From: Pontixanthobacter sp. CEM42
GTDB lineage: Bacteria; Pseudomonadota; Alphaproteobacteria; Sphingomonadales; Sphingomonadaceae
Direction of reading: 5' to 3'
DNA: 64,000 nucleotides
NCBI RefSeq assembly: GCF_017812015.1
Contig: NZ_JADQTN010000001.1
Location: 164,501-228,500, forward strand
Below the pieces are notes generated by a model that saw only the letters and a list, made by a program, of their open reading frames with translations, did no database searches and was not told the DNA's origin. Of the stretch, positions 1-64,000 are shown one piece after another. Within the stretch, counting starts at the first letter, position 1. Every line of letters starts with the position of its first letter. Both the position numbers and the translations under genes were made by a program.

Positions 1-731
1 AACCGGTCCACTGCGGCGGCGGCAAGGCTGTCACTGCCATCCTGCCCTCGGGTCCAGATGGCGATGTCGTCTTCCTCGGTTACGGGTTTGCCCTCGAGTG
101 CGGCGAGAGTTTGGTAAATGTCGCTGATAGCGGGACCGGAAACCACCCGTTCCGCCGAAACGCGATTGTGCCGCTTGCGCAGCCGCGCGAGGATTGCATC
201 TTCGATAGAGTCGAGTGGTGCAAAGTCGATGTGCCCACCTTCGGTCGCTTGTACGCGGTATTCGCCGGTAGGTTCGCGGTAGAGATGCGCAACGCCGAGC
301 CCTGTCCCGGGGCCGAGCACACTCAGCCTTCCGGTTGACGGCAGCGCGCCTTCCGGTCCGGTTAGATGAATGAACTGGTCATCATCAGCGCGCGCAACCG
401 CATGGGCGACGGCTTCAAAATCATTAACGATGACGTGCTGGTCGCAGCCCAACTTTTCTTTGATCAGAGAGGGGCGGATGATCCATGGATTGTTAGTGAA
501 ACGGATGACTTCGCCATCGGCGCGGCCTGCAACCGCCATTGAGACGGCATTCGGCAAAGTGCCACCCTTGCGCTCACGGAAATCTTCCCACGCGGTCTGG
601 AAGCTCACATGATCGCTGGTGTGTAGCGTTTCAGGCTCCTCCAGTGTGATTGCGCCACTGTCGGCAATAGTCGCGATGGCAAAGCGGGCATGTGTGCCGC
701 CAATATCAACCGCGACGAGTTCCCGAGCCAT
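1..731 (-). CDS. glk: Glucokinase (3' end beyond window)
   Basis: Cytoplasmic glucokinase phosphorylating glucose to glucose-6-phosphate, the entry step to the Entner-Doudoroff pathway. The translated minus-strand reading begins [18 protein letters not shown], a phosphate-binding DxGGT motif, and continues with GPGTGLGVAHL and a TEGGHIDFAP segment typical of the bacterial Glk family. About 243 codons are visible of a family length near 320, so the C-terminus lies left of base 1. The ATG overlaps the last base of the edd stop codon, so it is probably translationally coupled. The downstream operon content cannot be seen. Confidence 0.93.
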   Translation of the reverse strand, partial: MARELVAVDIGGTHARFAIATIADSGAITLEEPETLHTSDHVSFQTAWEDFRERKGGTLPNAVSMAVAGRADGEVIRFTNNPWIIRPSLIKEKLGCDQHVIVNDFEAVAHAVARADDDQFIHLTGPEGALPSTGRLSVLGPGTGLGVAHLYREPTGEYRVQATEGGHIDFAPLDSIEDAILARLRKRHNRVSAERVVSGPAISDIYQTLAALEGKPVTEEDDIAIWTRGQDGSDSLAAAAVDR

Positions 732-2542
732 TACAGCCCAGCCTGCGCGAGCATGGAGGAACCACCTTGCTCTGCGCCATCGGCATGCGCGCGGAACATT
801 GCGAATAGCTCACGGCCGAAGCCATCATTGGCAGACGGATCGCTTGCTGCGTCGCGGTGATCTAAATCAGCGGTAGTGGTGAGAGCGCCCGTGTTTGCGC
901 ACAGTCGCACAACATCACCATCCTGCAATTTCGAAAGCGGTCCGCCCCCCAAAGCTTCTGGCGTGCAGTGGATCGCAGCGGGAACCTTGCCAGATGCGCC
1001 CGACATGCGGCCATCGGTCACCAGCGCGACTTTGTATCCGCGGTCCTGCAACACGGCGAGAGGCGGGGTCAGCGAGTGAAGTTCCGGCATGCCATTGGCG
1101 CGCGGGCCCTGAAAACGAACCACGACCACAACGTCTCGGTCCAGCTCGCCTGCTTTGAATGCGGCGCTTACATCTTCCTGACGGTTGAATACGCGGCAGG
1201 GTGCCTCAACGGTGTAACGGTCTTCGGATACGGCGCTGGTTTTGAAAGTTGCGCGGCCGAGATTGCCCTCGACCAAACGCATGCCGCCATCCTTTTGGAA
1301 TGGATCGCCAGCGGGGCGTAGCATGGTATCGTCGCCGCTTTTGCCCACTTCGCGCCACGTTAGCGCATCGCCATCGAGTCCGGGCTCTTCGCCATAGCGG
1401 GTCAGATCGCTGTCACCGACGGTCAGAATGTCTTGATGCGCCAATCCGGCATCGAGCAATTCCTTGATCACATAGCCCATGCCGCCGGCATCGTGGAAAT
1501 GGTTCACGTCGCCCGATCCATTGGGGTAAACGCGCGCCAGCAGCGGCACGACCGAGGAAAGTTCAGACAAATCGGTCCAATCGAGCTGCACGCCCGCAGC
1601 GCGCGCCATTGCCGGAATATGGATCGCGTGGTTTGTTGATCCACCCGTTGCCAGCAGACCGACAGCGGCGTTAATAATCGCTTTTTCGTCGACGCAGTGG
1701 CCGATTGGGCGATAGTCATTGCCGTCAACACCGATGGCTGCAACGCGGTGCACAGCTTCCCGGTCCAGCGCCTGACGCAGCTTGGTGCCCGGCTGGATGA
1801 AGGCCGCGCCCGGAATATGCAGACCCATCATTTCCATCATCATCTGATTGGAATTGGCAGTGCCGTAAAAGGTACAAGTGCCAGGTGAGTGATAGCTCCC
1901 CAATTCGCTTGCAAGCAATTCTGCGCGTGTCGCTTTACCCTCTGCATAAAGTTGGCGGGTCGCCTGCTTTTGCTTGTTAGAAATACCGCTGGGCATCGGA
2001 CCGCTGGGCACAAAAATCGCAGGCAAATGGCCGAAGCGCAGCGTGCCGATCAGCAGTCCCGGTACGATCTTGTCGCAAATGCCCAGCATCAGCGCACCGT
2101 CATACATCGCATGACTAAGCGCGACGCCGGTGCTGAGCGCTATCACATCGCGGCTGAACAACGACAATTCCATACCGTTCTCACCCTGCGTCACACCGTC
2201 ACACATGGCGGGAGTTGCACCAGCGACTTGCGCCGTCGCGCCGACTTCGCGGGCATAGATTTTCAGGCGTTCCGGATAGCGACCATAAGGCTGATGCGCG
2301 GACAGCATATCATTATAGGCGCTGACGATCCCGATATTGGCGCCCTTATGCGCCATCAACGCCTTCTGGTCCTCCTCCGCGCCCGCATAGGCATGGGCGA
2401 GGTTGGAGCAGGACACAGCATTACGATCCGGCTGGTTGTCAGCTTCGCGCTTAATCAGTTCGAGATAGCGGCCGCGGCTGCTTTTCGACTTCGCGATAAC
2501 GCGCTCCGTGACTGCGTGGAGTGTGTCGTGCAGATTACTCAT
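731..2542 (-). CDS. edd: Phosphogluconate dehydratase
   Basis: Converts 6-phosphogluconate to KDPG, the committed Entner-Doudoroff step. The 603-residue length is normal for Edd. It belongs to the IlvD/Edd iron-sulfur dehydratase family. Visible cluster-region cysteines are C114 in the [17 protein letters not shown] segment, C156 in [12 protein letters not shown], and one in the [11 protein letters not shown] segment near residue 220. It overlaps the zwf end by 8 bases and the glk start by one, forming a compact zwf-edd-glk operon. No eda gene is visible; it may follow glk outside the window. Confidence 0.97.
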
Positions 2543-3974
2543 ACCAGCTCACCCCGTCTTTTTCGGCGAGAGCAATGGCGGCGCTCGGCCCCCAACTGCC
2601 GGCGGTGTAGGTCTGTGGTGCCAGGCCTTGTTCGGCCCAGCCGGCACGGATTGCGTCGATCCATTCCCATTGTGCTTCAACTTCATCACGGCGGACGAAC
2701 AGCGTCTGATCACCCTCGATCAGATCGAGCAGAAGCCGTTCATAGGCAATTCGCTTGTGCTGGCCGACAAAGGCATCGGGCATCGAAATATCGAGTGGAA
2801 CAGAACGCAGCCGAATACCATCGCGACCCAGTCCAGGTACTTTGGCCATCATCGATAGCTGCACGTTCTCTTCGGGCTGGATGCCGATTACCAGCCGGTT
2901 CGGGTCCATCTTCGCGCCTTTTCCTTCGAAGATAGAGTGCGGCACCTGGCTGAATTGTACGACGATCTCCGTCACGCGCTCGGGCAGGCGTTTGCCGGTG
3001 CGCATGTAGAACGGCACGCCTTTCCAGCGCCAATTGTCGACATGCGCTTTGATCGCGACGAAGGTTTCGGTGCCTGAATCTTTGCCTAGCTCGTCATCAT
3101 ATCCGGGAACGGCTTCGCCGCCAATTGCGCCTGCGCGATATTGGCCGGTGACGGTTTCGCCCGCTGCCACTTCGCGCAAGGAACGGAGCACTTTGACTTT
3201 CTCGTCACGTATAGCGGTCGCATCGAAATCTGACGGTGGCTCCATCGCAACTAGCGCAAGCAATTGCAGCATATGGTTCTGCACCATGTCACGGATCGCG
3301 CCTGCATCGTCATAGAACGCCACGCGTCCTTCAAGACCGACCGTTTCCCCGACAGTGATCTGCACATGGTCGATATGCGCGGCATTCCACAACGGTTCGA
3401 ACATGATGTTGGCAAAGCGCAGCGCAAGCAGGTTCTGCACCGTCTCCTTGCCCAGATAGTGATCGATCCGAAAAATCCGTTCTTCGGGGAAGGCAGCGGC
3501 AACCGCATCGTTGATCTCGCAGCTGGTTTCCAGATCGGTGCCAAGCGGTTTTTCGAGGCACATCCGCACGTTCTCGCCGTCCAGACCGGCATGTTGCAGA
3601 CCCTTAATGGTCGGCTCAAACAGGCTGGGCGCAGTGGAGAGGAAAATTGCCAAGCCGCGCTCAGGCTCGCCGACTTTTGCCGCAAGATCGCTAAATCCTT
3701 CAAGGCTGGTCGCATCGAGCGGCTGGTAGCTCAAACGATTGAGGAAATCGGCCATCCCGCTGCGCCGGTCGGCAGGCATGTATTTTTCCAAGGCTTCGCG
3801 CGCAAAGTTGCGAAACTCGATGTCGGTCAGGTCAGATCGCGCCGTGCCGATGATCTTCACATCATCCGCAATCAACTCGTCAGCGTGCAATGCAGCGAGC
3901 GAGGGCAGCAGCATACGCTGTGCCAGATCGCCGGTCGCTCCGAATAGCAGCAGCTTGTCAGCCGTAAAATTCAT
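2535..3974 (-). CDS. zwf: Glucose-6-phosphate 1-dehydrogenase
   Basis: Oxidises glucose-6-phosphate to 6-phosphogluconolactone with NAD(P)+. The 479-residue protein has the nucleotide-binding GATGDLAQR at residues 12-20, EKPLG at 141-145, and the catalytic signature RIDHYLGKE at 169-177. It is first of the zwf-edd-glk run and overlaps edd by 8 bases. The 172-bp gap to the upstream transglutaminase gene should hold its promoter. I saw no convincing operator there. No 6-phosphogluconolactonase gene lies between zwf and edd, unlike many proteobacterial clusters. Confidence 0.97.
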
Positions 3975-4146
3975 GCGTGCCTATCTCCCAATTTGGCATC
4001 TCCCAATTTACGTGAGTGGGTAAGCCGCAGGTGTAGCACTCGCCTTCGCACCATGCACCCCGCATGATGCGCCTTTCGTGTGGCCGCATATGTATTCATA
4101 GCGCCAAGGCGCTGTGGGAGTTGGGTGCCGAAGTTAGACGGGGGAG

Positions 4147-4944
4147 TTAGCTGGCGGAGACGGCCACTTCGTTCGACAGAAAGTTGCTCGGCCCGAAGCT
4201 GGTCATAAAGCTGACATCGGCAGCATCGCGCCCAACACCGATCTTCACGATGTCTTCCGCATTGGCCATATTGGTGGCGTCGATCAGATACCAAGCGCCG
4301 CCGCCAGCAATCGTCGGGTCGGATAGAAACACCTCGGCAACCGCGTGAAAATCCTGCGGCGTCACTTGCGGGGCAAAGCAACTGACAAAGCGCGCCGGGA
4401 TCGCGCTAGCCCGCGCTAACGTTACCATCACATGCGCATAATCGCGGCACACACCGCGCCGCTCGACAAAGCTGTCGACCGCAGTGGTGGAAGCGTTGGA
4501 GCTCCCGGGCGTGTAAGTGAAGTGGTTTGCGACCCATTCATGCATCGCCATAATGCGTGCGCCGCCCGCTAGGTCGCCGAATTCATCTTGAACAAAGCCC
4601 TGCATCTGGTCCGCTTGGCAATAGCGCGAGTCGAACAAATACTTCACCGCCTCTGCGGGCAGATTATGCGGTTCGACACGGTTCAGAGAACTGATCGGGC
4701 TGAGTAGCCGGTTGAGCTCCACCTCCGCCTGATATTGAACCGCATATTCCCCATCAACACTCAGCCAAATTCGCTCGCCAATATCATCCCCCGCCGCCAC
4801 GCGCGCGAAGTGCTGAGCCTCGGGCAGAAAAGTTTCCGCAGACAGCAAGCGCTGCTCCGGTATCGCCGCTGCCTCGAATTGCAGCAGAATATCGGTCGGC
4901 TCGGCGGTGGAGAAGGCGAATTGGGCGGAGATGGTTATGGGCAT
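4147..4944 (-). CDS. Transglutaminase-like cysteine protease family protein
   Basis: A 265-residue protein of the transglutaminase-like superfamily. The N-terminal part (about 1-100) looks like the beta-rich transglutaminase N-terminal region. The core domain carries the expected triad: C166 in RRGVCRDYAHV, H200 in DFHAVAEVF, and D222 in LIDATN. No signal peptide is visible, so it is probably cytoplasmic. Members of this family act as peptidases or amidases, but the substrate cannot be read from sequence. It lies upstream of zwf on the same strand with a 172-bp gap, and divergent to the exported TPR protein. Confidence 0.85.
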   Translation of the reverse strand: MPITISAQFAFSTAEPTDILLQFEAAAIPEQRLLSAETFLPEAQHFARVAAGDDIGERIWLSVDGEYAVQYQAEVELNRLLSPISSLNRVEPHNLPAEAVKYLFDSRYCQADQMQGFVQDEFGDLAGGARIMAMHEWVANHFTYTPGSSNASTTAVDSFVERRGVCRDYAHVMVTLARASAIPARFVSCFAPQVTPQDFHAVAEVFLSDPTIAGGGAWYLIDATNMANAEDIVKIGVGRDAADVSFMTSFGPSNFLSNEVAVSAS

Positions 4945-5029
4945 GATGGGGTAAGGCCTGAGCAGGTTGCAAAGTTTCGCTTTGATTTCTTTCGAGAATC
5001 GGCATGGTGTGGGTTAACGGGAGGCATTT

Positions 5030-6556
5030 ATGAGACATTTGGGAATTCTTGTCGCGGCTTGTGTTTTGGTGGCGGGCCCTAGCGCTGTCGCGGCGGCGCA
5101 GGACGACAAGTCTGTCGATGTCGAGAGCATGACCGTGAATGAACTTGTCGACGTCTTGCAGGATCGCAGAAATCCATGGACTGACAGGGCCTGCACGGTG
5201 GGCGTCCCAGTCCACGCGGAGCTCAACAAACGGATTCCTGGTCGGGATTTTATACAGAGTGGACTGCTTCTGGCCGAAGCGTTGTGTGCCGACGAGAATG
5301 ATGAATACGCCCTGGGTGCAGCGAAGGTCGCTGAACTTGAAGCTTTGTCGCCCGAACAGGATTTCACGGGTCTTGGATTGTACTTTGCGCGACAGTCCGA
5401 GGATGCACCCGCCGCATTGGAACGGCTGCGCGGTCTGACTGACAAGCAAATGTCCGGATTGGGTCGAGAGCAGCTCTGGGCGGTTGGCCGGATGCTCAAT
5501 GAGCAGGGGACCACAACGGAGTATGAGGCTCTTGCTTTGCACTGGGCGAATAGCGGCAAATTGGGTCTATTCGACATCGATCTGCAAAGCAGCTTGGCGC
5601 GCAACGCGCTGATCTCCGCGTCGGCGTCGGACGAAACCGTAAATGTCGACGGTATGTTGGCTCTAATCCGGCGCCCTAGAAGTTATACCGATATGCTTGC
5701 CGATCGGCGGTTAGAACCGTTTTGGCCACAGATCGAAGAGCGTGCTGGTGTCGGCCTGACAGCGATCACCGCCGAGTTCTCGGATTGGGCTTTGGCCCGT
5801 CTCGATACCAATGAAGGGGACCGGGATCGTTTCTCCGACGCCGCGCACGCGTTGCATTTCGAAGGACGCTTCGATGAGGCGGTCAAGCTTGCGCAGAGTT
5901 GGCGGAATAAACAGGACGATCTCGATACGATCAAGGAAGGTGACGGTTGGGCGCTCAACATTCAGGCATACGCTTATGATGCATTGGGTGAGACCGACAA
6001 GGCAGACGCGGTGTTCGACGCATTGGCTGCGATTGACTACGAAGAGAATTACTGGGTCGTCAATTTCGTCATCAATCGCGCTTCGCGCTTGATCGGCAGA
6101 GGGCGTTGGGAAGAAGGCCTTGAGGCGGCGAAACTCGCACGCGAGGTCGCAAAGGAGAACGGCTCACCATATGCAAAGATGATCGTGGCAGAAGATCATG
6201 CGTGCGCGCTGACCAAGCTAGGGCGCGACGCCGAAGCAGAAGCTGAGTTGGAATATTTGCGAGAGAACTGGAAGGATTCCGCGACGCTCGCCGCATCGGG
6301 ACTGATGTGCGCAGGGAAACGGGATGAGGCGGCCTCGTTGGTTCGCACTGCTATTGCGGACGAACGGTATCGCGATGGTGTCATCGGAAATTTGCAAGCC
6401 GATAAGTTCGAGCTGTTCTACGCACCGTCGATCTTGCCAGGTATCAACGATCTGCTGTCCGATTATCCCGAGTTGAGGGCAGATTTCGAAAAATACGCTC
6501 GCGCTATCCCGGATGAGTATACGCCTGCTGCGCATGGGCTTCGCAAAGACACCTGA
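5030..6556 (+). CDS. Exported TPR-like protein of unknown function
   Basis: A 508-residue protein with a clear Sec signal peptide (hydrophobic run to about residue 22 ending in AAAQ) and helical repeat-like sequence for the rest. Examples are RFDEAVKLAQSWRNKQ and YAYDALGETDKADAVF, which read like TPR helices. It is likely periplasmic. The start is an ATG preceded by GGGAGG at a normal distance. It is divergent to the transglutaminase gene across 85 bp and convergent with rimO across 13 bp. I do not recognise a specific family, so the function is unknown. TPR assignment rests on repeat rhythm only. Confidence 0.75.
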   Translation: MRHLGILVAACVLVAGPSAVAAAQDDKSVDVESMTVNELVDVLQDRRNPWTDRACTVGVPVHAELNKRIPGRDFIQSGLLLAEALCADENDEYALGAAKVAELEALSPEQDFTGLGLYFARQSEDAPAALERLRGLTDKQMSGLGREQLWAVGRMLNEQGTTTEYEALALHWANSGKLGLFDIDLQSSLARNALISASASDETVNVDGMLALIRRPRSYTDMLADRRLEPFWPQIEERAGVGLTAITAEFSDWALARLDTNEGDRDRFSDAAHALHFEGRFDEAVKLAQSWRNKQDDLDTIKEGDGWALNIQAYAYDALGETDKADAVFDALAAIDYEENYWVVNFVINRASRLIGRGRWEEGLEAAKLAREVAKENGSPYAKMIVAEDHACALTKLGRDAEAEAELEYLRENWKDSATLAASGLMCAGKRDEAASLVRTAIADERYRDGVIGNLQADKFELFYAPSILPGINDLLSDYPELRADFEKYARAIPDEYTPAAHGLRKDT

Positions 6557-6569
6557 CGAGCACCAATGA

Positions 6570-7949
6570 CTAAGCCGGGACACCATACAGATCATGCGCG
6601 TCAGCTTCCTCGACTTCGACGCTGATGATATCGCCAGCGGCCAGCGTTTCGGGCACATTGCGCAGGAAGACATTGCCGTCGATCTCGGGTGCGTCGGCCT
6701 GGCTGCGGCCGGTCGCGCCGATGTCGCCGTCCTCGTCGGGCTCGCCAACTTCGTCCACAATGACGGGTAGCGTTTTGCCGACTTTGGCCGCGAGTTTGGC
6801 GGCGCTGATCCGCTCGGTGACTTCCATTAGGCGGGCATAGCGCTCTTCTTTGATATCCTCTGGCACAGGATCGGGCAGGGCATTGGCCTGTGCGCCTTCG
6901 ACCGGTTCGAAACGGAAGGCTCCGACCCGGTCGAGCTGGGCTTCTTCGAGCCAGTCGATCAGATATTTGAAGTCATCCTCGGTCTCTCCGGGGAAGCCGA
7001 CGACGAAGCTGCTGCGCACTGCGATGTCAGGGCAGACGGTGCGCCAGTTCTTGAGCCGTTCGAGGACCTTCGCCTCATTCGCAGGGCGCTTCATGCGTTT
7101 GAGGACCGCGGGGCTGGCGTGCTGGAACGGGATGTCGAGATAGGGCGTCAGCAGTTCCTCCGCCATCAGCGGGATCACCGCATCGACGTGTGGGTAGGGG
7201 TAGACATAGTGCAGCCGGACCCATGGGGGAACTCCGTCGCCGATATCCAACTGCCCAAGCTCGCGGGCCATATCGGTCATATGCGCGCGGACGGGGTGGC
7301 CCTTCCAATCGCGCTCTTCATGGCGGGTATCGACGCCGTAGGCAGAGGTGTCCTGGCTGATGACGAGCAGTTCGCGCGTCCCGGCAGCGACCAATTTTTC
7401 GGCCTCGCGCAGAACCGCATCGATCCGGCGGCTGGCGAGCTTTCCGCGCAGGTCGGGAATGATGCAGAAGGAGCAGGAGTGATTGCAGCCTTCGGAGATC
7501 TTGAGATAGCTGTAATGGCGCGGGGTAAGCTTGATATCCGGTTGGGGTATCAAATCTACGAATGGTCCCTGCGATGGCGGTGCGTGGGTGTGCACGGCCT
7601 CGACCACTTGCTCATATTGATGTGCGCCAGTTACAGCGAGGACTTGCGGATGCGCGGCGCGGATTGCGTCGGCTTCTTCGCCCATGCAGCCGGTCACAAT
7701 CACCCGGCCATTCTCGGCTATGGCTTCGCCAATGGCTTGGAGGCTTTCCTCCTTGGCGCTGTCGAGAAAGCCGCAGGTGTTGACCAGCACGACGTCAGCG
7801 CCGGCATAATCGGGCGACATCGCATAACCGTCTGCCCGCAGGCGCGTGAGGATGCGTTCGGAATCGACCAAGGCCTTCGGGCAGCCGAGGGAAACCATGC
7901 CAACTTTCTTGGCGTCGGCCAGCGTCTTGGGAAGAGTCGTGGTGTTCAT
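6570..7949 (-). CDS. rimO: Ribosomal protein S12 methylthiotransferase RimO
   Basis: Radical-SAM enzyme that beta-methylthiolates an aspartate of ribosomal protein S12. The 459-residue protein has the three cysteines of the N-terminal MTTase domain (C23 in [12 protein letters not shown]59 in VNTCGF, C88 in VTGCMG), the radical-SAM triad C155/C159/C162 in [13 protein letters not shown], and a C-terminal TRAM-like region. The CPKALVDSE segment and the RGKLASR run distinguish RimO from MiaB. It is monocistronic in appearance and convergent with the TPR gene. Confidence 0.95.
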
Positions 7950-8026
7950 GATGGCCGCGCCCCTACACCCGAAAGCGTCTTTGCGCTATACCGCGCTGGT
8001 TGGGTCGCACCATCTGGGAGGAATTG

Positions 8027-8437
8027 ATGAACTTATTCGATGTGAACTGGCTGGCGATTGTGCTTGCTGCTGCGTGCGGATTTATTGTTGGCGGCATTTG
8101 GTACGGGCCGGTAATGGGCAAGAAGTGGATGGGCGCTGTTGGCCTGACTGAAGACCAGATAAAAGAAGGCAATATGGGCCTGATTTATGGCGGCGCTTTT
8201 GCGTTTTCACTGCTTGCAAGCTGGACGTTAGCGCATACTTTTGCGAGCTATGCCACTGACCTGTCTGTGGCCGTAAAAGTCATGACGGCATTTGGTGTAG
8301 CGATCGGCTTCATCATTCCGGCGTTGGGGACCAATTACCTGTTCTCGCAGAAGGGCAAGACCTTGTTCTTCATCGATGCAGGATATTGGATGCTGTTCTA
8401 CATCGCGATGGGGCTGGTTCACGCCTATATGCCGTAA
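8027..8437 (+). CDS. DUF1761-family membrane protein
   Basis: A 136-residue polytopic membrane protein with four hydrophobic segments and the GGIWYGPVMGKKWM loop characteristic of the DUF1761 family. I chose the ATG at 8027 because GGGAGGAA lies just upstream. An in-frame TTG at 8000 would place that Shine-Dalgarno sequence inside the coding region. Function is unknown for the family. It is divergent to rimO and convergent with the potassium channel gene. Confidence 0.85.
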   Translation: MNLFDVNWLAIVLAAACGFIVGGIWYGPVMGKKWMGAVGLTEDQIKEGNMGLIYGGAFAFSLLASWTLAHTFASYATDLSVAVKVMTAFGVAIGFIIPALGTNYLFSQKGKTLFFIDAGYWMLFYIAMGLVHAYMP

Positions 8438-8467
8438 GATGCGGTGAGCTCTGGGGAAGGGCGCGGT

Positions 8468-9568
8468 TTAGCTGTGGCCGTTATGGCCGTCGCCGCGCTC
8501 TTCGCCATTTTCGGTCGGGACGATTTCAACTACGATATCGCCCGGCTGAAGATCCTGGCACTCGTCTTCCCAGAAGCCGAGGACTTTACCGCCGCGATAG
8601 ACCCGCAGCCCGCGACCGCCAGTTCTGAGTTCTGTGATTGCACAGCCGCATTCTTCGGCAGTAATCTCGCGTTCGACTAACTGCACGCGTCCGGTGACCG
8701 AGGCAAGGTCGGCGAGATAGTCGGCGATATGCGCGCCTTTCGCTGAACCCGCCAACAGTAAGCCGGTGAAGCGCACCGGATTGATTACATTGTTGGCACC
8801 GGCTTGGCGGGCGAGGGATTCGTTGTCGTCCGCACGGACTACCACGCTAATCGGCACATCGGGCGCCAAAGCGCGCACTGTCAATGTAATCAGGATCGAG
8901 GTGTCATCGCGCCCTGCGGAAACCAGCACATTTTGTGCTTCGGTAATCCGGACGGCTTTGAGTGTCTGATCGCGTGTTGCGTCGGCAGCCATGATGTTGC
9001 AGCCCAGCTTTTCAGCTTCGGCGAGACGATCCTCGCTCGGATCAATGACCACGATATTGCTGCCGTCCATCCCGCGTTCGATCAACTCATTGACCGATTC
9101 CGAGCCGGACACGCCATAGCCCAAGACTACGATGTGGTTGGACAGCTTCTCTTGAATGCGTTTCATGCGAAACTTCTCCCAGCTGCGCTTCATAATGAAA
9201 TTGTAGGCGGTGCCCACGAAGATAAAAAATACGGCGAACCGGATCGGCGTCACAATGACCGCCTCTACCATCCGCGCCCGGTCCGTTACCGGCACAATGT
9301 CGCCGAAACCGGTAGTGGTGACCGAAATCAGGGTGAAATAGATGACATCGGTGAAGCTGACTTCGCTATCGAGATTGTCGACCAAACCGCCGCGATCCCA
9401 CCAATGGATCATGACTACGATTGCGAGCAGGAAGATCGCGAGCCCGAGCCGTATGCCCAGATCACCCCATACCGGCACGCGCGACGCGCGCCGTAGCGGC
9501 TGAAACTTCGGCCCGCGCATTCGGCGCCTGGATTTCGGAGTTCCAATACGGTCGATTTTATCGCTCAT
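8468..9568 (-). CDS. Potassium channel with RCK/TrkA domain
   Basis: A 366-residue inner-membrane ion channel. It has two transmembrane helices (about 39-56 and 103-125) flanking a pore loop with TVTTTGFGD, a K+ selectivity-filter variant (GFGD for GYGD). A Rossmann-type RCK domain beginning VVLGYGVSGSES near residue 147 and a TrkA-C-like tail (about 285-350) follow. The domain order matches bacterial MthK/Kch-type ligand-gated channels. It ends divergently from nothing and starts 6 bp downstream of the LysM/M23 gene on the same strand, so it may be a distal part of the serS-surE run. Confidence 0.88.
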   Translation of the reverse strand: MSDKIDRIGTPKSRRRMRGPKFQPLRRASRVPVWGDLGIRLGLAIFLLAIVVMIHWWDRGGLVDNLDSEVSFTDVIYFTLISVTTTGFGDIVPVTDRARMVEAVIVTPIRFAVFFIFVGTAYNFIMKRSWEKFRMKRIQEKLSNHIVVLGYGVSGSESVNELIERGMDGSNIVVIDPSEDRLAEAEKLGCNIMAADATRDQTLKAVRITEAQNVLVSAGRDDTSILITLTVRALAPDVPISVVVRADDNESLARQAGANNVINPVRFTGLLLAGSAKGAHIADYLADLASVTGRVQLVEREITAEECGCAITELRTGGRGLRVYRGGKVLGFWEDECQDLQPGDIVVEIVPTENGEERGDGHNGHS

Positions 9569-9574
9569 GCAGGC

Positions 9575-10360
9575 TTACCGTTGCGGCAGCTTGCTCGCAG
9601 GGTCAATGCGCTTGTTATCTTTCATGATTTCAAAATGCAGCTCGGTTTCGGTGGCGATACCTGCATCACCGGCTAGACCGATGCGTTCGCCCGTCTTCAC
9701 AACATCCCCCAGTTTGACCGTCAGCTTTGCAAGGTGGCCGTAGCGCGTGCGCCATCCATTGCCATGATCGATCACCACCAGACGCCCAAAGCGTTTCGGT
9801 TCGTCATCGGCGAATACCACCGTGCCTGAAGACGATGCGCGTACCATATCCAGCGGATTGGCTTTCATATCCAAACCGTCATGTCCTTTGCCGTCTTCGC
9901 GAAGGCTGAAGCCCAGCATCACTTTGCCATCATGCGGCCAGCGGAAATAGGGTTCAGTACGGACTTGCCGCGGTACGGGAACGGATTCGATCACCGCCGG
10001 GATGATCAGTCGTTGGCCCTTTGTGATGTTGTAGGGCTCCTCCAACCCGTTCGCGATGGCGATATTGGTGAAGGGGATGCCGTAACGGTGAGCGATCCCA
10101 AAGCCGGTATCGCCGTCCTTCACCACGTGCACCTTCTGCCGCGGAATCTGTAACTTCTGGCCGATGCGTACGTTGTATGGTTCCTGCAAGCCATTGGCTG
10201 CGGCAATGACAGAGGCGGGCACTTGCGCGCGATTTGCAATGCCGCCCAGCGTTTCGCCTTCGGTCACAACATGTTCGGTTTCAGTGGTTGGATCGCCTGC
10301 AGCAATTAGCAGCGGCGCAGCCAGTAGTACGGCCCATTTTCTCACGCGGCTTGTCCTCAT
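9575..10360 (-). CDS. LysM/M23 murein hydrolase activator (NlpD/EnvC-like, degenerate site)
   Basis: A 261-residue exported protein: signal peptide (1-21), two LysM domains (about 28-74 and 77-121) and a C-terminal M23 domain. The first zinc-ligand pair survives (H160 and D164 in GKGHDGLD), as does H209 in YGHL. The usual HxH is E240-L-H242, so one catalytic histidine is lost. This pattern suggests an amidase activator rather than a working peptidase. Gene order serS-surE-this gene is typical of alphaproteobacteria. Its ATG overlaps the surE stop by 4 bases. Confidence 0.88.
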   Translation of the reverse strand: MRTSRVRKWAVLLAAPLLIAAGDPTTETEHVVTEGETLGGIANRAQVPASVIAAANGLQEPYNVRIGQKLQIPRQKVHVVKDGDTGFGIAHRYGIPFTNIAIANGLEEPYNITKGQRLIIPAVIESVPVPRQVRTEPYFRWPHDGKVMLGFSLREDGKGHDGLDMKANPLDMVRASSSGTVVFADDEPKRFGRLVVIDHGNGWRTRYGHLAKLTVKLGDVVKTGERIGLAGDAGIATETELHFEIMKDNKRIDPASKLPQR

Positions 10361-11115
10361 TGTGAATATCTCCCAGCCAAGGCCTCGAGAGAGGTGTGGT
10401 GAGTGAGGTCCAGCTGAAGCGGCGTCACCGATACAAACCCCTCGTCAATCGCCTCCAGATCAGTCCCGTGATCAAGCGTATGCTCGATCGCATGCAGCCC
10501 GAACCAATAATAGGGCAGGCCGCGTGGATCTTTCCCTTCGACTACCGAGCCGCGCGAATAGTCATGGAATCCTTGCCTGACTGCGCGAATCCCCGCAACT
10601 TTTTCGCCCGCAATCGGTGGAAAGTTTACATTTACCAGCGTGCGCTCGGGCAGCGGAGCGTCGAGCAACGGAGCGATGGCTTTCGCCGCCCATTTGCGCG
10701 TGGCATCGAATTGCTCGTGCTCGGCAGAGCGGTTGAGAACCTGACTAAGCGCGATGGAACGGATGCCTGCCAGCGCACCCTCTATGGCAGCAGAGACGGT
10801 GCCCGAATAGGTAATGTCATCGCCCAGATTGGCCCCGCGATTGACGCCGGAGAGGATCAGATCGGGCGGACTGTCCATTACCTTGCGCAAACCCAGCGTG
10901 ACCGAGTCCGTGGGCGTGCCGGTGACAGAGAAACGGCGAGGGCCGTGCGTGTGTAACCGTACCGGCGCATTGAGCGTCAGCGAATGGCCTGCGCCCGATT
11001 GCTCCTCATGCGGAGCGCACACCCAGATATCATCGCTGAATTCGGCGGCGATGTCTTCGAGCACTTTCAGGCCCGGTGCGAATATTCCGTCATCATTGGT
11101 TACGAGTATGCGCAT
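10357..11115 (-). CDS. surE: 5'/3'-nucleotidase SurE
   Basis: Survival protein SurE, a metal-dependent nucleoside monophosphate phosphatase. The 252-residue protein starts [15 protein letters not shown] with the catalytic DD pair at residues 8-9, and has SGVNRGANLG plus TYSGTVSAAIEGALAG, all hallmarks of the family. Translation is probably coupled on both sides: its ATG overlaps the serS stop by one base and its stop overlaps the LysM/M23 start by four. Confidence 0.96.
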   Translation of the reverse strand: MRILVTNDDGIFAPGLKVLEDIAAEFSDDIWVCAPHEEQSGAGHSLTLNAPVRLHTHGPRRFSVTGTPTDSVTLGLRKVMDSPPDLILSGVNRGANLGDDITYSGTVSAAIEGALAGIRSIALSQVLNRSAEHEQFDATRKWAAKAIAPLLDAPLPERTLVNVNFPPIAGEKVAGIRAVRQGFHDYSRGSVVEGKDPRGLPYYWFGLHAIEHTLDHGTDLEAIDEGFVSVTPLQLDLTHHTSLEALAGRYSQ

Positions 11116-12395
11116 CAGGATGCAGGCTCAAGCTTTTCAACTCCGCCCATGTAAGGCTGCAAAACCTCCGGAATTGCGATACTCCCGTCAGATTGCTGAT
11201 AATTCTCCATGATCGCTACAAGCGTTCGGCCAACCGCCAGGCTGGAACCGTTGAGCAGGTGGAAGAACTCGGTCTTTTTTGCTCCCTCGGGACGATAGCG
11301 TGCGTTCATCCGGCGCGGCTGGAATGCACCGCCGTTTGAGCATGAACTAATCTCGCGATAAGCCTCTTGGCCGGGCAGCCAGACTTCCAAATCGTAGGTC
11401 TTCATCATGGTCGCGCCCATGTCACCGGCGCACAGTATCATCTTGCGATAATGCAGACCCAAAGCCTGCAGCACGCTCTCTGCACAAGCAGTGATCCGCT
11501 CCAATTCGGCTTCGCTTTCGTCAGGCAAAACGGCGCTGATCAGTTCGACTTTCTCGAACTGGTGCTGGCGGATGAAGCCGCGTGTATCGCGCCCGGCAGA
11601 CCCTGCCTCGGATCGGAAGCACTGTGTCAGCGCAGTAATCCGCATCGGGAAATCGCGCTCCTCGAAAATCTGCTCACGGAAAGAATTGCCCAGCACCATT
11701 TCTGAAGTCGAGATCAACCAACGCCCATCGGTCGTTTGGAACAGATCTTCGGAGAATTTGGGCAATTGTCCCGTGCCGAACGCCGCGTCGTCGCGAACCA
11801 GCAGCGGCGGATTGCATTCGGTGTAGCCATGCTCGCCTGTGTTCTTGTCCAGCATGAACTGGCCAAGCGCGCGGTGGAGGCGCGCAATATCGCCGCGCAG
11901 GAACGTGAAGCGCGCGCCGGACAGTTTCGCCGCGGTGTCAAAATCCATACCGAGCGCAGGTCCCATATCGGCATGCTCCTGTGGCTTGAAATCAAACGTC
12001 GGTTTATCGCCCCACTGACTGATTTCGACATTGTCGTCTTCGTCCGCACCATCAGGAATGTCGTCAGCGACCAGATTGGGCAGGCGAGCCAGCGTGTCTT
12101 TCAGCTCTTCGCCAAGCTGCCGATCTTTCTCCTCCAGATCAGGCATGGCTTGCTTCAGTTCGGCCACTTCGGCCTTCAGCGCCTCGGCCTTTTCGGTGTC
12201 TCCTTGACCCATCGCCTGACCGATAGCTTTTGACGCGCCGTTACGTTTGGCCTGCGCGTCTTGGATGGCAGTGGCGGCTGAGCGTCTTGCTTCATCAAGC
12301 GTTATGATTTTTGCGGCCACAGGTTCCAACCCTCGACGCGCCATTACCGCATCGAAAGCTTCGGGATTGTCTCGGATAAATCGGATATCGTGCAT
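11115..12395 (-). CDS. serS: Seryl-tRNA synthetase
   Basis: Class II aminoacyl-tRNA synthetase charging tRNA-Ser. The N-terminal half is the antiparallel coiled-coil arm (about residues 30-105, rich in E, K and A). The catalytic core shows motif 2 ([18 protein letters not shown]) and class II segments such as [21 protein letters not shown] chose the ATG at 12395 ([14 protein letters not shown]), the universal SerRS N-terminus; the longer TTG start at 12431 is not typical. It is first in the serS-surE-LysM/M23 run. Confidence 0.95.
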
Positions 12396-12450
12396 GGGCG
12401 CGGCTATGGACTCGTTTTGGTTTGGCCTCAAGCACCGCTGTGGCTAACGC

Positions 12451-12699
12451 GTGAATATGCGCAAAGTCCTCGTCCATTTTGTCGGCTTTCGGGATGACAG
12501 GTACTGGAACGCCGTACGTATCTGGGGGCTGCCCGATATGATCCATGAGGCGTGGGACATGTATGCGGAAAATGATATCGCGCCCGGCGATATCATCATC
12601 TTCGCCAATGGAGACTGGAACCAAAAACCGCGCAGCTTCACTGTGGAAGCCGCGCGGTCTCGGGAAACCAGACGCATCGGGAGAGAAACGTCCGGCTGA
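12451..12699 (+). CDS. Small conserved-looking hypothetical protein
   Basis: A reading frame of 82 codons (GTG at 12451; ATG at 12457 is an equally good start). The sequence VHFVGFRDDRYWNAVRIWG followed by PDMIHEAWDMYAENDIAPGD resembles short hypothetical proteins I have seen in other alphaproteobacteria that share the VHFVGF and W-D-x-R/Y-A pattern. It is divergent to serS and convergent with the TonB receptor. Its 3' third also encodes a strong hairpin that looks like the receptor's terminator. Function unknown. Confidence 0.6.
   Translation: MNMRKVLVHFVGFRDDRYWNAVRIWGLPDMIHEAWDMYAENDIAPGDIIIFANGDWNQKPRSFTVEAARSRETRRIGRETSG
12623..12658 (-). terminator. Rho-independent terminator for the TonB receptor, inside the neighbouring gene
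   Basis: On the minus strand the hairpin arms are ACCGCGC plus GAAGC against GCTTC plus GCGCGGT, 12 pairs with one mismatch and a 6-base loop, followed by TTTTTGG. It lies 53 to 88 bp past the receptor stop codon and inside the 3' coding part of the convergent small gene. Confidence 0.65.
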
Positions 12700-12710
12700 G
12701 TTGGTTGCCG

Positions 12711-15056
12711 TTAGAAGCGGAACTCGCCAGTTACAAACACCCGGCGCGGATCGCCGTAGAAGCCGGTGAGCGTACCTTCTAGTCCGAGCGTCGGCGCGAA
12801 TGGCATGCCATTGGTGCCGCCTGCGACGAAGTTGTATCCGGCCACGATGTAGCGTTTGTTGGTCAGGTTCTTGCCGTGAACACCAATCGACCAACGGTCG
12901 CTGTCGGCGGTGTAGACAATGCTGGCATCGAGCAGGACAAACCCGTCCTGATCGAGGAACGCGTTGGGCGTTTCAAACTGGCTGGCATCGGATCGCATAC
13001 TAACCCCGCCAATCAGATCGACGATCCCGTCAGCAACCGGCAGACCCAGATCGAACCCTGCATTGACCGTGAATTCCGGCGTATTCTGGAATACCCGCTG
13101 GTTCGCTACATCATTGCCGAATGCGTCGATGAACTGGTTGTATTTCGCATCGACATAGCCGAGCGACCAATTGACGTTGAAGCGGCTTCCCGCACCGGCA
13201 AAATCCCTGCCGACCAGCGCGTTGCCTTCAAATTCGAAGCCGTTCACATCCGCTTCGCCAGCGTTGCTGGTGATGCCGATGAAGCTGTCATTCACGCCGT
13301 CATTATTGGTATCGACGCCGACCGATCCGGGGATCTGGATGCCAGTGTAATCGCCTTTGAAGGCAGCAACAGCAATGTTCAGGCGGTTGTCGAGCAGCGA
13401 GGCTTTCCAGCCCAGCTCATAGCTATCGACCGTTTCGGGATCGAAGCTGAGGAACTGGAACTGGTCGTCGAAATCGATGTCGCCATCGCCGTCCAGATCG
13501 GGCGCCGCGCTGGTCTGGCCGCGCGGATCGAAGCCGCCGCCCTTGAAGCCGCGTGAATAGGTGAAGTAGATATTGTGGTTCTCGTTCGGCTTGTAGCTGA
13601 TCGAGGCACGCGGGGTGAATTCCTCGAATGTCTGGCTGCCATTGAAATCCGACGTGACGGCGATGGGGATGGCAGTCGATGGCGGGAACAGATCGGAGAA
13701 CCCGCCAATAAAGGTCGTCCTGAGGACTCGGCTGGTACGTTTGTCGCTGGTGAAACGACCGCCAACCGATATGCTCAGCTGCTCGGAGATGTCATAGGTG
13801 AAATCGCCGAAGATCGACCACGTCTTGGTGTTCACATCACCCAATGTTTGCGCATTCAGGCCGGGCAGATTGATCAGATTGCCGGTATTGGCCAGCAGCA
13901 CATCGAAGGCGGTGAACGCGTTCGCGTCGAGATAATACGCGCCGATCACACCGTTTAGATTGTCGCTTTCATAGAGCAGCTGCAATTCTTGGCTAAACTG
14001 GTCGTTCTCGTAAATTGCGGGAACGTCCAGATCGCCCGACGGCAGGCTGTCGAAATCAATCGGCGTAGTCGATTTGTCTTCGCGATAGCCGGTGATACTT
14101 TTCAGTGTGATCGTGTCGCTCACTTCGACCGCGATGTTGAGCGCGCCGCCATAGGCTTCGACTTCCTGATCGACGACATTCAGACCTGCGCGAGTATCGT
14201 AAACATCATCCAGCACCGGAGCGCCGCTTAGCAGTCCGGGAATCAAGCGATGCCCCTGACGGGCCTCGCTATTGTCTTTCACATAATCGCCCGACAGGCG
14301 TGCGAAGACAGGGCCATTGTCAAATTCCAGTGTGGCGCGGCCAGCCCAAACATCTTTGTTGTAATTCTCGACGCCCTGCAGGTTGAGATTGTCACCAAAA
14401 CCGCCACGGCTAAGGCGCGCCGCGCTTGCGCCGAATTTCAAACTGTCGGAGATCGGCGCGGAGCCGCTGACTACCAGATCGGCTTGATTGTATGAGCCGT
14501 ATGTCCCGCGCACTTTCAGCTCGACATCATCAGGCAAACGGCGGGTCACATATTTGATTGCACCGCCGATTGTGTTGCGGCCATAGAGCGTACCTTGCGG
14601 TCCGCGCAGAACCTCGATCCGCTCGACATCATAGATATCCAGAACGGCGGCTTGCGGGCGGTTGATGTATACATCATCAACATAAAGACCGACGCCGGCC
14701 TCGAAACCCGCGACGGGATCCTGTTGTCCGACACCGCGGATGAAGGCGGTCAGCGTGGTGTTGGTGCCGCGCGAGACTTCCAATGTGAGGTTGGGGACTT
14801 TCTGGCCGATTTCGGTCAGTTCCAATGTACCGGTCTTGGCCAATTCTTCACCGCTTACCGCGGTAATGGATAGCGGCACATCGACGATGCGCTCCTCGCG
14901 GCGACGTGCAGTGACGGTGATGATCGGATCGTCACTGCCGGCCTCGGCAGTTTCGCTTCCGTCGATGTCCTGCGCAAGGGCAGGTGTAGCGGTGAAAGCA
15001 AGCGCGGCGGTGCCCGCCATCAAGCTACAAATTAGTGTGCGATTGGTGAAACGCAT
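12711..15056 (-). CDS. TonB-dependent outer-membrane receptor
   Basis: Outer-membrane active transporter of about 781 residues. A signal peptide ends near ALAQ, followed by a short linker with IITVTARRREERIVDVP (TonB-box region), a plug domain (roughly residues 45-165, with RIEVLRGPQGTLYGRNTIGGAI) and a 22-strand-type barrel ending in a terminal phenylalanine. I chose the ATG at 15056 (MRFTNRTL) because GGGAGAG precedes it; a longer frame to 15104 has no signal at its start. The ligand is unknown. It lies divergent to a TetR gene, which likely controls it. Confidence 0.93.
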   Translation of the reverse strand: MRFTNRTLICSLMAGTAALAFTATPALAQDIDGSETAEAGSDDPIITVTARRREERIVDVPLSITAVSGEELAKTGTLELTEIGQKVPNLTLEVSRGTNTTLTAFIRGVGQQDPVAGFEAGVGLYVDDVYINRPQAAVLDIYDVERIEVLRGPQGTLYGRNTIGGAIKYVTRRLPDDVELKVRGTYGSYNQADLVVSGSAPISDSLKFGASAARLSRGGFGDNLNLQGVENYNKDVWAGRATLEFDNGPVFARLSGDYVKDNSEARQGHRLIPGLLSGAPVLDDVYDTRAGLNVVDQEVEAYGGALNIAVEVSDTITLKSITGYREDKSTTPIDFDSLPSGDLDVPAIYENDQFSQELQLLYESDNLNGVIGAYYLDANAFTAFDVLLANTGNLINLPGLNAQTLGDVNTKTWSIFGDFTYDISEQLSISVGGRFTSDKRTSRVLRTTFIGGFSDLFPPSTAIPIAVTSDFNGSQTFEEFTPRASISYKPNENHNIYFTYSRGFKGGGFDPRGQTSAAPDLDGDGDIDFDDQFQFLSFDPETVDSYELGWKASLLDNRLNIAVAAFKGDYTGIQIPGSVGVDTNNDGVNDSFIGITSNAGEADVNGFEFEGNALVGRDFAGAGSRFNVNWSLGYVDAKYNQFIDAFGNDVANQRVFQNTPEFTVNAGFDLGLPVADGIVDLIGGVSMRSDASQFETPNAFLDQDGFVLLDASIVYTADSDRWSIGVHGKNLTNKRYIVAGYNFVAGGTNGMPFAPTLGLEGTLTGFYGDPRRVFVTGEFRF

Positions 15057-15088
15057 CGATTCTCTCCCATGTTTCTGACTCTTTAATA

Positions 15089-15111
15089 TTGAAATATGAA
15101 CCAACTTTCAA
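15089..15111. promoter_or_regulatory. Candidate operator between TonB receptor and TetR gene
   Basis: Inverted repeat TTGAAA-N11-TTTCAA in the 100-bp divergent spacer. Position and AT-rich character suit a TetR-family operator overlapping both promoters. The arms are only six bases long, so chance occurrence is possible. Confidence 0.35.
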
Positions 15112-15156
15112 GTTTAGTCTTGCGAGGAATCGATTTGCCGCCTACGCAAACTCTCA

Positions 15157-15798
15157 ATGGGGTCGGGAAGGTCAGCAGCCATCGTGCAAACTCAACAGCA
15201 GCCTGAAAAGCAACCGCGTACCGAGCGTGGGCGCAAAACGCTGCGCAAATTGCTTGATGCTGCAACTGTCGAATTTGGTGAGAAGGGCTTTCACGAAGCC
15301 TCGATCAGCGGGATTACGCGCCGCGCAGGTGTCGCGCTGGGCAGTTTCTACACCTATTTCGAATCCAAGGACGCGATCTTCCGCGCGCTGGTCGCCGATA
15401 TGAGCGATTCGGTAAAACACGCCGCCCGTGAAGCGATTGACGGGCGTATGACGGCGCTGGAGATTGAACGCGCTGCGCTCAAAGGCTTCCTCGACTTCGC
15501 GGGCGAGCATAAGGAAATTTACCGGATCATCGACGAGGCGGAATTTGTCGATCCGGCCAGCTACCAAAACCATTACGAGACAATCGCCGAACGCATTTTG
15601 GACCGGCTCAAAGCTGGCGCTGCCGAAGGGCACTTCCGCGCCGATCCGCAAGAAGCACACGCATGGGCGCTGATGGGAATGAACGTGTTCCTTGGCCTAC
15701 GTTATGCGATTTGGGGTCGGGAAGACGACATGTCGTCAGACGAAGTCGCCGCCGCCGCCAATGCGATGCTGGCGCATGGGATCGCTGACTCGAAGTAG
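15157..15798 (+). CDS. TetR-family transcriptional regulator
   Basis: A 213-residue regulator. The N-terminal helix-turn-helix is visible at about residues 45-75 (ISGITRRAGVALGSFYTYFESK), preceded by a basic stretch RTERGRKTLRKLLDAA. The C-terminal two thirds should form the ligand pocket. The start is either ATG 15157 or GTG 15184; the latter has GGGAAGG upstream. Position opposite a TonB receptor suggests it represses that receptor in response to the imported compound or its product. That link is inference. Confidence 0.9.
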   Translation: MGSGRSAAIVQTQQQPEKQPRTERGRKTLRKLLDAATVEFGEKGFHEASISGITRRAGVALGSFYTYFESKDAIFRALVADMSDSVKHAAREAIDGRMTALEIERAALKGFLDFAGEHKEIYRIIDEAEFVDPASYQNHYETIAERILDRLKAGAAEGHFRADPQEAHAWALMGMNVFLGLRYAIWGREDDMSSDEVAAAANAMLAHGIADSK

Positions 15799-15887
15799 TC
15801 CCAGCCGCATGTTTGAACGGAACGAATTGCCGCGCGCTCCGTTTCCTGAACTTCAAACACACAATCAGCAGATGATAGGCGGCGGCA

Positions 15888-16535
15888 ATGGACAGAGGAT
15901 ATTTGGGCGTAGGACTTGCAGCTTTGGCAGCCGGTACAGCAGTAGTGGCTGCTGCAGCAGACCAAACCGAACAGCCGCAATATACTGTCATCAGCACAGC
16001 GGATAATATTGAAGTGCGCGAATATGCGCCGATGATTGTCGCGCAGGCCGAAGTTTCCGGCGATCGCCGCCGGGCCATGGGGCGCGGCTTTCGGATCATT
16101 GCCGATTATATCTTCGGAAATAACCTATCCCAGAAAGATATCGCAATGACATCGCCGGTTACGCAGCAAGCGAACCCGCGCTCTCAAGGCGAACAGATCG
16201 CGATGACCTCCCCGGTCACTCAGCAAAGCGATGGTGAGACGTGGCAAGTGCGCTTTATCATGCCCTCGAAATATACCATGGAAACGCTGCCGAAGCCGAA
16301 TAATCCCGACGTGACCCTGATTGAGGTTCCGGCCAAAAAAGTCGCCGTGATCCGATTCTCCGGCTGGGCATGGCAGGAGAGAGTCGATCAGCACGAGAGC
16401 GACTTGAAAGCCTATCTGGCGGCGACCGAACACACCGCAGCAGCGTCACCAACATATGCCTTCTATGACGCGCCGGGCACACCTCCGGAACAACGCCGCA
16501 ACGAAGTGATGATCGAACTGGCAGAGGCTGAATAG
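15888..16535 (+). CDS. SOUL-family heme-binding-like protein
   Basis: A 215-residue protein with an N-terminal hydrophobic segment (about 5-24) that may be a signal peptide or anchor, then a SOUL/HBP fold. Diagnostic features are NIEVREYAPMIVAQ, FGNNLSQKDIAMTSPV and the second copy QIAMTSPVTQQ; the family often shows this doubled IAMTxPV element. Likely periplasmic or membrane-anchored. SOUL proteins bind heme or tetrapyrroles in some organisms, but binding here cannot be read from sequence. It runs convergent with sppA, 7 bp apart. Confidence 0.88.
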   Translation: MDRGYLGVGLAALAAGTAVVAAAADQTEQPQYTVISTADNIEVREYAPMIVAQAEVSGDRRRAMGRGFRIIADYIFGNNLSQKDIAMTSPVTQQANPRSQGEQIAMTSPVTQQSDGETWQVRFIMPSKYTMETLPKPNNPDVTLIEVPAKKVAVIRFSGWAWQERVDQHESDLKAYLAATEHTAAASPTYAFYDAPGTPPEQRRNEVMIELAEAE

Positions 16536-16542
16536 CCCCAGC

Positions 16543-18429
16543 TCAGTCCGCGAAGAACGCCGCCGCCTTTGCGAACCAACCCTTAGGCGGCGTTTTGGCT
16601 GCAGCAACATTCGGCGATACCGGACATTCCAAGCAATAGGCCTGCATTCCGCGCACGGTTAGCAATCTGTTGAGATCCAGCTGAGCCTGCCCGATGAGCG
16701 CTTGCTGTTGACCGGCGACCATCGCGAATAGATCGCTATTTTGCCGGGCCGTATCAGCGTCATCATCCATCAACAAGCTGCGGAGCAACGTGCTATATCC
16801 GTCGGGCCCGTAGCCGAGATATTGCGCATGCCAAGCACCCTCTTCGAGGCCTGCTTTCTCAGCCGCATAGGCCAAGGCATCTTCGATCCCGCCATATTGA
16901 TCGACCAAGCCGATTTGGCGTGCTGTTCCGCCATCCCAGACGCGCCCTTGACCAATTGCGTCCACTTCCTGTGTGGTCTTGCCGCGTGCTTCCGCAACGC
17001 GGGTGAGGAAGTCGTTATAGCCGTCTTCGATGGAAACTTGCAGAATTGTATCGACTTCCGGGGTGAACCCGCCAATTAGATCGGGTTGACCCGACAGCGG
17101 CGTTGATTGCACACCATCTGCATTGACGCCCCATTCTGCAGCTGCATCTTCGAATGTCGGAATGACCGCAAAAATGCCGATAGATCCAGTGATCGTTTCC
17201 GGTTCCGCAAAGATACGGTCAGCGGGTGTGGCCACCCAGTAACCGCCACTTGCCGCTACATTGGCCATCGATACGACTATCGGAATCTCTTTCGCCTTAT
17301 GACGCAGGATCGCGCGGCGGATTTCCTCTGATGCGAGAACCGAGCCGCCCGGTGAATCTACCCGGACCACCAGCGCCTTGAATTCTTCATCCAACGCATC
17401 ATCGAGCAATGCGGCAATGCGATCACCGCCTGCAGTACCGGGGCCAGCATCGCCGTCTACGATCTCACCTGCGATGGTAACAACACCAATGGCATCACCT
17501 TCGGTATCGACCGGATTGTCGGCCAGCCATGCACCAAGTTCGGTATACGCGAAGGTGCCGGGCGCATCGTCCCATTCATCCTCACCCGCGATTTCTGCGA
17601 CGCGCGCTCCGAATGCGACCTTGTCACCAAGCTTGTCGACCATACCTGCGGCAAGCGCGGCTTGCGCCAAATCGCCTTGACTCGCCTGCACCCACTCGGC
17701 GGGTGTTTTGGTCGCGAGATCGAGATTGATATCAGGCCGCGCTTTTTTGACATTGGCTTGCCATTCTTCCCACAGCGAACCGTACAGTTGCTGGTAATTC
17801 TCGCGCGCTTCGGGTGACATGTCGCTCCGCGAGAAGGGCTCGACTGCGGACTTGTACGTGCCGACCTTATAAACGCGTGCATTGATGTTCAGATTGTCCA
17901 ACAGCTCTCCATAATAGAGCCGCGAACCGCCTGGGCCTGCAATCACGGCACCGCCCAATGGATCGACCCAGACTTCGCTCGAATGCGCGGCGAGCATCAT
18001 GGCATCGTCGCCATAACCGATCGCGTAAGTGAGCACGGGCTTGTCAGCGGCTTTAACCCGGTCGAGTGCTTCGCCAATGGTTTGCATATGGACATGCCCA
18101 CCGCCGACAAAGCTGGTCAGATCGAGCACAACGGTTTTGATCCGCTCGTCAGTCGCGGCGGTATTGAGCGCATGAACGACGTCGCGAACCTGGAATTCGG
18201 CAAGTGGTGCTTGGCCGCTCAAGAAAGCTTCCAGTGGGTCGACCTCTGTGCGTTCCTCAACCACGACACCTTTCAGATCGAGCAGCAAGGCGCCTTCCTG
18301 AACCAATGCCGGGCTAGGCCGCGCAGTCAAAATAGAGAAGATTGCCCAGAAGAACAGCAGCAGGAAGATTAGAGCCAAGAAATCCTTGATACCCCGTAAA
18401 AGCCGCCAAACTTTACCTGCAAATGCCAT
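16543..18429 (-). CDS. sppA: Signal peptide peptidase SppA, long (67K) type
   Basis: Membrane-anchored serine protease that degrades cleaved signal peptides. The 628-residue protein has one N-terminal transmembrane helix (about 15-35) and two tandem S49 domains. The general-base lysine region is YKVGTYKSAVEPFSR and the nucleophile region is VAASGGYWVATPADRIFAEP with TGSIGIF after it. Length matches E. coli SppA rather than the short SohB/SppA36 types. It stands divergent to pyrB and convergent to the SOUL gene. Confidence 0.94.
   Translation of the reverse strand: MAFAGKVWRLLRGIKDFLALIFLLLFFWAIFSILTARPSPALVQEGALLLDLKGVVVEERTEVDPLEAFLSGQAPLAEFQVRDVVHALNTAATDERIKTVVLDLTSFVGGGHVHMQTIGEALDRVKAADKPVLTYAIGYGDDAMMLAAHSSEVWVDPLGGAVIAGPGGSRLYYGELLDNLNINARVYKVGTYKSAVEPFSRSDMSPEARENYQQLYGSLWEEWQANVKKARPDINLDLATKTPAEWVQASQGDLAQAALAAGMVDKLGDKVAFGARVAEIAGEDEWDDAPGTFAYTELGAWLADNPVDTEGDAIGVVTIAGEIVDGDAGPGTAGGDRIAALLDDALDEEFKALVVRVDSPGGSVLASEEIRRAILRHKAKEIPIVVSMANVAASGGYWVATPADRIFAEPETITGSIGIFAVIPTFEDAAAEWGVNADGVQSTPLSGQPDLIGGFTPEVDTILQVSIEDGYNDFLTRVAEARGKTTQEVDAIGQGRVWDGGTARQIGLVDQYGGIEDALAYAAEKAGLEEGAWHAQYLGYGPDGYSTLLRSLLMDDDADTARQNSDLFAMVAGQQQALIGQAQLDLNRLLTVRGMQAYCLECPVSPNVAAAKTPPKGWFAKAAAFFAD
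16556..16596 (+). terminator. Possible terminator of the SOUL gene, inside sppA
   Basis: Arms AACGCCGCC (16556-16564) and GGCGGCGTT (16586-16594) form nine perfect pairs around a 21-base loop, ending in TTTT. It lies 21 bp past the SOUL stop codon and within the 3' coding end of sppA. The loop is long and the U-tract short. Confidence 0.45.
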
Positions 18430-18541
18430 ATGTAAATTCTCTCTAAATCCGATATTGCAACCTAGTTAGGGACTGAATGCCCTGTACGCCAGCCGAATCC
18501 ACTTGAGCAGCGGACGTGCCTCGACTAGGGGCTTGGCTTTA

Positions 18542-19582
18542 ATGACATCGACGCAATCCTCATCTGGCACCTCACGGGAATATCCCGCAGGTTCGCTGGC
18601 CTTTCCGCATCGCGATCTGCTGGGCATTGGCCAGCTGGAGCGCCACGAAATCCTATTCCTGCTCGATGAGGCGGAACAATGGGTGGATTTGAACCGCCAG
18701 ACCGCGAAGCATAGCGATGCTCTGGCTGGTCTGACGATCATCAATGCATTCTTTGAAAACTCCACGCGGACGCTGCTGAGCTTCGAGATTGCGGGCAAGC
18801 GTCTGGGCGCGGATGTCGTCAATATGCATGCGGCGCAATCGAGCGTGAAAAAAGGTGAGACGCTGATCGACACCGCGATCACGCTCAATGCTATGCGTGC
18901 CGATGCAATTGTCATCCGGCACGGTTCCAGCGGCGCGGTCGAATTGATTGCGAGCAAGGTCGATTGCCCGGTACTGAATGCCGGCGACGGGCAGCATGAG
19001 CATCCGACACAGGGCCTGCTCGACGCGCTGGCTTTGCGTCATGCTTTGCGCGAGCGCGGACACAATGCCGATGATTTCACCGGTCTCACGGTCACTATCT
19101 GCGGCGATATTCTGCATAGCCGCGTTGCGCGATCAAATATTCTCTGCCTCACCGCACTTGGCGCATCAGTGCGCTTGTGCGCGCCGCCAGCGCTGATGCC
19201 TGCAGAGGTGGAAGCGATGGGCGCTCAGCCATTTAGCAATTTTGATGCGGCATTGGATGGTAGTGACGTCGTAATGATGTTGCGGCTTCAGACCGAGCGT
19301 ATGGAGGGCCAGTTCATCCCTTCCGCGCGCGAATATCATCATCTGTTTGGCCTCACTCAAGACAGGCTGCAGCGTGCTGCACCCGATGCACTGGTTATGC
19401 ATCCCGGCCCGATGAATCGCGGGGTCGAGATTGATAGCGAAGTAGCCGATATGATCGGCCGATCTATCATTACGCGTCAGGTTGAGATGGGCGTTGCGAT
19501 CCGGATGGCAGCGCTCGATGTGCTGACACGGAAAACTCGCGGTGTCGAAGGCTGGGTTGAACCTAAGGAGCGCTGGGCATGA
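18542..19582 (+). CDS. pyrB: Aspartate carbamoyltransferase catalytic subunit
   Basis: Second step of pyrimidine synthesis: carbamoyl phosphate plus aspartate to carbamoyl aspartate. Motifs seen are the carbamoyl-phosphate loop FFENSTRT, the [13 protein letters not shown] segment and [12 protein letters not shown] chose the ATG at 18542 with AGGGG upstream; an in-frame TTG at 18503 would add 13 residues. Length is about 346. Its stop overlaps the next gene by 4 bases. That neighbour is a dihydroorotase homologue lacking metal ligands, so PyrB is probably the class A/Pseudomonas-like type that forms a complex with an inactive PyrC'. Confidence 0.96.
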
Positions 19583-20811
19583 AGCAGCGAGCGCCCCTAA
19601 CGATAACAAATGGCCAGATTGTCGGGGCCGATGGCCTGACTTCTGGCGCGGTTCGCTGCGTCGATGGTCTGATCGACAGCATTGGCGATGTAACGCCGCA
19701 GGATGGCGACAGCGTCGTTGATGCGAAGGGTAAGTTGATAACGCCCGGTCTCGTCGATTTCGGTGTATTTGCGGTCGATAAGCCTGCGTTTCACTTCGGC
19801 GGGATTACCCGCGCCGCAGTGATGCCCGATCAAAGTCCGCCGCTTGACTATCCATCCCGCGTGCGGCTGGTCGCCTATAGCGGAAAGCCCGATCTGTGGG
19901 TCCATCCCCTAGCAGCGGCAACCAAGGGGCTTGAGGGAAGTGAACTGGCCGAGATTGGCCTGATGAAGGATGCCGGTGCGCGCGGCGTAGCAACCGGGCG
20001 CGGATGGATTGCAGATTCGGGCGCAATGCTGCGGTTGTTACAATATGCAACGATGCTCGATTTGGTCGTCGTGTCGCATGCCGAGGATGCCGGGCTGTCG
20101 GGAACCGCTGCGGCTACCGCAGGAGATATGGCAACGCGTTTGGGGCTACCCAGTGCCCCTGCCGAAGCCGAAGCATTGGCCGTCGCGCGCGATATCATGC
20201 TAGCCGAAATGGCCGGGGCGAGACTGCATATCAGACAGGTAACAACCAAAGCGTCGCTTGATCTGGTGCGCGCAGCAAAGGCGCGTGGTATTCAGGTGAC
20301 CGCTGGCGTCACGCCTGCGCATTTCATGCTGTCCGATTTGGCGACAGCCGAGTTTAGAACCTTCGCTCGTCTATCACCTCCTTTGCGCAGCGAAAGCGAC
20401 CGAAATGCTGTGATCGCGGCAATTGGCGACGGAACGATAGACGTTATTGCATCGGGTCACGATCCCCGCGGACCGGAAGACAAGCGTCTGCCATTTGCTG
20501 ATGCAGAGCCGGGTATGGCTGGCGCGGAAACGCTGCTGGCCATGACGCTGACATTGCTACGTGATAATGTGATTGATATGGCGCGTGCTTTCGAACTGCT
20601 CGCAGCCAATCCGGCCAAACTGCTCGGTGTCTCCTGCGGTCAAATCGAAACAGGTCTTGAAGCGGATCTCTGCATCATTGATCCGGAGAAGCCATGGATT
20701 ATTGACTCAAGCCAAATGGCGGCAAAAGGCGGCAACACGCCGTTCGACCATCAGCCGACACAGGGCAGGGCGCTGTCAGTGTTCAAAGGCGGTGTAGAAA
20801 TTACCGCTTGA
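19579..20811 (+). CDS. Dihydroorotase-like protein without metal ligands (PyrC')
   Basis: A 410-residue member of the cyclic amidohydrolase/dihydroorotase family. The metal site is broken. Canonical PGLVDxHxH reads PGLVDFGVF, so both histidines are G62 and F64. The HVST histidine is glutamine (IRQVTT). The TDHAP aspartate is glycine (SGHDPRG). A HAED histidine is kept. Such proteins are known from Pseudomonas as PyrC', structural partners of aspartate carbamoyltransferase. The 4-base overlap with pyrB supports that role. A functional dihydroorotase must be encoded elsewhere. Confidence 0.88.
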
Positions 20812-22066
20812 GCGGGAACAGCTTGCCGTAAGTCAGGCAACGCCACAGCCATTCGAGCGGACCGAAGCGGAACCGCGCCAGCCATGGCTTGGACCACAGC
20901 AGCATGATCGCCCAAGCGACCAGAACCACGATGTAGAGTTGTGGCCGGTTGAGTTCGCCCCACAGCCCGCCAGCCCATGGATGGAAGATCAGCATCATCA
21001 GCACCGATGTGCCAAGGTAATTGGTGAACGCCATGCGGCCGGCTGCCGTAAAGCGTTGACCCAGCCAGCCTGTTGCCTTCGGTCCCCACAGCGCGAGTAG
21101 CATCGCAAGCCCCAAAACCATGAAGACTCTAGGTAGGAAAGAGAACCCCATGAATGCGGCGATGCTCCCCCAATATGTAATTCCGCTTCCCAGCGCCCAG
21201 AGAGCCACTGGAATGGTAAGCGCGGTGCCAAAGATCAAAGATATCCATCCCCATCGACGCTGCGTGCCCGGATCAATCCCGCCGCTGAAGACGCCGATAC
21301 GGAACAAGCCCATTCCCAGCAGCATCAGCGGGAAGGTTTCGAAACTGAACATCAAAATGTTGATGAAAGGCAGCCACCCGTGCTCATTGAATCGATGGGC
21401 AACTATGTCGCCATAGCTGCCATCAATATTGATCGCAGCTTCAGCCGCGTCGTCAGCCATTTGATTGGCGACTTCTTTCTCCAACTCCGCTCGCTGTTCG
21501 AGCATGGCACCTTGATCGCCAAATGATGTTTCGGTGACAAAATACGGGAATGTCATGAACACCGCGAACATGATTGCACCAACCACATAACCGAGTGCAC
21601 CGACGATGAGCTGGGTCTTGGCCTTCCAACGGAGGCAGGCCATCGCTGCGAAGCCGACGACGGCATAAAGGATCAGGATATCACCGTGCCAGATCAGATA
21701 ATAATGGATCATTCCGAAGATCAGCAGGAAAAACAGCCGCCGTGCCTGCAACCACCGGGTTTGCCCTTTTTCCCAGGCTTTCTCCATAAACAGCACCAGT
21801 CCGGCACCGAAGAGTAGCGTGAAAAGACCGCGCATTTTGCCGTCGATTAGAATGAACTGGACCACCCACATCCAATTGGATGCCTCACCATGCGGGGTCA
21901 GGAATGCCTCAGGCCACATATAGGCTGACATCGGCTGCCCGAAGGCTACAATATTTGCGGCCAGAATGCCGAGTACCGCAATGCCGCGTGTGAAATCCAA
22001 GCCAAGCAGGCGTGGTGCTTGTGTCGCGGATGCAGGCAGGACCTGCTCGCTATTGCTGTCGGTCAT
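20801..22066 (-). CDS. DUF418-family membrane protein
   Basis: A 421-residue inner-membrane protein with about nine to ten hydrophobic segments. The N-terminus RLLGLDFTRGIAVLGILAAN and the C-terminal FTNYLGTSVLMMLIF plus GPLEWLWRCLTYG are hallmarks of the DUF418/YeiB family, whose function is unknown. Its 3' end overlaps the convergent PyrC' gene by 11 bases. No separate terminator is visible between the two. Confidence 0.9.
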   Translation of the reverse strand: MTDSNSEQVLPASATQAPRLLGLDFTRGIAVLGILAANIVAFGQPMSAYMWPEAFLTPHGEASNWMWVVQFILIDGKMRGLFTLLFGAGLVLFMEKAWEKGQTRWLQARRLFFLLIFGMIHYYLIWHGDILILYAVVGFAAMACLRWKAKTQLIVGALGYVVGAIMFAVFMTFPYFVTETSFGDQGAMLEQRAELEKEVANQMADDAAEAAINIDGSYGDIVAHRFNEHGWLPFINILMFSFETFPLMLLGMGLFRIGVFSGGIDPGTQRRWGWISLIFGTALTIPVALWALGSGITYWGSIAAFMGFSFLPRVFMVLGLAMLLALWGPKATGWLGQRFTAAGRMAFTNYLGTSVLMMLIFHPWAGGLWGELNRPQLYIVVLVAWAIMLLWSKPWLARFRFGPLEWLWRCLTYGKLFPLKR

Positions 22067-22133
22067 TCAAATTCCCCTCACGGCGCGGCGATAGCACCAC
22101 GCAGCAGCGGGGGGAAAGGCAATTGTGGAGAGC

Positions 22134-23315
22134 TTAGCGGGTAACCAAGCAATCCTGTCCGCTACGCTTTAGCGTATTGCACGCTGTTTGCGCGCTAGAC
22201 CGGCTCGGATAGCCGCCAACTTGCAGCTTCACTACGCGGCCGGCGGGAACAACGAACTTCTTCTTGCCCGACAGAACCGCCTTGCCCGACAGGCGCGACC
22301 AGAGACGGTCGGCATTGCTGCGCACACCGAATGCACCGAGCTGAACCCGCCATGGGCCGCTTGCGCTCGCTGAATTTGTAGCAACGCGGCGCGGGGCTGG
22401 TGTGGCCACACGCGGTGCAGGTGGCTTCGGTTTAGGAGCAACTTGCGCCGTTCGTACCGGAGTGGTTCGTGCCGGTGCGGCCTGTGTAGGTACTACGAAG
22501 TCAGCGCCCGCGCGGGCGGGGCTTTCGGTGCCAGTCACACGCGCTGCCTCGGCTACGGCAGTTTGTGCCGCAGCGACTGACGGCGGAACTTTCATTGTCT
22601 GGATCGGCTGCGGAATGCGCGTTACCGAGCTGGGTAGCGGTGAATGCGCAGGCGCGCTCGCTTGCCTGGTCGGCGTCGCAGCAGTGGCCGGTTTGACCGT
22701 CACGCCCAATTCGTCCGAAGCTATCTGCTGCGCCAACTTAGAGCTTGCGTCACGCTGTAGCTTTTGCGCCAGTACCTGTGCTTCCTGACGCTGGGTTAGC
22801 GGAATAAAATCATCCATTTGCGTGATCGCAGGTTTGGCTTGCGCAAATCCCGCAGAGTTCGACAGGGTCATCAGCGCATAGGCGCGTACCCAATCCTTAC
22901 CCACCAGATCGCCATTGAAGTGCCCGATACCGAGCAAATATTGCGCGCGCGGATTACCGCGCTCAGCAGCTTTGATGATGTAAGGCATCGCCTCTTCACG
23001 GCGGCCGCTTTGGAACAGCAGCAGGCCGTATGTGTCGGTTGCTTTGATATGCCCCTGCGCCGCAGCTTTGGCGATCAGGATTTCCGCCTGCTTCGAGTTT
23101 TGCTCGACGCCGCGGCCCAGGCGGTAAGCCTGCGCCATGTTGAACTGCGCATCGGCATTGCCCTTCGCGGCCAGGTCACGCCATTCACGCACCGCGGTTT
23201 GATAGTCGCCGCGGTTCCATGCTTCATATCCAGCATTAAGCTCGGCCACGGCAGGGGCGGCGACTGCCAGTGTCGCAGCGACTGCGAGGAAAGAGAGTGC
23301 ACGTGATCGTATCAT
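22134..23315 (-). CDS. Exported Sel1/TPR-repeat protein with C-terminal SPOR domain
   Basis: A 393-residue protein with a signal peptide (1-24). Sel1-like repeats follow at about 30-160, for example NADAQFNMAQAYRLGRGVEQN and NPRAQYLLGIGHFNGDLVG. A proline/alanine-rich linker (about 215-310) precedes a C-terminal SPOR domain (about 318-393; GPWRVQLGAFGVRSNADRLW). SPOR domains bind denuded septal peptidoglycan, so a division-site role is likely. It faces the ParA gene across 267 bp. The C-terminal CNTLKRSGQDC motif resembles the end of the SPOR lipoprotein at 25050-26426. Confidence 0.87.
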   Translation of the reverse strand: MIRSRALSFLAVAATLAVAAPAVAELNAGYEAWNRGDYQTAVREWRDLAAKGNADAQFNMAQAYRLGRGVEQNSKQAEILIAKAAAQGHIKATDTYGLLLFQSGRREEAMPYIIKAAERGNPRAQYLLGIGHFNGDLVGKDWVRAYALMTLSNSAGFAQAKPAITQMDDFIPLTQRQEAQVLAQKLQRDASSKLAQQIASDELGVTVKPATAATPTRQASAPAHSPLPSSVTRIPQPIQTMKVPPSVAAAQTAVAEAARVTGTESPARAGADFVVPTQAAPARTTPVRTAQVAPKPKPPAPRVATPAPRRVATNSASASGPWRVQLGAFGVRSNADRLWSRLSGKAVLSGKKKFVVPAGRVVKLQVGGYPSRSSAQTACNTLKRSGQDCLVTR

Positions 23316-23491
23316 AGCGTCGAGAGACCCTTATTAAGCTTGGTCTGATTCATTTCGTTACCGTGGCGTCCCTATAGTGAATGAGGCGTTAGCATTTCGT
23401 TTCCATGGTGACTTCCCCGTTAACCATGTCTGCAATCACAGGGAGTTAGCGACTCAAAACCGGTTTCACCCTTCATGCCACGTTCGTCTCG

Positions 23492-23506
23492 TTAACTCAA
23501 AATTAG
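23492..23506. promoter_or_regulatory. CtrA-like half-site pair upstream of parA
   Basis: TTAA-N7-TTAG, seven of eight matches to the CtrA consensus TTAA-N7-TTAA, 77 bp upstream of the ParA start in the divergent spacer. CtrA control is plausible because the window encodes ChpT. A single imperfect match is weak evidence. Confidence 0.35.
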
Positions 23507-23582
23507 GGGTATCCTGCGATCTCAACATCCGAACCGCAATCGTGCGGCTTTGTATGTAAACGGATTCTAGGGGGACCAGGCC

Positions 23583-24299
23583 TTGCGAGTACTGGCATTA
23601 GCATCGCAAAAGGGTGGCTCGGGTAAAACCACTCTTTCAGGACATCTGGCAGTGCAGGCGCAACGCGCCGGTGCAGGTCCAGTGGTTCTCATCGACATCG
23701 ATCCACAAGGGTCGCTGGCCGATTGGTGGAATGAGCGCGAAGCAGAATATCCTGCGTTCGCCCAAACCACAGTCGCACGTCTTGCGAACGATCTTCAGGT
23801 TCTGCGTCAGCAGGGCTTCAAACTGGCCGTGATCGACACGCCGCCAGCAATTACTCTGGCTATCCAATCGGTTATCGGCGTTGCCGAACTGATCGTTGTG
23901 CCAACCCGCCCGAGCCCGCATGATTTGCGCGCTGTGGGTGCTACGGTTGATCTGTGCGAACGCGCAGGCAAGCCGCTGGTGTTCGTGGTCAATGCCGCAA
24001 CGCCGAAAGCCAAAATTACATCGGAAGCTGCCGTCGCGTTGTCACAGCATGGCACCGTTGCTCCGATCACGCTTCACCACCGCACGGACTTCGCTGCCTC
24101 GATGATCGATGGCCGTACCGTGATGGAAGTCGATCCCGAAAGCCGCAGCGCTGCCGAAGTTACCGCGCTGTGGAACTATATGGCGGACCGGCTTGAGAAG
24201 AATTTCCGTCGCACAGTGTTTGCGGCACCGGGTTCGGTATCGCAAGTTGCGCCGGCTCACCGTCCAGGCGGAGGCTTCGGCCGCCGCGTCGCTCAGTAA
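23583..24299 (+). CDS. ParA-family ATPase
   Basis: A 238-residue ParA/MinD-superfamily ATPase with the deviant Walker A KGGSGKTT at residues 10-17, DIDPQGSLADWW (Walker A'-like) and AVIDTPPAIT (Walker B). It starts with TTG at 23583 preceded by AGGGGGA. There is no ParB or parS nearby. The glycine/arginine-rich tail (RPGGGFGRRVAQ) is unusual. The next gene encodes an acidic protein with a basic RHH-like end, a possible partner. The neighbouring SPOR proteins point to a division or septal role rather than chromosome partition. Confidence 0.85.
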   Translation: MRVLALASQKGGSGKTTLSGHLAVQAQRAGAGPVVLIDIDPQGSLADWWNEREAEYPAFAQTTVARLANDLQVLRQQGFKLAVIDTPPAITLAIQSVIGVAELIVVPTRPSPHDLRAVGATVDLCERAGKPLVFVVNAATPKAKITSEAAVALSQHGTVAPITLHHRTDFAASMIDGRTVMEVDPESRSAAEVTALWNYMADRLEKNFRRTVFAAPGSVSQVAPAHRPGGGFGRRVAQ

Positions 24300-24321
24300 T
24301 CGGGGGATCAGGACAAGCGTC

Positions 24322-25011
24322 ATGGACGACACGAACTTCGCCTCTCTCAGCCCGACTTTGCTGGCCCGTAAGGGCGGCGCGAAGCCGGCTATGCGCCCGC
24401 AGCTGGCGCCGCTGACAGCAGGCAGTGCTGCACAAAGCCTGGAAGATCTGGGATGGAACGATATGGGCGCGGATGATGATGCGCCCAAACATGATGCCGA
24501 GGTCGCGCATCTCACGCCTGCTCCGGCTAATCCTGAAGCGGACGCCGAAGCGCAAGAACTGGCTGAACAGGCTGAAGCCGCGCTGACCGACCTTTTGGTT
24601 GAAAAACCCGAAGTTCGCCGCCAGCAAGAAGGTCTCTACGCGACGTTGAGCCCTGCTGAGGCTGGTCCCGGCGAAGGCCATGAATTCGAAGCAGACGATG
24701 AGCCAGAGCAGCTAGAGGATCAGCCCGCTCAGGTCGAACCAGAGCCCGTTCAAGAAGTGGCTCAAGAGGCCGTTCCTGGGGTTGCACCTGCAGAAACGCA
24801 TGTGAAATCATCGCGCAAGCGCCGCTCGGCTTTGGATCGCGGCAAGCGCGCTGCCTTTACTCTGCGTCTCGACGCGGACCGCCATCTGAAGCTTCGTCTC
24901 GCCTGCACGCTGCGCAATCGCAGTGCACAGCAATTGGTGACCGAAGCTCTCGATCATCTGCTCGGCGATATGCCTGATGTGGATTCACTCGCCGCGCAAG
25001 TGCGCACCTAA
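24322..25011 (+). CDS. Acidic protein with C-terminal RHH-like DNA-binding domain
   Basis: A 229-residue protein starting MDDTNFASL at ATG 24322, with CAGGA upstream. The N-terminus has a basic LLARKGGAKPAMRPQ stretch. Residues about 50-150 form a disordered-looking acidic linker rich in E, P, A and Q. The C-terminus (about 160-229) is basic and reads as a ribbon-helix-helix (AAFTLRLDADRHLKLRLA then NRSAQQLVTEAL). By analogy with ParA/RHH partition pairs it may be the DNA- or surface-binding partner of the ParA 22 bp upstream. No specific family is recognised. Confidence 0.65.
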   Translation: MDDTNFASLSPTLLARKGGAKPAMRPQLAPLTAGSAAQSLEDLGWNDMGADDDAPKHDAEVAHLTPAPANPEADAEAQELAEQAEAALTDLLVEKPEVRRQQEGLYATLSPAEAGPGEGHEFEADDEPEQLEDQPAQVEPEPVQEVAQEAVPGVAPAETHVKSSRKRRSALDRGKRAAFTLRLDADRHLKLRLACTLRNRSAQQLVTEALDHLLGDMPDVDSLAAQVRT

Positions 25012-25049
25012 TTTTGACACGAAGACCAAGAGCAAGAGGGAAACAGACA

Positions 25050-26426
25050 ATGCCCAAGATAGCCAAACAGAACCGGGCCATCATGCTGGCCGTTACGACT
25101 GCCCTTGCGACCACCACTCTGGCTGGTTGCGCATCGCAGGCTGCACCGCGCGCTGACTTCTCTGCGCAAAAAGCGCAGAGCGCTCTGGTCAAAGGTAAGA
25201 CAAGCAAAGCGATCGCCCATGCGGAAGAATCCGTATTGGCTGAACCGCGCAATGCGGGTTACCGCGCAATGCTTGGTGCCGTTTATATGGAAGCAGGCCG
25301 TTTCCAGTCGGCAGCGACGAGCTTTAAAGACGCAATGACGCTGGGTGATGATAGCTCACGCACGGCGCTTAGCTATGCCCTTGCGGAAATCGCAGCGGGT
25401 AACAATCCGGCGGCACTTGCGGTTCTGAGTGATCACCGCGATTCGATTGATCCGGCCGATCTTGGTCTGGCATTCTCACTCGCAGGCAATCCAGAGCGCG
25501 GCATCCACGTATTGGGCAACGCCCTGCGTTCGGGCCAGACAACTCCAAAGGTCCGTCAGAACCTTGCATATTCTTACGCGCTCAAAGGTGAGTGGCGTGC
25601 GGCTCGGTTGATGGCGGCAGAAGATGTGCCAGCAGATCAGGTCAGCGACCGGATCGGCGAATGGGCGCAGACTGTTCGCCCGGAACACTTCCAGACACGC
25701 GTTGCGACGCTGCTCGGCGTGCCGTTGGTCGGCGATGCCGGTCAGCCTGCGCAATTGGCGCTATCGAACGCAGTGACCGCAGAGCAACTCGCGGCTGAGG
25801 CAACTGCTCCAGCTCCGGTCCAAGTCGCCGAAGCGGCTCTAGAGGCTCCGCGTTACATTTTGCCACCAATGGGCGGTGAGCTTCCAGCAGTTGGCGATGA
25901 GCCAGCGTCAGAGTTCGCGCCAGCTCCAGCTCCAACACCAGTTGTCGCCGCTGCACCTGCACCTGCAGACGCACCGGAGCAATTCGCTGATGCGTTTGCG
26001 GAGCCGACACCAACCGGTGCAACGCTTGCTGATATCACCAACAGCGCGGTTCGTTTCGTATCGAACCCTGTGGTCCAGAAAATGCCCGCCAGCGTGGCGG
26101 CCAAATCTCATGCTGAATCGCGTCCAGCGGTTCAGGGTGAGCATTTGATCCAGCTCGGTTCGTTCACCAGCGAAGCCGGTGCAAAGCGCGCATGGGGCAT
26201 CTATGCTAAGCGTTATCCGCAGCTGAAAAACTATGACATGGTCATCACCGAAGCGCGCGTGCGCGGTAAGCGCTATTTCCGCGTTTCCGCTGGCGGTTTT
26301 AAGAATGCCAGCGCACGCAGCATGTGTTCGACGGTCAAGGCCAAAGGCCAAGGTTGCATAACTTGGGCGGCAAATGCTCCGCTTCCGGGTGCAGTTGATC
26401 GCGGTGTACGGATGGCCAGTCGCTAA
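25050..26426 (+). CDS. TPR lipoprotein with C-terminal SPOR domain
   Basis: A 458-residue lipoprotein. The start MPKIAKQNR has GAGGGA upstream. A signal sequence ends in the lipobox LAGC. TPR-like helices fill about 30-210, including HAEESVLAEPRNAGYRAMLG. A proline/alanine-rich linker (about 240-320) leads to a SPOR domain at about 360-445 (EHLIQLGSFTSEAGAKRAWG ... RVSAGGF). It is third in the ParA operon, 38 bp after the RHH-like gene. Similar architecture to the divergent Sel1/SPOR protein suggests the two act at the same septal site. Confidence 0.86.
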   Translation: MPKIAKQNRAIMLAVTTALATTTLAGCASQAAPRADFSAQKAQSALVKGKTSKAIAHAEESVLAEPRNAGYRAMLGAVYMEAGRFQSAATSFKDAMTLGDDSSRTALSYALAEIAAGNNPAALAVLSDHRDSIDPADLGLAFSLAGNPERGIHVLGNALRSGQTTPKVRQNLAYSYALKGEWRAARLMAAEDVPADQVSDRIGEWAQTVRPEHFQTRVATLLGVPLVGDAGQPAQLALSNAVTAEQLAAEATAPAPVQVAEAALEAPRYILPPMGGELPAVGDEPASEFAPAPAPTPVVAAAPAPADAPEQFADAFAEPTPTGATLADITNSAVRFVSNPVVQKMPASVAAKSHAESRPAVQGEHLIQLGSFTSEAGAKRAWGIYAKRYPQLKNYDMVITEARVRGKRYFRVSAGGFKNASARSMCSTVKAKGQGCITWAANAPLPGAVDRGVRMASR

Positions 26427-26485
26427 TCCAGACCGGCAAATCAGGTCGGTTCTGCCGACTTCTGAAAAAATTGAATAGCAGCGAG

Positions 26486-26516
26486 AGCGCTCTTCCGACC
26501 TAGGGAGAGCGCTTTT
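26486..26516 (+). terminator. Rho-independent terminator of the ParA/SPOR operon
   Basis: AGCGCTCTTCC (26486-26496) pairs with GGGAGAGCGCT (26503-26513), one G-T pair, six-base loop, then TTTT. It lies 60 bp after the lipoprotein stop. Confidence 0.7.
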
Positions 26517-26530
26517 CGTTAACAACTCTT

Positions 26531-26545
26531 TGCAAATGATTCTCA
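26531..26545. promoter_or_regulatory. Fur box upstream of bfd
   Basis: TGCAAATGATTCTCA matches the 7-1-7 Fur consensus TGANAATNATTNTCA at 11 of 12 fixed positions. It sits 63 bp upstream of the bfd start, where it would overlap the promoter. It predicts derepression of bfd in iron starvation. Confidence 0.65.
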
Positions 26546-26607
26546 AAAGCGCTTGCTATTGCGAGTAAGTCGCATTACTTCTCTTTCTATTGAAGGAGAT
26601 TGCCCGC

Positions 26608-26811
26608 GTGTACATCTGCATTTGCAACGCCATCAAAGAAAGCGATTTGCGCCGCGCTGCGTGTGCTGGGGCGAGTGCGAAAGATGGTGATGTAGAGGCA
26701 GTCTATGCAGCGATGGGCAAGCGCCCCAATTGCGGCCAATGCCTCGAAGATGCTCAAGCGATTGTCGATGAAGAGCGCGAAATGGCGCTCATGCCGGCCT
26801 ACGCCGAGTAA
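26608..26811 (+). CDS. bfd: Bacterioferritin-associated ferredoxin
   Basis: Small [2Fe-2S] protein that reduces bacterioferritin to release iron. The 67-residue product (GTG at 26608) carries the cluster ligands C4 and C6 (YICICNAI) and C42 and C45 (NCGQC), as in E. coli Bfd. I prefer the GTG because AAGGAG lies nine bases upstream; the alternative TTG at 26590 would overlap that signal. A Fur box precedes it and a terminator follows, so it is transcribed apart from bfr. Confidence 0.93.
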   Translation: MYICICNAIKESDLRRAACAGASAKDGDVEAVYAAMGKRPNCGQCLEDAQAIVDEEREMALMPAYAE

Positions 26812-26852
26812 ATTCGCGCTCCATTTTCTACTAACGCAAATCACTCGCAAGT

Positions 26853-26873
26853 GGCGGAATTCCGCCGTTTTTT
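26853..26873 (+). terminator. Terminator between bfd and bfr
   Basis: Perfect stem GGCGG/CCGCC with loop AATT (26853-26866) followed by GTTTTTT. It lies 41 bp after the bfd stop. Confidence 0.75.
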
Positions 26874-26957
26874 CGACTTTTCCGCTTGCTAATTCGGCTC
26901 CTCACGGCGCATAGACTGCGCCATAATTCCGATTTGGACCCAAGCAGGAGACGTGCC

Positions 26958-27449
26958 GTGAAGGGCGACGAAAAAGTCATCGATTTTTTGAACAAGGCGC
27001 TTACTAACGAGCTGACCGCGATAAACCAATATTGGTTGCATTACCGCGTCCTTGATGATTGGGGCGTGACCAAGCTAGCTGAATATGAGCGGCACGAATC
27101 AATCGACGAAATGAAGCATGCCGATATGCTTGCGGAACGGGTTCTGTTTCTCAACGGCCTGCCGAACTTTCAGGCGATCCACAATTTGCGCGTCGGCGAA
27201 ACGGTCGAAGAAATCCTCAAGGCGGATCTCGCGGTTGAACATGACGCAATCCCGCTGCTTAAAGATGCTGTGGCCTATTGTGAGAGCGTGCGCGACTTTG
27301 TCAGCCGCGATCTGTTCGCCAGCATCCTTTCCAGCGAGGAAGAGCATGTCGACTTCCTCGAAACCCAGTTCGATATGATCGAACGCATGGGGCTGGAAAA
27401 CTACGTGCAGTTGCAAAGCCAGGCCGCTGGTGAAGGCGGCGAGGGGTAA
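26958..27449 (+). CDS. bfr: Bacterioferritin
   Basis: Heme-containing iron-storage ferritin that assembles as a 24-mer. The 163-residue product starts MKGDEKVIDFLNKAL at GTG 26958, with AGCAGGAG upstream, and keeps the heme-ligand M52 and the ferroxidase residues E18, E51 and H54 in the RHESIDEMKHAD block. An in-frame start at 26886 would add a non-homologous leader. It follows bfd but is separated from it by a terminator. Its stop codon directly abuts that of the convergent acyltransferase. Confidence 0.96.
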   Translation: MKGDEKVIDFLNKALTNELTAINQYWLHYRVLDDWGVTKLAEYERHESIDEMKHADMLAERVLFLNGLPNFQAIHNLRVGETVEEILKADLAVEHDAIPLLKDAVAYCESVRDFVSRDLFASILSSEEEHVDFLETQFDMIERMGLENYVQLQSQAAGEGGEG

Positions 27450-29462
27450 TTACTTCTCGCTTTTACGGGGGTTAGTAACCAATTCTCTCTCGCGCAGCTG
27501 CTCAAACACTTCTGCTGCAATATCCCGTGAGAACGGCCAGTCAGGGTGGTCGTCGTCAATATACAATGCTTCTCCGTCACGCTCGTTGAGGCAACGGCCG
27601 GTGTTGTCGCTGCACACCATGGGTGCGGTACGCACGACCGAGATCGCTTCATTCTGCTCCAGCCGGTCGAACATCGCGATCACGTTACGATTGGCGTCCA
27701 GATAGGCGTCGTAGCTGGTTGTAAGCGGTTCGTCTGGTCCGATACTCATCTGGCGGCGGCGGGCTATGGCGCGTTTCACCAACCAGCCCGCTTCTGGGAT
27801 TGTATCGATAACGACGAGAGGCACATCCTCCGACCAATCAAGTAGGGCAAACTCGACTCGCTTAACTGGGTTGTCGACCAACTCACCGTCCGCGACCATC
27901 GGCATTGACGGACCAAATTCCTGACCACCCTCGCGGTTGTTGAACGGGTCACCTTGAATAAAGCGCCGCCAGCGGCTGGATAGAATTACCGGTGCGGGGA
28001 AATCGCGCGTCAGCTGACGTGTTTGTGCCTTTAGTTTTGAACACGTCTCCGATTGGCGGGTGCGCGCGACGTTCTGGACCGGCATACAGCCGCTTTCCCA
28101 CAAGACGATCAGGGTCAGATTGTTGCTACCGGCTATCTTACCCACGGCTTGCGAGATTGATCGCGCGTGGGAATCACCGATCAGGTAGATAGTGTTTCCC
28201 GGTTCGTAACACGCTTCGATCTTCGCGCGCAAAGCGTCCGGCTCTCGCTCGGAAATGATGCATTTACCCTTCAAGCCGCCGGCATCGGCCTTGCCGTCAA
28301 TCAATTCGCGCACCTCGGGTGAGAACCGTCCAACGAAACCATCAGAAAAATACAGCCCGACGCCAATGATGAACGTCACGGCCAGCGTGATGAAAGAGCC
28401 GACAAAAATCTGTTTCTGGCTAAAGAGTGATCGGTCACGGAAGGGTGCCTCGACAAAGCGCCAGCTAAGGTAAGCAAGGCCCGCGCTGATTAGGATTGCA
28501 ATGGGCATCATGATACCGGAGGGATCGGCGATATAGAGATGCCGCGCATAGGCAAAGACTGGCTGATGCCACAGATAGGCGCTGTAAGATGCCAGGCCGA
28601 TAGCAACCATTGGCTTCCAAGCAAGAACGCTACGAACAAGCCCGCCGTCGCGTGCAAATAGAACAATCATCACCGTGCCAAGAACCGGTGGAACTGCATA
28701 GAGGCTGGGGAAGGGCGTGGTGGAATCGAGCCAGAAGATCGAACCAAACACCAGCATAAAGCCGGCCATGCTCCCAATTTCGCGAGTGGATGCCGACCAA
28801 TTCGCGGGGATGCGATGCAGGAAAATCGCTGCGAGTACCCCGCTGAGTAATTCCCACGCGCGCGTGTGCGGGTAGAAGAATGCGATGTCGGGGTAGGCGT
28901 GCACGGTCAGTTCAGCCGCCGCGAAGCTGGCAACCAAAAGGCCTGCGAAGATCGCAGATGCCCGGCGCGCGCCGAGCTTCCACAGCGCGAATATCAAGAT
29001 CGGGAAGACCAGATAGAACTGCTCTTCGACCGAAAGGCTCCAAGTATGGATCAGCGGCTTAAACTCGCTGAGTGCGTCGAAATAGCCAGTCTGGCGAGAG
29101 AACACGATATTGGACAGGAAGGTTGCCACCCCCGCCATGCTGCTACCCAATCGCTTTATATCCCCCGGGAACAGCAACACAAAAGCGATTAAAACGGTGC
29201 CGAGCACCATCGCGAACAAAGCCGGGAATATCCGCCGCGCGCGGCGCTCCCAAAACTCGAGGAATGAGAATTTGCCCTGATCGAGATCCTTCAGGATCAG
29301 CGAGCAAATCAAATAGCCGCTGATAACGAAGAACACATCGACGCCGACAAAACCGCCGGAAAACAGCGAATAGCCCGCGTGGTACAGAATGACCGCAACA
29401 ACCGCGACAGCGCGTAAGCCGTCAATTTCAGGCCGGTAGGAGAATGCAGGCAGGACTACCAT
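27450..29462 (-). CDS. Acyltransferase-3/SGNH fusion (OafA/YrhL type)
   Basis: A 670-residue inner-membrane O-acyltransferase. The N-terminal acyltransferase-3 domain (about 1-370) has around ten transmembrane helices and GFVGVDVFFVISGYLI. The C-terminal periplasmic SGNH domain (about 400-670) shows the catalytic GDSHARS, with ALYIDDDHPDW near the end supplying the Asp and His. Such proteins acetylate lipopolysaccharide O-antigen, peptidoglycan or exopolysaccharide; the acceptor is not apparent. It begins 10 bp after der on the same strand and is convergent with bfr with no spacer. Confidence 0.9.
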   Translation of the reverse strand: MVVLPAFSYRPEIDGLRAVAVVAVILYHAGYSLFSGGFVGVDVFFVISGYLICSLILKDLDQGKFSFLEFWERRARRIFPALFAMVLGTVLIAFVLLFPGDIKRLGSSMAGVATFLSNIVFSRQTGYFDALSEFKPLIHTWSLSVEEQFYLVFPILIFALWKLGARRASAIFAGLLVASFAAAELTVHAYPDIAFFYPHTRAWELLSGVLAAIFLHRIPANWSASTREIGSMAGFMLVFGSIFWLDSTTPFPSLYAVPPVLGTVMIVLFARDGGLVRSVLAWKPMVAIGLASYSAYLWHQPVFAYARHLYIADPSGIMMPIAILISAGLAYLSWRFVEAPFRDRSLFSQKQIFVGSFITLAVTFIIGVGLYFSDGFVGRFSPEVRELIDGKADAGGLKGKCIISEREPDALRAKIEACYEPGNTIYLIGDSHARSISQAVGKIAGSNNLTLIVLWESGCMPVQNVARTRQSETCSKLKAQTRQLTRDFPAPVILSSRWRRFIQGDPFNNREGGQEFGPSMPMVADGELVDNPVKRVEFALLDWSEDVPLVVIDTIPEAGWLVKRAIARRRQMSIGPDEPLTTSYDAYLDANRNVIAMFDRLEQNEAISVVRTAPMVCSDNTGRCLNERDGEALYIDDDHPDWPFSRDIAAEVFEQLRERELVTNPRKSEK

Positions 29463-29472
29463 ACGCGACCCT

Positions 29473-30954
29473 TTAGCGCTCCGTCCGTTCCTGCTTCGAA
29501 GCTTGCTGGCGGATGTGATACGGGTTCTTGGCGCTCTTCAGCCCGACGCGGACCGGCACTGCATCAAAGCCCAAATGCTTGCGGATCCCGTTGACCAGAT
29601 AGCGCTCATAGCTTGTCGGCAGCGAGTCCAGCCGCGTCCCGAACACCACAAAACGTGGCGGGCGTGTGCCAACCTGCGTAATATAACGCAGCTTGATCCG
29701 CTTGCCGCCGGGGGCAGGGGGAGGGTTGTTGTTAAGCGCATCATCGAACCAGCGATTGAGTGCTGCGGTCGGCACGCGTTTTGACCAGTTGCTGCGGTGC
29801 TCGAACGCTGCACCCAGCATCGTGTCGATGCCTTTGCCGGTTTTGGCGGATACAGCGAAGAGCGGCACGCCGCGCACTTGGGCCAGGCCTTCATTCAATG
29901 CCTCACGAATGCCGTTGAACAGGCTGGAGGCATCCTGCGCGATGTCCCACTTGTTAATCGCAATCATCAGCGCGCGGCCCTCCTCGAGCACTTGCGAGGC
30001 GATTTTGAGATCCTGATGCTCGAGGCCTTGTGTAGCATCGAGCAGAAGCACCACCACTTCCGCGAAATCCACGGCCAATTTGGCATCTTGGACCGCTAGC
30101 CGCTCCAGTTTCTCTGTGACTTTCGCGCGTTTGCGCATCCCGGCGGTGTCAATCAGGCGGATATCGCGCTCTTCGCCGCTGCTTGGATCGGTCCATTTCC
30201 AGTCAACAGCGATTGAATCACGCGTGATGCCCGCTTCGGGGCCAGTTAGCAGGCGATCCTCGCCCAGCATCCGGTTAATGAGTGTCGACTTGCCCGCGTT
30301 CGGTCGCCCGACAATGGCCAGCTTCAGCGGGCCGGTATCAGGCTCGTCTTCCTCGAAAAATTCCTCGCCAGCAGCTTCTGCGGCGGCGCGGGCTTCATCG
30401 ACTGCCAGCTTCTTATTGTAGGCGATCTCGGCTTTTTCGGCCGCGATGAGTGCTTCGCTATCGCCAATGATCGGCCAGAGCGCGCCGAACAGATCGGCAA
30501 TCCCTTCGCCATGTTCTGCGGAAACCGGGATGGGGTCGCCGAAGCCAAGCGCGTAGCTTTCATAAATGCCTGCTTCGGCAGCTTTGCCTTCGGCTTTGTT
30601 GCAGACCATCACCACGGGCACTTTCTGACTGCGCAGCCACAAAGCGATTTCTTCGTCCAGCGTGGTGACGCCAGCGCGTGCATCGATCACCATCATGGCA
30701 GCATCTGCGCCGACCAGGCTGACTTCGGTCTGCTTGCGCATCCGGCCCGGCAGCGTGTCAGGATCGTCATCTTCCCAACCTGCTGTATCGACGACTTCAA
30801 ACTTTAGTCCGGCGATCTCTGCTTCGCCGCTGCGCCGGTCGCGAGTCACACCCGGCTGATCGTCGACGAGCGCCAGCTTCTTCCCAACCAAGCGGTTGAA
30901 AAGCGTGCTCTTGCCGACATTGGGCCGGCCAATAATGATAACTTGCGGAAGCAT
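29473..30954 (-). CDS. der: Ribosome biogenesis GTPase Der (EngA)
   Basis: Double-GTPase needed for 50S subunit assembly. Two G domains are seen: GRPNVGKST near residue 9 and GRPNAGKST near 210, each with DxxG (DTAGWE, DTAGMR) and N/TKxD (NKAE, NKWD) motifs. A KH-like C-terminal domain includes RIKLRYITQVGTRPPRFVVF. I chose the ATG at 30954 (MLPQVIIIGRPNVGKS), the conserved start; a longer frame to 31008 adds 18 unlikely residues. Confidence 0.97.
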   Translation of the reverse strand: MLPQVIIIGRPNVGKSTLFNRLVGKKLALVDDQPGVTRDRRSGEAEIAGLKFEVVDTAGWEDDDPDTLPGRMRKQTEVSLVGADAAMMVIDARAGVTTLDEEIALWLRSQKVPVVMVCNKAEGKAAEAGIYESYALGFGDPIPVSAEHGEGIADLFGALWPIIGDSEALIAAEKAEIAYNKKLAVDEARAAAEAAGEEFFEEDEPDTGPLKLAIVGRPNAGKSTLINRMLGEDRLLTGPEAGITRDSIAVDWKWTDPSSGEERDIRLIDTAGMRKRAKVTEKLERLAVQDAKLAVDFAEVVVLLLDATQGLEHQDLKIASQVLEEGRALMIAINKWDIAQDASSLFNGIREALNEGLAQVRGVPLFAVSAKTGKGIDTMLGAAFEHRSNWSKRVPTAALNRWFDDALNNNPPPAPGGKRIKLRYITQVGTRPPRFVVFGTRLDSLPTSYERYLVNGIRKHLGFDAVPVRVGLKSAKNPYHIRQQASKQERTER

Positions 30955-31082
30955 GATGGGCCGCAGGTGGCGGTTAATGCCGCGAATGGCAAGGCTTGTG
31001 AGTACCACTGCGGCTTATGGTTATTTCCGGTTAACCTTGTCCGGCAGGGTGGTTGCAACCCTAACGCATCATTAGCGATGTC

Positions 31083-31832
31083 ATGTTGAAGGGAATTTCC
31101 AAATGTGTTGCGCTGGCAGCCTTGGCGGGATCGATGCCGCTATTGGCCGACAGCGCTGAAGCACGCGTAAGCGTCAGCCAATCTCGCGAATTGCCGCCTT
31201 ACCTACAATGCGTACCATATGCGCGTGAGGTTAGTGGAATCAGTATCTACGGCGATGCCTACACGTGGTGGAAGCAAGCCAAGGGCAAGTTCAAGCGCGG
31301 CAACCGGCCCAAAGTCGGTGCCGTGATGGCGTTCCAACCGCATGGCAATATGCGGCTGGGTCACGTGGCTGCGGTCAGCAAGATCGTAAACAGCCGCACC
31401 GTTCTGCTGCGCCATTCCAATTGGTCACCGATCAACGGACGCCGCGGTCAGATCGAGAATGATGTACGCGCGGTTGATGTTTCGCCCAATAACGACTGGA
31501 GCCAGGTTCGTGTGTGGTATCACCCGATTCAGGCGCTGGGTAAAACGGCATGGCCGATCCACGGTTTCATCTATTCAGACAAGGCGCCGAAGTTTGAAAC
31601 GCCTTCGTTTGTCGCGCCAAAGCCGAGAATGCAGATCGCCAGCGCGCCAGCGCCAAAGCCGGTATCGCGTGCACCTTCGCAAGCTTTTGCCAGTGCTTTC
31701 GCCAACATATCGGCCAAGCCAGCGCAAAAAGCGGCATCCCGCAGACAGCCTCTTCGCACGGTGCCTAAAACACGCGTCGAGAGACGAAATGCGGATGATC
31801 GCGTGAGTGCTGCTGTTTCACTCTACGATTAG
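31083..31832 (+). CDS. Exported CHAP-domain amidohydrolase/peptidase
   Basis: A 249-residue protein with a signal peptide (1-28), then a CHAP domain with catalytic C43 in YLQCVPYARE and H94 in RLGHVAAVSK. CHAP enzymes cleave peptidoglycan amides or peptides, so a periplasmic cell-wall role is likely. A low-complexity basic, proline/alanine-rich tail fills about 175-249 with no recognised domain. It is divergent to der and followed by the interspersed repeat copy A. Confidence 0.88.
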   Translation: MLKGISKCVALAALAGSMPLLADSAEARVSVSQSRELPPYLQCVPYAREVSGISIYGDAYTWWKQAKGKFKRGNRPKVGAVMAFQPHGNMRLGHVAAVSKIVNSRTVLLRHSNWSPINGRRGQIENDVRAVDVSPNNDWSQVRVWYHPIQALGKTAWPIHGFIYSDKAPKFETPSFVAPKPRMQIASAPAPKPVSRAPSQAFASAFANISAKPAQKAASRRQPLRTVPKTRVERRNADDRVSAAVSLYD

Positions 31833-31841
31833 AGAGTTTTT

Positions 31842-32065
31842 GTTTAGCCCTGCGGGCGCGATGCATCCGCCTCGCTTGCTTCTTCGTATAAGCTCGGGCG
31901 GCCGGTCGGCCTTGCGGTCAGCTAGTCGCTGACCGGGATTGAGCGCTACCAATACGGCTTGGAATAGTCCGGTTTCCGACTAGGAAATCGCAAGCGCGAC
32001 CGTGCGCCGCCCGGTAGGGCGGAAGCCTAAGCGAACGGATGTGAGCGCCGGCGCCTGAGGCTAAA
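31842..32065. repeat. Interspersed palindromic repeat, copy A
   Basis: About 224 bp with imperfect terminal inverted repeats: it opens GTTTAGCC and closes GGCTAAAC, with further similarity inward for about 45 bases. It contains hairpins GGTCAGC/GCTGACC (31916-31934) and CCGCCC/GGGCGG (32007-32022). The outer blocks match copy B (42511-42732) in inverted orientation at roughly 85 percent, with a divergent middle. It fills the space between two convergent genes and codes for no plausible protein. A homologous CCCGGCGACTGAGGG block adjoins each copy's end. Confidence 0.75.
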
Positions 32066-32109
32066 CACACAAAACGCCCGGCGACTGAGGGTCTATAAAA
32101 ACAATAGAT

Positions 32110-32424
32110 CTACTTTTTCGCCACAGGCGGCTCGTCGCCCAGATCTTCGTACCATGCTTCAACCGGGCCTTTTAGCTTGATCGTCAGCGGCTGACCCTTG
32201 CGGTCCAGTGTTTTGCCCGCTTGCACACGCACCCAACCTTCGGAGATACTATACTCTTCGATATCGGTACGTTCTTTGCCTTTGAACCGGATGCCGATGC
32301 CGCGTTGCAGCTTCTCACCGTCAAACGCCTTGTTGCGCGGATTCACAGAAATGTGATCGGGGGGCACATCTGGCCCGGTTGAAGTCGGGGTCTCTGGGCT
32401 CTCTGGAGTGTTTTCGTCGCTCAT
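32110..32424 (-). CDS. DUF3297-family protein
   Basis: A 104-residue soluble protein. I chose the ATG at 32424 (MSDENTPESPETP); an ATG seven codons upstream and a further in-frame start at 32496 are possible. The SVNPRNKAFDGEKLQRGIGIRFKGKER stretch (shown in parts: NPRNKAFDGE, GIGIRFKGKER) and IKLKGPVEAWYEDL are characteristic of the small DUF3297 family, whose function is unknown. It is convergent with the CHAP gene across repeat copy A and divergent to tRNA-Leu. Confidence 0.82.
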   Translation of the reverse strand: MSDENTPESPETPTSTGPDVPPDHISVNPRNKAFDGEKLQRGIGIRFKGKERTDIEEYSISEGWVRVQAGKTLDRKGQPLTIKLKGPVEAWYEDLGDEPPVAKK

Positions 32425-32558
32425 AAGCGCCCGATAGTCGGACATTGTGTGTGTCGCAAGGCCCCGCACGCCACAGACCGTGCTTGCCCTTTTCATCGGG
32501 GCCTTTTAAGGGCGCACCCTTGCTCGCGAGTCTAGCGCTCGTGCGGCTTCGTTCGTGT

Positions 32559-32643
32559 GCGGGCGTGGCGGAATTGGTAGACGCGCTGGTTTTAGGTACC
32601 AGTATCTTACGATGTGGGGGTTCGAGTCCCTTCGCCCGCACCA
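32559..32643 (+). tRNA. tRNA-Leu (anticodon TAG)
   Basis: An 85-base tRNA with acceptor GCGGGCG (32559-32565) paired to CGCCCGC (32633-32639), discriminator A and an encoded CCA. The anticodon stem CTGGT/ACCAG surrounds the loop TTTAGGT, with anticodon TAG at 32593-32595. The long variable arm and a GGTTCGAGTCC T-arm confirm a class II leucine tRNA. Confidence 0.97.
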
Positions 32644-32723
32644 TTTTCTGCACGGGTTTCCCGTTGTGGAACGAGTCGAATGCTCAGAAATTTGTGATTT
32701 TATAAAGGTTTAAACAGCGCATC

Positions 32724-34340
32724 ATGCAAATCAAAGAGACCACGAACAAAGGCCTCCAGCGCGCCTATACGGTGACCATTCCCGCGGCAGATATTGCCAG
32801 CCGGATCGACGCAGAGATCAAGAAGATTGCCCCGCAGGTCAAAATGCCCGGCTTCCGTCCCGGCAAAGTTCCTGCGAATCTGGTCAAGAAAATGCACGGC
32901 GAGCAGCTTCACGCGCAAACCGTCAATGATGTGATCCGCGAATCGGTCGACGAACTGATGAAAGAAAAGCAGCTTCGCCCAGCGATGCAGCCTGCGATCG
33001 ACCTCGAAGAAGGTTATGAGGAAGGCAAGGATGCCAGCCTGACTGTGGAACTCGAAGTTCTGCCAGTCATCGAAACGCCTGACATCGACAGTTTGAAGCT
33101 TGAGCGCCTGACCGTTCCGGTTAGCGACGATGCGGTTGATGAAGCGGTCAAGAACATCGCTGACCAGCAGAAGAGCTACAAAGACGCGCCGAAATCGAAA
33201 AAAGCCGGCGACGGTGATCAACTGATCATCGATTTTGTTGGCAGCATCGATGGCGAAGAATTTGAAGGTGGCAAAGCAGAAGACGCGCCGCTGGTAATCG
33301 GTTCGGGCCAATTCATTCCCGGCTTCGAAGAGCAACTGACCGGCGCGAAGACCGGTGATGAGAAAACCATCACTGTGACTTTCCCTGAAGATTATCAGGC
33401 AGAGCATCTTGCCGGTAAAGATGCGCAATTCGCGATCACTGTGAAGCAAGTCAAAGTCGAAGGCGAAAGCAAGATCGACGATGATTTCGCGACTTCACTC
33501 GGCCTCGACAGCCTCGACAAGCTTAAAGAGCTTCTCAAAGGCCAGCTTGAGCAAGAGACAAACGGTCTGACTCGCACGCAGATGAAGCGCCAGCTTCTTG
33601 ACCAGCTGGCCGCCGGTCACGATTTCGATGTGCCTGAAAAGATGGTCGATGCGGAATTCGACCAAATCTGGGCCCAGCTTCAGCAAGAAGCCGCGAAGGA
33701 CGAAGATCCTGACGGCGCGCTGAAAGAAATCGAAGCCGAGAAAGACGATTACCGCAACATCGCCGAGCGCCGTGTGCGTCTTGGTCTGCTGCTCAGCGAA
33801 ATCGGCCAGAATAACGGTGTTGAAGTCAGTCAGCAGGAAATGAGTATGCTCATCCAGCAAGCGGCTCAGCAATATCGCGACGAAGACCGCGAGCGCTTCA
33901 TCCAGTACATCCAGCAAGAGCCAATGGCTGCTGCCCAGCTTCGCGCACCTCTATATGAGGACAAGGTCGTCGACTTCCTGTTCGAGAAAGCCGATGTCAC
34001 CGAACGCGAAGTGACCAAGGAAGAACTCGAAGCTGCTATCGAAGCAGACGAGGAAGCCGAGGAAGCAGCAGCGAAGAAAGGTGCCAAGAAGAAGCCAGCG
34101 GCGAAGAAGAAAGCCCCGGCTAAGAAAGCCGCACCGAAAAAGGCAGCTGCCAAAAAAGCACCAGCCAAGAAAGCCGCTCCTAAGAAGGAAGCTGCGAAGA
34201 AGGCTCCGGCTAAAAAGGCAGCCGCCAAGAAGGCTCCGGCCAAGAAAGCAGCCGCTAAACCTGCAGCAAAGAAAGCCCCGGCTAAGAAGCCTGCAGCGAA
34301 AAAAGCACCTGCCAAAAAGGCTGCTGCAAAGAAAAAGTAA
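32724..34340 (+). CDS. tig: Trigger factor with lysine/alanine-rich C-terminal tail
   Basis: Ribosome-associated chaperone and prolyl isomerase. The N-terminal ribosome-binding domain carries KMPGFRPGKVP at about residues 47-57 (the GFRPGK signature). An FKBP-type PPIase domain spans about 160-245 (DFVGSIDGEEFEGG; GFEEQLTGAKTGDE), followed by a helical C-terminal arm. Normal trigger factors end near 430-450. This one continues for 89 residues (450-538) in an AKKAPAKKA-type repeat. No strong ribosome-binding site precedes the ATG. A convergent amidase shares its terminator. Confidence 0.96.
   Translation: MQIKETTNKGLQRAYTVTIPAADIASRIDAEIKKIAPQVKMPGFRPGKVPANLVKKMHGEQLHAQTVNDVIRESVDELMKEKQLRPAMQPAIDLEEGYEEGKDASLTVELEVLPVIETPDIDSLKLERLTVPVSDDAVDEAVKNIADQQKSYKDAPKSKKAGDGDQLIIDFVGSIDGEEFEGGKAEDAPLVIGSGQFIPGFEEQLTGAKTGDEKTITVTFPEDYQAEHLAGKDAQFAITVKQVKVEGESKIDDDFATSLGLDSLDKLKELLKGQLEQETNGLTRTQMKRQLLDQLAAGHDFDVPEKMVDAEFDQIWAQLQQEAAKDEDPDGALKEIEAEKDDYRNIAERRVRLGLLLSEIGQNNGVEVSQQEMSMLIQQAAQQYRDEDRERFIQYIQQEPMAAAQLRAPLYEDKVVDFLFEKADVTEREVTKEELEAAIEADEEAEEAAAKKGAKKKPAAKKKAPAKKAAPKKAAAKKAPAKKAAPKKEAAKKAPAKKAAAKKAPAKKAAAKPAAKKAPAKKPAAKKAPAKKAAAKKK
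34071..34337 (+). repeat. Tandem AAK/APA-coding low-complexity tract in tig
   Basis: Degenerate tandem repeats of nine- to twelve-base lysine/alanine/proline codons (GCCAAGAAAGC-like units). They encode trigger factor residues 450-538, similar to histone H1/AlgP-type tails. Repeats of this kind often change copy number between strains. Confidence 0.85.
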
Positions 34341-34357
34341 GGACCAAGCCTAACACC

Positions 34358-34398
34358 AAAAAGAGGGCCGCACGGGATCACCGCTGCGGCCCTTTTTG
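34358..34398. terminator. Bidirectional terminator shared by tig and the amidase
   Basis: Perfect stem AGGGCCGCA (34364-34372) with TGCGGCCCT (34385-34393), flanked by AAAAA on the left and TTTTT on the right. It can terminate transcription from both sides. Confidence 0.85.
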
Positions 34399-34400
34399 TA

Positions 34401-35972
34401 TCAGTCTTCGGTCGCCTGTACCTGCCACGGTTTGAATGACGGAATAGGCAGCTCTGCGCTGCGGGCACGCTCATAGGCAGCGCCAACTTTCAGCACATCG
34501 TGGTCCCCCCATTTTGCACCGAAGAAACTGATCCCGACAGGCAGCCGTTCAACAGCACCCATCGGCACGGTCAAATGCGGATAGCCAGCAATGGCGGCGG
34601 GGCTGCCAAATCCGATGCTGCCGTTAAAGCTGTCACCATTCTCCAAATCGCTGACCCACGCAGGGCCGCGTGTGGGCGCGACGAGGAACTGCACGTCATA
34701 CTGTGCCAGCAGCATATCGAGTGTTTCTTTGCCCGCGATGCGCACGGCATTTTCGCGCGCTTTTACGTAGGCCTGCCGGTCGGTGGTTCGTTCGGCGACT
34801 TGGAAGATACCTTGCCCGAAATATTGCATCTCGGTCTCGGCATTGGCTTTGTTGAACGCAATAAGGTCGGTGAGGCTGCGCGGTAAGTCTTCGCCCGGCA
34901 AGCTGCGCAGATATTTGCCCATCTCCTCACGCAATTCGAACAGCAATATTGTGAAGCTGTCTCGGTACATTTCGGGATTAGGGTCAAACTCGATATCGAC
35001 CAAAATCGCGCCGGCCCTTTCGAGATCGGACATGGCGACGCCGAATACCGTTTCGACATCGGCGTCATTGCCGATCTGATTACGCATCACCCCTATTCGC
35101 ACGCCTTCGAGAGAGAAGTCTTCCAGACCGAGAGTATAGTCTGCCTGACGGTTCTGCGCTGTCAAAGTCACTGCATCTTGATCGTCCTCGCCGGCCATCG
35201 CGCCCAAGAGCATTGCAGCATCGTTGACCGAACGCGCCATCGGACCGGCAGTGTCCTGAGTTGAGCTGATCGGGACAATGTGCCGGCGGCTGACAAGGCC
35301 TACGCTGGGTTTGAATCCGACAACGCCATTGACGCTGGCAGGGCAGGTTATCGATCCGTTGGTTTCAGTCCCAATAGCGGCCCAAGCGAACGCTGCGGCA
35401 ATCGCCGCACCGCTTCCCGAAGACGAACCACATGTGTTGCGGTCGGTTGCGTGAGGATTCTTCGTCAAACCGCCAATTGCGCTCCACCCACTCGTCGATT
35501 TGCGATCGCGAATATTGGCCCATTCGGACAGGTTCGTCTTGCCCAGAATGACACCGCCCGCCGCACGGATATTGGCGATTAGCGGTGCATCGCGGCCAGT
35601 GTTGTTGTCCTTGAGCGCCAGACTGCCCGCGGTGGTCGGAAATTCGCGCGTCTCGATATTGTCTTTGACGAGGATCGCGCGGCCAACGAGCTCGGTGTTG
35701 GTCTGAAACGCGCCAGCCGCCATCGCGCTTGGCACATTATGCGTGATGACCGCGTTGATCGCGGGGCCGTCATCATCAAGCGCCTTGAGCAATATGCTAT
35801 ATCGAACGAGCAAATGAAGATGCAGTGCGTGATCGTCGGGATGCTCCGTCTGTGCGGTAAACTCTTCCAACTCAGTGATGAGCTCGCGCGGCGTTTGTTG
35901 TTCTTGGGCAGATAGCTGAGTCGCCTGGAGACAACAGAAAGTTGCCAGCAAAATCGGTAGTATTCTAAGCAT
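34401..35972 (-). CDS. Exported amidase-signature family protein
   Basis: A 523-residue amidase of the Ser-cisSer-Lys signature family, with a signal peptide (1-22) indicating export. The lysine is in LVKDNIETRE, and the serine-rich signature runs NTCGSSSGSGAAIAAAFAW then GTETNGSITCPASVNGVVG. Its substrate is unknown; exported members hydrolyse peptide amides or related C-N bonds. It is convergent with tig and divides a bidirectional terminator with it. The upstream gene is a TonB receptor on the same strand, 42 bp away, so co-transcription is possible. Confidence 0.9.
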   Translation of the reverse strand: MLRILPILLATFCCLQATQLSAQEQQTPRELITELEEFTAQTEHPDDHALHLHLLVRYSILLKALDDDGPAINAVITHNVPSAMAAGAFQTNTELVGRAILVKDNIETREFPTTAGSLALKDNNTGRDAPLIANIRAAGGVILGKTNLSEWANIRDRKSTSGWSAIGGLTKNPHATDRNTCGSSSGSGAAIAAAFAWAAIGTETNGSITCPASVNGVVGFKPSVGLVSRRHIVPISSTQDTAGPMARSVNDAAMLLGAMAGEDDQDAVTLTAQNRQADYTLGLEDFSLEGVRIGVMRNQIGNDADVETVFGVAMSDLERAGAILVDIEFDPNPEMYRDSFTILLFELREEMGKYLRSLPGEDLPRSLTDLIAFNKANAETEMQYFGQGIFQVAERTTDRQAYVKARENAVRIAGKETLDMLLAQYDVQFLVAPTRGPAWVSDLENGDSFNGSIGFGSPAAIAGYPHLTVPMGAVERLPVGISFFGAKWGDHDVLKVGAAYERARSAELPIPSFKPWQVQATED

Positions 35973-36014
35973 GAGGCGTAGTCTGACGGCAAATTTGGGA
36001 TACGCAAGTGTCGC

Positions 36015-38141
36015 TTAAAAATTCCCGCTTACGCTGAACCGGAAGATCGGGCCGATTCGTGCTGTGCGGTTCTCGACGAACAGGACCGGATCGACATCGC
36101 GGCTACCGTCATAAACGGTGCGGTCGAAAAACCCTTTTCCGCCCAACAGATTGCCCGCTTGCGCATTCACTGTCAGGCCAAACACGTCCTTATGCTCGAT
36201 AAAGATGTTGGCGAAAGTCGGGCCTTCATATTCGCGCCCGACTTCGCCTCGCCGGAAATACTGGTTGTTGCGCGAATAAAAGATGTTGGTGCCATAGGCG
36301 ATATCGCTGCGCGGAATGTCGTGGCGGAATTCCGCCCGATAACGCTGGTTGCGCTGGCCGGAAAATACCCGTTCGATACCGTCCAGCGGATCGCGCACAT
36401 TCGTTTTGACGATTTGGAGCTCCAAATCGACTTGTGCGCCGGGGATGCCCAGCGGATCGAATTTCAGTGTGGTGTTCCAGTCAAAATCGGTCCGCGTAGC
36501 CTTGTCTATATTGCCGCGCGCTTCGCCGCCTCCTGTAAGCGGGATAACGTCGATGAAATCTTCAATCCGGCGGTGGACGACTGAAACGGTGGTCGAACCC
36601 CATTCGCCAAGCGTTTTGTTGATCTCCAGATCCAGATCCCAGCTTTGTTCGGGCACCAGCTCGTTATTGGCACCGTTCTGGTTACCTTGATCAAGAAAGA
36701 CCCGTGCCAGAACATCACCGAAGGAAAGCTGCCCTACCGCCCGGCGCAGTTCCAGCGAAATGTCGAAGCCATTCTCCGGTCTCCAAGCCAGTGATGCGGA
36801 GCCCTTGGGGCGTTTGAACTTGCGCGCATTGGCAGCTGCACCGGTTTGCTTGATGTTTGAAAATTCCATCCCGCCAGATGCTTGGAAGCCGAGCTTGTCG
36901 GTGATCTGTTTGCTGACACTGAGGATGCTTTCATAGCGATCCTCTGTGACGCCTCCGGTTCCTTCAGGAAAAGCGATCTCGGTGAAGGTTCCAGCGGTCA
37001 GTTCGAACAAGCTGGCGACGCGGTCGAGGCGGTTGAACGCAGCCTCGCCTGAAATCTGCCAATCGGCATCGAACATATTCCAGTTGTATTCAGCGCGGCC
37101 GATCCGCTCGCCTTCATCAGCGTCGGAGATAAATCTGTCACCCTGGTCATCCGACCCATCAGCAAATTCGGTCACAAGTGTTTGGGTAAACACGCCGCTC
37201 TCGAAACTTTCTAGGCCGATAAGCTTGAGTGTGCCGGGACCCAGCGGAAATTCAATATCTGCGCTGATTTCATATTGCGTTTCGCGGTTCTTGCGGTCGC
37301 TTCGTTCGTTGCGATCGATCAGTCCGGGGCCGAACTGGAACTCGGTCTGGTTCCGGTCGAAGAATTCTTTCTCATAGGACAGGTTGAGATTGGCGGTGAC
37401 ATCATCGCTGAAGTCATACTTCAGATTGGCCGAGGCCGATGGCTGGTCGAAAGCGCCGGGGGAATAAAACTCCTGCGTTTCGATCAGCGTTCCATTGGCG
37501 TCGCTGATAAAGCCCGTACCGACACCGCCAAAGCGGTTGTTGGTCATTTCGATAGCGAGCGTATAGCCAAGCTTGCCGATGGCTCCCGAGACCGAAGCTT
37601 CACCGCCAAAATACTCTTGCCGGTCAGTCAGCGGGCGGAAGCCGCCGCGCCATTCGAACTGACCCGATAGGCCGCCGCCCGACGTAAATATGTTCGCGAC
37701 TTGGCCGGTCAGGCCGGGAATATCGAGTGTGGTGCCATCAACGATCTCAATCCGGACCACTTTGTCCGCGGGGATGCGTGCCAGCTGATCGCGCGCGCTG
37801 TCAGACTTGCTCGACAGGCGCTCGCCGTTAATCAGAACATTCTCGTCAGCTTGACCGAGGCCGCGGTTACCGTCGCCGCCTTGAATGTTGAATCCGGGCA
37901 CTTCGCGAAGCATATCGAGCGCATTGCGCGGGGCAAATTGGGCGAAATATTCGGGTGTATACGAAGTTCCACCGTCTGCGGTCGTACTTACAGCTTGTTC
38001 CGCCGGCGCGGCTGCGGTGTCGGTGCCATCCATGGCTTGCTCAACATCACTTTCCTGCGCGGCGAGCGGAGCTCCGACCCAAAGGGCGGTACTTGCCAGC
38101 AGGGATGAAGCCAGGCGCAATAAGGGGGTATTTGCGTCCAT
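36015..38141 (-). CDS. TonB-dependent receptor, plug-domain type
   Basis: An outer-membrane protein of about 708 residues. I chose ATG 38141 because GGGAGG lies upstream and a signal peptide ends at PLAAQ. A plug domain (about 55-170; NALDMLREVPGFNIQGGDGN, VLINGERLSSKSDSARDQLA) leads to a long beta-barrel ending FSVSGNF. The plug begins abruptly without a clear TonB box. The ligand is unknown. It precedes the exported amidase by 42 bp, which could indicate a joint uptake-and-hydrolysis function. Confidence 0.9.
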   Translation of the reverse strand: MDANTPLLRLASSLLASTALWVGAPLAAQESDVEQAMDGTDTAAAPAEQAVSTTADGGTSYTPEYFAQFAPRNALDMLREVPGFNIQGGDGNRGLGQADENVLINGERLSSKSDSARDQLARIPADKVVRIEIVDGTTLDIPGLTGQVANIFTSGGGLSGQFEWRGGFRPLTDRQEYFGGEASVSGAIGKLGYTLAIEMTNNRFGGVGTGFISDANGTLIETQEFYSPGAFDQPSASANLKYDFSDDVTANLNLSYEKEFFDRNQTEFQFGPGLIDRNERSDRKNRETQYEISADIEFPLGPGTLKLIGLESFESGVFTQTLVTEFADGSDDQGDRFISDADEGERIGRAEYNWNMFDADWQISGEAAFNRLDRVASLFELTAGTFTEIAFPEGTGGVTEDRYESILSVSKQITDKLGFQASGGMEFSNIKQTGAAANARKFKRPKGSASLAWRPENGFDISLELRRAVGQLSFGDVLARVFLDQGNQNGANNELVPEQSWDLDLEINKTLGEWGSTTVSVVHRRIEDFIDVIPLTGGGEARGNIDKATRTDFDWNTTLKFDPLGIPGAQVDLELQIVKTNVRDPLDGIERVFSGQRNQRYRAEFRHDIPRSDIAYGTNIFYSRNNQYFRRGEVGREYEGPTFANIFIEHKDVFGLTVNAQAGNLLGGKGFFDRTVYDGSRDVDPVLFVENRTARIGPIFRFSVSGNF

Positions 38142-38448
38142 GATTTCCAGTCCTCCCTTGCGCCTTTTGCAACTGCTGCAAATCAAACAACAGCGTGCTT
38201 CGACTAGATGAGCATCGAAAGCGACCAACTGCATTGCCAACGCGCTGATCGCGTTAGAGCGAGTTTGACGCGCGGCGAATGGATTAGTTCCAGTGTTTCT
38301 CGTTAGATTTCAATCTGCCCGAACAAAGTTAACGTGATCTTAGCTATCGGCTGCGTAACTCGCCCGTTCATTGAGTTGCGTTGAGCGGCACAGATTGACA
38401 ACGATGACAACAAGCTGGCGCAAAGATGCTGGTTGATCAGGGGGCGTA
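38142..38448. other. Divergent regulatory region (307 bp) of TonB receptor and chemotaxis receptor
   Basis: No gene is visible. It holds the receptor's GGGAGG ribosome-binding site near 38150 and a CtrA-like TTAA-N7-TTAG at 38329-38343 on the side of the chemotaxis gene. An isolated TTGACA at 38394 lacks a good -10 partner. I see nothing else. Confidence 0.4.
38329..38343. promoter_or_regulatory. CtrA-like site upstream of the chemotaxis receptor gene
   Basis: TTAA-N7-TTAG, seven of eight matches to TTAA-N7-TTAA, 106 bp upstream of the start. Chemotaxis genes are common CtrA targets in alphaproteobacteria. This is the second such match in the window. Confidence 0.35.
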
Positions 38449-40197
38449 ATGCTTGAGCCGGTATCGAACTGGGTACGTTACGAGAAGATTGCCAAATGGC
38501 TGGAGCAGGGCTCCATCGCCCGCCAGTCGAAGCTTATTTTTCGCGCGTCGGCAGTATTGGTCATCCTGTTGGGGCTTGCCGCCGCACTTGGCTTTATGCG
38601 CACCGAACAGCGGGCCAGCCGTTCCGCCGATCTGACCGAATTTGCATTCCTGATCTCTGACATCAGCAAGAACATCACGCTCTCGAAAGACAATATGGGC
38701 GCCTATCGCGCTCGCGATTATGAGGTCGAGCTGATCGATCTGTCGATCACCAATGCGGAAACTGCGACAAGTCTAAATGCGGAATTAAGTGCGGCTGCGC
38801 AGTCGGTCGATCCGGCCTACCTCCCGGCAATCGACGAGCTGCACGATGATCTAAAGCAAGTCGAACGTATTCAGCAGGAAGTAAAGGACGCGCCGCTCGA
38901 TCTGGTCGAGCAAGAGAGCTTCCTTGGCCCGCGTTACGACTTCATCGATACGACTTTGGGCAAAGTCGCGAACTTAGGCGATGATGCGTCTGGCCGTGTT
39001 GAAGAGCTGTCGAACGACGGTATCTGGGAAATTCAGGCGCTGGTGGTGGCTATGCTGCTTATCGCGCTGCTGGCGCTTGGGCTTGTCCTGGTGGGGCAAC
39101 GCCTTGTGAACCGCCGGATTATAGATCCAATCGGGAATATTAGCGATGTGAGCCTTCGGGTCGCACAGGGGGATACGGAGCTAATAATTCCAGAAGCGGG
39201 CCGTGATGATGAAATAGGTGTCATGGCCCGCTCACTCGCCATTATGCAGGAGAACTCTGTAAAACTGGTCGCAGCGCAGCAGGAAGTTGCTGAAATCGCG
39301 ACCAAAGAGCTCGAGCATCAAAAAGCGCTTGAGGAAACACGCGCAACGCAAAGCCAGATGTTGCACGATCTGGCAGACAAATTCGAGCGGACAATCGGCA
39401 ATGTGACCAATGAGGTTTCCTCCGCCACCGATCAATTGCAATCCGCTGCCAGCGCTATGTCGGGCAATGCGGAGAAATCGTCGCAGGAATCTGTTGCTGC
39501 TGCCGAGCGCCTGAAGGAAGCATCCGCTGGCGTCATCGGTGCCGCTGCTGCCAGCGACGAATTCGTCTTGTCGATCAATGAAATCAGCAAACAGGCGTCC
39601 AGCTCCGCACGGCGCGCCCGGGATGCCAATGATGTTGCGGTGAAAGCCAATGATACAATCGAATTGCTCGATTCAGCGACCGCGCAAGTGGGTTCGATCG
39701 TGGAAATGATCTCTAGCATCGCGCAGCGCACCAATATGCTTGCGCTCAACGCAACAATTGAGGCCGCTCGCAGCGGCGAGGCCGGTCGCGGATTCGCTGT
39801 GGTTGCTTCCGAAGTGAAAGAACTCGCTGCGCAAACCAGCAAGGCAACCGGCGAGATTGAAGAGCAGATCAGGGCAATGCAAAGCAGGGCTGGTTCCAGC
39901 GTCACTGCTCTGCGCGAGATTGTGGGCGAGATTACCGAACTGGAAACAACCGCCATCTCGATTGCTTCGGCAGTGGATCAGCAATCTGTTGCCGGGCAAG
40001 ATATCGCCCAGAGCATCGATATCGCTGCGCAAAGCACAGAGGCGGTAAACGCCAATGTCACTTTGGTCAGCGAAATGGCGGTTGAGACGGGATCGGCTGC
40101 GTCGCAGGTTCTTGGCTCCGCCGGTCATCTGGAGCAGCAAGCCAATACGCTGCGCGATCATGTGTCCGAATTCCTGAAGCATGTGCGCAGCGCCTGA
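38449..40197 (+). CDS. Methyl-accepting chemotaxis protein
   Basis: A 582-residue transmembrane receptor. A transmembrane helix at about 31-50, a helical sensor region (about 55-190), a second helix at about 196-217 and a HAMP domain (about 218-270; IIDPIGNISDVSLRVAQGD) precede the signalling domain. The conserved hairpin tip IAQRTNMLALNATIEAARSGE appears in parts: RTNMLALNATIEAA and GEAGRGFAVVASEVKELA. The ligand is unknown. It is a stand-alone gene with no che operon in view. Confidence 0.93.
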   Translation: MLEPVSNWVRYEKIAKWLEQGSIARQSKLIFRASAVLVILLGLAAALGFMRTEQRASRSADLTEFAFLISDISKNITLSKDNMGAYRARDYEVELIDLSITNAETATSLNAELSAAAQSVDPAYLPAIDELHDDLKQVERIQQEVKDAPLDLVEQESFLGPRYDFIDTTLGKVANLGDDASGRVEELSNDGIWEIQALVVAMLLIALLALGLVLVGQRLVNRRIIDPIGNISDVSLRVAQGDTELIIPEAGRDDEIGVMARSLAIMQENSVKLVAAQQEVAEIATKELEHQKALEETRATQSQMLHDLADKFERTIGNVTNEVSSATDQLQSAASAMSGNAEKSSQESVAAAERLKEASAGVIGAAAASDEFVLSINEISKQASSSARRARDANDVAVKANDTIELLDSATAQVGSIVEMISSIAQRTNMLALNATIEAARSGEAGRGFAVVASEVKELAAQTSKATGEIEEQIRAMQSRAGSSVTALREIVGEITELETTAISIASAVDQQSVAGQDIAQSIDIAAQSTEAVNANVTLVSEMAVETGSAASQVLGSAGHLEQQANTLRDHVSEFLKHVRSA

Positions 40198-40259
40198 GCA
40201 CCTATCCCGCTATTTGGTCACAGTTTTCCACCTCTGACATGGGATAAGGGGTTAACGCC

Positions 40260-40288
40260 CTTGAACTCCGCTTTCGCAGTCGCGACAT
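40260..40288 (+). promoter_or_regulatory. Candidate RpoH-type promoter of clpP
   Basis: CTTGAA (40260-40265), a 17-base spacer, then CGACAT (40283-40288). The first element matches the sigma-32 -35 hexamer; the second matches CCCCAT at four of six positions. clpP is a usual heat-shock gene and rpoH lies in this window. Confidence 0.35.
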
Positions 40289-40321
40289 AGGTGGCCGATA
40301 ATAATTCAGGTTAGGAATATC

Positions 40322-41026
40322 ATGATCGACGTCTCACAGCAGCTTGGCGACACTTACGGCACTCAAGGCCAGTTCACGCGTGACCCGCTTACCGGGGCAC
40401 TGGTTCCGATGGTGGTTGAGCAAACCAGCCGCGGAGAGCGTAGCTTTGACATTTTCAGCCGCCTGCTGCGCGAACGGATTGTATTTGTAACCGGTCAGGT
40501 TGAAGACGGCATGGCTTCGCTGATTACCGCGCAGCTGCTGTTCCTCGAGAGCGAGAATCCCTCCAAGCCTATCAGTATGTATATCAACTCGCCCGGCGGT
40601 GTTGTGACCGCCGGCATGGCGATACACGACACGATGCAATACATTAAGCCGCGCGTTTCCACCGTGTGCATGGGCCAAGCCGCATCGATGGGCAGCTTCC
40701 TGCTTGCTGCGGGTGAACCGGGTATGCGCGTTGCGCTGCCGAACAGCCGTATCATGATCCACCAGCCATCGGGCGGCGCGCGCGGTATGGCATCGGATAT
40801 CGAAATTCAGGCGCGTGAGATCCTGCGGATCAAAAAGAGCATGAACGATCTATACGTCAAATATACCGGTAAGAAATTGGCCGAGATTGAAAAAGCGATG
40901 GACCGCGATACCTTCCTCGAAGCCGACGAAGCCATGAAGTTCGGTCTGGTCGATAAAGTCTTCGAAACGCGCCCTGAAGGCGAAGAATCGGACGACGAGA
41001 AGGGCAGCGGCGGCGCACCTGAGTAA
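40322..41026 (+). CDS. clpP: ATP-dependent Clp protease proteolytic subunit
   Basis: Serine peptidase of the ClpXP/ClpAP complexes, assembling as a tetradecamer. The triad is visible: nucleophile in [10 protein letters not shown], histidine in [11 protein letters not shown], and aspartate in [12 protein letters not shown]. At 234 residues it is longer than typical ClpP (about 195-210), with an N-terminal extension and an acidic tail ([17 protein letters not shown]). The conserved core begins at about residue 22. clpX follows 204 bp downstream, the standard arrangement. Confidence 0.97.
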
Positions 41027-41230
41027 GGTTTGACCACCACTTTCATACACTTCTATCGCAGTTTCGCCCCAGTGCGGGACGTTAACTGTAGCATTTCAGC
41101 AACCCTGTCGCTTCAGGTGCCCGTAAGGGGTGTTTGCTAGTGATGGCTGGTTGATTATCAATTATCCGGCTTTACAGTCGGTCGAATCCTCTTGCCACCA
41201 TTCGGCCGGACGGACTCGGGAAGACGGGAT

Positions 41231-42502
41231 ATGACGAAATTGAGCGGAACTGATTCCAAGAGTACACTTTACTGCAGCTTCTGCGGAAAATCGCAGCATG
41301 AAGTGCGCAAACTGATCGCGGGACCAACTGTGTTCATCTGCGACGAATGCGTTGAACTGTGTAACGATATTATTCGTGAAGAAACCAAAGCCGGCATCGC
41401 TGGCGGCAAGGGTGACGGCGATGTGCCGACCCCGATGGACATTTTCACCACGCTCAATGACTATGTGATCGGGCAAGACCGCGCGAAGCGCGTTCTCTCG
41501 GTTGCAGTCCACAATCACTATAAACGGCTCAAGCACGGCGGTAAGTCGGGCGAAGTCGAGCTGGCGAAATCGAACATCCTGCTTGTTGGCCCGACCGGCT
41601 GCGGTAAGACTTTGCTCGCGCAGACGCTGGCGCGCACATTCGATGTGCCGTTCACAATGGCCGATGCGACCACGCTGACCGAAGCGGGCTATGTCGGTGA
41701 AGACGTCGAGAACATCATTCTCAAGCTGCTGCAATCCAGCGACTATAATGTCGACAAAGCGCAGCACGGCATCGTCTATATTGACGAGATCGACAAGATT
41801 ACCCGCAAGGCGGAAAATCCCAGCATCACTCGCGATGTTTCGGGTGAGGGCGTTCAGCAGGCTCTGCTGAAGCTGATGGAAGGCACCACAGCCTCGGTTC
41901 CACCGCAAGGCGGGCGCAAGCACCCACAGCAGGAATTCCTGCAAGTCGACACAACGAACATTCTGTTCATCTGTGGCGGTGCGTTTGCTGGTCTTGAGAA
42001 AGTCATCGCTGATCGTCTGCAAAAGCGCAGCATCGGTTTCGGCGCGCATGTTGCCGATCCGGACAAGCGCCGCATCGGCGAACTGCTTGAAAAATGCGAG
42101 CCGGAAGATCTGCTGAAATTCGGCCTGATCCCCGAATTCGTTGGCCGTCTGCCGGTTATTGCCACTCTGCGCGATCTGGATATTGATGCGCTGGTGGAAA
42201 TCCTCAGCGAACCGAAAAACGCGCTGGTCAAGCAATATGCCAAGATGTTCGAGCTGGAAGATGTCGATCTGACATTCAAGCAGGACGCTCTGGAAACGAT
42301 TGCCCAGAAGGCGATCGAACGCAAAACCGGCGCTCGTGGACTTCGCTCAATTGTTGAAGGCATCCTTTTGGATACGATGTTCGATCTACCCGATATGGAC
42401 GGCGTGACCGAAATCGTGATCGACAAGGACGTGGTCGAGGGAACGAAAGAACCCATCCGCGTTGTGGGTGGTGAAAAGGCTAAGAAAGACGAAGCGGCTT
42501 AG
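41231..42502 (+). CDS. clpX: ATP-dependent Clp protease ATP-binding subunit ClpX
   Basis: AAA+ unfoldase feeding ClpP. The N-terminal zinc-binding domain has C-x2-C (CSFCGK) and C-x2-C (CDECVEL). The AAA+ core has GPTGCGKT (Walker A) and YIDEIDKI (Walker B), plus the IGF loop region GFGAHV that contacts ClpP. I chose the ATG at 41231; the frame opens to 41192 with no better start. Length 423 residues is normal. It is convergent with the fasciclin gene across repeat copy B. Confidence 0.97.
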
Positions 42503-42510
42503 TTTGTTTT

Positions 42511-42732
42511 GTGCCTCAAGCGCCGGCGCTCGCATCCGCTCGCTTAGGCTTCCGCGCTAACCGCGCGTCGGGCAGTTGCCCTCTGACTACCGCGACCAAG
42601 AACACGAGCAAGCTAGATAGCTGGCTCTGATCCGGTCGGCGACTAGCCGACCGCAAGGCCGACTGGCCGCCCTAGCTTATGCGAGGTAGCCAAGCGAGCC
42701 GGATGGCTCGCGCCCGGCGACTGAGGGCCCAC
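42511..42732. repeat. Interspersed palindromic repeat, copy B
   Basis: About 222 bp between clpX and the fasciclin gene, inverted relative to copy A (31842-32065). Its ends are mutual imperfect inverted repeats (GTGCCTCA at the start, TGAGGGCCCAC at the end). The internal hairpin GGTCGGC/GCCGACC (42634-42652) corresponds to GGTCAGC/GCTGACC in copy A, a compensatory A-T to G-C pair change. The second hairpin, CGCGC/GCGCG (42553-42567), aligns with CCGCCC/GGGCGG of copy A. No protein-coding potential is apparent. Confidence 0.75.
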
Positions 42733-42744
42733 AACAAAAAACAA

Positions 42745-42784
42745 AACCCCGCCCGGCCGGAGGAGTGGCCGAGCGGGGTTCTTT
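42745..42784. terminator. Bidirectional terminator between clpX and fasciclin gene
   Basis: AACCCCGC (42745-42752) pairs with GCGGGGTT (42773-42780), extended by CGGCC/GGCCG, with A-rich sequence on the left (U-tract for the minus-strand gene) and TTCTTT on the right. Confidence 0.8.
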
Positions 42785-42833
42785 ATGCGCTGCGTGTTTG
42801 GGGGGAGATCGGCAGCGCAGGAAAGGTCTGTGA

Positions 42834-43400
42834 TCAACCGGGCAGGAACACGCCGTCGGTTACGTGGATCACGCCGTTCGATGTCTTCACGTCCGTTTGC
42901 GTTACCGCCGTTGCGCGGCCTGCTGCGTCGGTGATGACTACCGTGTCGCCAGAGAGGCGTGCGGTCAGTTTGCCGCCTGACAGTGTGGTCACAGTGGCGC
43001 TGCCGCCATGCTTGTTGATCAGCGCAACCAGATCGGCTGCGCTCACATTACCGGCCACTGCGTGATATGTCAGAATGCCAGTCAACTGGCCTTTGTTTTC
43101 CGGCTTTACCAGTGTCGCAATGGTGCCGTCTGGCAGCTTTGCGAATGCTGTGTCTGTTGGGGCAAAAATAGTGAATGGGCCGGGACCAGATAGCGTCTCA
43201 ACCAGACCTGCTGCCTTCACGGCCGCAACCAGAGTTTCATGGACGCCTGTGCTCATCGCGGTTTGCACGATGTTCGGCTGTGTCTTCGCGGCAGTCTTAT
43301 GATGGCCCGCCGTAGCCGGAACTGCGGTTAGTACCGCGCCGCTAGCAATCGCGGCAGTTGCGGCAAGGCCAAGTGCTTTAAGTGATTTCAATTTAGACAT
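42834..43400 (-). CDS. Exported fasciclin-domain (FAS1) protein
   Basis: A 188-residue protein with a signal peptide (1-31, ending PATAG) and one FAS1 domain at about 45-185: TLVAAVKAAGLVETLSGPGPF in parts (VAAVKAAGLVETL, GPFTIFAPTDTAFAKLP), YHAVAGNVSA, GVIHVTDGVFLPG. AAGGAG precedes the ATG at 43400. FAS1 domains mediate adhesion or cell-surface contacts. It lies 79 bp downstream of the anti-sigma gene and has its own candidate ECF-type promoter. Fasciclin proteins are classic SigK targets in mycobacteria. Confidence 0.93.
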   Translation of the reverse strand: MSKLKSLKALGLAATAAIASGAVLTAVPATAGHHKTAAKTQPNIVQTAMSTGVHETLVAAVKAAGLVETLSGPGPFTIFAPTDTAFAKLPDGTIATLVKPENKGQLTGILTYHAVAGNVSAADLVALINKHGGSATVTTLSGGKLTARLSGDTVVITDAAGRATAVTQTDVKTSNGVIHVTDGVFLPG

Positions 43401-43443
43401 GTGTATCTCCTTTTTCATCAAGCCCCGTCCTGCTTGTGATGGA

Positions 43444-43471
43444 GATACGCAGCCCGCCAATCAGCGGATGC
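43444..43471 (-). promoter_or_regulatory. Candidate ECF (SigK-like) promoter of the fasciclin gene
   Basis: Reading the minus strand: GCATCC, 16 bases, CGTATC, about 44 bases before the fasciclin ATG. The spacing and CATCC element resemble, from memory, the CCATCC-N16/17-CCGAAT promoter used by M. tuberculosis SigK. Confidence 0.35.
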
Positions 43472-43479
43472 AATTTAAT

Positions 43480-44196
43480 TTAGATTTGTGTGAATTGGCC
43501 CTGCGCGACCACTGGTCCAGCCTCTCCGCCCTTCGGTGCGCCGCCCAATGGCTCGCGCGTTAGAACCATCTGCGAACCGTCGGTGATGAGCGAGGCCAAT
43601 GTCGGATCGATAGCAACACGGCGTTCTTCGCCAGGGACAACCACGCCCAGTGACTTGGCGCCATCATCTGCCACTAGCCACAATTCGTGATCGTGCACGC
43701 CATCTGCGGTCAGACCGCTCGCCGAAACCAGAATCTCTTCGCGTTCAGGTAAGTAGGTAACGGCCAGCCTCAGCGGCGTGTCCGCAATCGGAATATTCGC
43801 CATCAACGGAGCATCTGGTGTTGCCGGTTGCTCACCCGGACCGAACATCGCGGGGAAAGCAAAAAAGGCGAGAGCAATAGCCGCAGCTGCAGAGAAGATG
43901 CTGGCAAACTGCCAATTGCGCACACTCTTTTGCAGCGAGACGACATTATCGTTGTCCGCCGATCGGTTCCCTGCAATTTCGCTTTCAATCCGCGCCCACA
44001 GTTCAGGACCAGGCGCAATTGGAGGTTGAGCCACTTGCAAATGGCTGAGTTTGTCTTCCCATTGTGCGACTTCAGCGGCGAATTCTGGATCATTCGCCAT
44101 CAGTCCGCGTGCCTGCAGCAACTCCTCACCTTCGAGCAGGCGCAATGCATGCTCGGCGGCAAGGCGTTCCTTCTCTGTCAGTTCGGGAGCGCTCAT
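43480..44196 (-). CDS. RskA-like anti-sigma factor
   Basis: A 238-residue single-pass membrane protein. The cytoplasmic N-terminal anti-sigma region (about 1-95) is helical, with HALRLLEGEELLQARGLMAND typical in parts of the RskA/SigK-binding ASD. A transmembrane helix follows at about 97-117. The periplasmic part ends in an RskA C-terminal-like domain (DHELWLVADDGAKSLGV). Start ATG 44196 overlaps the sigma factor stop by 4 bases, so the pair is translationally coupled. It probably sequesters the sigma factor encoded just upstream. Confidence 0.87.
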   Translation of the reverse strand: MSAPELTEKERLAAEHALRLLEGEELLQARGLMANDPEFAAEVAQWEDKLSHLQVAQPPIAPGPELWARIESEIAGNRSADNDNVVSLQKSVRNWQFASIFSAAAAIALAFFAFPAMFGPGEQPATPDAPLMANIPIADTPLRLAVTYLPEREEILVSASGLTADGVHDHELWLVADDGAKSLGVVVPGEERRVAIDPTLASLITDGSQMVLTREPLGGAPKGGEAGPVVAQGQFTQI

Positions 44197-44753
44197 ATCT
44201 CGAGACACCTTTTTAATTTTGCGAGGCCCCTGCGGACCCAGCTTTTCATTGTTCCTAGCGGAACATCACGGGTTTCGGCCAGTTCGGCATAGGTTGCGCC
44301 GTTGAAGAAGGCCGTTCGGATCGCATCCTGCTGCCGTTCTTCCAACTCACCAAGGCAGTGATGAATCTTCTCGTTACGCTGCTCGGTTTCTAGCATGGCG
44401 TCGGCCAGCGGAGCATCGTCAGTGATTTCCATCGCTTCATCAACCGGCACCGCGCCGCGCTGAACCTTCCCCGTACGCAGGCGATCAATCGCCCGGTTGC
44501 GCGCAAAGGTGGCCAACCAGCTTATCGGGCTGGCCCGCTCCGGATCGTAGCGGTCAGCGCTACGCCATAAATTTACATAGACATCCTGCAATGCGTCCTC
44601 GGCTTCATTTCGCTCTCCCAAGATACGGAGGCAAATGCCAAATAGTTTCGCTGACGTTGCATTATAGATGAATTCGAGGGCCGAACGGTCGCCATTGGCA
44701 AGGCGTGCCATTGCCGCTTTCAGTTCTTCACGAGCGATGTCGCCGGAGCTCAC
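44193..44753 (-). CDS. SigK-like ECF RNA polymerase sigma factor
   Basis: A 186-residue ECF sigma factor. Region 2 is seen in RNEAEDALQDVYVNLW and SWLATFARNRAIDRLR; region 4 in YAELAETRDVPLGTMKSWVRRGLAKL. It starts with GTG at 44753, overlapping the stop of the cation transporter gene by 4 bases, and its stop overlaps the anti-sigma start. The order sigma, RskA, fasciclin matches the SigK-type regulatory unit. The upstream CDF metal exporter is translationally linked to it. Confidence 0.92.
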   Translation of the reverse strand: MSSGDIAREELKAAMARLANGDRSALEFIYNATSAKLFGICLRILGERNEAEDALQDVYVNLWRSADRYDPERASPISWLATFARNRAIDRLRTGKVQRGAVPVDEAMEITDDAPLADAMLETEQRNEKIHHCLGELEERQQDAIRTAFFNGATYAELAETRDVPLGTMKSWVRRGLAKLKRCLEI

Positions 44754-45730
44754 GTTGCATCAGCCCCAAAACATGCAGAGCCGTGCTGCGCACATTCACG
44801 CGATTGCTCGATCTGGATGGTTGCGTGATTGATCCGGTGGTGATGGTCCAACTCGCGAGCGATATCGTGAAGGAAAGCGTCGCCTGGATGGCCGGCAGGC
44901 ATAACCAAATGCGCAGTCAGGGCAGTTTCTGTCGTGCTCATCGGCCAGATGTGTAATTCATGGACTTCATCAACGCCAGACAATCCCGATAGATACTCGC
45001 GCACATTCGCTTCAGAGATGCCTTCTGGCACGCCGAGAAGGCCCATCTTCACGCTGTCTTTCAATAGGCCCCAAGTTCCCCAGGCGATCACTGCAACGAT
45101 AATAAGGCTCACTGCGGGATCGATCCAAAGAGCGCCGGTCCAAATAATTGCGAGGCCTGCCAGCACAACGCCCGCAGACACCAGCGCATCGGCGGCCATA
45201 TGCAGATAGGCGCCGCGAATATTCAGATCATCCTTGCTGCCTTTCATAAAAAGCATTGCCGTAAAGGCGTTGATCGCGATGCCGATGCTGGCGACGATCA
45301 CTACCGTCATCCCCTCGATAGGTTGCGGATCGGTCATCCGGTGCAATGTCTCGTAGAATATCGCGCCGATGGCGATCAGCAGCAGCGCAGCATTGGCCAG
45401 CGCGGCGAGGATCGTGGAGCTTTTGTAGCCGTATGTGAATCGTTCAGTCGGCGCGCGCTTCGCTGCGATGCTTGCACCCCAAGCCATCAGCAGAGCGAGC
45501 ACGTCCGATAGATTGTGCCCCGCGTCGGCCACCAGCGCCATCGAGCCTGACAGGAAGCCATAGATCGCCTCGACAATGACAAATGCCGTGTTGAGGACAA
45601 TTCCGATCGCAAAAGCGCGGCCAAAGTCAGCAGGCGCGTGTGAATGTCCATGACCATGCGAATGGCCATGCCCGTGCCCATCATGATGTGCATGATTACG
45701 TGGATGGTTATGTGTGTGACCCGCGCCCAT
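44750..45730 (-). CDS. CDF-family cation diffusion facilitator (zinc/cobalt type)
   Basis: A 326-residue inner-membrane metal/proton antiporter. A histidine-rich N-terminus (residues 5-31, HTHNH, HGHGHGHSHGHG) likely binds metal. Six transmembrane segments carry the HxxxD metal sites HNLSD and HMAAD. A cytoplasmic dimerisation domain (about 225-310) follows. It resembles CzcD/ZitB/DmeF; the substrate is uncertain (Zn, Co or Cd). It lies 5 bp after mtgA on the same strand and overlaps the ECF sigma gene by 4 bases. Confidence 0.9.
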   Translation of the reverse strand: MGAGHTHNHPRNHAHHDGHGHGHSHGHGHSHAPADFGRAFAIGIVLNTAFVIVEAIYGFLSGSMALVADAGHNLSDVLALLMAWGASIAAKRAPTERFTYGYKSSTILAALANAALLLIAIGAIFYETLHRMTDPQPIEGMTVVIVASIGIAINAFTAMLFMKGSKDDLNIRGAYLHMAADALVSAGVVLAGLAIIWTGALWIDPAVSLIIVAVIAWGTWGLLKDSVKMGLLGVPEGISEANVREYLSGLSGVDEVHELHIWPMSTTETALTAHLVMPAGHPGDAFLHDIARELDHHHRINHATIQIEQSRECAQHGSACFGADAT

Positions 45731-45735
45731 TATTG

Positions 45736-46407
45736 TCAGTCATAGACGCAGGCATCGAGCGCGTCACGCCTTACCACATCTATCCGTGCGGCAATGGTGT
45801 TGCCATATTTGCGCGTGAAGCCGGTTGGATTGGTGACAGAGCGCTTTTGCGGCAGGGGTAGGGCGGCGGCCATGCGGGAGGCCTCGCTCTTGGTCAGTCG
45901 GGCGGCGGAATGGTTGAAATAGCGTTGTGCGCCAGCCTCCGCACCATACGTTCCGATGCCGGTCTCGGCGACGTTGAGATACACCTCCATAATCCGCCGC
46001 TTGCCCCAGATGTTCTCGATAAGGAATGTGAACCACGCTTCGAAACCTTTGCGGACATAACCGCCGCCTTGCCACAGGAAAACGTTCTTCGCGGTCTGCT
46101 GACTGATGGTGGAGCCGCCACGGATTCGCCCACCTTGCGCATTGCGCTTGATCGCTTTCTCGATAGCCTCGCGATCGAAGCCATTATGGCTGCAGAATTT
46201 CCCATCCTCGCCCGCGATTACCGCGCTGACGAGATTGCGGTCGATATTGGAGAGCGACTCCCAGTCTTTGGTAATCCCGTCCCCGTTCATCACCATCGTC
46301 GCGGTGATCGGCGGCGGCACAAATTTGAACAATAGCACAAAGGCGAGGCTGAGGCCGATGAACCACAGGATGATCTTCGCGATGAGTTTGGTAAGCCGCG
46401 TGAGCAT
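45736..46407 (-). CDS. mtgA: Monofunctional biosynthetic peptidoglycan transglycosylase
   Basis: A 223-residue GT51 enzyme polymerising lipid II glycan strands. An N-terminal anchor helix (about 9-27) is followed by the GT51 motifs EDGKFCSHNGFD (catalytic Glu), GGSTISQQTAKN, and KRRIMEVYLNVAETG. The cysteine in the first motif is not needed for catalysis. There is no transpeptidase domain. It is divergent to the P-loop kinase gene and precedes the CDF exporter by 5 bp, suggesting read-through to that gene, the sigma factor and the anti-sigma gene. Confidence 0.95.
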   Translation of the reverse strand: MLTRLTKLIAKIILWFIGLSLAFVLLFKFVPPPITATMVMNGDGITKDWESLSNIDRNLVSAVIAGEDGKFCSHNGFDREAIEKAIKRNAQGGRIRGGSTISQQTAKNVFLWQGGGYVRKGFEAWFTFLIENIWGKRRIMEVYLNVAETGIGTYGAEAGAQRYFNHSAARLTKSEASRMAAALPLPQKRSVTNPTGFTRKYGNTIAARIDVVRRDALDACVYD

Positions 46408-46476
46408 GTATCCTCGTTAGCATGCCCTCGACCGAGTGCAATTGACCGTTGTGATGGAGGATCATATTCGCTGCGC

Positions 46477-47103
46477 ATGATTATCGTGGTCGAAGGCATC
46501 AGCGCAGCAGGTAAGACGACATATTCGCGTCAGTTTGGTGACGAGCACTGGTTGCCGGAATTGCCTGTTAAAGATGAAAGGCCTGATGCTGGCGCGCCCA
46601 CGGAAGACCACACGCGGTTCTGGGCAGAACACAATATCATGCGCTTCCAGAAAGCCTTGGAGATTGAGCGCCAGCATGGCTTTGCCATTTGTGACACCGA
46701 TCCGATGAAGATCCACTACCCATGGTGCATAGAACGCGCGGGCTTTGACTGGCCTGACAAATTCGCAATTGCTCGGCATGCTGTGCGGCAGGCGCTAGCT
46801 GACCGCCGCATCGGGTTTGCTGATCGGTATTTCGTGAAAAATATCGATCCGGCCGTGGCGCGCGCTCAGAAAGAGGGCGATGCGACGCGCCGGCGCGGCA
46901 ATTTCGAGCAGCACCTGGCACTGCAGCCACATCTGATGGATTGGTTTACAGCATTGTCAAAAACACTGCCCGATCGGGTCGAGTTTGCTTTCCCGGATCA
47001 CCAGACAGTTTTGTCGCAACTGAAAAACAAAACGCCGGAGACGAATCCCCGGCGTTTCGATGTTTCAGTGTTTGATGCTCTGGAAGAGCATCTGCCTACC
47101 TAG
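46477..47103 (+). CDS. P-loop kinase/ATPase of unknown substrate
   Basis: A 208-residue P-loop protein with Walker A GISAAGKTT at residues 7-15. Later segments ICDTDPMKIHYPWCIE and DRYFVKNID look like a deoxynucleoside kinase or uridine kinase fold. No family is recognised with certainty; it could be a small-molecule kinase. It is divergent to mtgA and convergent with rpoH, whose terminator appears to lie inside this gene's 3' end. Start ATG 46477 has a weak, distant GGAGG. Confidence 0.65.
   Translation: MIIVVEGISAAGKTTYSRQFGDEHWLPELPVKDERPDAGAPTEDHTRFWAEHNIMRFQKALEIERQHGFAICDTDPMKIHYPWCIERAGFDWPDKFAIARHAVRQALADRRIGFADRYFVKNIDPAVARAQKEGDATRRRGNFEQHLALQPHLMDWFTALSKTLPDRVEFAFPDHQTVLSQLKNKTPETNPRRFDVSVFDALEEHLPT
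47024..47057 (-). terminator. Terminator of rpoH located inside the convergent kinase gene
   Basis: Perfect nine-base stem AAACGCCGG (47030-47038) with CCGGCGTTT (47049-47057) and a 10-base loop. Read on the minus strand it ends in TTTGTTTTT. It is 47 to 74 bp past the rpoH stop and within the kinase's coding sequence. Confidence 0.7.
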
Positions 47104-48006
47104 TCAGGTAGGATTGGGCATAAACCGTTCGCCAGCGATGGTCTTCATCGCCTTCTGCAGTTTCTCAAACGCCCGTACCTCGATCTGGCGGATGCGTTCG
47201 CGGCTGACTTCGTAAACCTGCGATAGCTGTTCCAGCGTTTGCGGGTTTTCGGTCAGGCGGCGCTCGGTTAGAATGTGCTTCTCGCGGTCATTCAGACTTT
47301 CCATCGCTTCGCCGAGCATTTCATGCCGTACTTCGGCTTCTTCAGCGTCAGCCACGGTTTCATCCTGCAGCGGGCCGTCATCGACAAGCCAATCCTGCCA
47401 CTGGCCGCCTTCATCCTCGTCACCGCGCATCTTGGTGTTGAGCGAGCCATCGCCGCCCATCATCATCCGGCGGTTCATGTTGACGACTTCCTGCTCCGGA
47501 ACACCCAGAGTGGTCGCGATTTCGGTTACGTCATCGGGATGCAGGTCGCTATCTTCATAGGCCTCAAGCTCTTTCTTCATCCGGCGAAGGTTGAAGAACA
47601 GCTTTTTCTGCGCCGCAGTAGTACCCATTTTTACCAGCGACCAGCTGCGCAGGATAAACTCCTGCATGCTCGCCTTGATCCACCACATCGCATAGGTAGC
47701 GAGGCGGAAACCACGTTCTGGCTCGAATTTCTTGACGCCCTGCATCAACCCGACATTGCCCTCTGAAATGAGGTCAGAAACGGGGAGGCCGTAGCCGCGA
47801 TAGCCCATCGCGATTTTCGCGACGAGACGCAGGTGACTGGTCACCAATTGCGCAGCTGCTTCGGGATCTTCATGCTCCGCATAGCGCTTGGCGAGCATAT
47901 ATTCCTGCTCGGCGGTCAATACGGGGAATTTCTTGATTTCCGACAGATAGCGGTTGAGACTTTGCTCGCCGCCTAATGCCGGGACTTTGGTCGTTACGTT
48001 ACTCAT
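47104..48006 (-). CDS. rpoH: RNA polymerase heat-shock sigma factor RpoH
   Basis: Sigma-32, directing heat-shock transcription. The 300-residue protein has region 2 (YLSEIKKFPVLTAEQEY; ATYAMWWIKASMQEFILRSW), the RpoH-box QKKLFFNLRRMK, and a region 4 helix-turn-helix (TLEQLSQVYEVSRERIRQIE). I chose the ATG at 48006 (MSNVTTKVPAL) with AGGTTAGGG upstream; the frame extends to 48057 without a good start. Its terminator is probably in the convergent kinase gene. Confidence 0.95.
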   Translation of the reverse strand: MSNVTTKVPALGGEQSLNRYLSEIKKFPVLTAEQEYMLAKRYAEHEDPEAAAQLVTSHLRLVAKIAMGYRGYGLPVSDLISEGNVGLMQGVKKFEPERGFRLATYAMWWIKASMQEFILRSWSLVKMGTTAAQKKLFFNLRRMKKELEAYEDSDLHPDDVTEIATTLGVPEQEVVNMNRRMMMGGDGSLNTKMRGDEDEGGQWQDWLVDDGPLQDETVADAEEAEVRHEMLGEAMESLNDREKHILTERRLTENPQTLEQLSQVYEVSRERIRQIEVRAFEKLQKAMKTIAGERFMPNPT

Positions 48007-48116
48007 TTCCCTAACCTTTCTTCGCCAGCCTCTGTTTTCCGAACCTCTAAGGAGCATCCGTAATTTCGGGCCGCTTGGTTACATATAGACGCACTTTTCA
48101 CGATTTGCAGTGCTAT

Positions 48117-49070
48117 TCATCGATTAGAACGTGCGGTTTCGTCGATCAGTTCCCGCATATCGACGGGAATCTCAGCCTGAAACTCCACAAATTCGCCTGT
48201 GACCGGGTGGTCGAAGCCCAAGGACGCTGCGTGCAGCGCCTGCCGGGCAAAGCCCAGTTCTTTCAGAATCGCTCTCAATTTCGCTGGAGTTCGTCCATAT
48301 GTTGGATCCCCTAATAGCGCATGACCGATTGACCCAAGGTGAACCCGTATCTGATGCGTCCGTCCTGTTTCCAGACGGCACTCTACCAGACTGCAATTGT
48401 TGAGTTTTTCGATAGTTTTGTAATGTGTGATAGCGTGTTTTCCGCGTGACGATGTGTCGGGCAGAACCGCCATCTTCTTGCGGTTATTATCGGACCTTCC
48501 GATACGCGTTTCGATGGTTCCGCTAGAGGGGTTGGGATGCCCGCCGCAGACGGCCTGATAGCGGCGCTTGATCGAATGGTCTGCGAACTGCGCGGCCAGC
48601 CCCTCATGCGCAGCAGTAGATTTTGCTACAACCAGCAAACCAGAAGTATCCTTATCGATCCGGTGAACAATGCCGGGGCGGGCGACGCCGCCGATTCCGG
48701 AAAGCGCTCCCTTACAATGATGCAACAGTGCGTTCACCAGAGTGCCGTCGGGATTTCCGGCTGCTGGATGAACGACCATGCCCGCCGGTTTGTTGACGAC
48801 GATCAGATGTTCGTCCTCGAACGCGATATCAAGCGGGATATCCTGTGGCTGTGCTTCGGCTTCGGCAGCGGGCGGTACGGTGATGGTGAATGTGCTGCCG
48901 GCCCTGGCTTTGGCGGATGGGTTGGTGGCTGGTGTATCATCGACAGCTACCGCGCCTTCAGCCATCAGCGCCTTCACCCGTTCTCGCGACAGACCGGAGG
49001 CTTCGGCCAGCGCTTTGTCGATGCGGCCCGATGTGGCGACGGTTCCGGTAATGACTTCACTCTCGCTCAT
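48117..49070 (-). CDS. rluD: Large-subunit rRNA pseudouridine synthase RluD-like
   Basis: Pseudouridine synthase with an N-terminal S4 domain (about 15-65; GRIDKALAEASGLSRERVKAL in parts) and a catalytic RluA-family domain. The catalytic aspartate is in HRIDKDTSGLLV, and RTHQIRVHLGSIGHALLGDP follows. RluD targets U1911/1915/1917 of 23S rRNA; the RluD rather than RluC identity is inferred from architecture. The start ATG 49070 (MSESEVITG) is preferred, though upstream in-frame starts exist (49100, 49229). The divergent JAMM gene starts only 16 bp away. Confidence 0.88.
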   Translation of the reverse strand: MSESEVITGTVATSGRIDKALAEASGLSRERVKALMAEGAVAVDDTPATNPSAKARAGSTFTITVPPAAEAEAQPQDIPLDIAFEDEHLIVVNKPAGMVVHPAAGNPDGTLVNALLHHCKGALSGIGGVARPGIVHRIDKDTSGLLVVAKSTAAHEGLAAQFADHSIKRRYQAVCGGHPNPSSGTIETRIGRSDNNRKKMAVLPDTSSRGKHAITHYKTIEKLNNCSLVECRLETGRTHQIRVHLGSIGHALLGDPTYGRTPAKLRAILKELGFARQALHAASLGFDHPVTGEFVEFQAEIPVDMRELIDETARSNR

Positions 49071-49086
49071 GCTAAAGCGATGGGCG

Positions 49087-49482
49087 ATGACGTTGAACAT
49101 CTCAAGTGATCTTATCGAGGCGCTCCGAAATGAAGCCAACAAAACGCATCCTGAGGAATGCTGCGGCATAATCTTCGGTGAGGAGGGTGCGTTAAGGCTG
49201 GTTATTCCAGCAAAGAACACGCACCCCACGCCTGAAACTCACTTCGAAATCGATCCGGCCACACTCATCGCAGCACATAAATCTGAGCGTACAGGTGGCC
49301 TCAAAATCATTGGCTATTACCACTCGCATCCCAAGGGTCCGGCAAAGCCATCGAAGACTGATCAAGCCTCCGCCTCTGGCGATGGAAGAATCTGGGCGAT
49401 AATCGGGCAAGACGAGATACGCCTCTGGCGCGACGAACCCGATGGTTTCGAACCGCTTTCCTACGAGATGGTAGACGGTTAG
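49087..49482 (+). CDS. JAMM/MPN+ metalloprotease-like protein
   Basis: A 131-residue single-domain protein with a complete JAMM zinc-peptidase site: Glu (E24 in HPEECCGII) and H79-S-H81-P-x6-S89-x2-D92 (YYHSHPKGP ... SKTD). Stand-alone bacterial JAMM proteins relate to Mec+-type proteases that remove C-terminal peptides from ubiquitin-like sulfur carriers. No ThiS/MoaD or E1-like gene is nearby, so its substrate is unknown. It is divergent to rluD with a 16-bp gap between starts. Confidence 0.85.
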   Translation: MTLNISSDLIEALRNEANKTHPEECCGIIFGEEGALRLVIPAKNTHPTPETHFEIDPATLIAAHKSERTGGLKIIGYYHSHPKGPAKPSKTDQASASGDGRIWAIIGQDEIRLWRDEPDGFEPLSYEMVDG

Positions 49483-49569
49483 AATTGCCACCATGACTGG
49501 CGCCAAATCTTTCGAAAAACTGTCATTTTGTTGCTGCGGGTGGCGCTATGGTTATTTTGCCCTAAGACA

Positions 49570-49587
49570 GTGTTCCATGTGTTCCAT
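49570..49587 (+). repeat. Tandem 9-bp repeat upstream of chpT
   Basis: GTGTTCCAT occurs twice in direct tandem, 23 bp before the chpT start codon. It could be a regulator-binding site or chance. The rest of the 127-bp gap shows nothing obvious. Confidence 0.3.
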
Positions 49588-49609
49588 CCTGTAGGATTTG
49601 TATCCGTAA

Positions 49610-50269
49610 ATGACCGAAAATGCCTCTCCTGATCTTGCCGCGTTACTGTGTTCGCGGCTGTGCCATGATTTGCTCAGCCCGGTGGGCGCGATGAGCAATG
49701 GCTTGGAATTGCTCGCAGATGAGCATGATCCGGCGATGCGTAAGCAATGCATGGATCTGCTGGAACAAAGCGCCAAGACTAGCACCGACAAACTCAAATT
49801 CTTCCGGCTAGCATTTGGCGCGGCCGGTGGTTTCGGCGAAATGGTCGAGGTTGCCGAACCGAAGGCCGTGATTGATGCCCTGATCGGTGATGCCAAGCGG
49901 GTCGAAGCCAATTGGGCGATGGAAGCCGCGAAATTGCCAAAGGACGCGGTGAAGGTACTGCTCAACCTCGCGCATATAGCGCTCGATGCGCTTATTCGCG
50001 GCGGTACGTTGGATATTGGCGCAGAGATAACAGGTGGGAATACCGAGATTGTTGTTCGTGCTGCTGGAGACAAGATCGCATTTGACGAGTCGATCGGACA
50101 TGCGCTGCAAGGAGATTTACCTGCTGCCGAGCTGAGCAGCCGCACAGCACCGGCCTACATGATTGCGCAGCTTGCCAAGAAAGCCGGCGGCGGCTTGCAA
50201 TATCAGCTGGGCGACGATGCGCTGGTTCTGGGTGCCGTACTGCCTCAGCCAGAAGGTATCATCGGGTAA
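49610..50269 (+). CDS. chpT: Histidine phosphotransferase ChpT
   Basis: Phosphotransfer protein linking the hybrid kinase CckA to CtrA and CpdR in the alphaproteobacterial cell cycle. The phosphoacceptor histidine is H19 in LLCSRLCHDLLSPVGAM, followed by NGLELLADE. The C-terminal half is a degenerate ATPase-like domain with AYMIAQLAKKAGGGLQYQ. The 219-residue length is typical. It starts with ATG 49610 and is followed after two bases by an AmpD-type amidase gene, so the two are co-transcribed. Confidence 0.92.
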   Translation: MTENASPDLAALLCSRLCHDLLSPVGAMSNGLELLADEHDPAMRKQCMDLLEQSAKTSTDKLKFFRLAFGAAGGFGEMVEVAEPKAVIDALIGDAKRVEANWAMEAAKLPKDAVKVLLNLAHIALDALIRGGTLDIGAEITGGNTEIVVRAAGDKIAFDESIGHALQGDLPAAELSSRTAPAYMIAQLAKKAGGGLQYQLGDDALVLGAVLPQPEGIIG

Positions 50270-50271
50270 AT

Positions 50272-50976
50272 ATGGCGGACGAGCTCGTTCATCACACGCG
50301 GTTATCGCCCAATTGCAATGAGCGAAAATTGCCGATTTCGATGGTCGTGCTGCATTATACAGAGATGAAGCCAGTAGAGACTGCGTTGGAGCGGCTCTGC
50401 GATCCCGAAGCGCAAGTCAGTGCGCACTATCTGATCTCTGAAGAGGGTGAAGTCACTCTGCTCGTCCCCGAGGAGAAACGCGCTTGGCATGCGGGCGCGG
50501 CATTCTGGCGTGGCACGAAGGACGTGAATTCGGCCAGCATCGGGATTGAATTAGATCATCCGGGGCATGGCTTGGGATATCGCCCCTTTGAGGATGCGCA
50601 GATCGAAGCGCTGGTGCCGCTGCTTCACCGGATTGTGCAGACATATGACATCGCCAAGTCGAATGTTATCGGCCATTCCGATGTCGCGCCAGCACGAAAG
50701 ACTGATCCAGGTGAACTGTTTCCGTGGGACCGGTTGGCTGATTACGGCCTCGCGACTGCTGTTCCAAAGATCGAGCTGGGCGATCCGTTCGATAATGACG
50801 GAGCGTTCTATTTGGCACTCGAACGTTATGGCTATGACATTACCGAAGGGCGCAAAGCAGTCGAGGCATTCCAGCGCCGCTGGCGTCCGCATAAAGTTGA
50901 CGGCCAGATCGACGGGGAAATCCGCGCGATCCTGTTCCAACTCCTGCTCGACAGAGACAGAGGCGCGGCGCGTTAA
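50272..50976 (+). CDS. AmpD/AmiD-type N-acetylmuramoyl-L-alanine amidase
   Basis: A 234-residue zinc amidase cleaving the muramyl-peptide amide bond of murein fragments. Zinc ligands are in VVLHYTEM (H), WHAGAAFWRG (H) and IGHSDVAPARKTDPGELFPW (H and the catalytic Lys/Asp region). A C-terminal peptidoglycan-binding-like part (about 185-234) follows. No signal peptide is visible, suggesting a cytoplasmic recycling enzyme. It starts 2 bp after chpT. AmpD-type recycling can influence beta-lactamase induction, but no ampR/ampC is in the window. Confidence 0.88.
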   Translation: MADELVHHTRLSPNCNERKLPISMVVLHYTEMKPVETALERLCDPEAQVSAHYLISEEGEVTLLVPEEKRAWHAGAAFWRGTKDVNSASIGIELDHPGHGLGYRPFEDAQIEALVPLLHRIVQTYDIAKSNVIGHSDVAPARKTDPGELFPWDRLADYGLATAVPKIELGDPFDNDGAFYLALERYGYDITEGRKAVEAFQRRWRPHKVDGQIDGEIRAILFQLLLDRDRGAAR

Positions 50977-51003
50977 GCAACCGACAGGATCGCGCGGTAG
51001 TTT

Positions 51004-51321
51004 CTACATCTCCATATCCATGCCCTCGGCAACGATAATATCTCCGCCGAGATTGAGATGCGGACAGGATGCAGCCATTGCACCCGCTTCTTCGCAAGTC
51101 GCAACTTCAACCACGCTGACGCCGTTCAACGGAACATCGCCTTCCCATTTTTCGATGCCATTTTTGTCGACGCGAACCATTTGAGAGAACGGCATGCCCG
51201 GATCAATCAAAGCATCGCCGAGGCCGCTGCTCCATGCTCTCCAAGCTTCCATGTGCGCTTGGCCTTCCTCGGGTGAGGATGGTGGATTGGCGTCGCGATA
51301 AATGAATGCAAATTTTGGCAT
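51004..51321 (-). CDS. YCII-domain protein
   Basis: A 105-residue protein of the YCII-related family, starting MPKFAFIYRDANPPSSPEEG at ATG 51321 with AAGGAA upstream. It has GVSVVEVATCEEAGAMAASC and ends in a DMEM tail typical of the DGPF/YCII-related proteins found with ECF sigma or TetR regulators. Function is unknown; related domains may be dehydrochlorinase- or monooxygenase-like. It is divergent to a TetR gene across a perfect palindrome, so it is probably under that repressor's control. Confidence 0.82.
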   Translation of the reverse strand: MPKFAFIYRDANPPSSPEEGQAHMEAWRAWSSGLGDALIDPGMPFSQMVRVDKNGIEKWEGDVPLNGVSVVEVATCEEAGAMAASCPHLNLGGDIIVAEGMDMEM

Positions 51322-51388
51322 AGTCAGTTCCTTATAAAGTGGTGAATCAAAGCCGTCAGGGGGACAGCTCACGTGCAAACTGACGCCG

Positions 51389-51418
51389 ATCTAAATATGT
51401 TCAAGAACATATTTAGAT
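51389..51418. promoter_or_regulatory. Perfect 30-bp palindromic operator of the TetR regulator
   Basis: Arms ATCTAAATATGTTC and GAACATATTTAGAT around a 2-base AA spacer. It lies between the divergent YCII and TetR genes, 39 bp before the TetR start and 67 bp before the YCII start. This is a classic position for autoregulation. Confidence 0.8.
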
Positions 51419-51457
51419 GTATGATAGCGATGCCTACTCAGCACTCAGGACATATCG

Positions 51458-52066
51458 ATGCCATATTCAAAAGAACATAAATCAGCAGTCCGAGCGCGGA
51501 TCATCGAAGCGGCACGTATTCTGTTCAACCGGCATGGCTTTGACCATGTGACAATCGACCAGTTGATGGCGGAGGCGAACCTAACGCGTGGCGGATTTTA
51601 TGCGCATTTTCAGAACAAGGAGGAGGTCTTCGCAGCCGCTACGGCGAGCTTCCTCAATGGCCGCGGCGCGATCTGGCGTGAGGATGCTGGTGTTGATCCC
51701 ACAGCCGGACAAGTGGAAATGGCGCGGCGAATGGTCAACTCATATCTCTCAGCAGAGCATCTGGATGATACTGACGGCCAATGCCCGATGATCGCCTATG
51801 CGACCGATGTGGCCAGAGCGGGGCCGCAAGTGCGGTCAAGCTATCATGCGTTGTTGCAGGGCATGGTGGGTCTATTCGAGCACAATCTGCCAGACGAGGG
51901 TGACGGTAGGCGTGAGCGTGCTCTTTCGCTAGCAGCGCTGTGTGTCGGCGGGATGGTGGTTGCTAGGGCTTTGCCCGGAAATGCGATGGCTGATGAGATT
52001 CGCGAAGCGGCGCTGAAAGAGGCAAACGCCTTGTGGTTAATTGATGAGGAAACGGCAGCGGCATAA
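51458..52066 (+). CDS. TetR-family transcriptional regulator
   Basis: A 202-residue regulator with the N-terminal helix-turn-helix DHVTIDQLMAEANLTRGGFY in parts (TIDQLMAEANLTRGGFYAHF, residues about 32-52), followed by a helical ligand domain containing CPMIAYATDVARAGPQVR. It likely binds the 30-bp palindrome between it and the YCII gene. It resembles regulators of small detoxification genes such as those responding to electrophiles (NemR-like), but the inducer is unknown. Confidence 0.9.
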   Translation: MPYSKEHKSAVRARIIEAARILFNRHGFDHVTIDQLMAEANLTRGGFYAHFQNKEEVFAAATASFLNGRGAIWREDAGVDPTAGQVEMARRMVNSYLSAEHLDDTDGQCPMIAYATDVARAGPQVRSSYHALLQGMVGLFEHNLPDEGDGRRERALSLAALCVGGMVVARALPGNAMADEIREAALKEANALWLIDEETAAA

Positions 52067-52102
52067 ATGCAAACACTTCCCATTCCAATGCCCTCGGCTT
52101 AG

Positions 52103-52548
<446 letters not shown>

Positions 52549-52631
52549 CATTTATGATGCCATGACGTCAAATTTGTATTCTCGATCGAAATGCCGCATA
52601 TTTCCGCTGAAAAATCAGGAGAGGGACTACT

Positions 52632-53345
52632 ATGATGCGTAAATTAGGTGCCGAGGCATTCGGTACATTCTGGCTGGTATTTGGCGGGTGTGGCTCGGCC
52701 GTTCTGGCTGCGGGTTTTCCGGAGTTGGGTATCGGTTTCGCTGGTGTATCGCTGGCATTCGGTCTGACGGTTCTGACTATGGCCTATGCTGTGGGCGGCA
52801 TTTCAGGCGGGCATTTTAACCCCGCCGTTTCGCTGGGACTGGCTTTGGGTAATCGCTTTTCTTGGGGTGATTTGATTCCCTATTGGGTTGCACAGCTTTT
52901 CGGCTCGTTTGTGGCGGCAGCGTGCCTGTTCGTGATTGCGTCGGGGATGGATGGCTGGAGCGCGGGCGGCTTTGCATCGAACGGCTTTGGTGATCTGTCA
53001 CCGGGCGGCTATTCGATGACGGCAGCACTACTGATCGAAATCATCCTGACGGCTGGTTTCTTGATCGTGATTCTCGGTTCGACATCGAAAGCGGTTCCCG
53101 GCGGTTTTGCGCCGATTTCTATCGGCTTGTCGCTGACTCTGATCCATTTGATCTCGATCCCGGTGACCAATACTTCGGTCAATCCTGCGCGGTCAACCAG
53201 CGTTGCGTTCTACGCTGAAACAGGTGCGGTTTCGCAGCTTTGGTTGTTCTGGGTTGCCCCGCTGATCGGTGCGGCGATTGGCGCGCTGATCTGGCGTTAC
53301 ATTCTTTCGCCGGGTGAAACACTGGAAGACATCGGCGGCGAATAA
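52632..53345 (+). CDS. aqpZ: Aquaporin Z
   Basis: A 237-residue six-helix water channel with both NPA motifs: GGHFNPAVS (NPA at 63-65) and [11 protein letters not shown]. The selectivity filter is water-type: a phenylalanine in the FGLTVL helix, a histidine in LIHLIS, a threonine, and the NPAR arginine. AGGAGAGGGA precedes the ATG (52632, or 52635). It lies 83 bp after RNase P RNA and upstream of a second, different MIP channel. A strong hairpin separates the two. Confidence 0.94.
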
Positions 53346-53381
53346 CCGCGTTATAACGCAATTTGGGCTTTGTCCCTCGGC

Positions 53382-53428
53382 GAACCCCCACTATCCCAAC
53401 ACAGCGTTGGCGAGAGTGGGGGTTCTTT
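53382..53428 (+). terminator. Long hairpin ending four bases before the second MIP start codon
   Basis: Outer arms GAACCCCCACT (53382-53392) and AGTGGGGGTTC (53415-53425), inner stem CCAAC/GTTGG, then TTTC. It looks like the aqpZ terminator, but its 3' arm includes the purine-rich stretch that would be the ribosome-binding site for the gene at 53430. Confidence 0.6.
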
Positions 53429-53429
53429 C

Positions 53430-54083
53430 ATGAGTCGGAGATTGTTGGCCGAAGCGATTGGGAGCTTCTTCCTATTCGCCTGTGTAATCGGCTCAGGGAT
53501 CATGGCTGAAACGCTGGCTGGCGGGAACGTCGCCATAGCGCTGCTCGGCAATACAATCGCAACTGGCGCAATCCTCGCGGTGTTGATTGCAATGCTCGGG
53601 CCGATTTCGGGGGCGCATTTCAATCCTGCGGTCACCTTAGCATTCCGGATCCGCGGAGAGATCGCAACGAAAGAAGCGCTGCTGTTCGTCGCTGTACAGT
53701 TGATTGCGGGCATAATCGGGGTGTGGGCGGCGCATGTGATGTTTGACCAGCCGCTGATGCAATATTCGCTCAAGCCGCGCACCGGTGCTGGGCAATGGCT
53801 CGGCGAATTTATCGCAACGTTCGGCCTTGTCCTGACCATATTGGGCACAATCAGAGTGAACGCCGCATGGGTGCCCGCCAGCGTCGGCCTCTATATCAGC
53901 GCGGCTTACTGGTTCACCTCTTCGACCAGCTTTGCGAATCCAGCGATTACAGTGGCGCGTAGCCTGAGCAATACTTTCGCCGGAATCGCTCCGGTTGATG
54001 TCGCGGGCTTTATCCTCGCGCAGTTGGCAGGTGCAGTCGCGGCAGTGTTGATTGCTAAAGTGCTCTACGGCAAGGCAAGCTGA
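53430..54083 (+). CDS. MIP-family channel without the filter arginine (AqpS-like)
   Basis: A 217-residue aquaglyceroporin-family protein. NPA motifs are at 65-67 (GAHFNPAVTL) and 170-172 (SFANPAITVAR). The usual arginine after the second NPA is isoleucine (I173), which would widen and neutralise the filter. The following NTFAGIAP resembles AqpS-type channels reported in arsenic contexts. I chose ATG 53430; a TTG at 53370 would translate through the preceding hairpin. Its stop overlaps the monooxygenase start, suggesting joint function. Confidence 0.82.
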   Translation: MSRRLLAEAIGSFFLFACVIGSGIMAETLAGGNVAIALLGNTIATGAILAVLIAMLGPISGAHFNPAVTLAFRIRGEIATKEALLFVAVQLIAGIIGVWAAHVMFDQPLMQYSLKPRTGAGQWLGEFIATFGLVLTILGTIRVNAAWVPASVGLYISAAYWFTSSTSFANPAITVARSLSNTFAGIAPVDVAGFILAQLAGAVAAVLIAKVLYGKAS

Positions 54084-55519
54084 TGCGTGTCGCCATAATC
54101 GGGTCTGGAGCATCGGGCATTGCCGCAGCTTACTATCTGAAGCAGGCAGGCTTTGCCGATTTCACACTGTTCGAAAAGAGCGACGACCTTGGCGGAACAT
54201 GGCGCGATAATCGCTATCCGGGTGTGGCGTGTGATGTCCCGTCGCACCTCTATCGCTTCACGTTTGCGCCGAACGCTGAATGGACGCGGCGCTGCTCGCC
54301 GGGGGCAGAGATCCAAGCGTATATGCGCGACGTCGCAAAACAGATCGGCGCGTTCGAGAAAATAGCTTTCAACCATGAAGTTACCAAGGTGCAATTCGCC
54401 GACGGTGGTTGGGAAGTGGAAACCAGCAAAGGTCCCTACGGGCACTTCGATGCAGTTATTTCGGCCAGCGGAGCGCTGCATCATCCGAAAATGCCCAATA
54501 TAGACGGGATCGAGAGCTTCCTAGGCCGATCGTGCCATTCGGCGCAGTGGGATGACGCGACTGATCTGACGGGCAAACGGGTGGGAGTTATAGGCAGCGG
54601 ATCAACCGGTACACAGATCACTGCGACCTTAGCTGATCACGTACAGTCGCTCACCCTGTTCCAGCGGACAGCACAGTGGATCATGCCGCTGCCCAACTAT
54701 CCGATTGCAGAGGAGAAGCGGCAGGAATATCGCGATGATCCGGCCAAGATGGACGGCTATTATCACTACCTTGCAGGCCGGTTTAACGAAGTGTTTGGCG
54801 ATGCAGTGTCGGGCCACAATCCCGAGGCGTATGAACACATGGCGGAGGCGTGTGAGGAGAATTTACGGACGAGCGTCACCGACCCGGAACTGCGCGCGAA
54901 GCTGACGCCCGACTATGCCGTCGGATGCAAACGCTTGGTGCTGTCTGACAGTTTCTATGAAGCGATCCAAAGGCCTAACGCAACGCTGGAAACCGGCGCC
55001 ATCAGCAAGGTCGAGCAAAACGGTGTGCGGATGGAAGATGGCTCTCTGCATGAACTCGATTATCTCATCTACGCCACCGGTTTTCACGCGCACAGCCTGT
55101 GTCACCCAATGCATATTGCCGGGCGTGATGGTCGCGTGTTGGCAGAAGAATGGGCCGACGGAAATTATGCCTATCGTTCGGTCGCGGTGCCGGGCTTCCC
55201 CAACTGGTTCATGATTGGCGGTCCGAACAGTCCGATTGGCAATTTCTCCTATCTGATGACTGCGGAGCATCAGGCCAAATATGTCGTTTCGCTGATCAAA
55301 GAAGCGAGCATTAGTGGAACGGTCGAGCCCAAACCAGATGTGACCGACGCGTACAATGCTGAGCTGCGTGAGGCGATGAACGGCACCATCTGGGTCTCGG
55401 GTTGCGATAGTTGGTACTTCGATAAACAGGGTAGGGTGGCATCGTATCCTTGGAGTTTCAGCCGTTTTGCGGAGGAAATGCAGACGCCCAATTTGGCGGA
55501 TTTTCATATCAGGCCTTAG
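54083..55519 (+). CDS. Baeyer-Villiger-type flavin monooxygenase
   Basis: A 478-residue class B flavoprotein monooxygenase. The FAD-binding GSGASG is at residues 7-12, followed by FEKSDDLGGTWRDNRYPG. The BVMO fingerprint FxGxxxHxxxW is F146-L-G148-R-S-C-H152-S-A-Q-W156 with D157, as in Baeyer-Villiger enzymes. An NADPH-binding GSGSTGTQ lies at 171-178. The substrate is unknown. It overlaps the AqpS-like channel by one base; flavin monooxygenases also occur in some arsenic operons, but a ketone or thioether substrate is equally possible. Confidence 0.88.
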   Translation: MRVAIIGSGASGIAAAYYLKQAGFADFTLFEKSDDLGGTWRDNRYPGVACDVPSHLYRFTFAPNAEWTRRCSPGAEIQAYMRDVAKQIGAFEKIAFNHEVTKVQFADGGWEVETSKGPYGHFDAVISASGALHHPKMPNIDGIESFLGRSCHSAQWDDATDLTGKRVGVIGSGSTGTQITATLADHVQSLTLFQRTAQWIMPLPNYPIAEEKRQEYRDDPAKMDGYYHYLAGRFNEVFGDAVSGHNPEAYEHMAEACEENLRTSVTDPELRAKLTPDYAVGCKRLVLSDSFYEAIQRPNATLETGAISKVEQNGVRMEDGSLHELDYLIYATGFHAHSLCHPMHIAGRDGRVLAEEWADGNYAYRSVAVPGFPNWFMIGGPNSPIGNFSYLMTAEHQAKYVVSLIKEASISGTVEPKPDVTDAYNAELREAMNGTIWVSGCDSWYFDKQGRVASYPWSFSRFAEEMQTPNLADFHIRP

Positions 55520-55558
55520 TTTCGCGGAACCGACACGTTCTCGGTCGGTTTCGACCCT

Positions 55559-56350
55559 ATGCAAACTTCAATCCCGATCACTCGCAGCGCTCTCCAGGTC
55601 CTTGCCATTATTCTCGCCGTTGCTTGGCAAATCGGAGCGACCTTCTTACCAAACTTGGGGTTGGGCGAACCGATTGGTCAGCGATCCGACGCAATCCGAA
55701 CGCTGGTGGTACCCTCGGGATGGGCCTTTGCGATTTGGGGGCCATTGTTTCTTGGTTGCGCCATTTACGCTGTGTGGCAAGCGCTTCCCGGGCAACGCGA
55801 CAACGTACTGCTAGACCGTATTGGCTGGTATACGGCAGGTGCAACGGCAGCGAACGGTCTTTGGGCGACCTACACGCAGTTCTATAATCTAACCGTGATT
55901 TCGGCTGTCATCATTCTGTTTTCGTTGGTCTGTCTGCTGGCAACACTGCGAGTTCTGGTTAAGTGGGCAAAGCCGTTCACAAGAGGTGAAAGATGGATCG
56001 CTGCGCTGACCTTCAGTGCATTGGCGGCATGGCTAACCGTCGCATCGACCGTAAACATCACGGCTGCGCTCAAATATCACGGTGTCGGCGCGGGCGGTTC
56101 CTATCCGATGCTCGCGGCGGCGATTGTACTGGTGGCCGGACTGATTGGATCTGCGGCAGTGACCGGCAGCCGCGGAAATCCTTGGTACACCGTGGTGATC
56201 CTGTGGGCGATGCTGGCGATCTATTTCAAAGGCGGACAGGAGTATGTGCTGATTGCCGTCGCCACTGGTATATCGGCCCTGATCATCGTGTTCAGCTGTC
56301 TTCGAAAGCTAAGCGGGCGGGCCGATCGTCAGCATTGGCTGAGTGTTTAA
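55559..56350 (+). CDS. Polytopic membrane protein, possibly TspO/MBR-related
   Basis: A 263-residue membrane protein with about seven to eight hydrophobic segments. The PSGWAFAIWGPLFLGCAIYAVWQ stretch (seen as PSGWAFAIWGP and AIYAVWQ) and conserved Trp/Asn residues resemble tryptophan-rich TspO-like proteins, though it is longer. It starts 39 bp after the monooxygenase on the same strand, so it may belong to that operon. I do not recognise a definite family. It is convergent with ugd. Confidence 0.6.
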   Translation: MQTSIPITRSALQVLAIILAVAWQIGATFLPNLGLGEPIGQRSDAIRTLVVPSGWAFAIWGPLFLGCAIYAVWQALPGQRDNVLLDRIGWYTAGATAANGLWATYTQFYNLTVISAVIILFSLVCLLATLRVLVKWAKPFTRGERWIAALTFSALAAWLTVASTVNITAALKYHGVGAGGSYPMLAAAIVLVAGLIGSAAVTGSRGNPWYTVVILWAMLAIYFKGGQEYVLIAVATGISALIIVFSCLRKLSGRADRQHWLSV

Positions 56351-56361
56351 GGCCCCCGGTC

Positions 56362-57672
56362 TTAAGCCCGACCGATGCTTGAATATTCGAAGCCTGCCGT
56401 CCGGACGTCATCCGGCTGATAGATATTGCGTAGATCGACAAGAACTGGCGCTTTGGCGAGTTCTTTGACCCGAGCTAAATCGAGTGCGCGGAACGCATCC
56501 CATTCGGTCACGATTGCGATTGCATCTGCTCCGTCGATTGCCGCATAAGGATCATCCTTCATCGCGACTTCGGGCATGAGCGGCGCAGCGATCTCCATTC
56601 CTTCAGGATCATAGGCAGCCACGTTGACGCCCGCATCGTGCAGCGTTTGCGCAATGGCAATTGCGGGACTGTCGCGCATATCGTCAGTGTTTGGTTTGAA
56701 GGTCAGGCCGAGCAGCGCGACTTTCTTGCCGCGTGCTTCGTCTGGACCGCCCAATGCGTCGACGACTTTGCGGCCCATCGCCCGTTTGCGCGTGTCATTG
56801 GTTTTGACTACCGCTTCAACAATGCGGACAGGGCTTTCGTAATCCTCAGCTGTCTTGAGCAGTGCCAGCGTGTCTTTCGGGAAACATGAACCGCCATAGC
56901 CCGGGCCGGCGTTGAGAAATTTCGGACCAATGCGTCCATCGCTGCCGATACCGCGGCTGACATCTTGTACGTTTGCACCGACTTTTTCGCACAGATCGGC
57001 CATCTCATTGATGAAAGTGATCTTGGTCGCGAGGAAGGCGTTGGCAGCGTATTTGATTAGCTCAGCACTGCGGCGGCTAGTGAACAGGATCGGAGATTCG
57101 TTGAGGAACAGCGGGCGATAAACTTCGCGCATGATCTCGCGGCCAAACTCGTTCTCGGCACCGATCACAATCCGGTCAGGCCGTTTAAAGTCACCGATGG
57201 CTGCGCCTTCACGCAGGAATTCTGGATTGGAGACGACAGCAACCTTATGCGAAGTGCCGCTATCGCTGAGAATACGTTCAACCTCGTCACCGGTCCCGAC
57301 CGGCACAGTGGATTTGGTCACGACAACAGCATCATTTGCCAGATTCGCGCCAACTTCTTTGGCGACGGCATAGACAAATGACAGGTCGGCATGGCCGTCA
57401 CCGCGGCGGCTTGGCGTGCCAACGGCGATGAAGATCGCTGAGGCATCCTTGATTCCCTCAGCCAAATCAGTGGTGAAGGACAGGCGACCAGCTTTGACGT
57501 TCGTTCCGACCAGCTCAGCCAGTCCCGGCTCATAAATCGGCATTACACCATCATGTAGGCGATCGATCTTGGATTGATCCTTGTCGATGCAGACCACCTC
57601 ATGTCCGAAATCAGCGAAACACGCGCCCGAGACCAAGCCTACATAGCCTGATCCGACCATTGCGATTTTCAT
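56362..57672 (-). CDS. ugd: UDP-glucose 6-dehydrogenase
   Basis: Oxidises UDP-glucose to UDP-glucuronate for surface polysaccharides. The start ATG 57672 (MKIAMVGSGYVGLVSGACFAD) has GGGGGA upstream; the longer frame to 57732 is not homologous. The NAD-binding GSGYVG is at residues 8-13. The catalytic cysteine is in PGYGGSCFPKDTLAL, and the C-terminal UDP-binding domain includes GLTFKPNTDDMRDSPA. Length is about 436. It follows the phosphatase gene by 19 bp in the same operon. Confidence 0.95.
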   Translation of the reverse strand: MKIAMVGSGYVGLVSGACFADFGHEVVCIDKDQSKIDRLHDGVMPIYEPGLAELVGTNVKAGRLSFTTDLAEGIKDASAIFIAVGTPSRRGDGHADLSFVYAVAKEVGANLANDAVVVTKSTVPVGTGDEVERILSDSGTSHKVAVVSNPEFLREGAAIGDFKRPDRIVIGAENEFGREIMREVYRPLFLNESPILFTSRRSAELIKYAANAFLATKITFINEMADLCEKVGANVQDVSRGIGSDGRIGPKFLNAGPGYGGSCFPKDTLALLKTAEDYESPVRIVEAVVKTNDTRKRAMGRKVVDALGGPDEARGKKVALLGLTFKPNTDDMRDSPAIAIAQTLHDAGVNVAAYDPEGMEIAAPLMPEVAMKDDPYAAIDGADAIAIVTEWDAFRALDLARVKELAKAPVLVDLRNIYQPDDVRTAGFEYSSIGRA

Positions 57673-57691
57673 GGCTGTGTATCCCCCATCA

Positions 57692-58507
57692 TTAGCCCTC
57701 GTCTGTCGCCTGCAAATGGACGATCTTTGCACCGCCCTTTTTCTTTTTCTCGACCGCCTGAATGTAGCGGCGTGTGTCGCCTTCTAGGACGAGCGCGGTC
57801 AATGTGCCAAATTTGTAAGCGCCAGTGTCGATTCCGATACGGTTCTTACGCTCTTCAATCTCTTCAGTGATCGTATGCCCGTGAACCACGATATGTGAAT
57901 GCCGATCCTTATGATCGAGAAATTTATCGCGAATCCAGCGAAGCTCGCGCGGTTTTTGATCATCCAGTGCGCGGTTAGGATTGATACCCGCATGGACGAA
58001 CAGGTAATCGCCGACGATGATCATATCCTCGAAGCTCTTGAGGAATTTTCGGTCGCTCTTTGGAACCTTGTCGATCATCAGATTCTGCAACTCTTCGGTT
58101 GAAGAATTGTTGAACTGCTTCTCGCTCACGCCGTAACTCAAAATGGTTTCGCGTCCGCCATGCTTCAGGAAATGGCGCATGACTTCCAGATCATCGAAAG
58201 AGTCGAGAAACATCTCTTCATGATTGCCGAAGAGGTAGCGGATGGCGCGATACTCTTCCCACAGTTGTGCCAGTTGGATCACGCCCGCGCTGTGAGGGCC
58301 GCGATCAACCAGATCACCCAACAAGATGATTGTGGTTTCGGCTTCGCCCGATTGCTTGTCGTCTTCCTCAATAGCGCGCACCAAAGCGTCAAACAGATCA
58401 AGCCGACCATGAATGTCACCAATGACATACAGGCGCTCGCCGTCGGGTACGCAGGCGCGCTTCTTCTTGGCCTTGCCGTTAAAGATTTTGAGAATTGGTT
58501 TTAACAT
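57692..58507 (-). CDS. PPP-family metallophosphoesterase (Ser/Thr phosphatase-like)
   Basis: A 271-residue phosphatase with the PPP metal motifs GDIHGR (residues about 30-35), GDLVDRGP, GNHE, VHAGI and VHGHT. These are the signature of PrpA/BSL-type bacterial protein or diadenosine tetraphosphate phosphatases. A lysine-rich N- and C-terminus is visible. It begins upstream of ugd and is separated by only 19 bp, suggesting common transcription. Whether it dephosphorylates proteins or nucleotides cannot be read from sequence. Confidence 0.88.
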   Translation of the reverse strand: MLKPILKIFNGKAKKKRACVPDGERLYVIGDIHGRLDLFDALVRAIEEDDKQSGEAETTIILLGDLVDRGPHSAGVIQLAQLWEEYRAIRYLFGNHEEMFLDSFDDLEVMRHFLKHGGRETILSYGVSEKQFNNSSTEELQNLMIDKVPKSDRKFLKSFEDMIIVGDYLFVHAGINPNRALDDQKPRELRWIRDKFLDHKDRHSHIVVHGHTITEEIEERKNRIGIDTGAYKFGTLTALVLEGDTRRYIQAVEKKKKGGAKIVHLQATDEG

Positions 58508-58787
58508 GGGGCCTTAGGCGAGGGTGTAAGCGTATCGTGTGATGCTGTGCGACATAGGGGCAGACGGGACAGGCTGCAATCGGTGTAATGGTGCGTATCG
58601 ACGGCGCACCTGATGCAAAAAGTCCACACAAACGCTGACTTTCGCTGGACTCAGTTTAATTCTCTTGTGCGGCGCAGCATCACACGGCAAGTTTGTTTCA
58701 GATTTACACGAGATCGCACATCAAAAAGAGGCGGCCGGTAAATTGCAGGTGGGACGTAGCACTGTTCACCAACCAAGGAATTTGGCT

Positions 58788-59540
58788 ATGCTTACGTCCA
58801 TTCGCGGTCTTACCGCCGCAACTCTCGCAGCCTGTGCTGCACTTTCTTCGGTTCCTGCCTATGCGCAGGATGAGGAAGAAGAATCCGGTCCAATCGAAGT
58901 CACGGCCAATGTCGCCATGACCAGTGAATACCGTTTCCGCGGTGTCGATCTGTCTGGTGGCGAACTTGCCATCCAAGGCGGTGTCGATGTTGCACACGAA
59001 TCGGGCTTTTACATCGGAACTTGGGCCTCCTCGCTTGATGAAACCACGGTCGGTTTCGGTAGCACCGAGCTCGATATTTATGGCGGCTGGAGCGGCGATG
59101 TCGCCGAAGGCGTGTCGATCGATGTTGGCGCAATCCAATACATCTATCCAGACGCTGGTCCAGGCGACTTCGACTATACCGAATTTTACGGTTCGGTCGG
59201 TTTCTCTTTCGGACCTGCTGAAGCGACTGTTGGTGCTGCCTATGCGCCAAAGCAGGATTCGCTTGGCGGAACCGACAACACCTACATCTACGCTGATCTT
59301 GGCGTTGGCCTTCCGGGCACACCCATCTCTCTGACCGGCCATGTCGGTTACACAGATGGTTTCCTGACATTCACCAACGACAGCAAAGCGTTTGACTGGT
59401 CGATTGGCGCAGAAGCGGCGATCCCTGACACACCTTTGTCACTGGGTATCGCATACACCGGGGCTGAGGGAGACATTCCCGTGGGCGCATATGACTTCGT
59501 CGACGATGCAGTAGTCTTCACACTCAGCGCCAGCTTCTAA
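58788..59540 (+). CDS. TorF-family putative porin
   Basis: A 250-residue outer-membrane beta-barrel protein. The start ATG 58788 (MLTSIRGL) has AAGGAA upstream; a longer frame to 58665 has no signal at its start. A signal peptide ends at AYAQ, an acidic DEEEESG linker follows, then barrel strands with the typical YRFRGVDLSGGELAIQG and a C-terminal phenylalanine. This matches the TorF (TIGR02001) family seen in alphaproteobacteria. The 280-bp upstream gap holds no obvious gene; a hairpin GGTGCG/CGCACC occurs near 58590. A strong terminator follows. Confidence 0.87.
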   Translation: MLTSIRGLTAATLAACAALSSVPAYAQDEEEESGPIEVTANVAMTSEYRFRGVDLSGGELAIQGGVDVAHESGFYIGTWASSLDETTVGFGSTELDIYGGWSGDVAEGVSIDVGAIQYIYPDAGPGDFDYTEFYGSVGFSFGPAEATVGAAYAPKQDSLGGTDNTYIYADLGVGLPGTPISLTGHVGYTDGFLTFTNDSKAFDWSIGAEAAIPDTPLSLGIAYTGAEGDIPVGAYDFVDDAVVFTLSASF

Positions 59541-59575
59541 GGCGCAAGCCTAAGCAGCTCCGGCTGAGTAAGTTA

Positions 59576-59613
59576 GAACCCGCGCTTTCAAGGGGGAAGC
59601 GCGGGTTCTTTTT
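59576..59613 (+). terminator. Terminator after the TorF porin
   Basis: Perfect twelve-base stem GAACCCGCGCTT (59576-59587) with AAGCGCGGGTTC (59597-59608), nine-base loop, then TTTTT. Confidence 0.9.
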
Positions 59614-59626
59614 ATGTGGTGCAGGC

Positions 59627-60376
59627 TTAGTCGAGAGAGAAATCGACGGTCGTGACCACACGAACCTTTTTGTAGGGTGTGTCGCTGACACCCCATCCGC
59701 CGGATTCGCCATCGCGTGCATTGATCGAGAAATAGCCTTGCGTAGCCTTGCGGATTGATCCGACATCGGCGCCGCTGTCTTTAGCGAATTGTTCTGCGGC
59801 GGCTCGCGCATCTTTGGTCGCTTCGGCCACCATTTCGGGTTTGATCTCGTCCAGACCTGTGAAAGTGTAGGACATGCCTGAACCGTCCTCGAGCACGACG
59901 CCGCGCCGCACGAGTTCAACTTGCCGCTTTACCGCATCTTGCGCGCGCTCGATGTCTTTGGTGCGCAAAGTCATCCGCTGGCGGACGGTGTAACGACCTA
60001 CGCCGCGATCCGAGTAGTAGGACACATTCACGCCGGTCGGTTGCAGAGCGTCTTCCGGAAAACCGATGTCTTTGAAGAAGGCTTTGATCGATTGGCTATC
60101 GGAGTCGACTGCGGATTGGGCGGCCTGAAGATCACCGGCAGTGGACGAGTATGAGATGGTCCACGTGGCCAGGTCGGCCAGCACTTCGCGCTCGTCCAAG
60201 CCGCGGACAGTCACCGAGCGGTCTGCATCCTTTGCGCGGACCAACCCATCTCCCAGCAGGAAACCGCCAGCGATCAGCCCGATGGATACAATCGCGGAAC
60301 TGATCAGCCAGCGACGCGTCGTCTGTTCGCCCCAGAAAGAGGTGGCTTCGTGTGCCTGTTCGCTAGTATCGGTCAT
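59627..60376 (-). CDS. SIMPL (DUF541) domain protein
   Basis: A 249-residue membrane-anchored protein with an N-terminal helix (about 22-45), then a SIMPL domain (about 50-249; SVTVRGLDEREVLADLATW, IKPEMVAEATKDARAAAEQFA, TVDFSL). Family members are periplasmic and linked to stress or outer-membrane integrity, without a known enzymatic role. It is convergent with the TorF porin and divergent to a glyoxalase-family gene, both close by. Confidence 0.87.
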   Translation of the reverse strand: MTDTSEQAHEATSFWGEQTTRRWLISSAIVSIGLIAGGFLLGDGLVRAKDADRSVTVRGLDEREVLADLATWTISYSSTAGDLQAAQSAVDSDSQSIKAFFKDIGFPEDALQPTGVNVSYYSDRGVGRYTVRQRMTLRTKDIERAQDAVKRQVELVRRGVVLEDGSGMSYTFTGLDEIKPEMVAEATKDARAAAEQFAKDSGADVGSIRKATQGYFSINARDGESGGWGVSDTPYKKVRVVTTVDFSLD

Positions 60377-60485
60377 GACAGTCCTTCCGGTTGGGCCTTT
60401 CGGCGTAGAGCTTTAGTGATATTGCTCCTCTGACGAAATGCCGATGAACTGTGCTTGAATAGCGACGAATGGAGTTTGTAACGTA

Positions 60486-60923
60486 ATGACGAAATATCTT
60501 CACAGCATGATCCGGGTCAGCGATCCCGATGCCACCGTCGATTTTTTCAAGCTGATTGGATTGGAGGAAGTGCGCCGCTTCGATGGCGAGGCAGGGCGCT
60601 TCACGCTAATCTTTCTCGCCGCGCCGGGCCAAGAAGGCGTGGCCGAGGTCGAGCTAACGTATAATTGGCCAACGGAAGATGGCAGCAAGCCCGAGCAATA
60701 TGATGGCGGGCGCAATTTCGGCCACCTCGCTTACCGGGTCGATGATATTTATGGGACCTGTCAGCGGTTAATGGATGCTGGGGTTACGATCAATCGTCCG
60801 CCGCGTGACGGGCATATGGCTTTCGTTCGCTCACCCGACGGGATTTCCATAGAATTGCTTCAAGAAGGCAATCTGCCGCCGCAAGAACCGTGGGCGAGCA
60901 TGGAAAACACCGGAAGCTGGTAG
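60486..60923 (+). CDS. gloA: Lactoylglutathione lyase-type VOC protein
   Basis: A 145-residue vicinal-oxygen-chelate protein, probably glyoxalase I converting the methylglyoxal-glutathione hemithioacetal to lactoylglutathione. Visible features are HSMIRVSDPDATVDFF (metal His), VAEVELTYNW (Glu), NFGHLAYRVDDI (His), and DGISIELLQEG (Glu). The metal-ligand set H, E, H, E agrees with a nickel- or zinc-type enzyme. Some VOC lyases have other substrates, so the identification is likely but not certain. It is convergent with nhaA across 6 bp. Confidence 0.85.
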   Translation: MTKYLHSMIRVSDPDATVDFFKLIGLEEVRRFDGEAGRFTLIFLAAPGQEGVAEVELTYNWPTEDGSKPEQYDGGRNFGHLAYRVDDIYGTCQRLMDAGVTINRPPRDGHMAFVRSPDGISIELLQEGNLPPQEPWASMENTGSW

Positions 60924-60929
60924 GCGCGG

Positions 60930-62144
60930 TTAAGCGGGGTCCGGATCGGCTGTATGGTCGTCCGGATGGGTGGTTGTCATACGCAAGATGACATATCCCA
61001 TAATCGCCGAGATAACTGAGCCAGCAAGAATGCCGATCTTCGCCTCGTCAATCAGTTCGCGATAGTCGGGGAATGCCAGTTCGCCGATGAATAACGACAT
61101 GGTGAAGCCAATACCGCATAGGATCGAGACACCCCAAATCTCTGCCCAGCTTGCGCCCTTGGGTGGTTTCGCAAAGCCGATCTTGGCGGCAACGAAGATC
61201 GTTGTGAAGATGCCCAATTGCTTTCCGAGCACCAGACCTGCAGCGACCGCGAGCGGGAGCGGCGCAAGCATGCCGTCCATCCCGATGCCGCCGAGATTGA
61301 CACCAGCATTGGCGAAACCGAAGATCGGCACAATCGCATAGGCGCTCCAAGGCGCCAGCCCGTGCTCAAGTTTTTCAAGTAAGCTGTTGCCGTCTTTGCG
61401 GTGCATTGGAATGGTCAGCGCAGCAACCACACCCGCGATTGTCGCGTGTACGCCGGAGTTCAAAACGCAGAACCACAGGACCAATGCGACAAATATATAG
61501 GGCAAGATCCGGCTAACATGCAGCCTGTTCATCAGCATCATCACGCCGAGAACGACCAGCGATGCGACTACCCACATCAGCTTGATATTGGCGGTGTAGA
61601 ACACTGCGATCACCATCACCGCGCCGATATCGTCAACGATGGCCACCGTTAGTAGGAACAGTCTTAGAGAAGCGGGTACGCGGCTGCCAAGCAACCCGAG
61701 CACGCCCATCGCAAAGGCAATATCTGTTGCGGCTGGAATGGCCCAACCGCGTGTCAACTGCGGATCACCGCCTGCAATCAGAATGTATATCCCAGCTGGG
61801 ACGAGCATCCCAGCAACGGCTGCAAGCATAGGCAGCCGGCGCTGTTCTGGCGTGGCGAGCTGCCCGCAGATGATTTCCCGCTTCACTTCAAGCCCGACGA
61901 CGAAGAAGAATATCGCCATCAAACCATCATTGATCCAATAATGGAGGGTGTCGAGCTTCCCGATCGGTGTCCAAGATAATTTGCCGTTAAACAGCGCGTT
62001 GTATTCGCCCGCCAGATCGGAATTTGCCGCGAGCATTGCCGCCGCTGCTACCAGGATCAGCAGAATGCCTGCCGAAGCGTCGCCAACGAACAGCGCACGC
62101 ACAGGAGCAAAAACGGAGCGAATGGGTAATCTGTTATCGGCCAT
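60930..62144 (-). CDS. nhaA: Na+/H+ antiporter NhaA
   Basis: A 404-residue, roughly twelve-helix sodium/proton antiporter. The catalytic aspartate pair is in LTVAIVDDIGAVMVIA, with WAIPAATDIAFAMGVLGLLG earlier and GLEVKREIICGQL near the N-terminus. I chose ATG 62144 (MADNRLPIRSVF), after which homology begins; the frame opens to 62291. Its start is 15 bp from that of the divergent glycosyltransferase if the latter uses TTG 62160. Confidence 0.93.
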   Translation of the reverse strand: MADNRLPIRSVFAPVRALFVGDASAGILLILVAAAAMLAANSDLAGEYNALFNGKLSWTPIGKLDTLHYWINDGLMAIFFFVVGLEVKREIICGQLATPEQRRLPMLAAVAGMLVPAGIYILIAGGDPQLTRGWAIPAATDIAFAMGVLGLLGSRVPASLRLFLLTVAIVDDIGAVMVIAVFYTANIKLMWVVASLVVLGVMMLMNRLHVSRILPYIFVALVLWFCVLNSGVHATIAGVVAALTIPMHRKDGNSLLEKLEHGLAPWSAYAIVPIFGFANAGVNLGGIGMDGMLAPLPLAVAAGLVLGKQLGIFTTIFVAAKIGFAKPPKGASWAEIWGVSILCGIGFTMSLFIGELAFPDYRELIDEAKIGILAGSVISAIMGYVILRMTTTHPDDHTADPDPA

Positions 62145-62159
62145 GGATAGTGCCCCATA

Positions 62160-63644
62160 TTGGCAAATCATTGTCCGTTGCAAGCGCTGCCTGCGTCCGA
62201 TACGCTGTTTTGTGATGGGGACCTCACTTTTGTAGGGGTCGGGGCATTGCTGGATTATACCGCATGGGAATGGCTCGTGCTGGTTCAACACGAACTTCTG
62301 CTGTTTGCAGGTGTGTTTTTCCTCATCGGCGCAATTGATGAATTGGGCATCGACTTGGCGTGGCTATGGCTGCGCCTGACGCGGCGCATTTCGACGCCAA
62401 GCTTTCCGGACGATGCAGACCTCACACCTGAGCTTCACGGGATCGGGGCTGTGTTTATTCCTGCTTGGCAAGAGTCGGCTGTGGTAGGAACAACGATTGC
62501 ACATGCTTTGTCGGTTTGGCCGCAGCAGCAGTTGCGTATTTATGCTGGATGCTATCGCAATGATCCACAAACGATGGAGGCGGTTACCTGGGCAGCAAAG
62601 GGCGATCCGCGTGTCAGACTGGTCATCCATGACGCGGACGGTCCAAGCACCAAGGCAGATTGCCTGAACCGACTCTATGATGCGATGCGCGAAGATGAAG
62701 CACGCGGCGGAAGCCCGGCGCGGATGGTGATCTTGCATGATGCGGAGGACATGGTCGACCCGGCAGCGCTGGCTCTATTGGATCGCACAATGGATCATGC
62801 GGAACTTGTTCAATTGCCGGTCTTGCCGATCTCGGTCACAAACTCACGCTGGATATCCGGGCACTACCAAGAAGAATTCGCCGAAGCGCATGGGAAGGCG
62901 ATGGTCGTTCGCGATGCGCTGCGCGCGGGAATGCCGCTGGCAGGCGTGGGCTGTGCCATTGCTCGCGGTGCTTTTGAGCAACTTGCCGCAGGCAAAGCTG
63001 GGCATCGACCTTTTGCTGCCGACTGTCTGACCGAGGACTATGAGCTCGGCATAGGCGCGGCCGATCTTGGGGCACGAGCGCGCTTCATTCGGATGCGCCA
63101 CCGCGATGGTAGTCTGGTCGCGACGCGCGCTTGCTTTCCTGCCAAGCTCGACCAGGCGGTTCGGCAGAAAACACGCTGGGTGCACGGGATTGCGTTTCAA
63201 GGATGGGACAGGCTGGGTTGGTCGGGCCGTCCGGCGGAGTTGTGGATGCGGTTGCGCGACAGGCGAGGTCCGTTGCTCGCGCTGGTGCTTGCAGCGGCCT
63301 ATTTGTTGCTGATCTTATCGGCGATCGGCTGGATGTTGAGTGAGTTCGGATACGGCCATACGTTAGAACTCTCATCCGCCTTGAAGATAATTTTGACGCT
63401 CAACCTCGCTAGCTTCTTATGGCGCGCCGCATGGCGCTTCGCATTCACTGCCCGAGAATATGGCTGGCGCGAGGGTGCGCGAGCCGTGCTGCGCATCCCG
63501 GTCGCTAATATTATCGCCATCATGGCCGGTCGGCGGGCCTTTTCCGCGTATATCGGAACGCTCGCAGGCCAATTGCCTCGGTGGGATAAGACCGAGCATT
63601 CGGCCCATCCGGCGATGATGCACCGTCAGGGTAAGACGGCATGA
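62160..63644 (+). CDS. NfrB-like family-2 glycosyltransferase
   Basis: A roughly 494-residue membrane glycosyltransferase. A hydrophobic segment (about 40-60), then a GT2 catalytic domain with a DxD-like HDAEDMVDP and the QxxRW motif in RQKTRWVHGIAFQGW, then C-terminal transmembrane helices (about 374-394 and 405-430). It resembles the glycosyltransferase half of phage N4 adsorption protein NfrB. The start is uncertain: TTG 62160 or TTG 62247, which follows GGGGTCGGGG. The next gene overlaps by 4 bases, so they are coupled. Confidence 0.82.
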   Translation: MANHCPLQALPASDTLFCDGDLTFVGVGALLDYTAWEWLVLVQHELLLFAGVFFLIGAIDELGIDLAWLWLRLTRRISTPSFPDDADLTPELHGIGAVFIPAWQESAVVGTTIAHALSVWPQQQLRIYAGCYRNDPQTMEAVTWAAKGDPRVRLVIHDADGPSTKADCLNRLYDAMREDEARGGSPARMVILHDAEDMVDPAALALLDRTMDHAELVQLPVLPISVTNSRWISGHYQEEFAEAHGKAMVVRDALRAGMPLAGVGCAIARGAFEQLAAGKAGHRPFAADCLTEDYELGIGAADLGARARFIRMRHRDGSLVATRACFPAKLDQAVRQKTRWVHGIAFQGWDRLGWSGRPAELWMRLRDRRGPLLALVLAAAYLLLILSAIGWMLSEFGYGHTLELSSALKIILTLNLASFLWRAAWRFAFTAREYGWREGARAVLRIPVANIIAIMAGRRAFSAYIGTLAGQLPRWDKTEHSAHPAMMHRQGKTA

Positions 63645-64000
63645 CCAGCTCAGGGGCAGCGAATAAGCCGCGTCGGCGCGGGCAACCAATTGTGGTGTTT
63701 GGGGTGCTGATCCTGCTGTGGATCGGAGGGCGTACAATGATGTGGCAGTCGCCGCTGACGACGGACTGGCCGACCTTGGATTCGCCCAATGTGTTTGCGG
63801 AGGCTGGGGCACCCAATCAGGAACTGAGGACGAGCACGTCGAGCCCCGTTCTAACCAGCGCAGAGACCCACGCATCAAAGCCTCATTCAGTGAAGGAATT
63901 GCTGGCTTCCATAGATACACCGCCAGCCGAATTGACCAAGCGTTACCCCAGGCAGCCCGCAACTCTTGCCTCGCATCAAGCACTATGGATGGCGGCGCTC
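63641..64000 (+). CDS. Membrane-anchored protein, truncated by window edge
   Basis: 120 codons of an open frame that continues past the window. It starts with ATG in the 4-base overlap with the glycosyltransferase stop. A basic N-terminus (KPRRRGQ) precedes one hydrophobic helix (about 17-30), then a polar, proline/serine-rich periplasmic-looking region. No domain is recognisable in the visible part. Position after an NfrB-like enzyme suggests a role in the same surface-polysaccharide or secretion process. Confidence 0.75.
   Translation, partial: MTSSGAANKPRRRGQPIVVFGVLILLWIGGRTMMWQSPLTTDWPTLDSPNVFAEAGAPNQELRTSTSSPVLTSAETHASKPHSVKELLASIDTPPAELTKRYPRQPATLASHQALWMAAL

Follow-up and report, generated by a model that had tools for sequence, protein, structure and literature searches.

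ATPases of the ParA family, among them MipZ, MinD, PomZ and McdA, position cargo other than plasmids, and plasmid-borne pairs of ParA and a ribbon-helix-helix (RHH) protein are known to autoregulate. The closest described relative of the locus presented here is the type Ib ParF-ParG pair of TP228, in which, according to the published description, ParB/ParG combines a disordered N-terminal ParA-binding region, docking in the crevice of the ParA dimer, with an RHH domain, and Arg19 is a possible arginine finger (PMC5393062).

The four-gene locus was analysed within a 64,000-nucleotide stretch of Pontixanthobacter sp. CEM42 DNA (the window), which belongs to a 2.1-Mb contig and in which the locus is surrounded by housekeeping neighbours. 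The reading frames were found where the preliminary description had placed them: a Sel1-repeat protein with a C-terminal SPOR domain (22134–23315, minus strand, 393 aa) and, on the plus strand, a small ParA-type ATPase (23583–24299, 238 aa), its partner (24322–25011, 229 aa) and a TPR lipoprotein with a C-terminal SPOR domain (25050–26426, 458 aa). The TTG start of ParA at 23583 aligned with TTG, GTG or ATG starts of relatives, most of which follow a GGGGG-rich ribosome site; in the window, a Shine-Dalgarno-like AGGGGGA was located at 23569–23575 on the plus strand and was similar in most relatives of the same family. The start of the partner was set at ATG 24322 and not at 24193, where a 272-aa open reading frame begins, because the proteins of relatives begin at the same place. 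For the TPR-SPOR protein, scanned from 25014, the start was ATG 25050. A defence function was rejected, as no PADLOC match was obtained at 0.001.

Pfam models of ParA/MinD-type ATPases matched 23583–24299, and the ParA_partition model scored 163.7 bits, slightly below its cut-off of 180. The protein begins directly at the Walker A region and carries no N-terminal HTH, type Ib proteins having a size of about 200–230 aa. The ATPase residues were near-invariant in the alignment of relatives, and the C-terminal tail GGFGRR was conserved. When the ParA profile was compared with solved structures, TP228 ParA/ParF was the best match (5u1g, E 4.8e-23; 4dzz, E 6.9e-23), followed by a "segregation protein" (1wcv, E 1.4e-11). 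The AlphaFold2 model of ParA, built on 27 rows that were all at least 83% identical to the window, was of low confidence (mean pLDDT 46). The MipZ model gave 31.4 and 20.9 bits over about 52 residues, still above the Pfam cut-off of 20.7; the identification as MipZ was nevertheless ruled out, since full-length homology was missing and the true MipZ is a separate gene of this genome (379 bits over the full model). The chromosomal parABS ParA was ruled out as well, because a canonical ParB (192 bits) adjoins another ParA elsewhere in the genome (C2:441590-443079). The preliminary description had called the gene an orphan ParA without ParB. No ParB-family (HTH/CTPase) gene was indeed found beside it, but the term orphan was misleading and was abandoned, as the next gene encodes an RHH protein that is the ParB-equivalent of this ParA.

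The partner consists of a basic N-terminal motif, an acidic disordered linker and a C-terminal RHH domain. The motif, LSPTLLARKGGAKPAMR (residues 9–25, 24346–24396, plus strand), was proposed to be a peptide that binds ParA and activates its ATPase; its invariant LLARKG part fell in a low-confidence region of the AlphaFold2 model. The RHH region (residues 177–228, 24850–25005, plus strand) was modelled as a short extended segment followed by helices at residues 185–198, 202–215 and 218–228, with a pLDDT of about 87–96 for the block. When residues 175–227 were submitted to VIA-align, the matches, judged from their titles, were for the most part RHH DNA-binding domains (PutA, Arc, omega, NikR, AmrZ, antitoxins, pCXC100 ParB and ParG), the exceptions or unfamiliar titles being McdB, AcrIF25, StnY and a designed peptide; the best Z score was 4.7, graded as middling by the tool. 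ParG was both the best PDB sequence match of the RHH profile (E 0.25, the third match, a ribosomal protein, having an E of 0.27) and the top Foldseek match of the model (probability 0.90, E 0.62), neither link being significant when taken singly. The only family matches were weak ones to an Arc-like repressor PHROG (E 0.006) and Pfam Antitox_RHH (E 0.068). Hence, the predicted fold agreed with the RHH reading that had been given to this region from the sequence.

Both outer genes matched Pfam SPOR (59.1 and 35.1 bits, cut-off 21), and the left one also matched Sel1 (SPOR at residues 318–392), which bore out the earlier description of an exported Sel1 protein ending in a SPOR domain. Export signals, a signal peptide and a lipobox, were read from the sequence of the two proteins, and both are expected to bind the division-site cell wall at the septum. 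Since both are exported, neither can make direct contact with the cytoplasmic ParA and RHH proteins. The right-hand protein had been described as a lipoprotein, which holds for the window (lipobox LAGC, Cys27); among the relatives, a simple script detected a lipobox in 51 of 79 named TPR-SPOR proteins, so the family is exported but not always lipoprotein.

Further, the arrangement was followed through Sphingomonadales. ParA was present in 175 of 197 genomes, the complete quartet in 74 of 80 named loci, and Sel1-SPOR and TPR-SPOR in 79 named loci each. The median identities to the window in the 80 named loci, calculated from the best BLAST segment over the full query length, were 88% for ParA, 38% for the RHH protein, and 35% and 36% for the SPOR genes. 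The genes pyrB and pyrC were frequent neighbours (64 and 66 of the 80 named loci), and the quartet stayed intact through inversions relative to them. Because it is conserved across relatives, the four-gene arrangement is more than chance. The genes do stay together, as the preliminary description of a functional unit implied, but this unit has two layers. Among 13 genomes of the same family that lacked this ParA, the RHH protein was absent in 12, its sole match being a fragment with a stop, whereas TPR-SPOR was kept in six. In four loci, the two SPOR genes stood back to back and the cassette was absent; in one other (L166), ParA was kept and the RHH gene was lost. The joint absence of ParA and RHH, together with the abutting SPOR genes, indicates that the ParA-RHH pair forms a cassette that can be removed from the SPOR gene pair surrounding it. 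A single indivisible four-gene machine was thereby ruled out, as the SPOR genes persist in loci free of the cassette.

The N-terminal motif of the partner, LLARKGxAxPA, was found in 28 of 4,933 open reading frames from 43 loci, and all 28 were the next gene downstream of ParA. A motif profile built from Sphingomonadales RHH proteins alone retrieved 30 reading frames, again all directly downstream of ParA. In other Alphaproteobacteria, the same ParA subfamily was followed by a partner that shares the N-terminal motif and has either an RHH domain or a membrane helix and a SPOR domain. The latter type was recorded in 7 of 41 loci outside Sphingomonadales (Pfam SPOR 30.4–55.4 bits, hydrophobic stretch with KD of 1.96–2.71); the Sphingomonadales-only profile recovered all seven, and five of these seven genomes also contained the RHH form. 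In RHH-type loci outside Sphingomonadales, some of them on short contigs, no separate SPOR gene was detected by a SPOR profile at distances of up to 6 kb from ParA. The SPOR-domain partners were the best evidence for a link to the division site and support a ParA-based positioning system tied to it; in Sphingomonadales, a physical septal link is inferred.

Two conserved blocks were seen in the 267-bp intergenic region when the window was aligned with 13 loci of the same family. The block upstream of the Sel1-SPOR gene (23373–23403) reads TATAGTGAA-n5-CGTTAG-n6-GTTTC in the window. A CtrA-like box, TTAA-N7-TTAG, lies 5' of ParA (23492–23506, plus strand); it was counted in 62 of the 80 named loci, compared with 1 of 2,935 mostly coding control windows, and was missing from the other 18 named loci, from 14 of 16 loci of other Sphingomonadales families and from 34 of 36 loci of other orders. 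The box suggests a cell-cycle control of ParA that would be confined to one family. The genome-wide result is only suggestive, the pattern occurring at eight sites and thus more rarely than its reversed control (26). Besides the site before ParA, a second lay some 105 bases ahead of an MCP gene and a third preceded a GGDEF-EAL gene located after cheR. Another fell within a DUF1491 gene that precedes a gene for a cell wall hydrolase, and the remaining four were at genes of other kinds or without an assignment. A stem-loop between the CtrA-like box and the ParA start, similar in several rows of the same family, was dropped because it did not appear when the Sphingomonas, Sphingopyxis and Sphingorhabdus rows were folded as single sequences. 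A repeat search in the intergenic regions of three genomes found no shared centromere-like repeats, and a sigma-70 promoter scan found none against 1.4 expected.

We proposed, at about even odds, that two genes on the chromosome form the core of the locus, a positioning module of the ParF-ParG type (type Ib) that arranges a region of the chromosome in coordination with cell division. The ATP form of ParA would coat the nucleoid, and the partner would hold DNA through its RHH domain and contact ParA through the LLARKGxAxPA peptide. Through this contact, ParA would be induced to hydrolyse its ATP and let go, and the complex of partner and DNA would thereby be moved across the nucleoid or kept in place there. 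The module, nested between the divergent genes of exported proteins expected at the septum, may be activated by CtrA in this family. In some other alphaproteobacteria, the same ParA would act on a partner that has no RHH domain but a membrane helix and SPOR domain in its place, which would anchor it to the septal wall. The persistence of the SPOR genes without the cassette argues against an obligate machine. Also counting against the proposal are the singly non-significant links to ParG, the small share of SPOR-type partners and their coexistence with the RHH form in five of seven genomes, the export of both SPOR proteins, the patchy distribution of the CtrA-like box and its genome-wide rarity relative to the reversed control, the absence of shared centromere-like repeats in three intergenic regions, the frequent pyrB and pyrC neighbours, and the locus that kept ParA but lost RHH.

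Alternatively, the RHH protein could repress or activate the divergent SPOR promoters with ParA tuning it, so that division is affected through SPOR dosage only. The cassette does lie between two promoters open to its control, and the conserved intergenic blocks and the Arc-like and Antitox_RHH matches suit such a role. We consider it unlikely, since a mere repressor would have no need of a ParA whose ATPase residues are near-invariant, no separate SPOR gene turned up in the searched 6 kb of the RHH-type loci from outside Sphingomonadales (some contigs being short), and the exchange of the partner for a membrane SPOR protein is a poor match for a DNA regulator. Equally improbable is a domesticated plasmid partition cassette that segregates a chromosome region and whose SPOR neighbours are old synteny without functional tie. 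Plasmid cassettes were found in Comamonas (66% ParA identity), Deefgea, Thiothrix, Xanthomonas, E. coli and others, each with ParA and a protein of 80–114 aa that is matched by the partner profile; rep or recombinase genes lie close to several of them. The pyrBC genes are likewise long-lived neighbours, and the SPOR genes outlast the cassette. Against this reading stand the SPOR-domain partner of other lineages, which links the ParA motif to SPOR by a domain swap, the endurance of the quartet through inversions against pyrBC, and the parAB that the chromosome already has. The earlier proposal of envelope or division-site positioning rather than plasmid partition was partly supported: the genes stay together in relatives, the terminal region is predicted as RHH, canonical parAB and MipZ lie elsewhere in the genome, and some other alphaproteobacteria have SPOR-domain ParA partners. 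Its contrast with plasmid partition was too sharp, as this two-gene layout also occurs on plasmids from several classes of proteobacteria. A role like that of VirC1/VirC2, in which a relaxosome or another DNA substrate would be docked to a secretion channel at the pole, is highly improbable, for although VirC2 is an RHH protein and ParA weakly passes the Pfam VirC1 cut-off (26.9 against 24 bits), ParA_partition and ParF fit better and no relaxase or secretion gene was present among 12 mapped neighbours.

Beyond the two-gene positioning module, we tentatively suggest, as a less probable extension, that a ParA subfamily with the portable peptide LLARKGxAxPA has spread through Alphaproteobacteria and couples the chromosome to the envelope. 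The nucleoid, coated with ParA, would be gripped either by a DNA-binding RHH partner whose gene lies amid SPOR genes or, directly, by a SPOR protein of the membrane that binds peptidoglycan at the septum, one ATPase cycle linking nucleoid position and septal wall. Sphingomonadales are widespread, and the open-access literature found assigns no role to a ParA that is so strongly conserved among them. If ParA recognises the partner peptide, one motif would define a family whose cargo is swapped between DNA and septal cell wall. The coordination of nucleoid position with septal wall synthesis, an open question, would then be testable with two genes, and the locus would be an example of a cassette of the partition type that has become a widely retained part of the chromosome.

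Compared with known systems, the window ParA belongs to the same ATPase family as MipZ, MinD, PomZ and McdA, but MipZ is another gene of this genome and the window partner is of a different type. The alternative partners resemble FtsN-type bitopic SPOR proteins in their long N-terminus, single hydrophobic stretch and C-terminal SPOR domain, and differ in the ParA-partner motif of the N-terminus and in a gene that follows parA. The uncharacterised plasmid cassettes, among them those of Comamonas pZM22-2 and Xanthomonas pXCV19, share the ParA subfamily (56–66% identity, best rows) and a related N-terminal motif, and 11 of 11 partners read matched the partner profile; unlike the window pair, these cassettes are plasmid-borne with partners of only 80–114 aa, and their ParA rows fall outside the Sphingomonadales clade (support 100/99). 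TP228 ParF-ParG has the same small HTH-less ParA followed by a protein with a disordered N-terminus and a C-terminal RHH domain, and provides the best solved-structure matches of both proteins. The window pair differs in being chromosomal and present in most genomes of an order, in the length of its partner, which at 229 aa is three times that of the 76-aa counterpart and includes an acidic linker and additional conserved blocks, in its nesting between SPOR genes, and in having no recognised centromere repeats and no plasmid genes among the 12 mapped neighbours. It would therefore work like a plasmid partition system but is not classed as one, because it lies on a chromosomal contig among housekeeping genes.

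Thirteen genomes of the window's own family were found to be without the window-type ParA (ten without a match in the order search, together with G010, G015 and G020, which were checked individually, G020 holding only a 91-bit ParA relative). The RHH protein was matched in one of these 13 (G015, as a fragment with an internal stop) and the TPR-SPOR lipoprotein in six. Five cassette-free loci were fetched; in four (L291-L294) the Sel1-SPOR and TPR-SPOR genes stood directly back to back, and the fifth (L295) held TPR-SPOR only. Because the RHH gene was nearly always absent without ParA while the SPOR genes could persist, ParA and RHH are, by gene content, a pair kept or missing jointly, inside a SPOR gene pair that can persist without this cassette. 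The joint absence of ParA and RHH where SPOR genes survive speaks against the single four-gene unit, for positioning at the envelope or division site, that the preliminary description had proposed, and in favour of a cassette. The G015 locus (L047, 7762-8574) contained a C-terminal RHH remnant with one TGA between both SPOR genes and no ParA, by sequence a decaying cassette. A single open frame covering ParA and the RHH region, without the LLARKG motif, was seen at 7499-8716 of L051; it is either a fusion or a frameshift, the genome (G014) being 86% complete and 7% contaminated.

In the window, the four genes were present where they had been placed, with two starts revised. Reading frames and Pfam gave the exported Sel1-SPOR gene on the minus strand (22134-23315) and the small ParA gene on the plus strand (23583-24299), followed on the plus strand by the genes of the RHH-tailed protein (true start 24322) and of the TPR-SPOR lipoprotein (25050-26426, with 25050 as the true start). 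Since the gaps between the last three were only 22 and 38 bases, these look like one operon. The SPOR domain was found in five places of the genome by a genome-wide search, two being the SPOR genes of the window. Canonical parAB and a full MipZ gene were found elsewhere in the same genome, so that the window ParA is an additional one. Two MipZ-like genes were seen there, a second family member (contig C1, 515349-516086, 222 bits) standing beside the strong MipZ at 379 bits.

Among 40 genomes, the window's own and those of relatives, 27 matched the RHH protein. A single-sequence search recovered the full quartet in 22 of 26 loci, one from each matching relative, and a profile search added L052 and L056 to the complete loci; the block stayed together while its orientation to pyrBC, a DUF418 gene and bacterioferritin varied. 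A genome-collection scan confirmed at least 373 relatives, the best 80 of which (the named loci) included Parerythrobacter, Qipengyuania, Erythrobacter, Novosphingobium, Sphingobium, Sphingopyxis and Sphingomonas. The expected conservation of gene order in Sphingomonadales was borne out, the quartet with both SPOR domains being complete in 74 of these best 80, and 9 of 12 new loci from the order's other families having all four genes in the same arrangement. Three further named loci had four genes with one SPOR domain undetected near a contig end (L138, L147, L152); TPR-SPOR was missing from L202, at a contig end, and Sel1-SPOR from L149. In the other families, the Sel1-SPOR gene was absent from L263 and relocated in L264-L265. 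In the last of the incomplete named loci, L166 of Novosphingobium organovorum, RHH was absent and TPR-SPOR directly followed the retained ParA. Adjacency by itself is not the strongest argument for the quartet, since flanking genes were fairly stable too (pyrC 66, pyrB 64, DUF418 33 and Bfr 23 within the 5-kb flanks of the 80 named loci). Directly 3' of the quartet, at 26608-27449, lay a small ferredoxin-like ORF, by eye resembling Bfd, together with a ferritin-like gene; such a pair was present within 5 kb in 23 of the 80.

Sequence conservation was highest by far for ParA: the median identity to the window in the named loci, as best segment over full query length, was 88% for ParA, 38% for RHH, 36% for TPR-SPOR and 35% for Sel1-SPOR. 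At E 1e-55 ParA was found in 175 of 197 genomes of the order of at least 90% completeness, with one match per genome among the matches listed; in a phylum draw at E 1e-50 it was matched in 29 of 397 genomes, all 29 Alphaproteobacteria. The ParA tail EKNFRRTVF...GGFGRR (24195-24296) was nearly invariant across Sphingomonadales.

The top solved relatives of the ParA profile were TP228 ParA/ParF entries (E 4.8e-23 and 6.9e-23); the next ParA structure was far behind (E 1.4e-11), and McdA and MipZ also trailed. The RHH protein is without a clear family match by sequence search, with Antitox_RHH in Pfam at E 0.068, an Arc-like repressor in PHROG at E 0.006 and zero matches in NCBIfam. Against 177,635 PDB sequences its profile matched ParG first (E 0.25), then an RHH protein and a ribosomal protein (both 0.27). 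The AlphaFold2 model was confident at residues 177-228 and poor across most of the remainder; Foldseek ranked ParG first (prob 0.90, E 0.62), with zero matches under E 0.001, and most VIA-align matches of residues 175-227 bore titles of RHH domains (best Z 4.7), in agreement with the RHH-like tail originally described. None of these figures for the RHH protein is strong individually. It is argued that ParA and the RHH protein would be relatives of one known partition pair, ParF-ParG, because both searches converge on it independently.

The protein encoded directly downstream of ParA (the partner) carried near its start an N-terminal LLARKG.A.P core, invariant in alignments of 25 and of 65 partners, along with a DLGWNDMG block within the family, a weakly conserved linker and the RHH. 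In 289 alphaproteobacterial genomes, ParA scores were above 259 or below 175 bits, except for one broken copy at 204. Outside Sphingomonadales 43 ParA places stood above this gap and 41 were fetched, the partner being RHH by profile in 23, a SPOR-domain protein in 7 (L094, L103, L109, L112, L117, L119, L123), matched by the whole-partner profile alone in 7 (several RHH by eye) and unmatched in 4. Three of the unmatched (L111, L116, L118) sit at contig ends; the partner in the fourth, L126, has an RHH by eye, and this locus appears to be a Commensalibacter plasmid. The seven SPOR partners exceeded the Pfam SPOR cut-off (30.4-55.4 bits) and had one strong hydrophobic stretch each (mean KD 1.96-2.71, against at most 1.31 for the highest among 27 other partners measured). 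The motif was scanned in 4,933 reading frames of 43 loci (the 41 and two of Sphingomonadales). The regex matched 28 frames, every one the next same-strand frame downstream of ParA; a profile built from Sphingomonadales RHH proteins alone matched in 30 loci, always in the frame next to ParA, including all seven SPOR partners. The RHH form was also present in five of the seven SPOR-form genomes (G048, G162, G182, G247, G266), and by the ParA trees the SPOR form may have arisen once or repeatedly. An FG[RKAQ]-like ParA tail (regex) was seen in 35 of 44 RHH-partner rows versus 0 of 7 SPOR-partner rows. Many RHH partners outside the window's family ended in a CxC motif just after the RHH (CPCLA, CACLN, CHCIRD; L087, L088, L090-L093, L100, L105, L113, L264 and other loci), possibly metal-binding, which was absent from the same-family rows read.

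Among plasmids, the window ParA matched 581 records at E 1e-20, the best from Comamonas (66.5% identity), then Deefgea (63.6%). Eleven regions were examined in detail: in nine, the annotated next gene encoded a protein of 80-114 aa bearing a related motif, such as LSAGLIAKKGQAVPA, and in two (L271, L272) the motif protein was encoded by an unannotated frame. The whole-partner profile matched each of the eleven partners, with E values from 1e-14 to 0.003 in this set, and the RHH profile matched five with E no higher than 0.001. The partner on the E. coli plasmid exceeded the Pfam RHH_10 cut-off. Several plasmid cassettes were adjoined by rep, resolvase or recombinase genes. Because the Sphingomonadales ParAs formed a single clade (100/99), separate from plasmid ParAs in the ParA tree, their sequences are consistent with one old acquisition followed by vertical descent, with either direction of transfer.

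Upstream of ParA, a CtrA-like box TTAA-N7-TTAG was located at 23492-23506. Of the 80 named loci, 62 had such a box, with constant half-sites and a variable spacer, no more than 250 bp from ParA, versus 1 of 2,935 control windows of the same loci, the latter being mostly coding and hence an unmatched control. Genome-wide, the TTAAC-N6-TTAG pattern had 8 sites in the window's genome, one of them ahead of a GGDEF-EAL gene located after cheR, and the reversed control pattern was commoner (26). The CtrA-like box near ParA was missing in 14 of 16 loci from the order's remaining families and in 34 of 36 loci outside the order, so CtrA control of ParA is possible in the window's family only. Another of the 8 sites, a second CtrA-like TTAAC-N6-TTAG box at 38329-38343, precedes the gene of a methyl-accepting chemotaxis protein by about 105 bases; the 465 residues read of this protein include HAMP and the beginning of MCPsignal. 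A small CCGCA-N4-TGCGG stem (23534-23547) before the ParA ribosome site was alike in several same-family loci; it could not be recovered in the rows of Sphingomonas or Sphingopyxis and was rejected as a conserved element.

In the best reading, ParA-ATP would sit on the nucleoid and be released from it by the N-terminal peptide of the partner, the cargo being DNA held by the partner's RHH. A tie to the septum is suggested by the SPOR genes on both sides of the cassette and by the exchange of RHH for SPOR behind the same motif in other lineages; the possible cell-cycle promoter is a weaker argument for it. According to PMC6895207, SPOR domains bind to denuded glycans, and these are enriched at the septum. 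Both SPOR proteins of the window are predicted to be exported, so that a physical link to ParA and RHH, if there is any, would be indirect.

Among known systems, the window's TTAA-N7-TTAG resembles the CtrA consensus TTAA-N7-TTAA given in a section of PMC11264516, and CckA-ChpT-CtrA is described as conserved in Sphingomonadales in part of PMC2877005. The cassette itself is most like TP228 ParF-ParG, whose partner (ParB/ParG), in the account excerpted from PMC5393062, has a disordered N-terminal region binding ParA and then an RHH; its peptide folds into the crevice of the ParA dimer, where Arg19 lies close to the active site.
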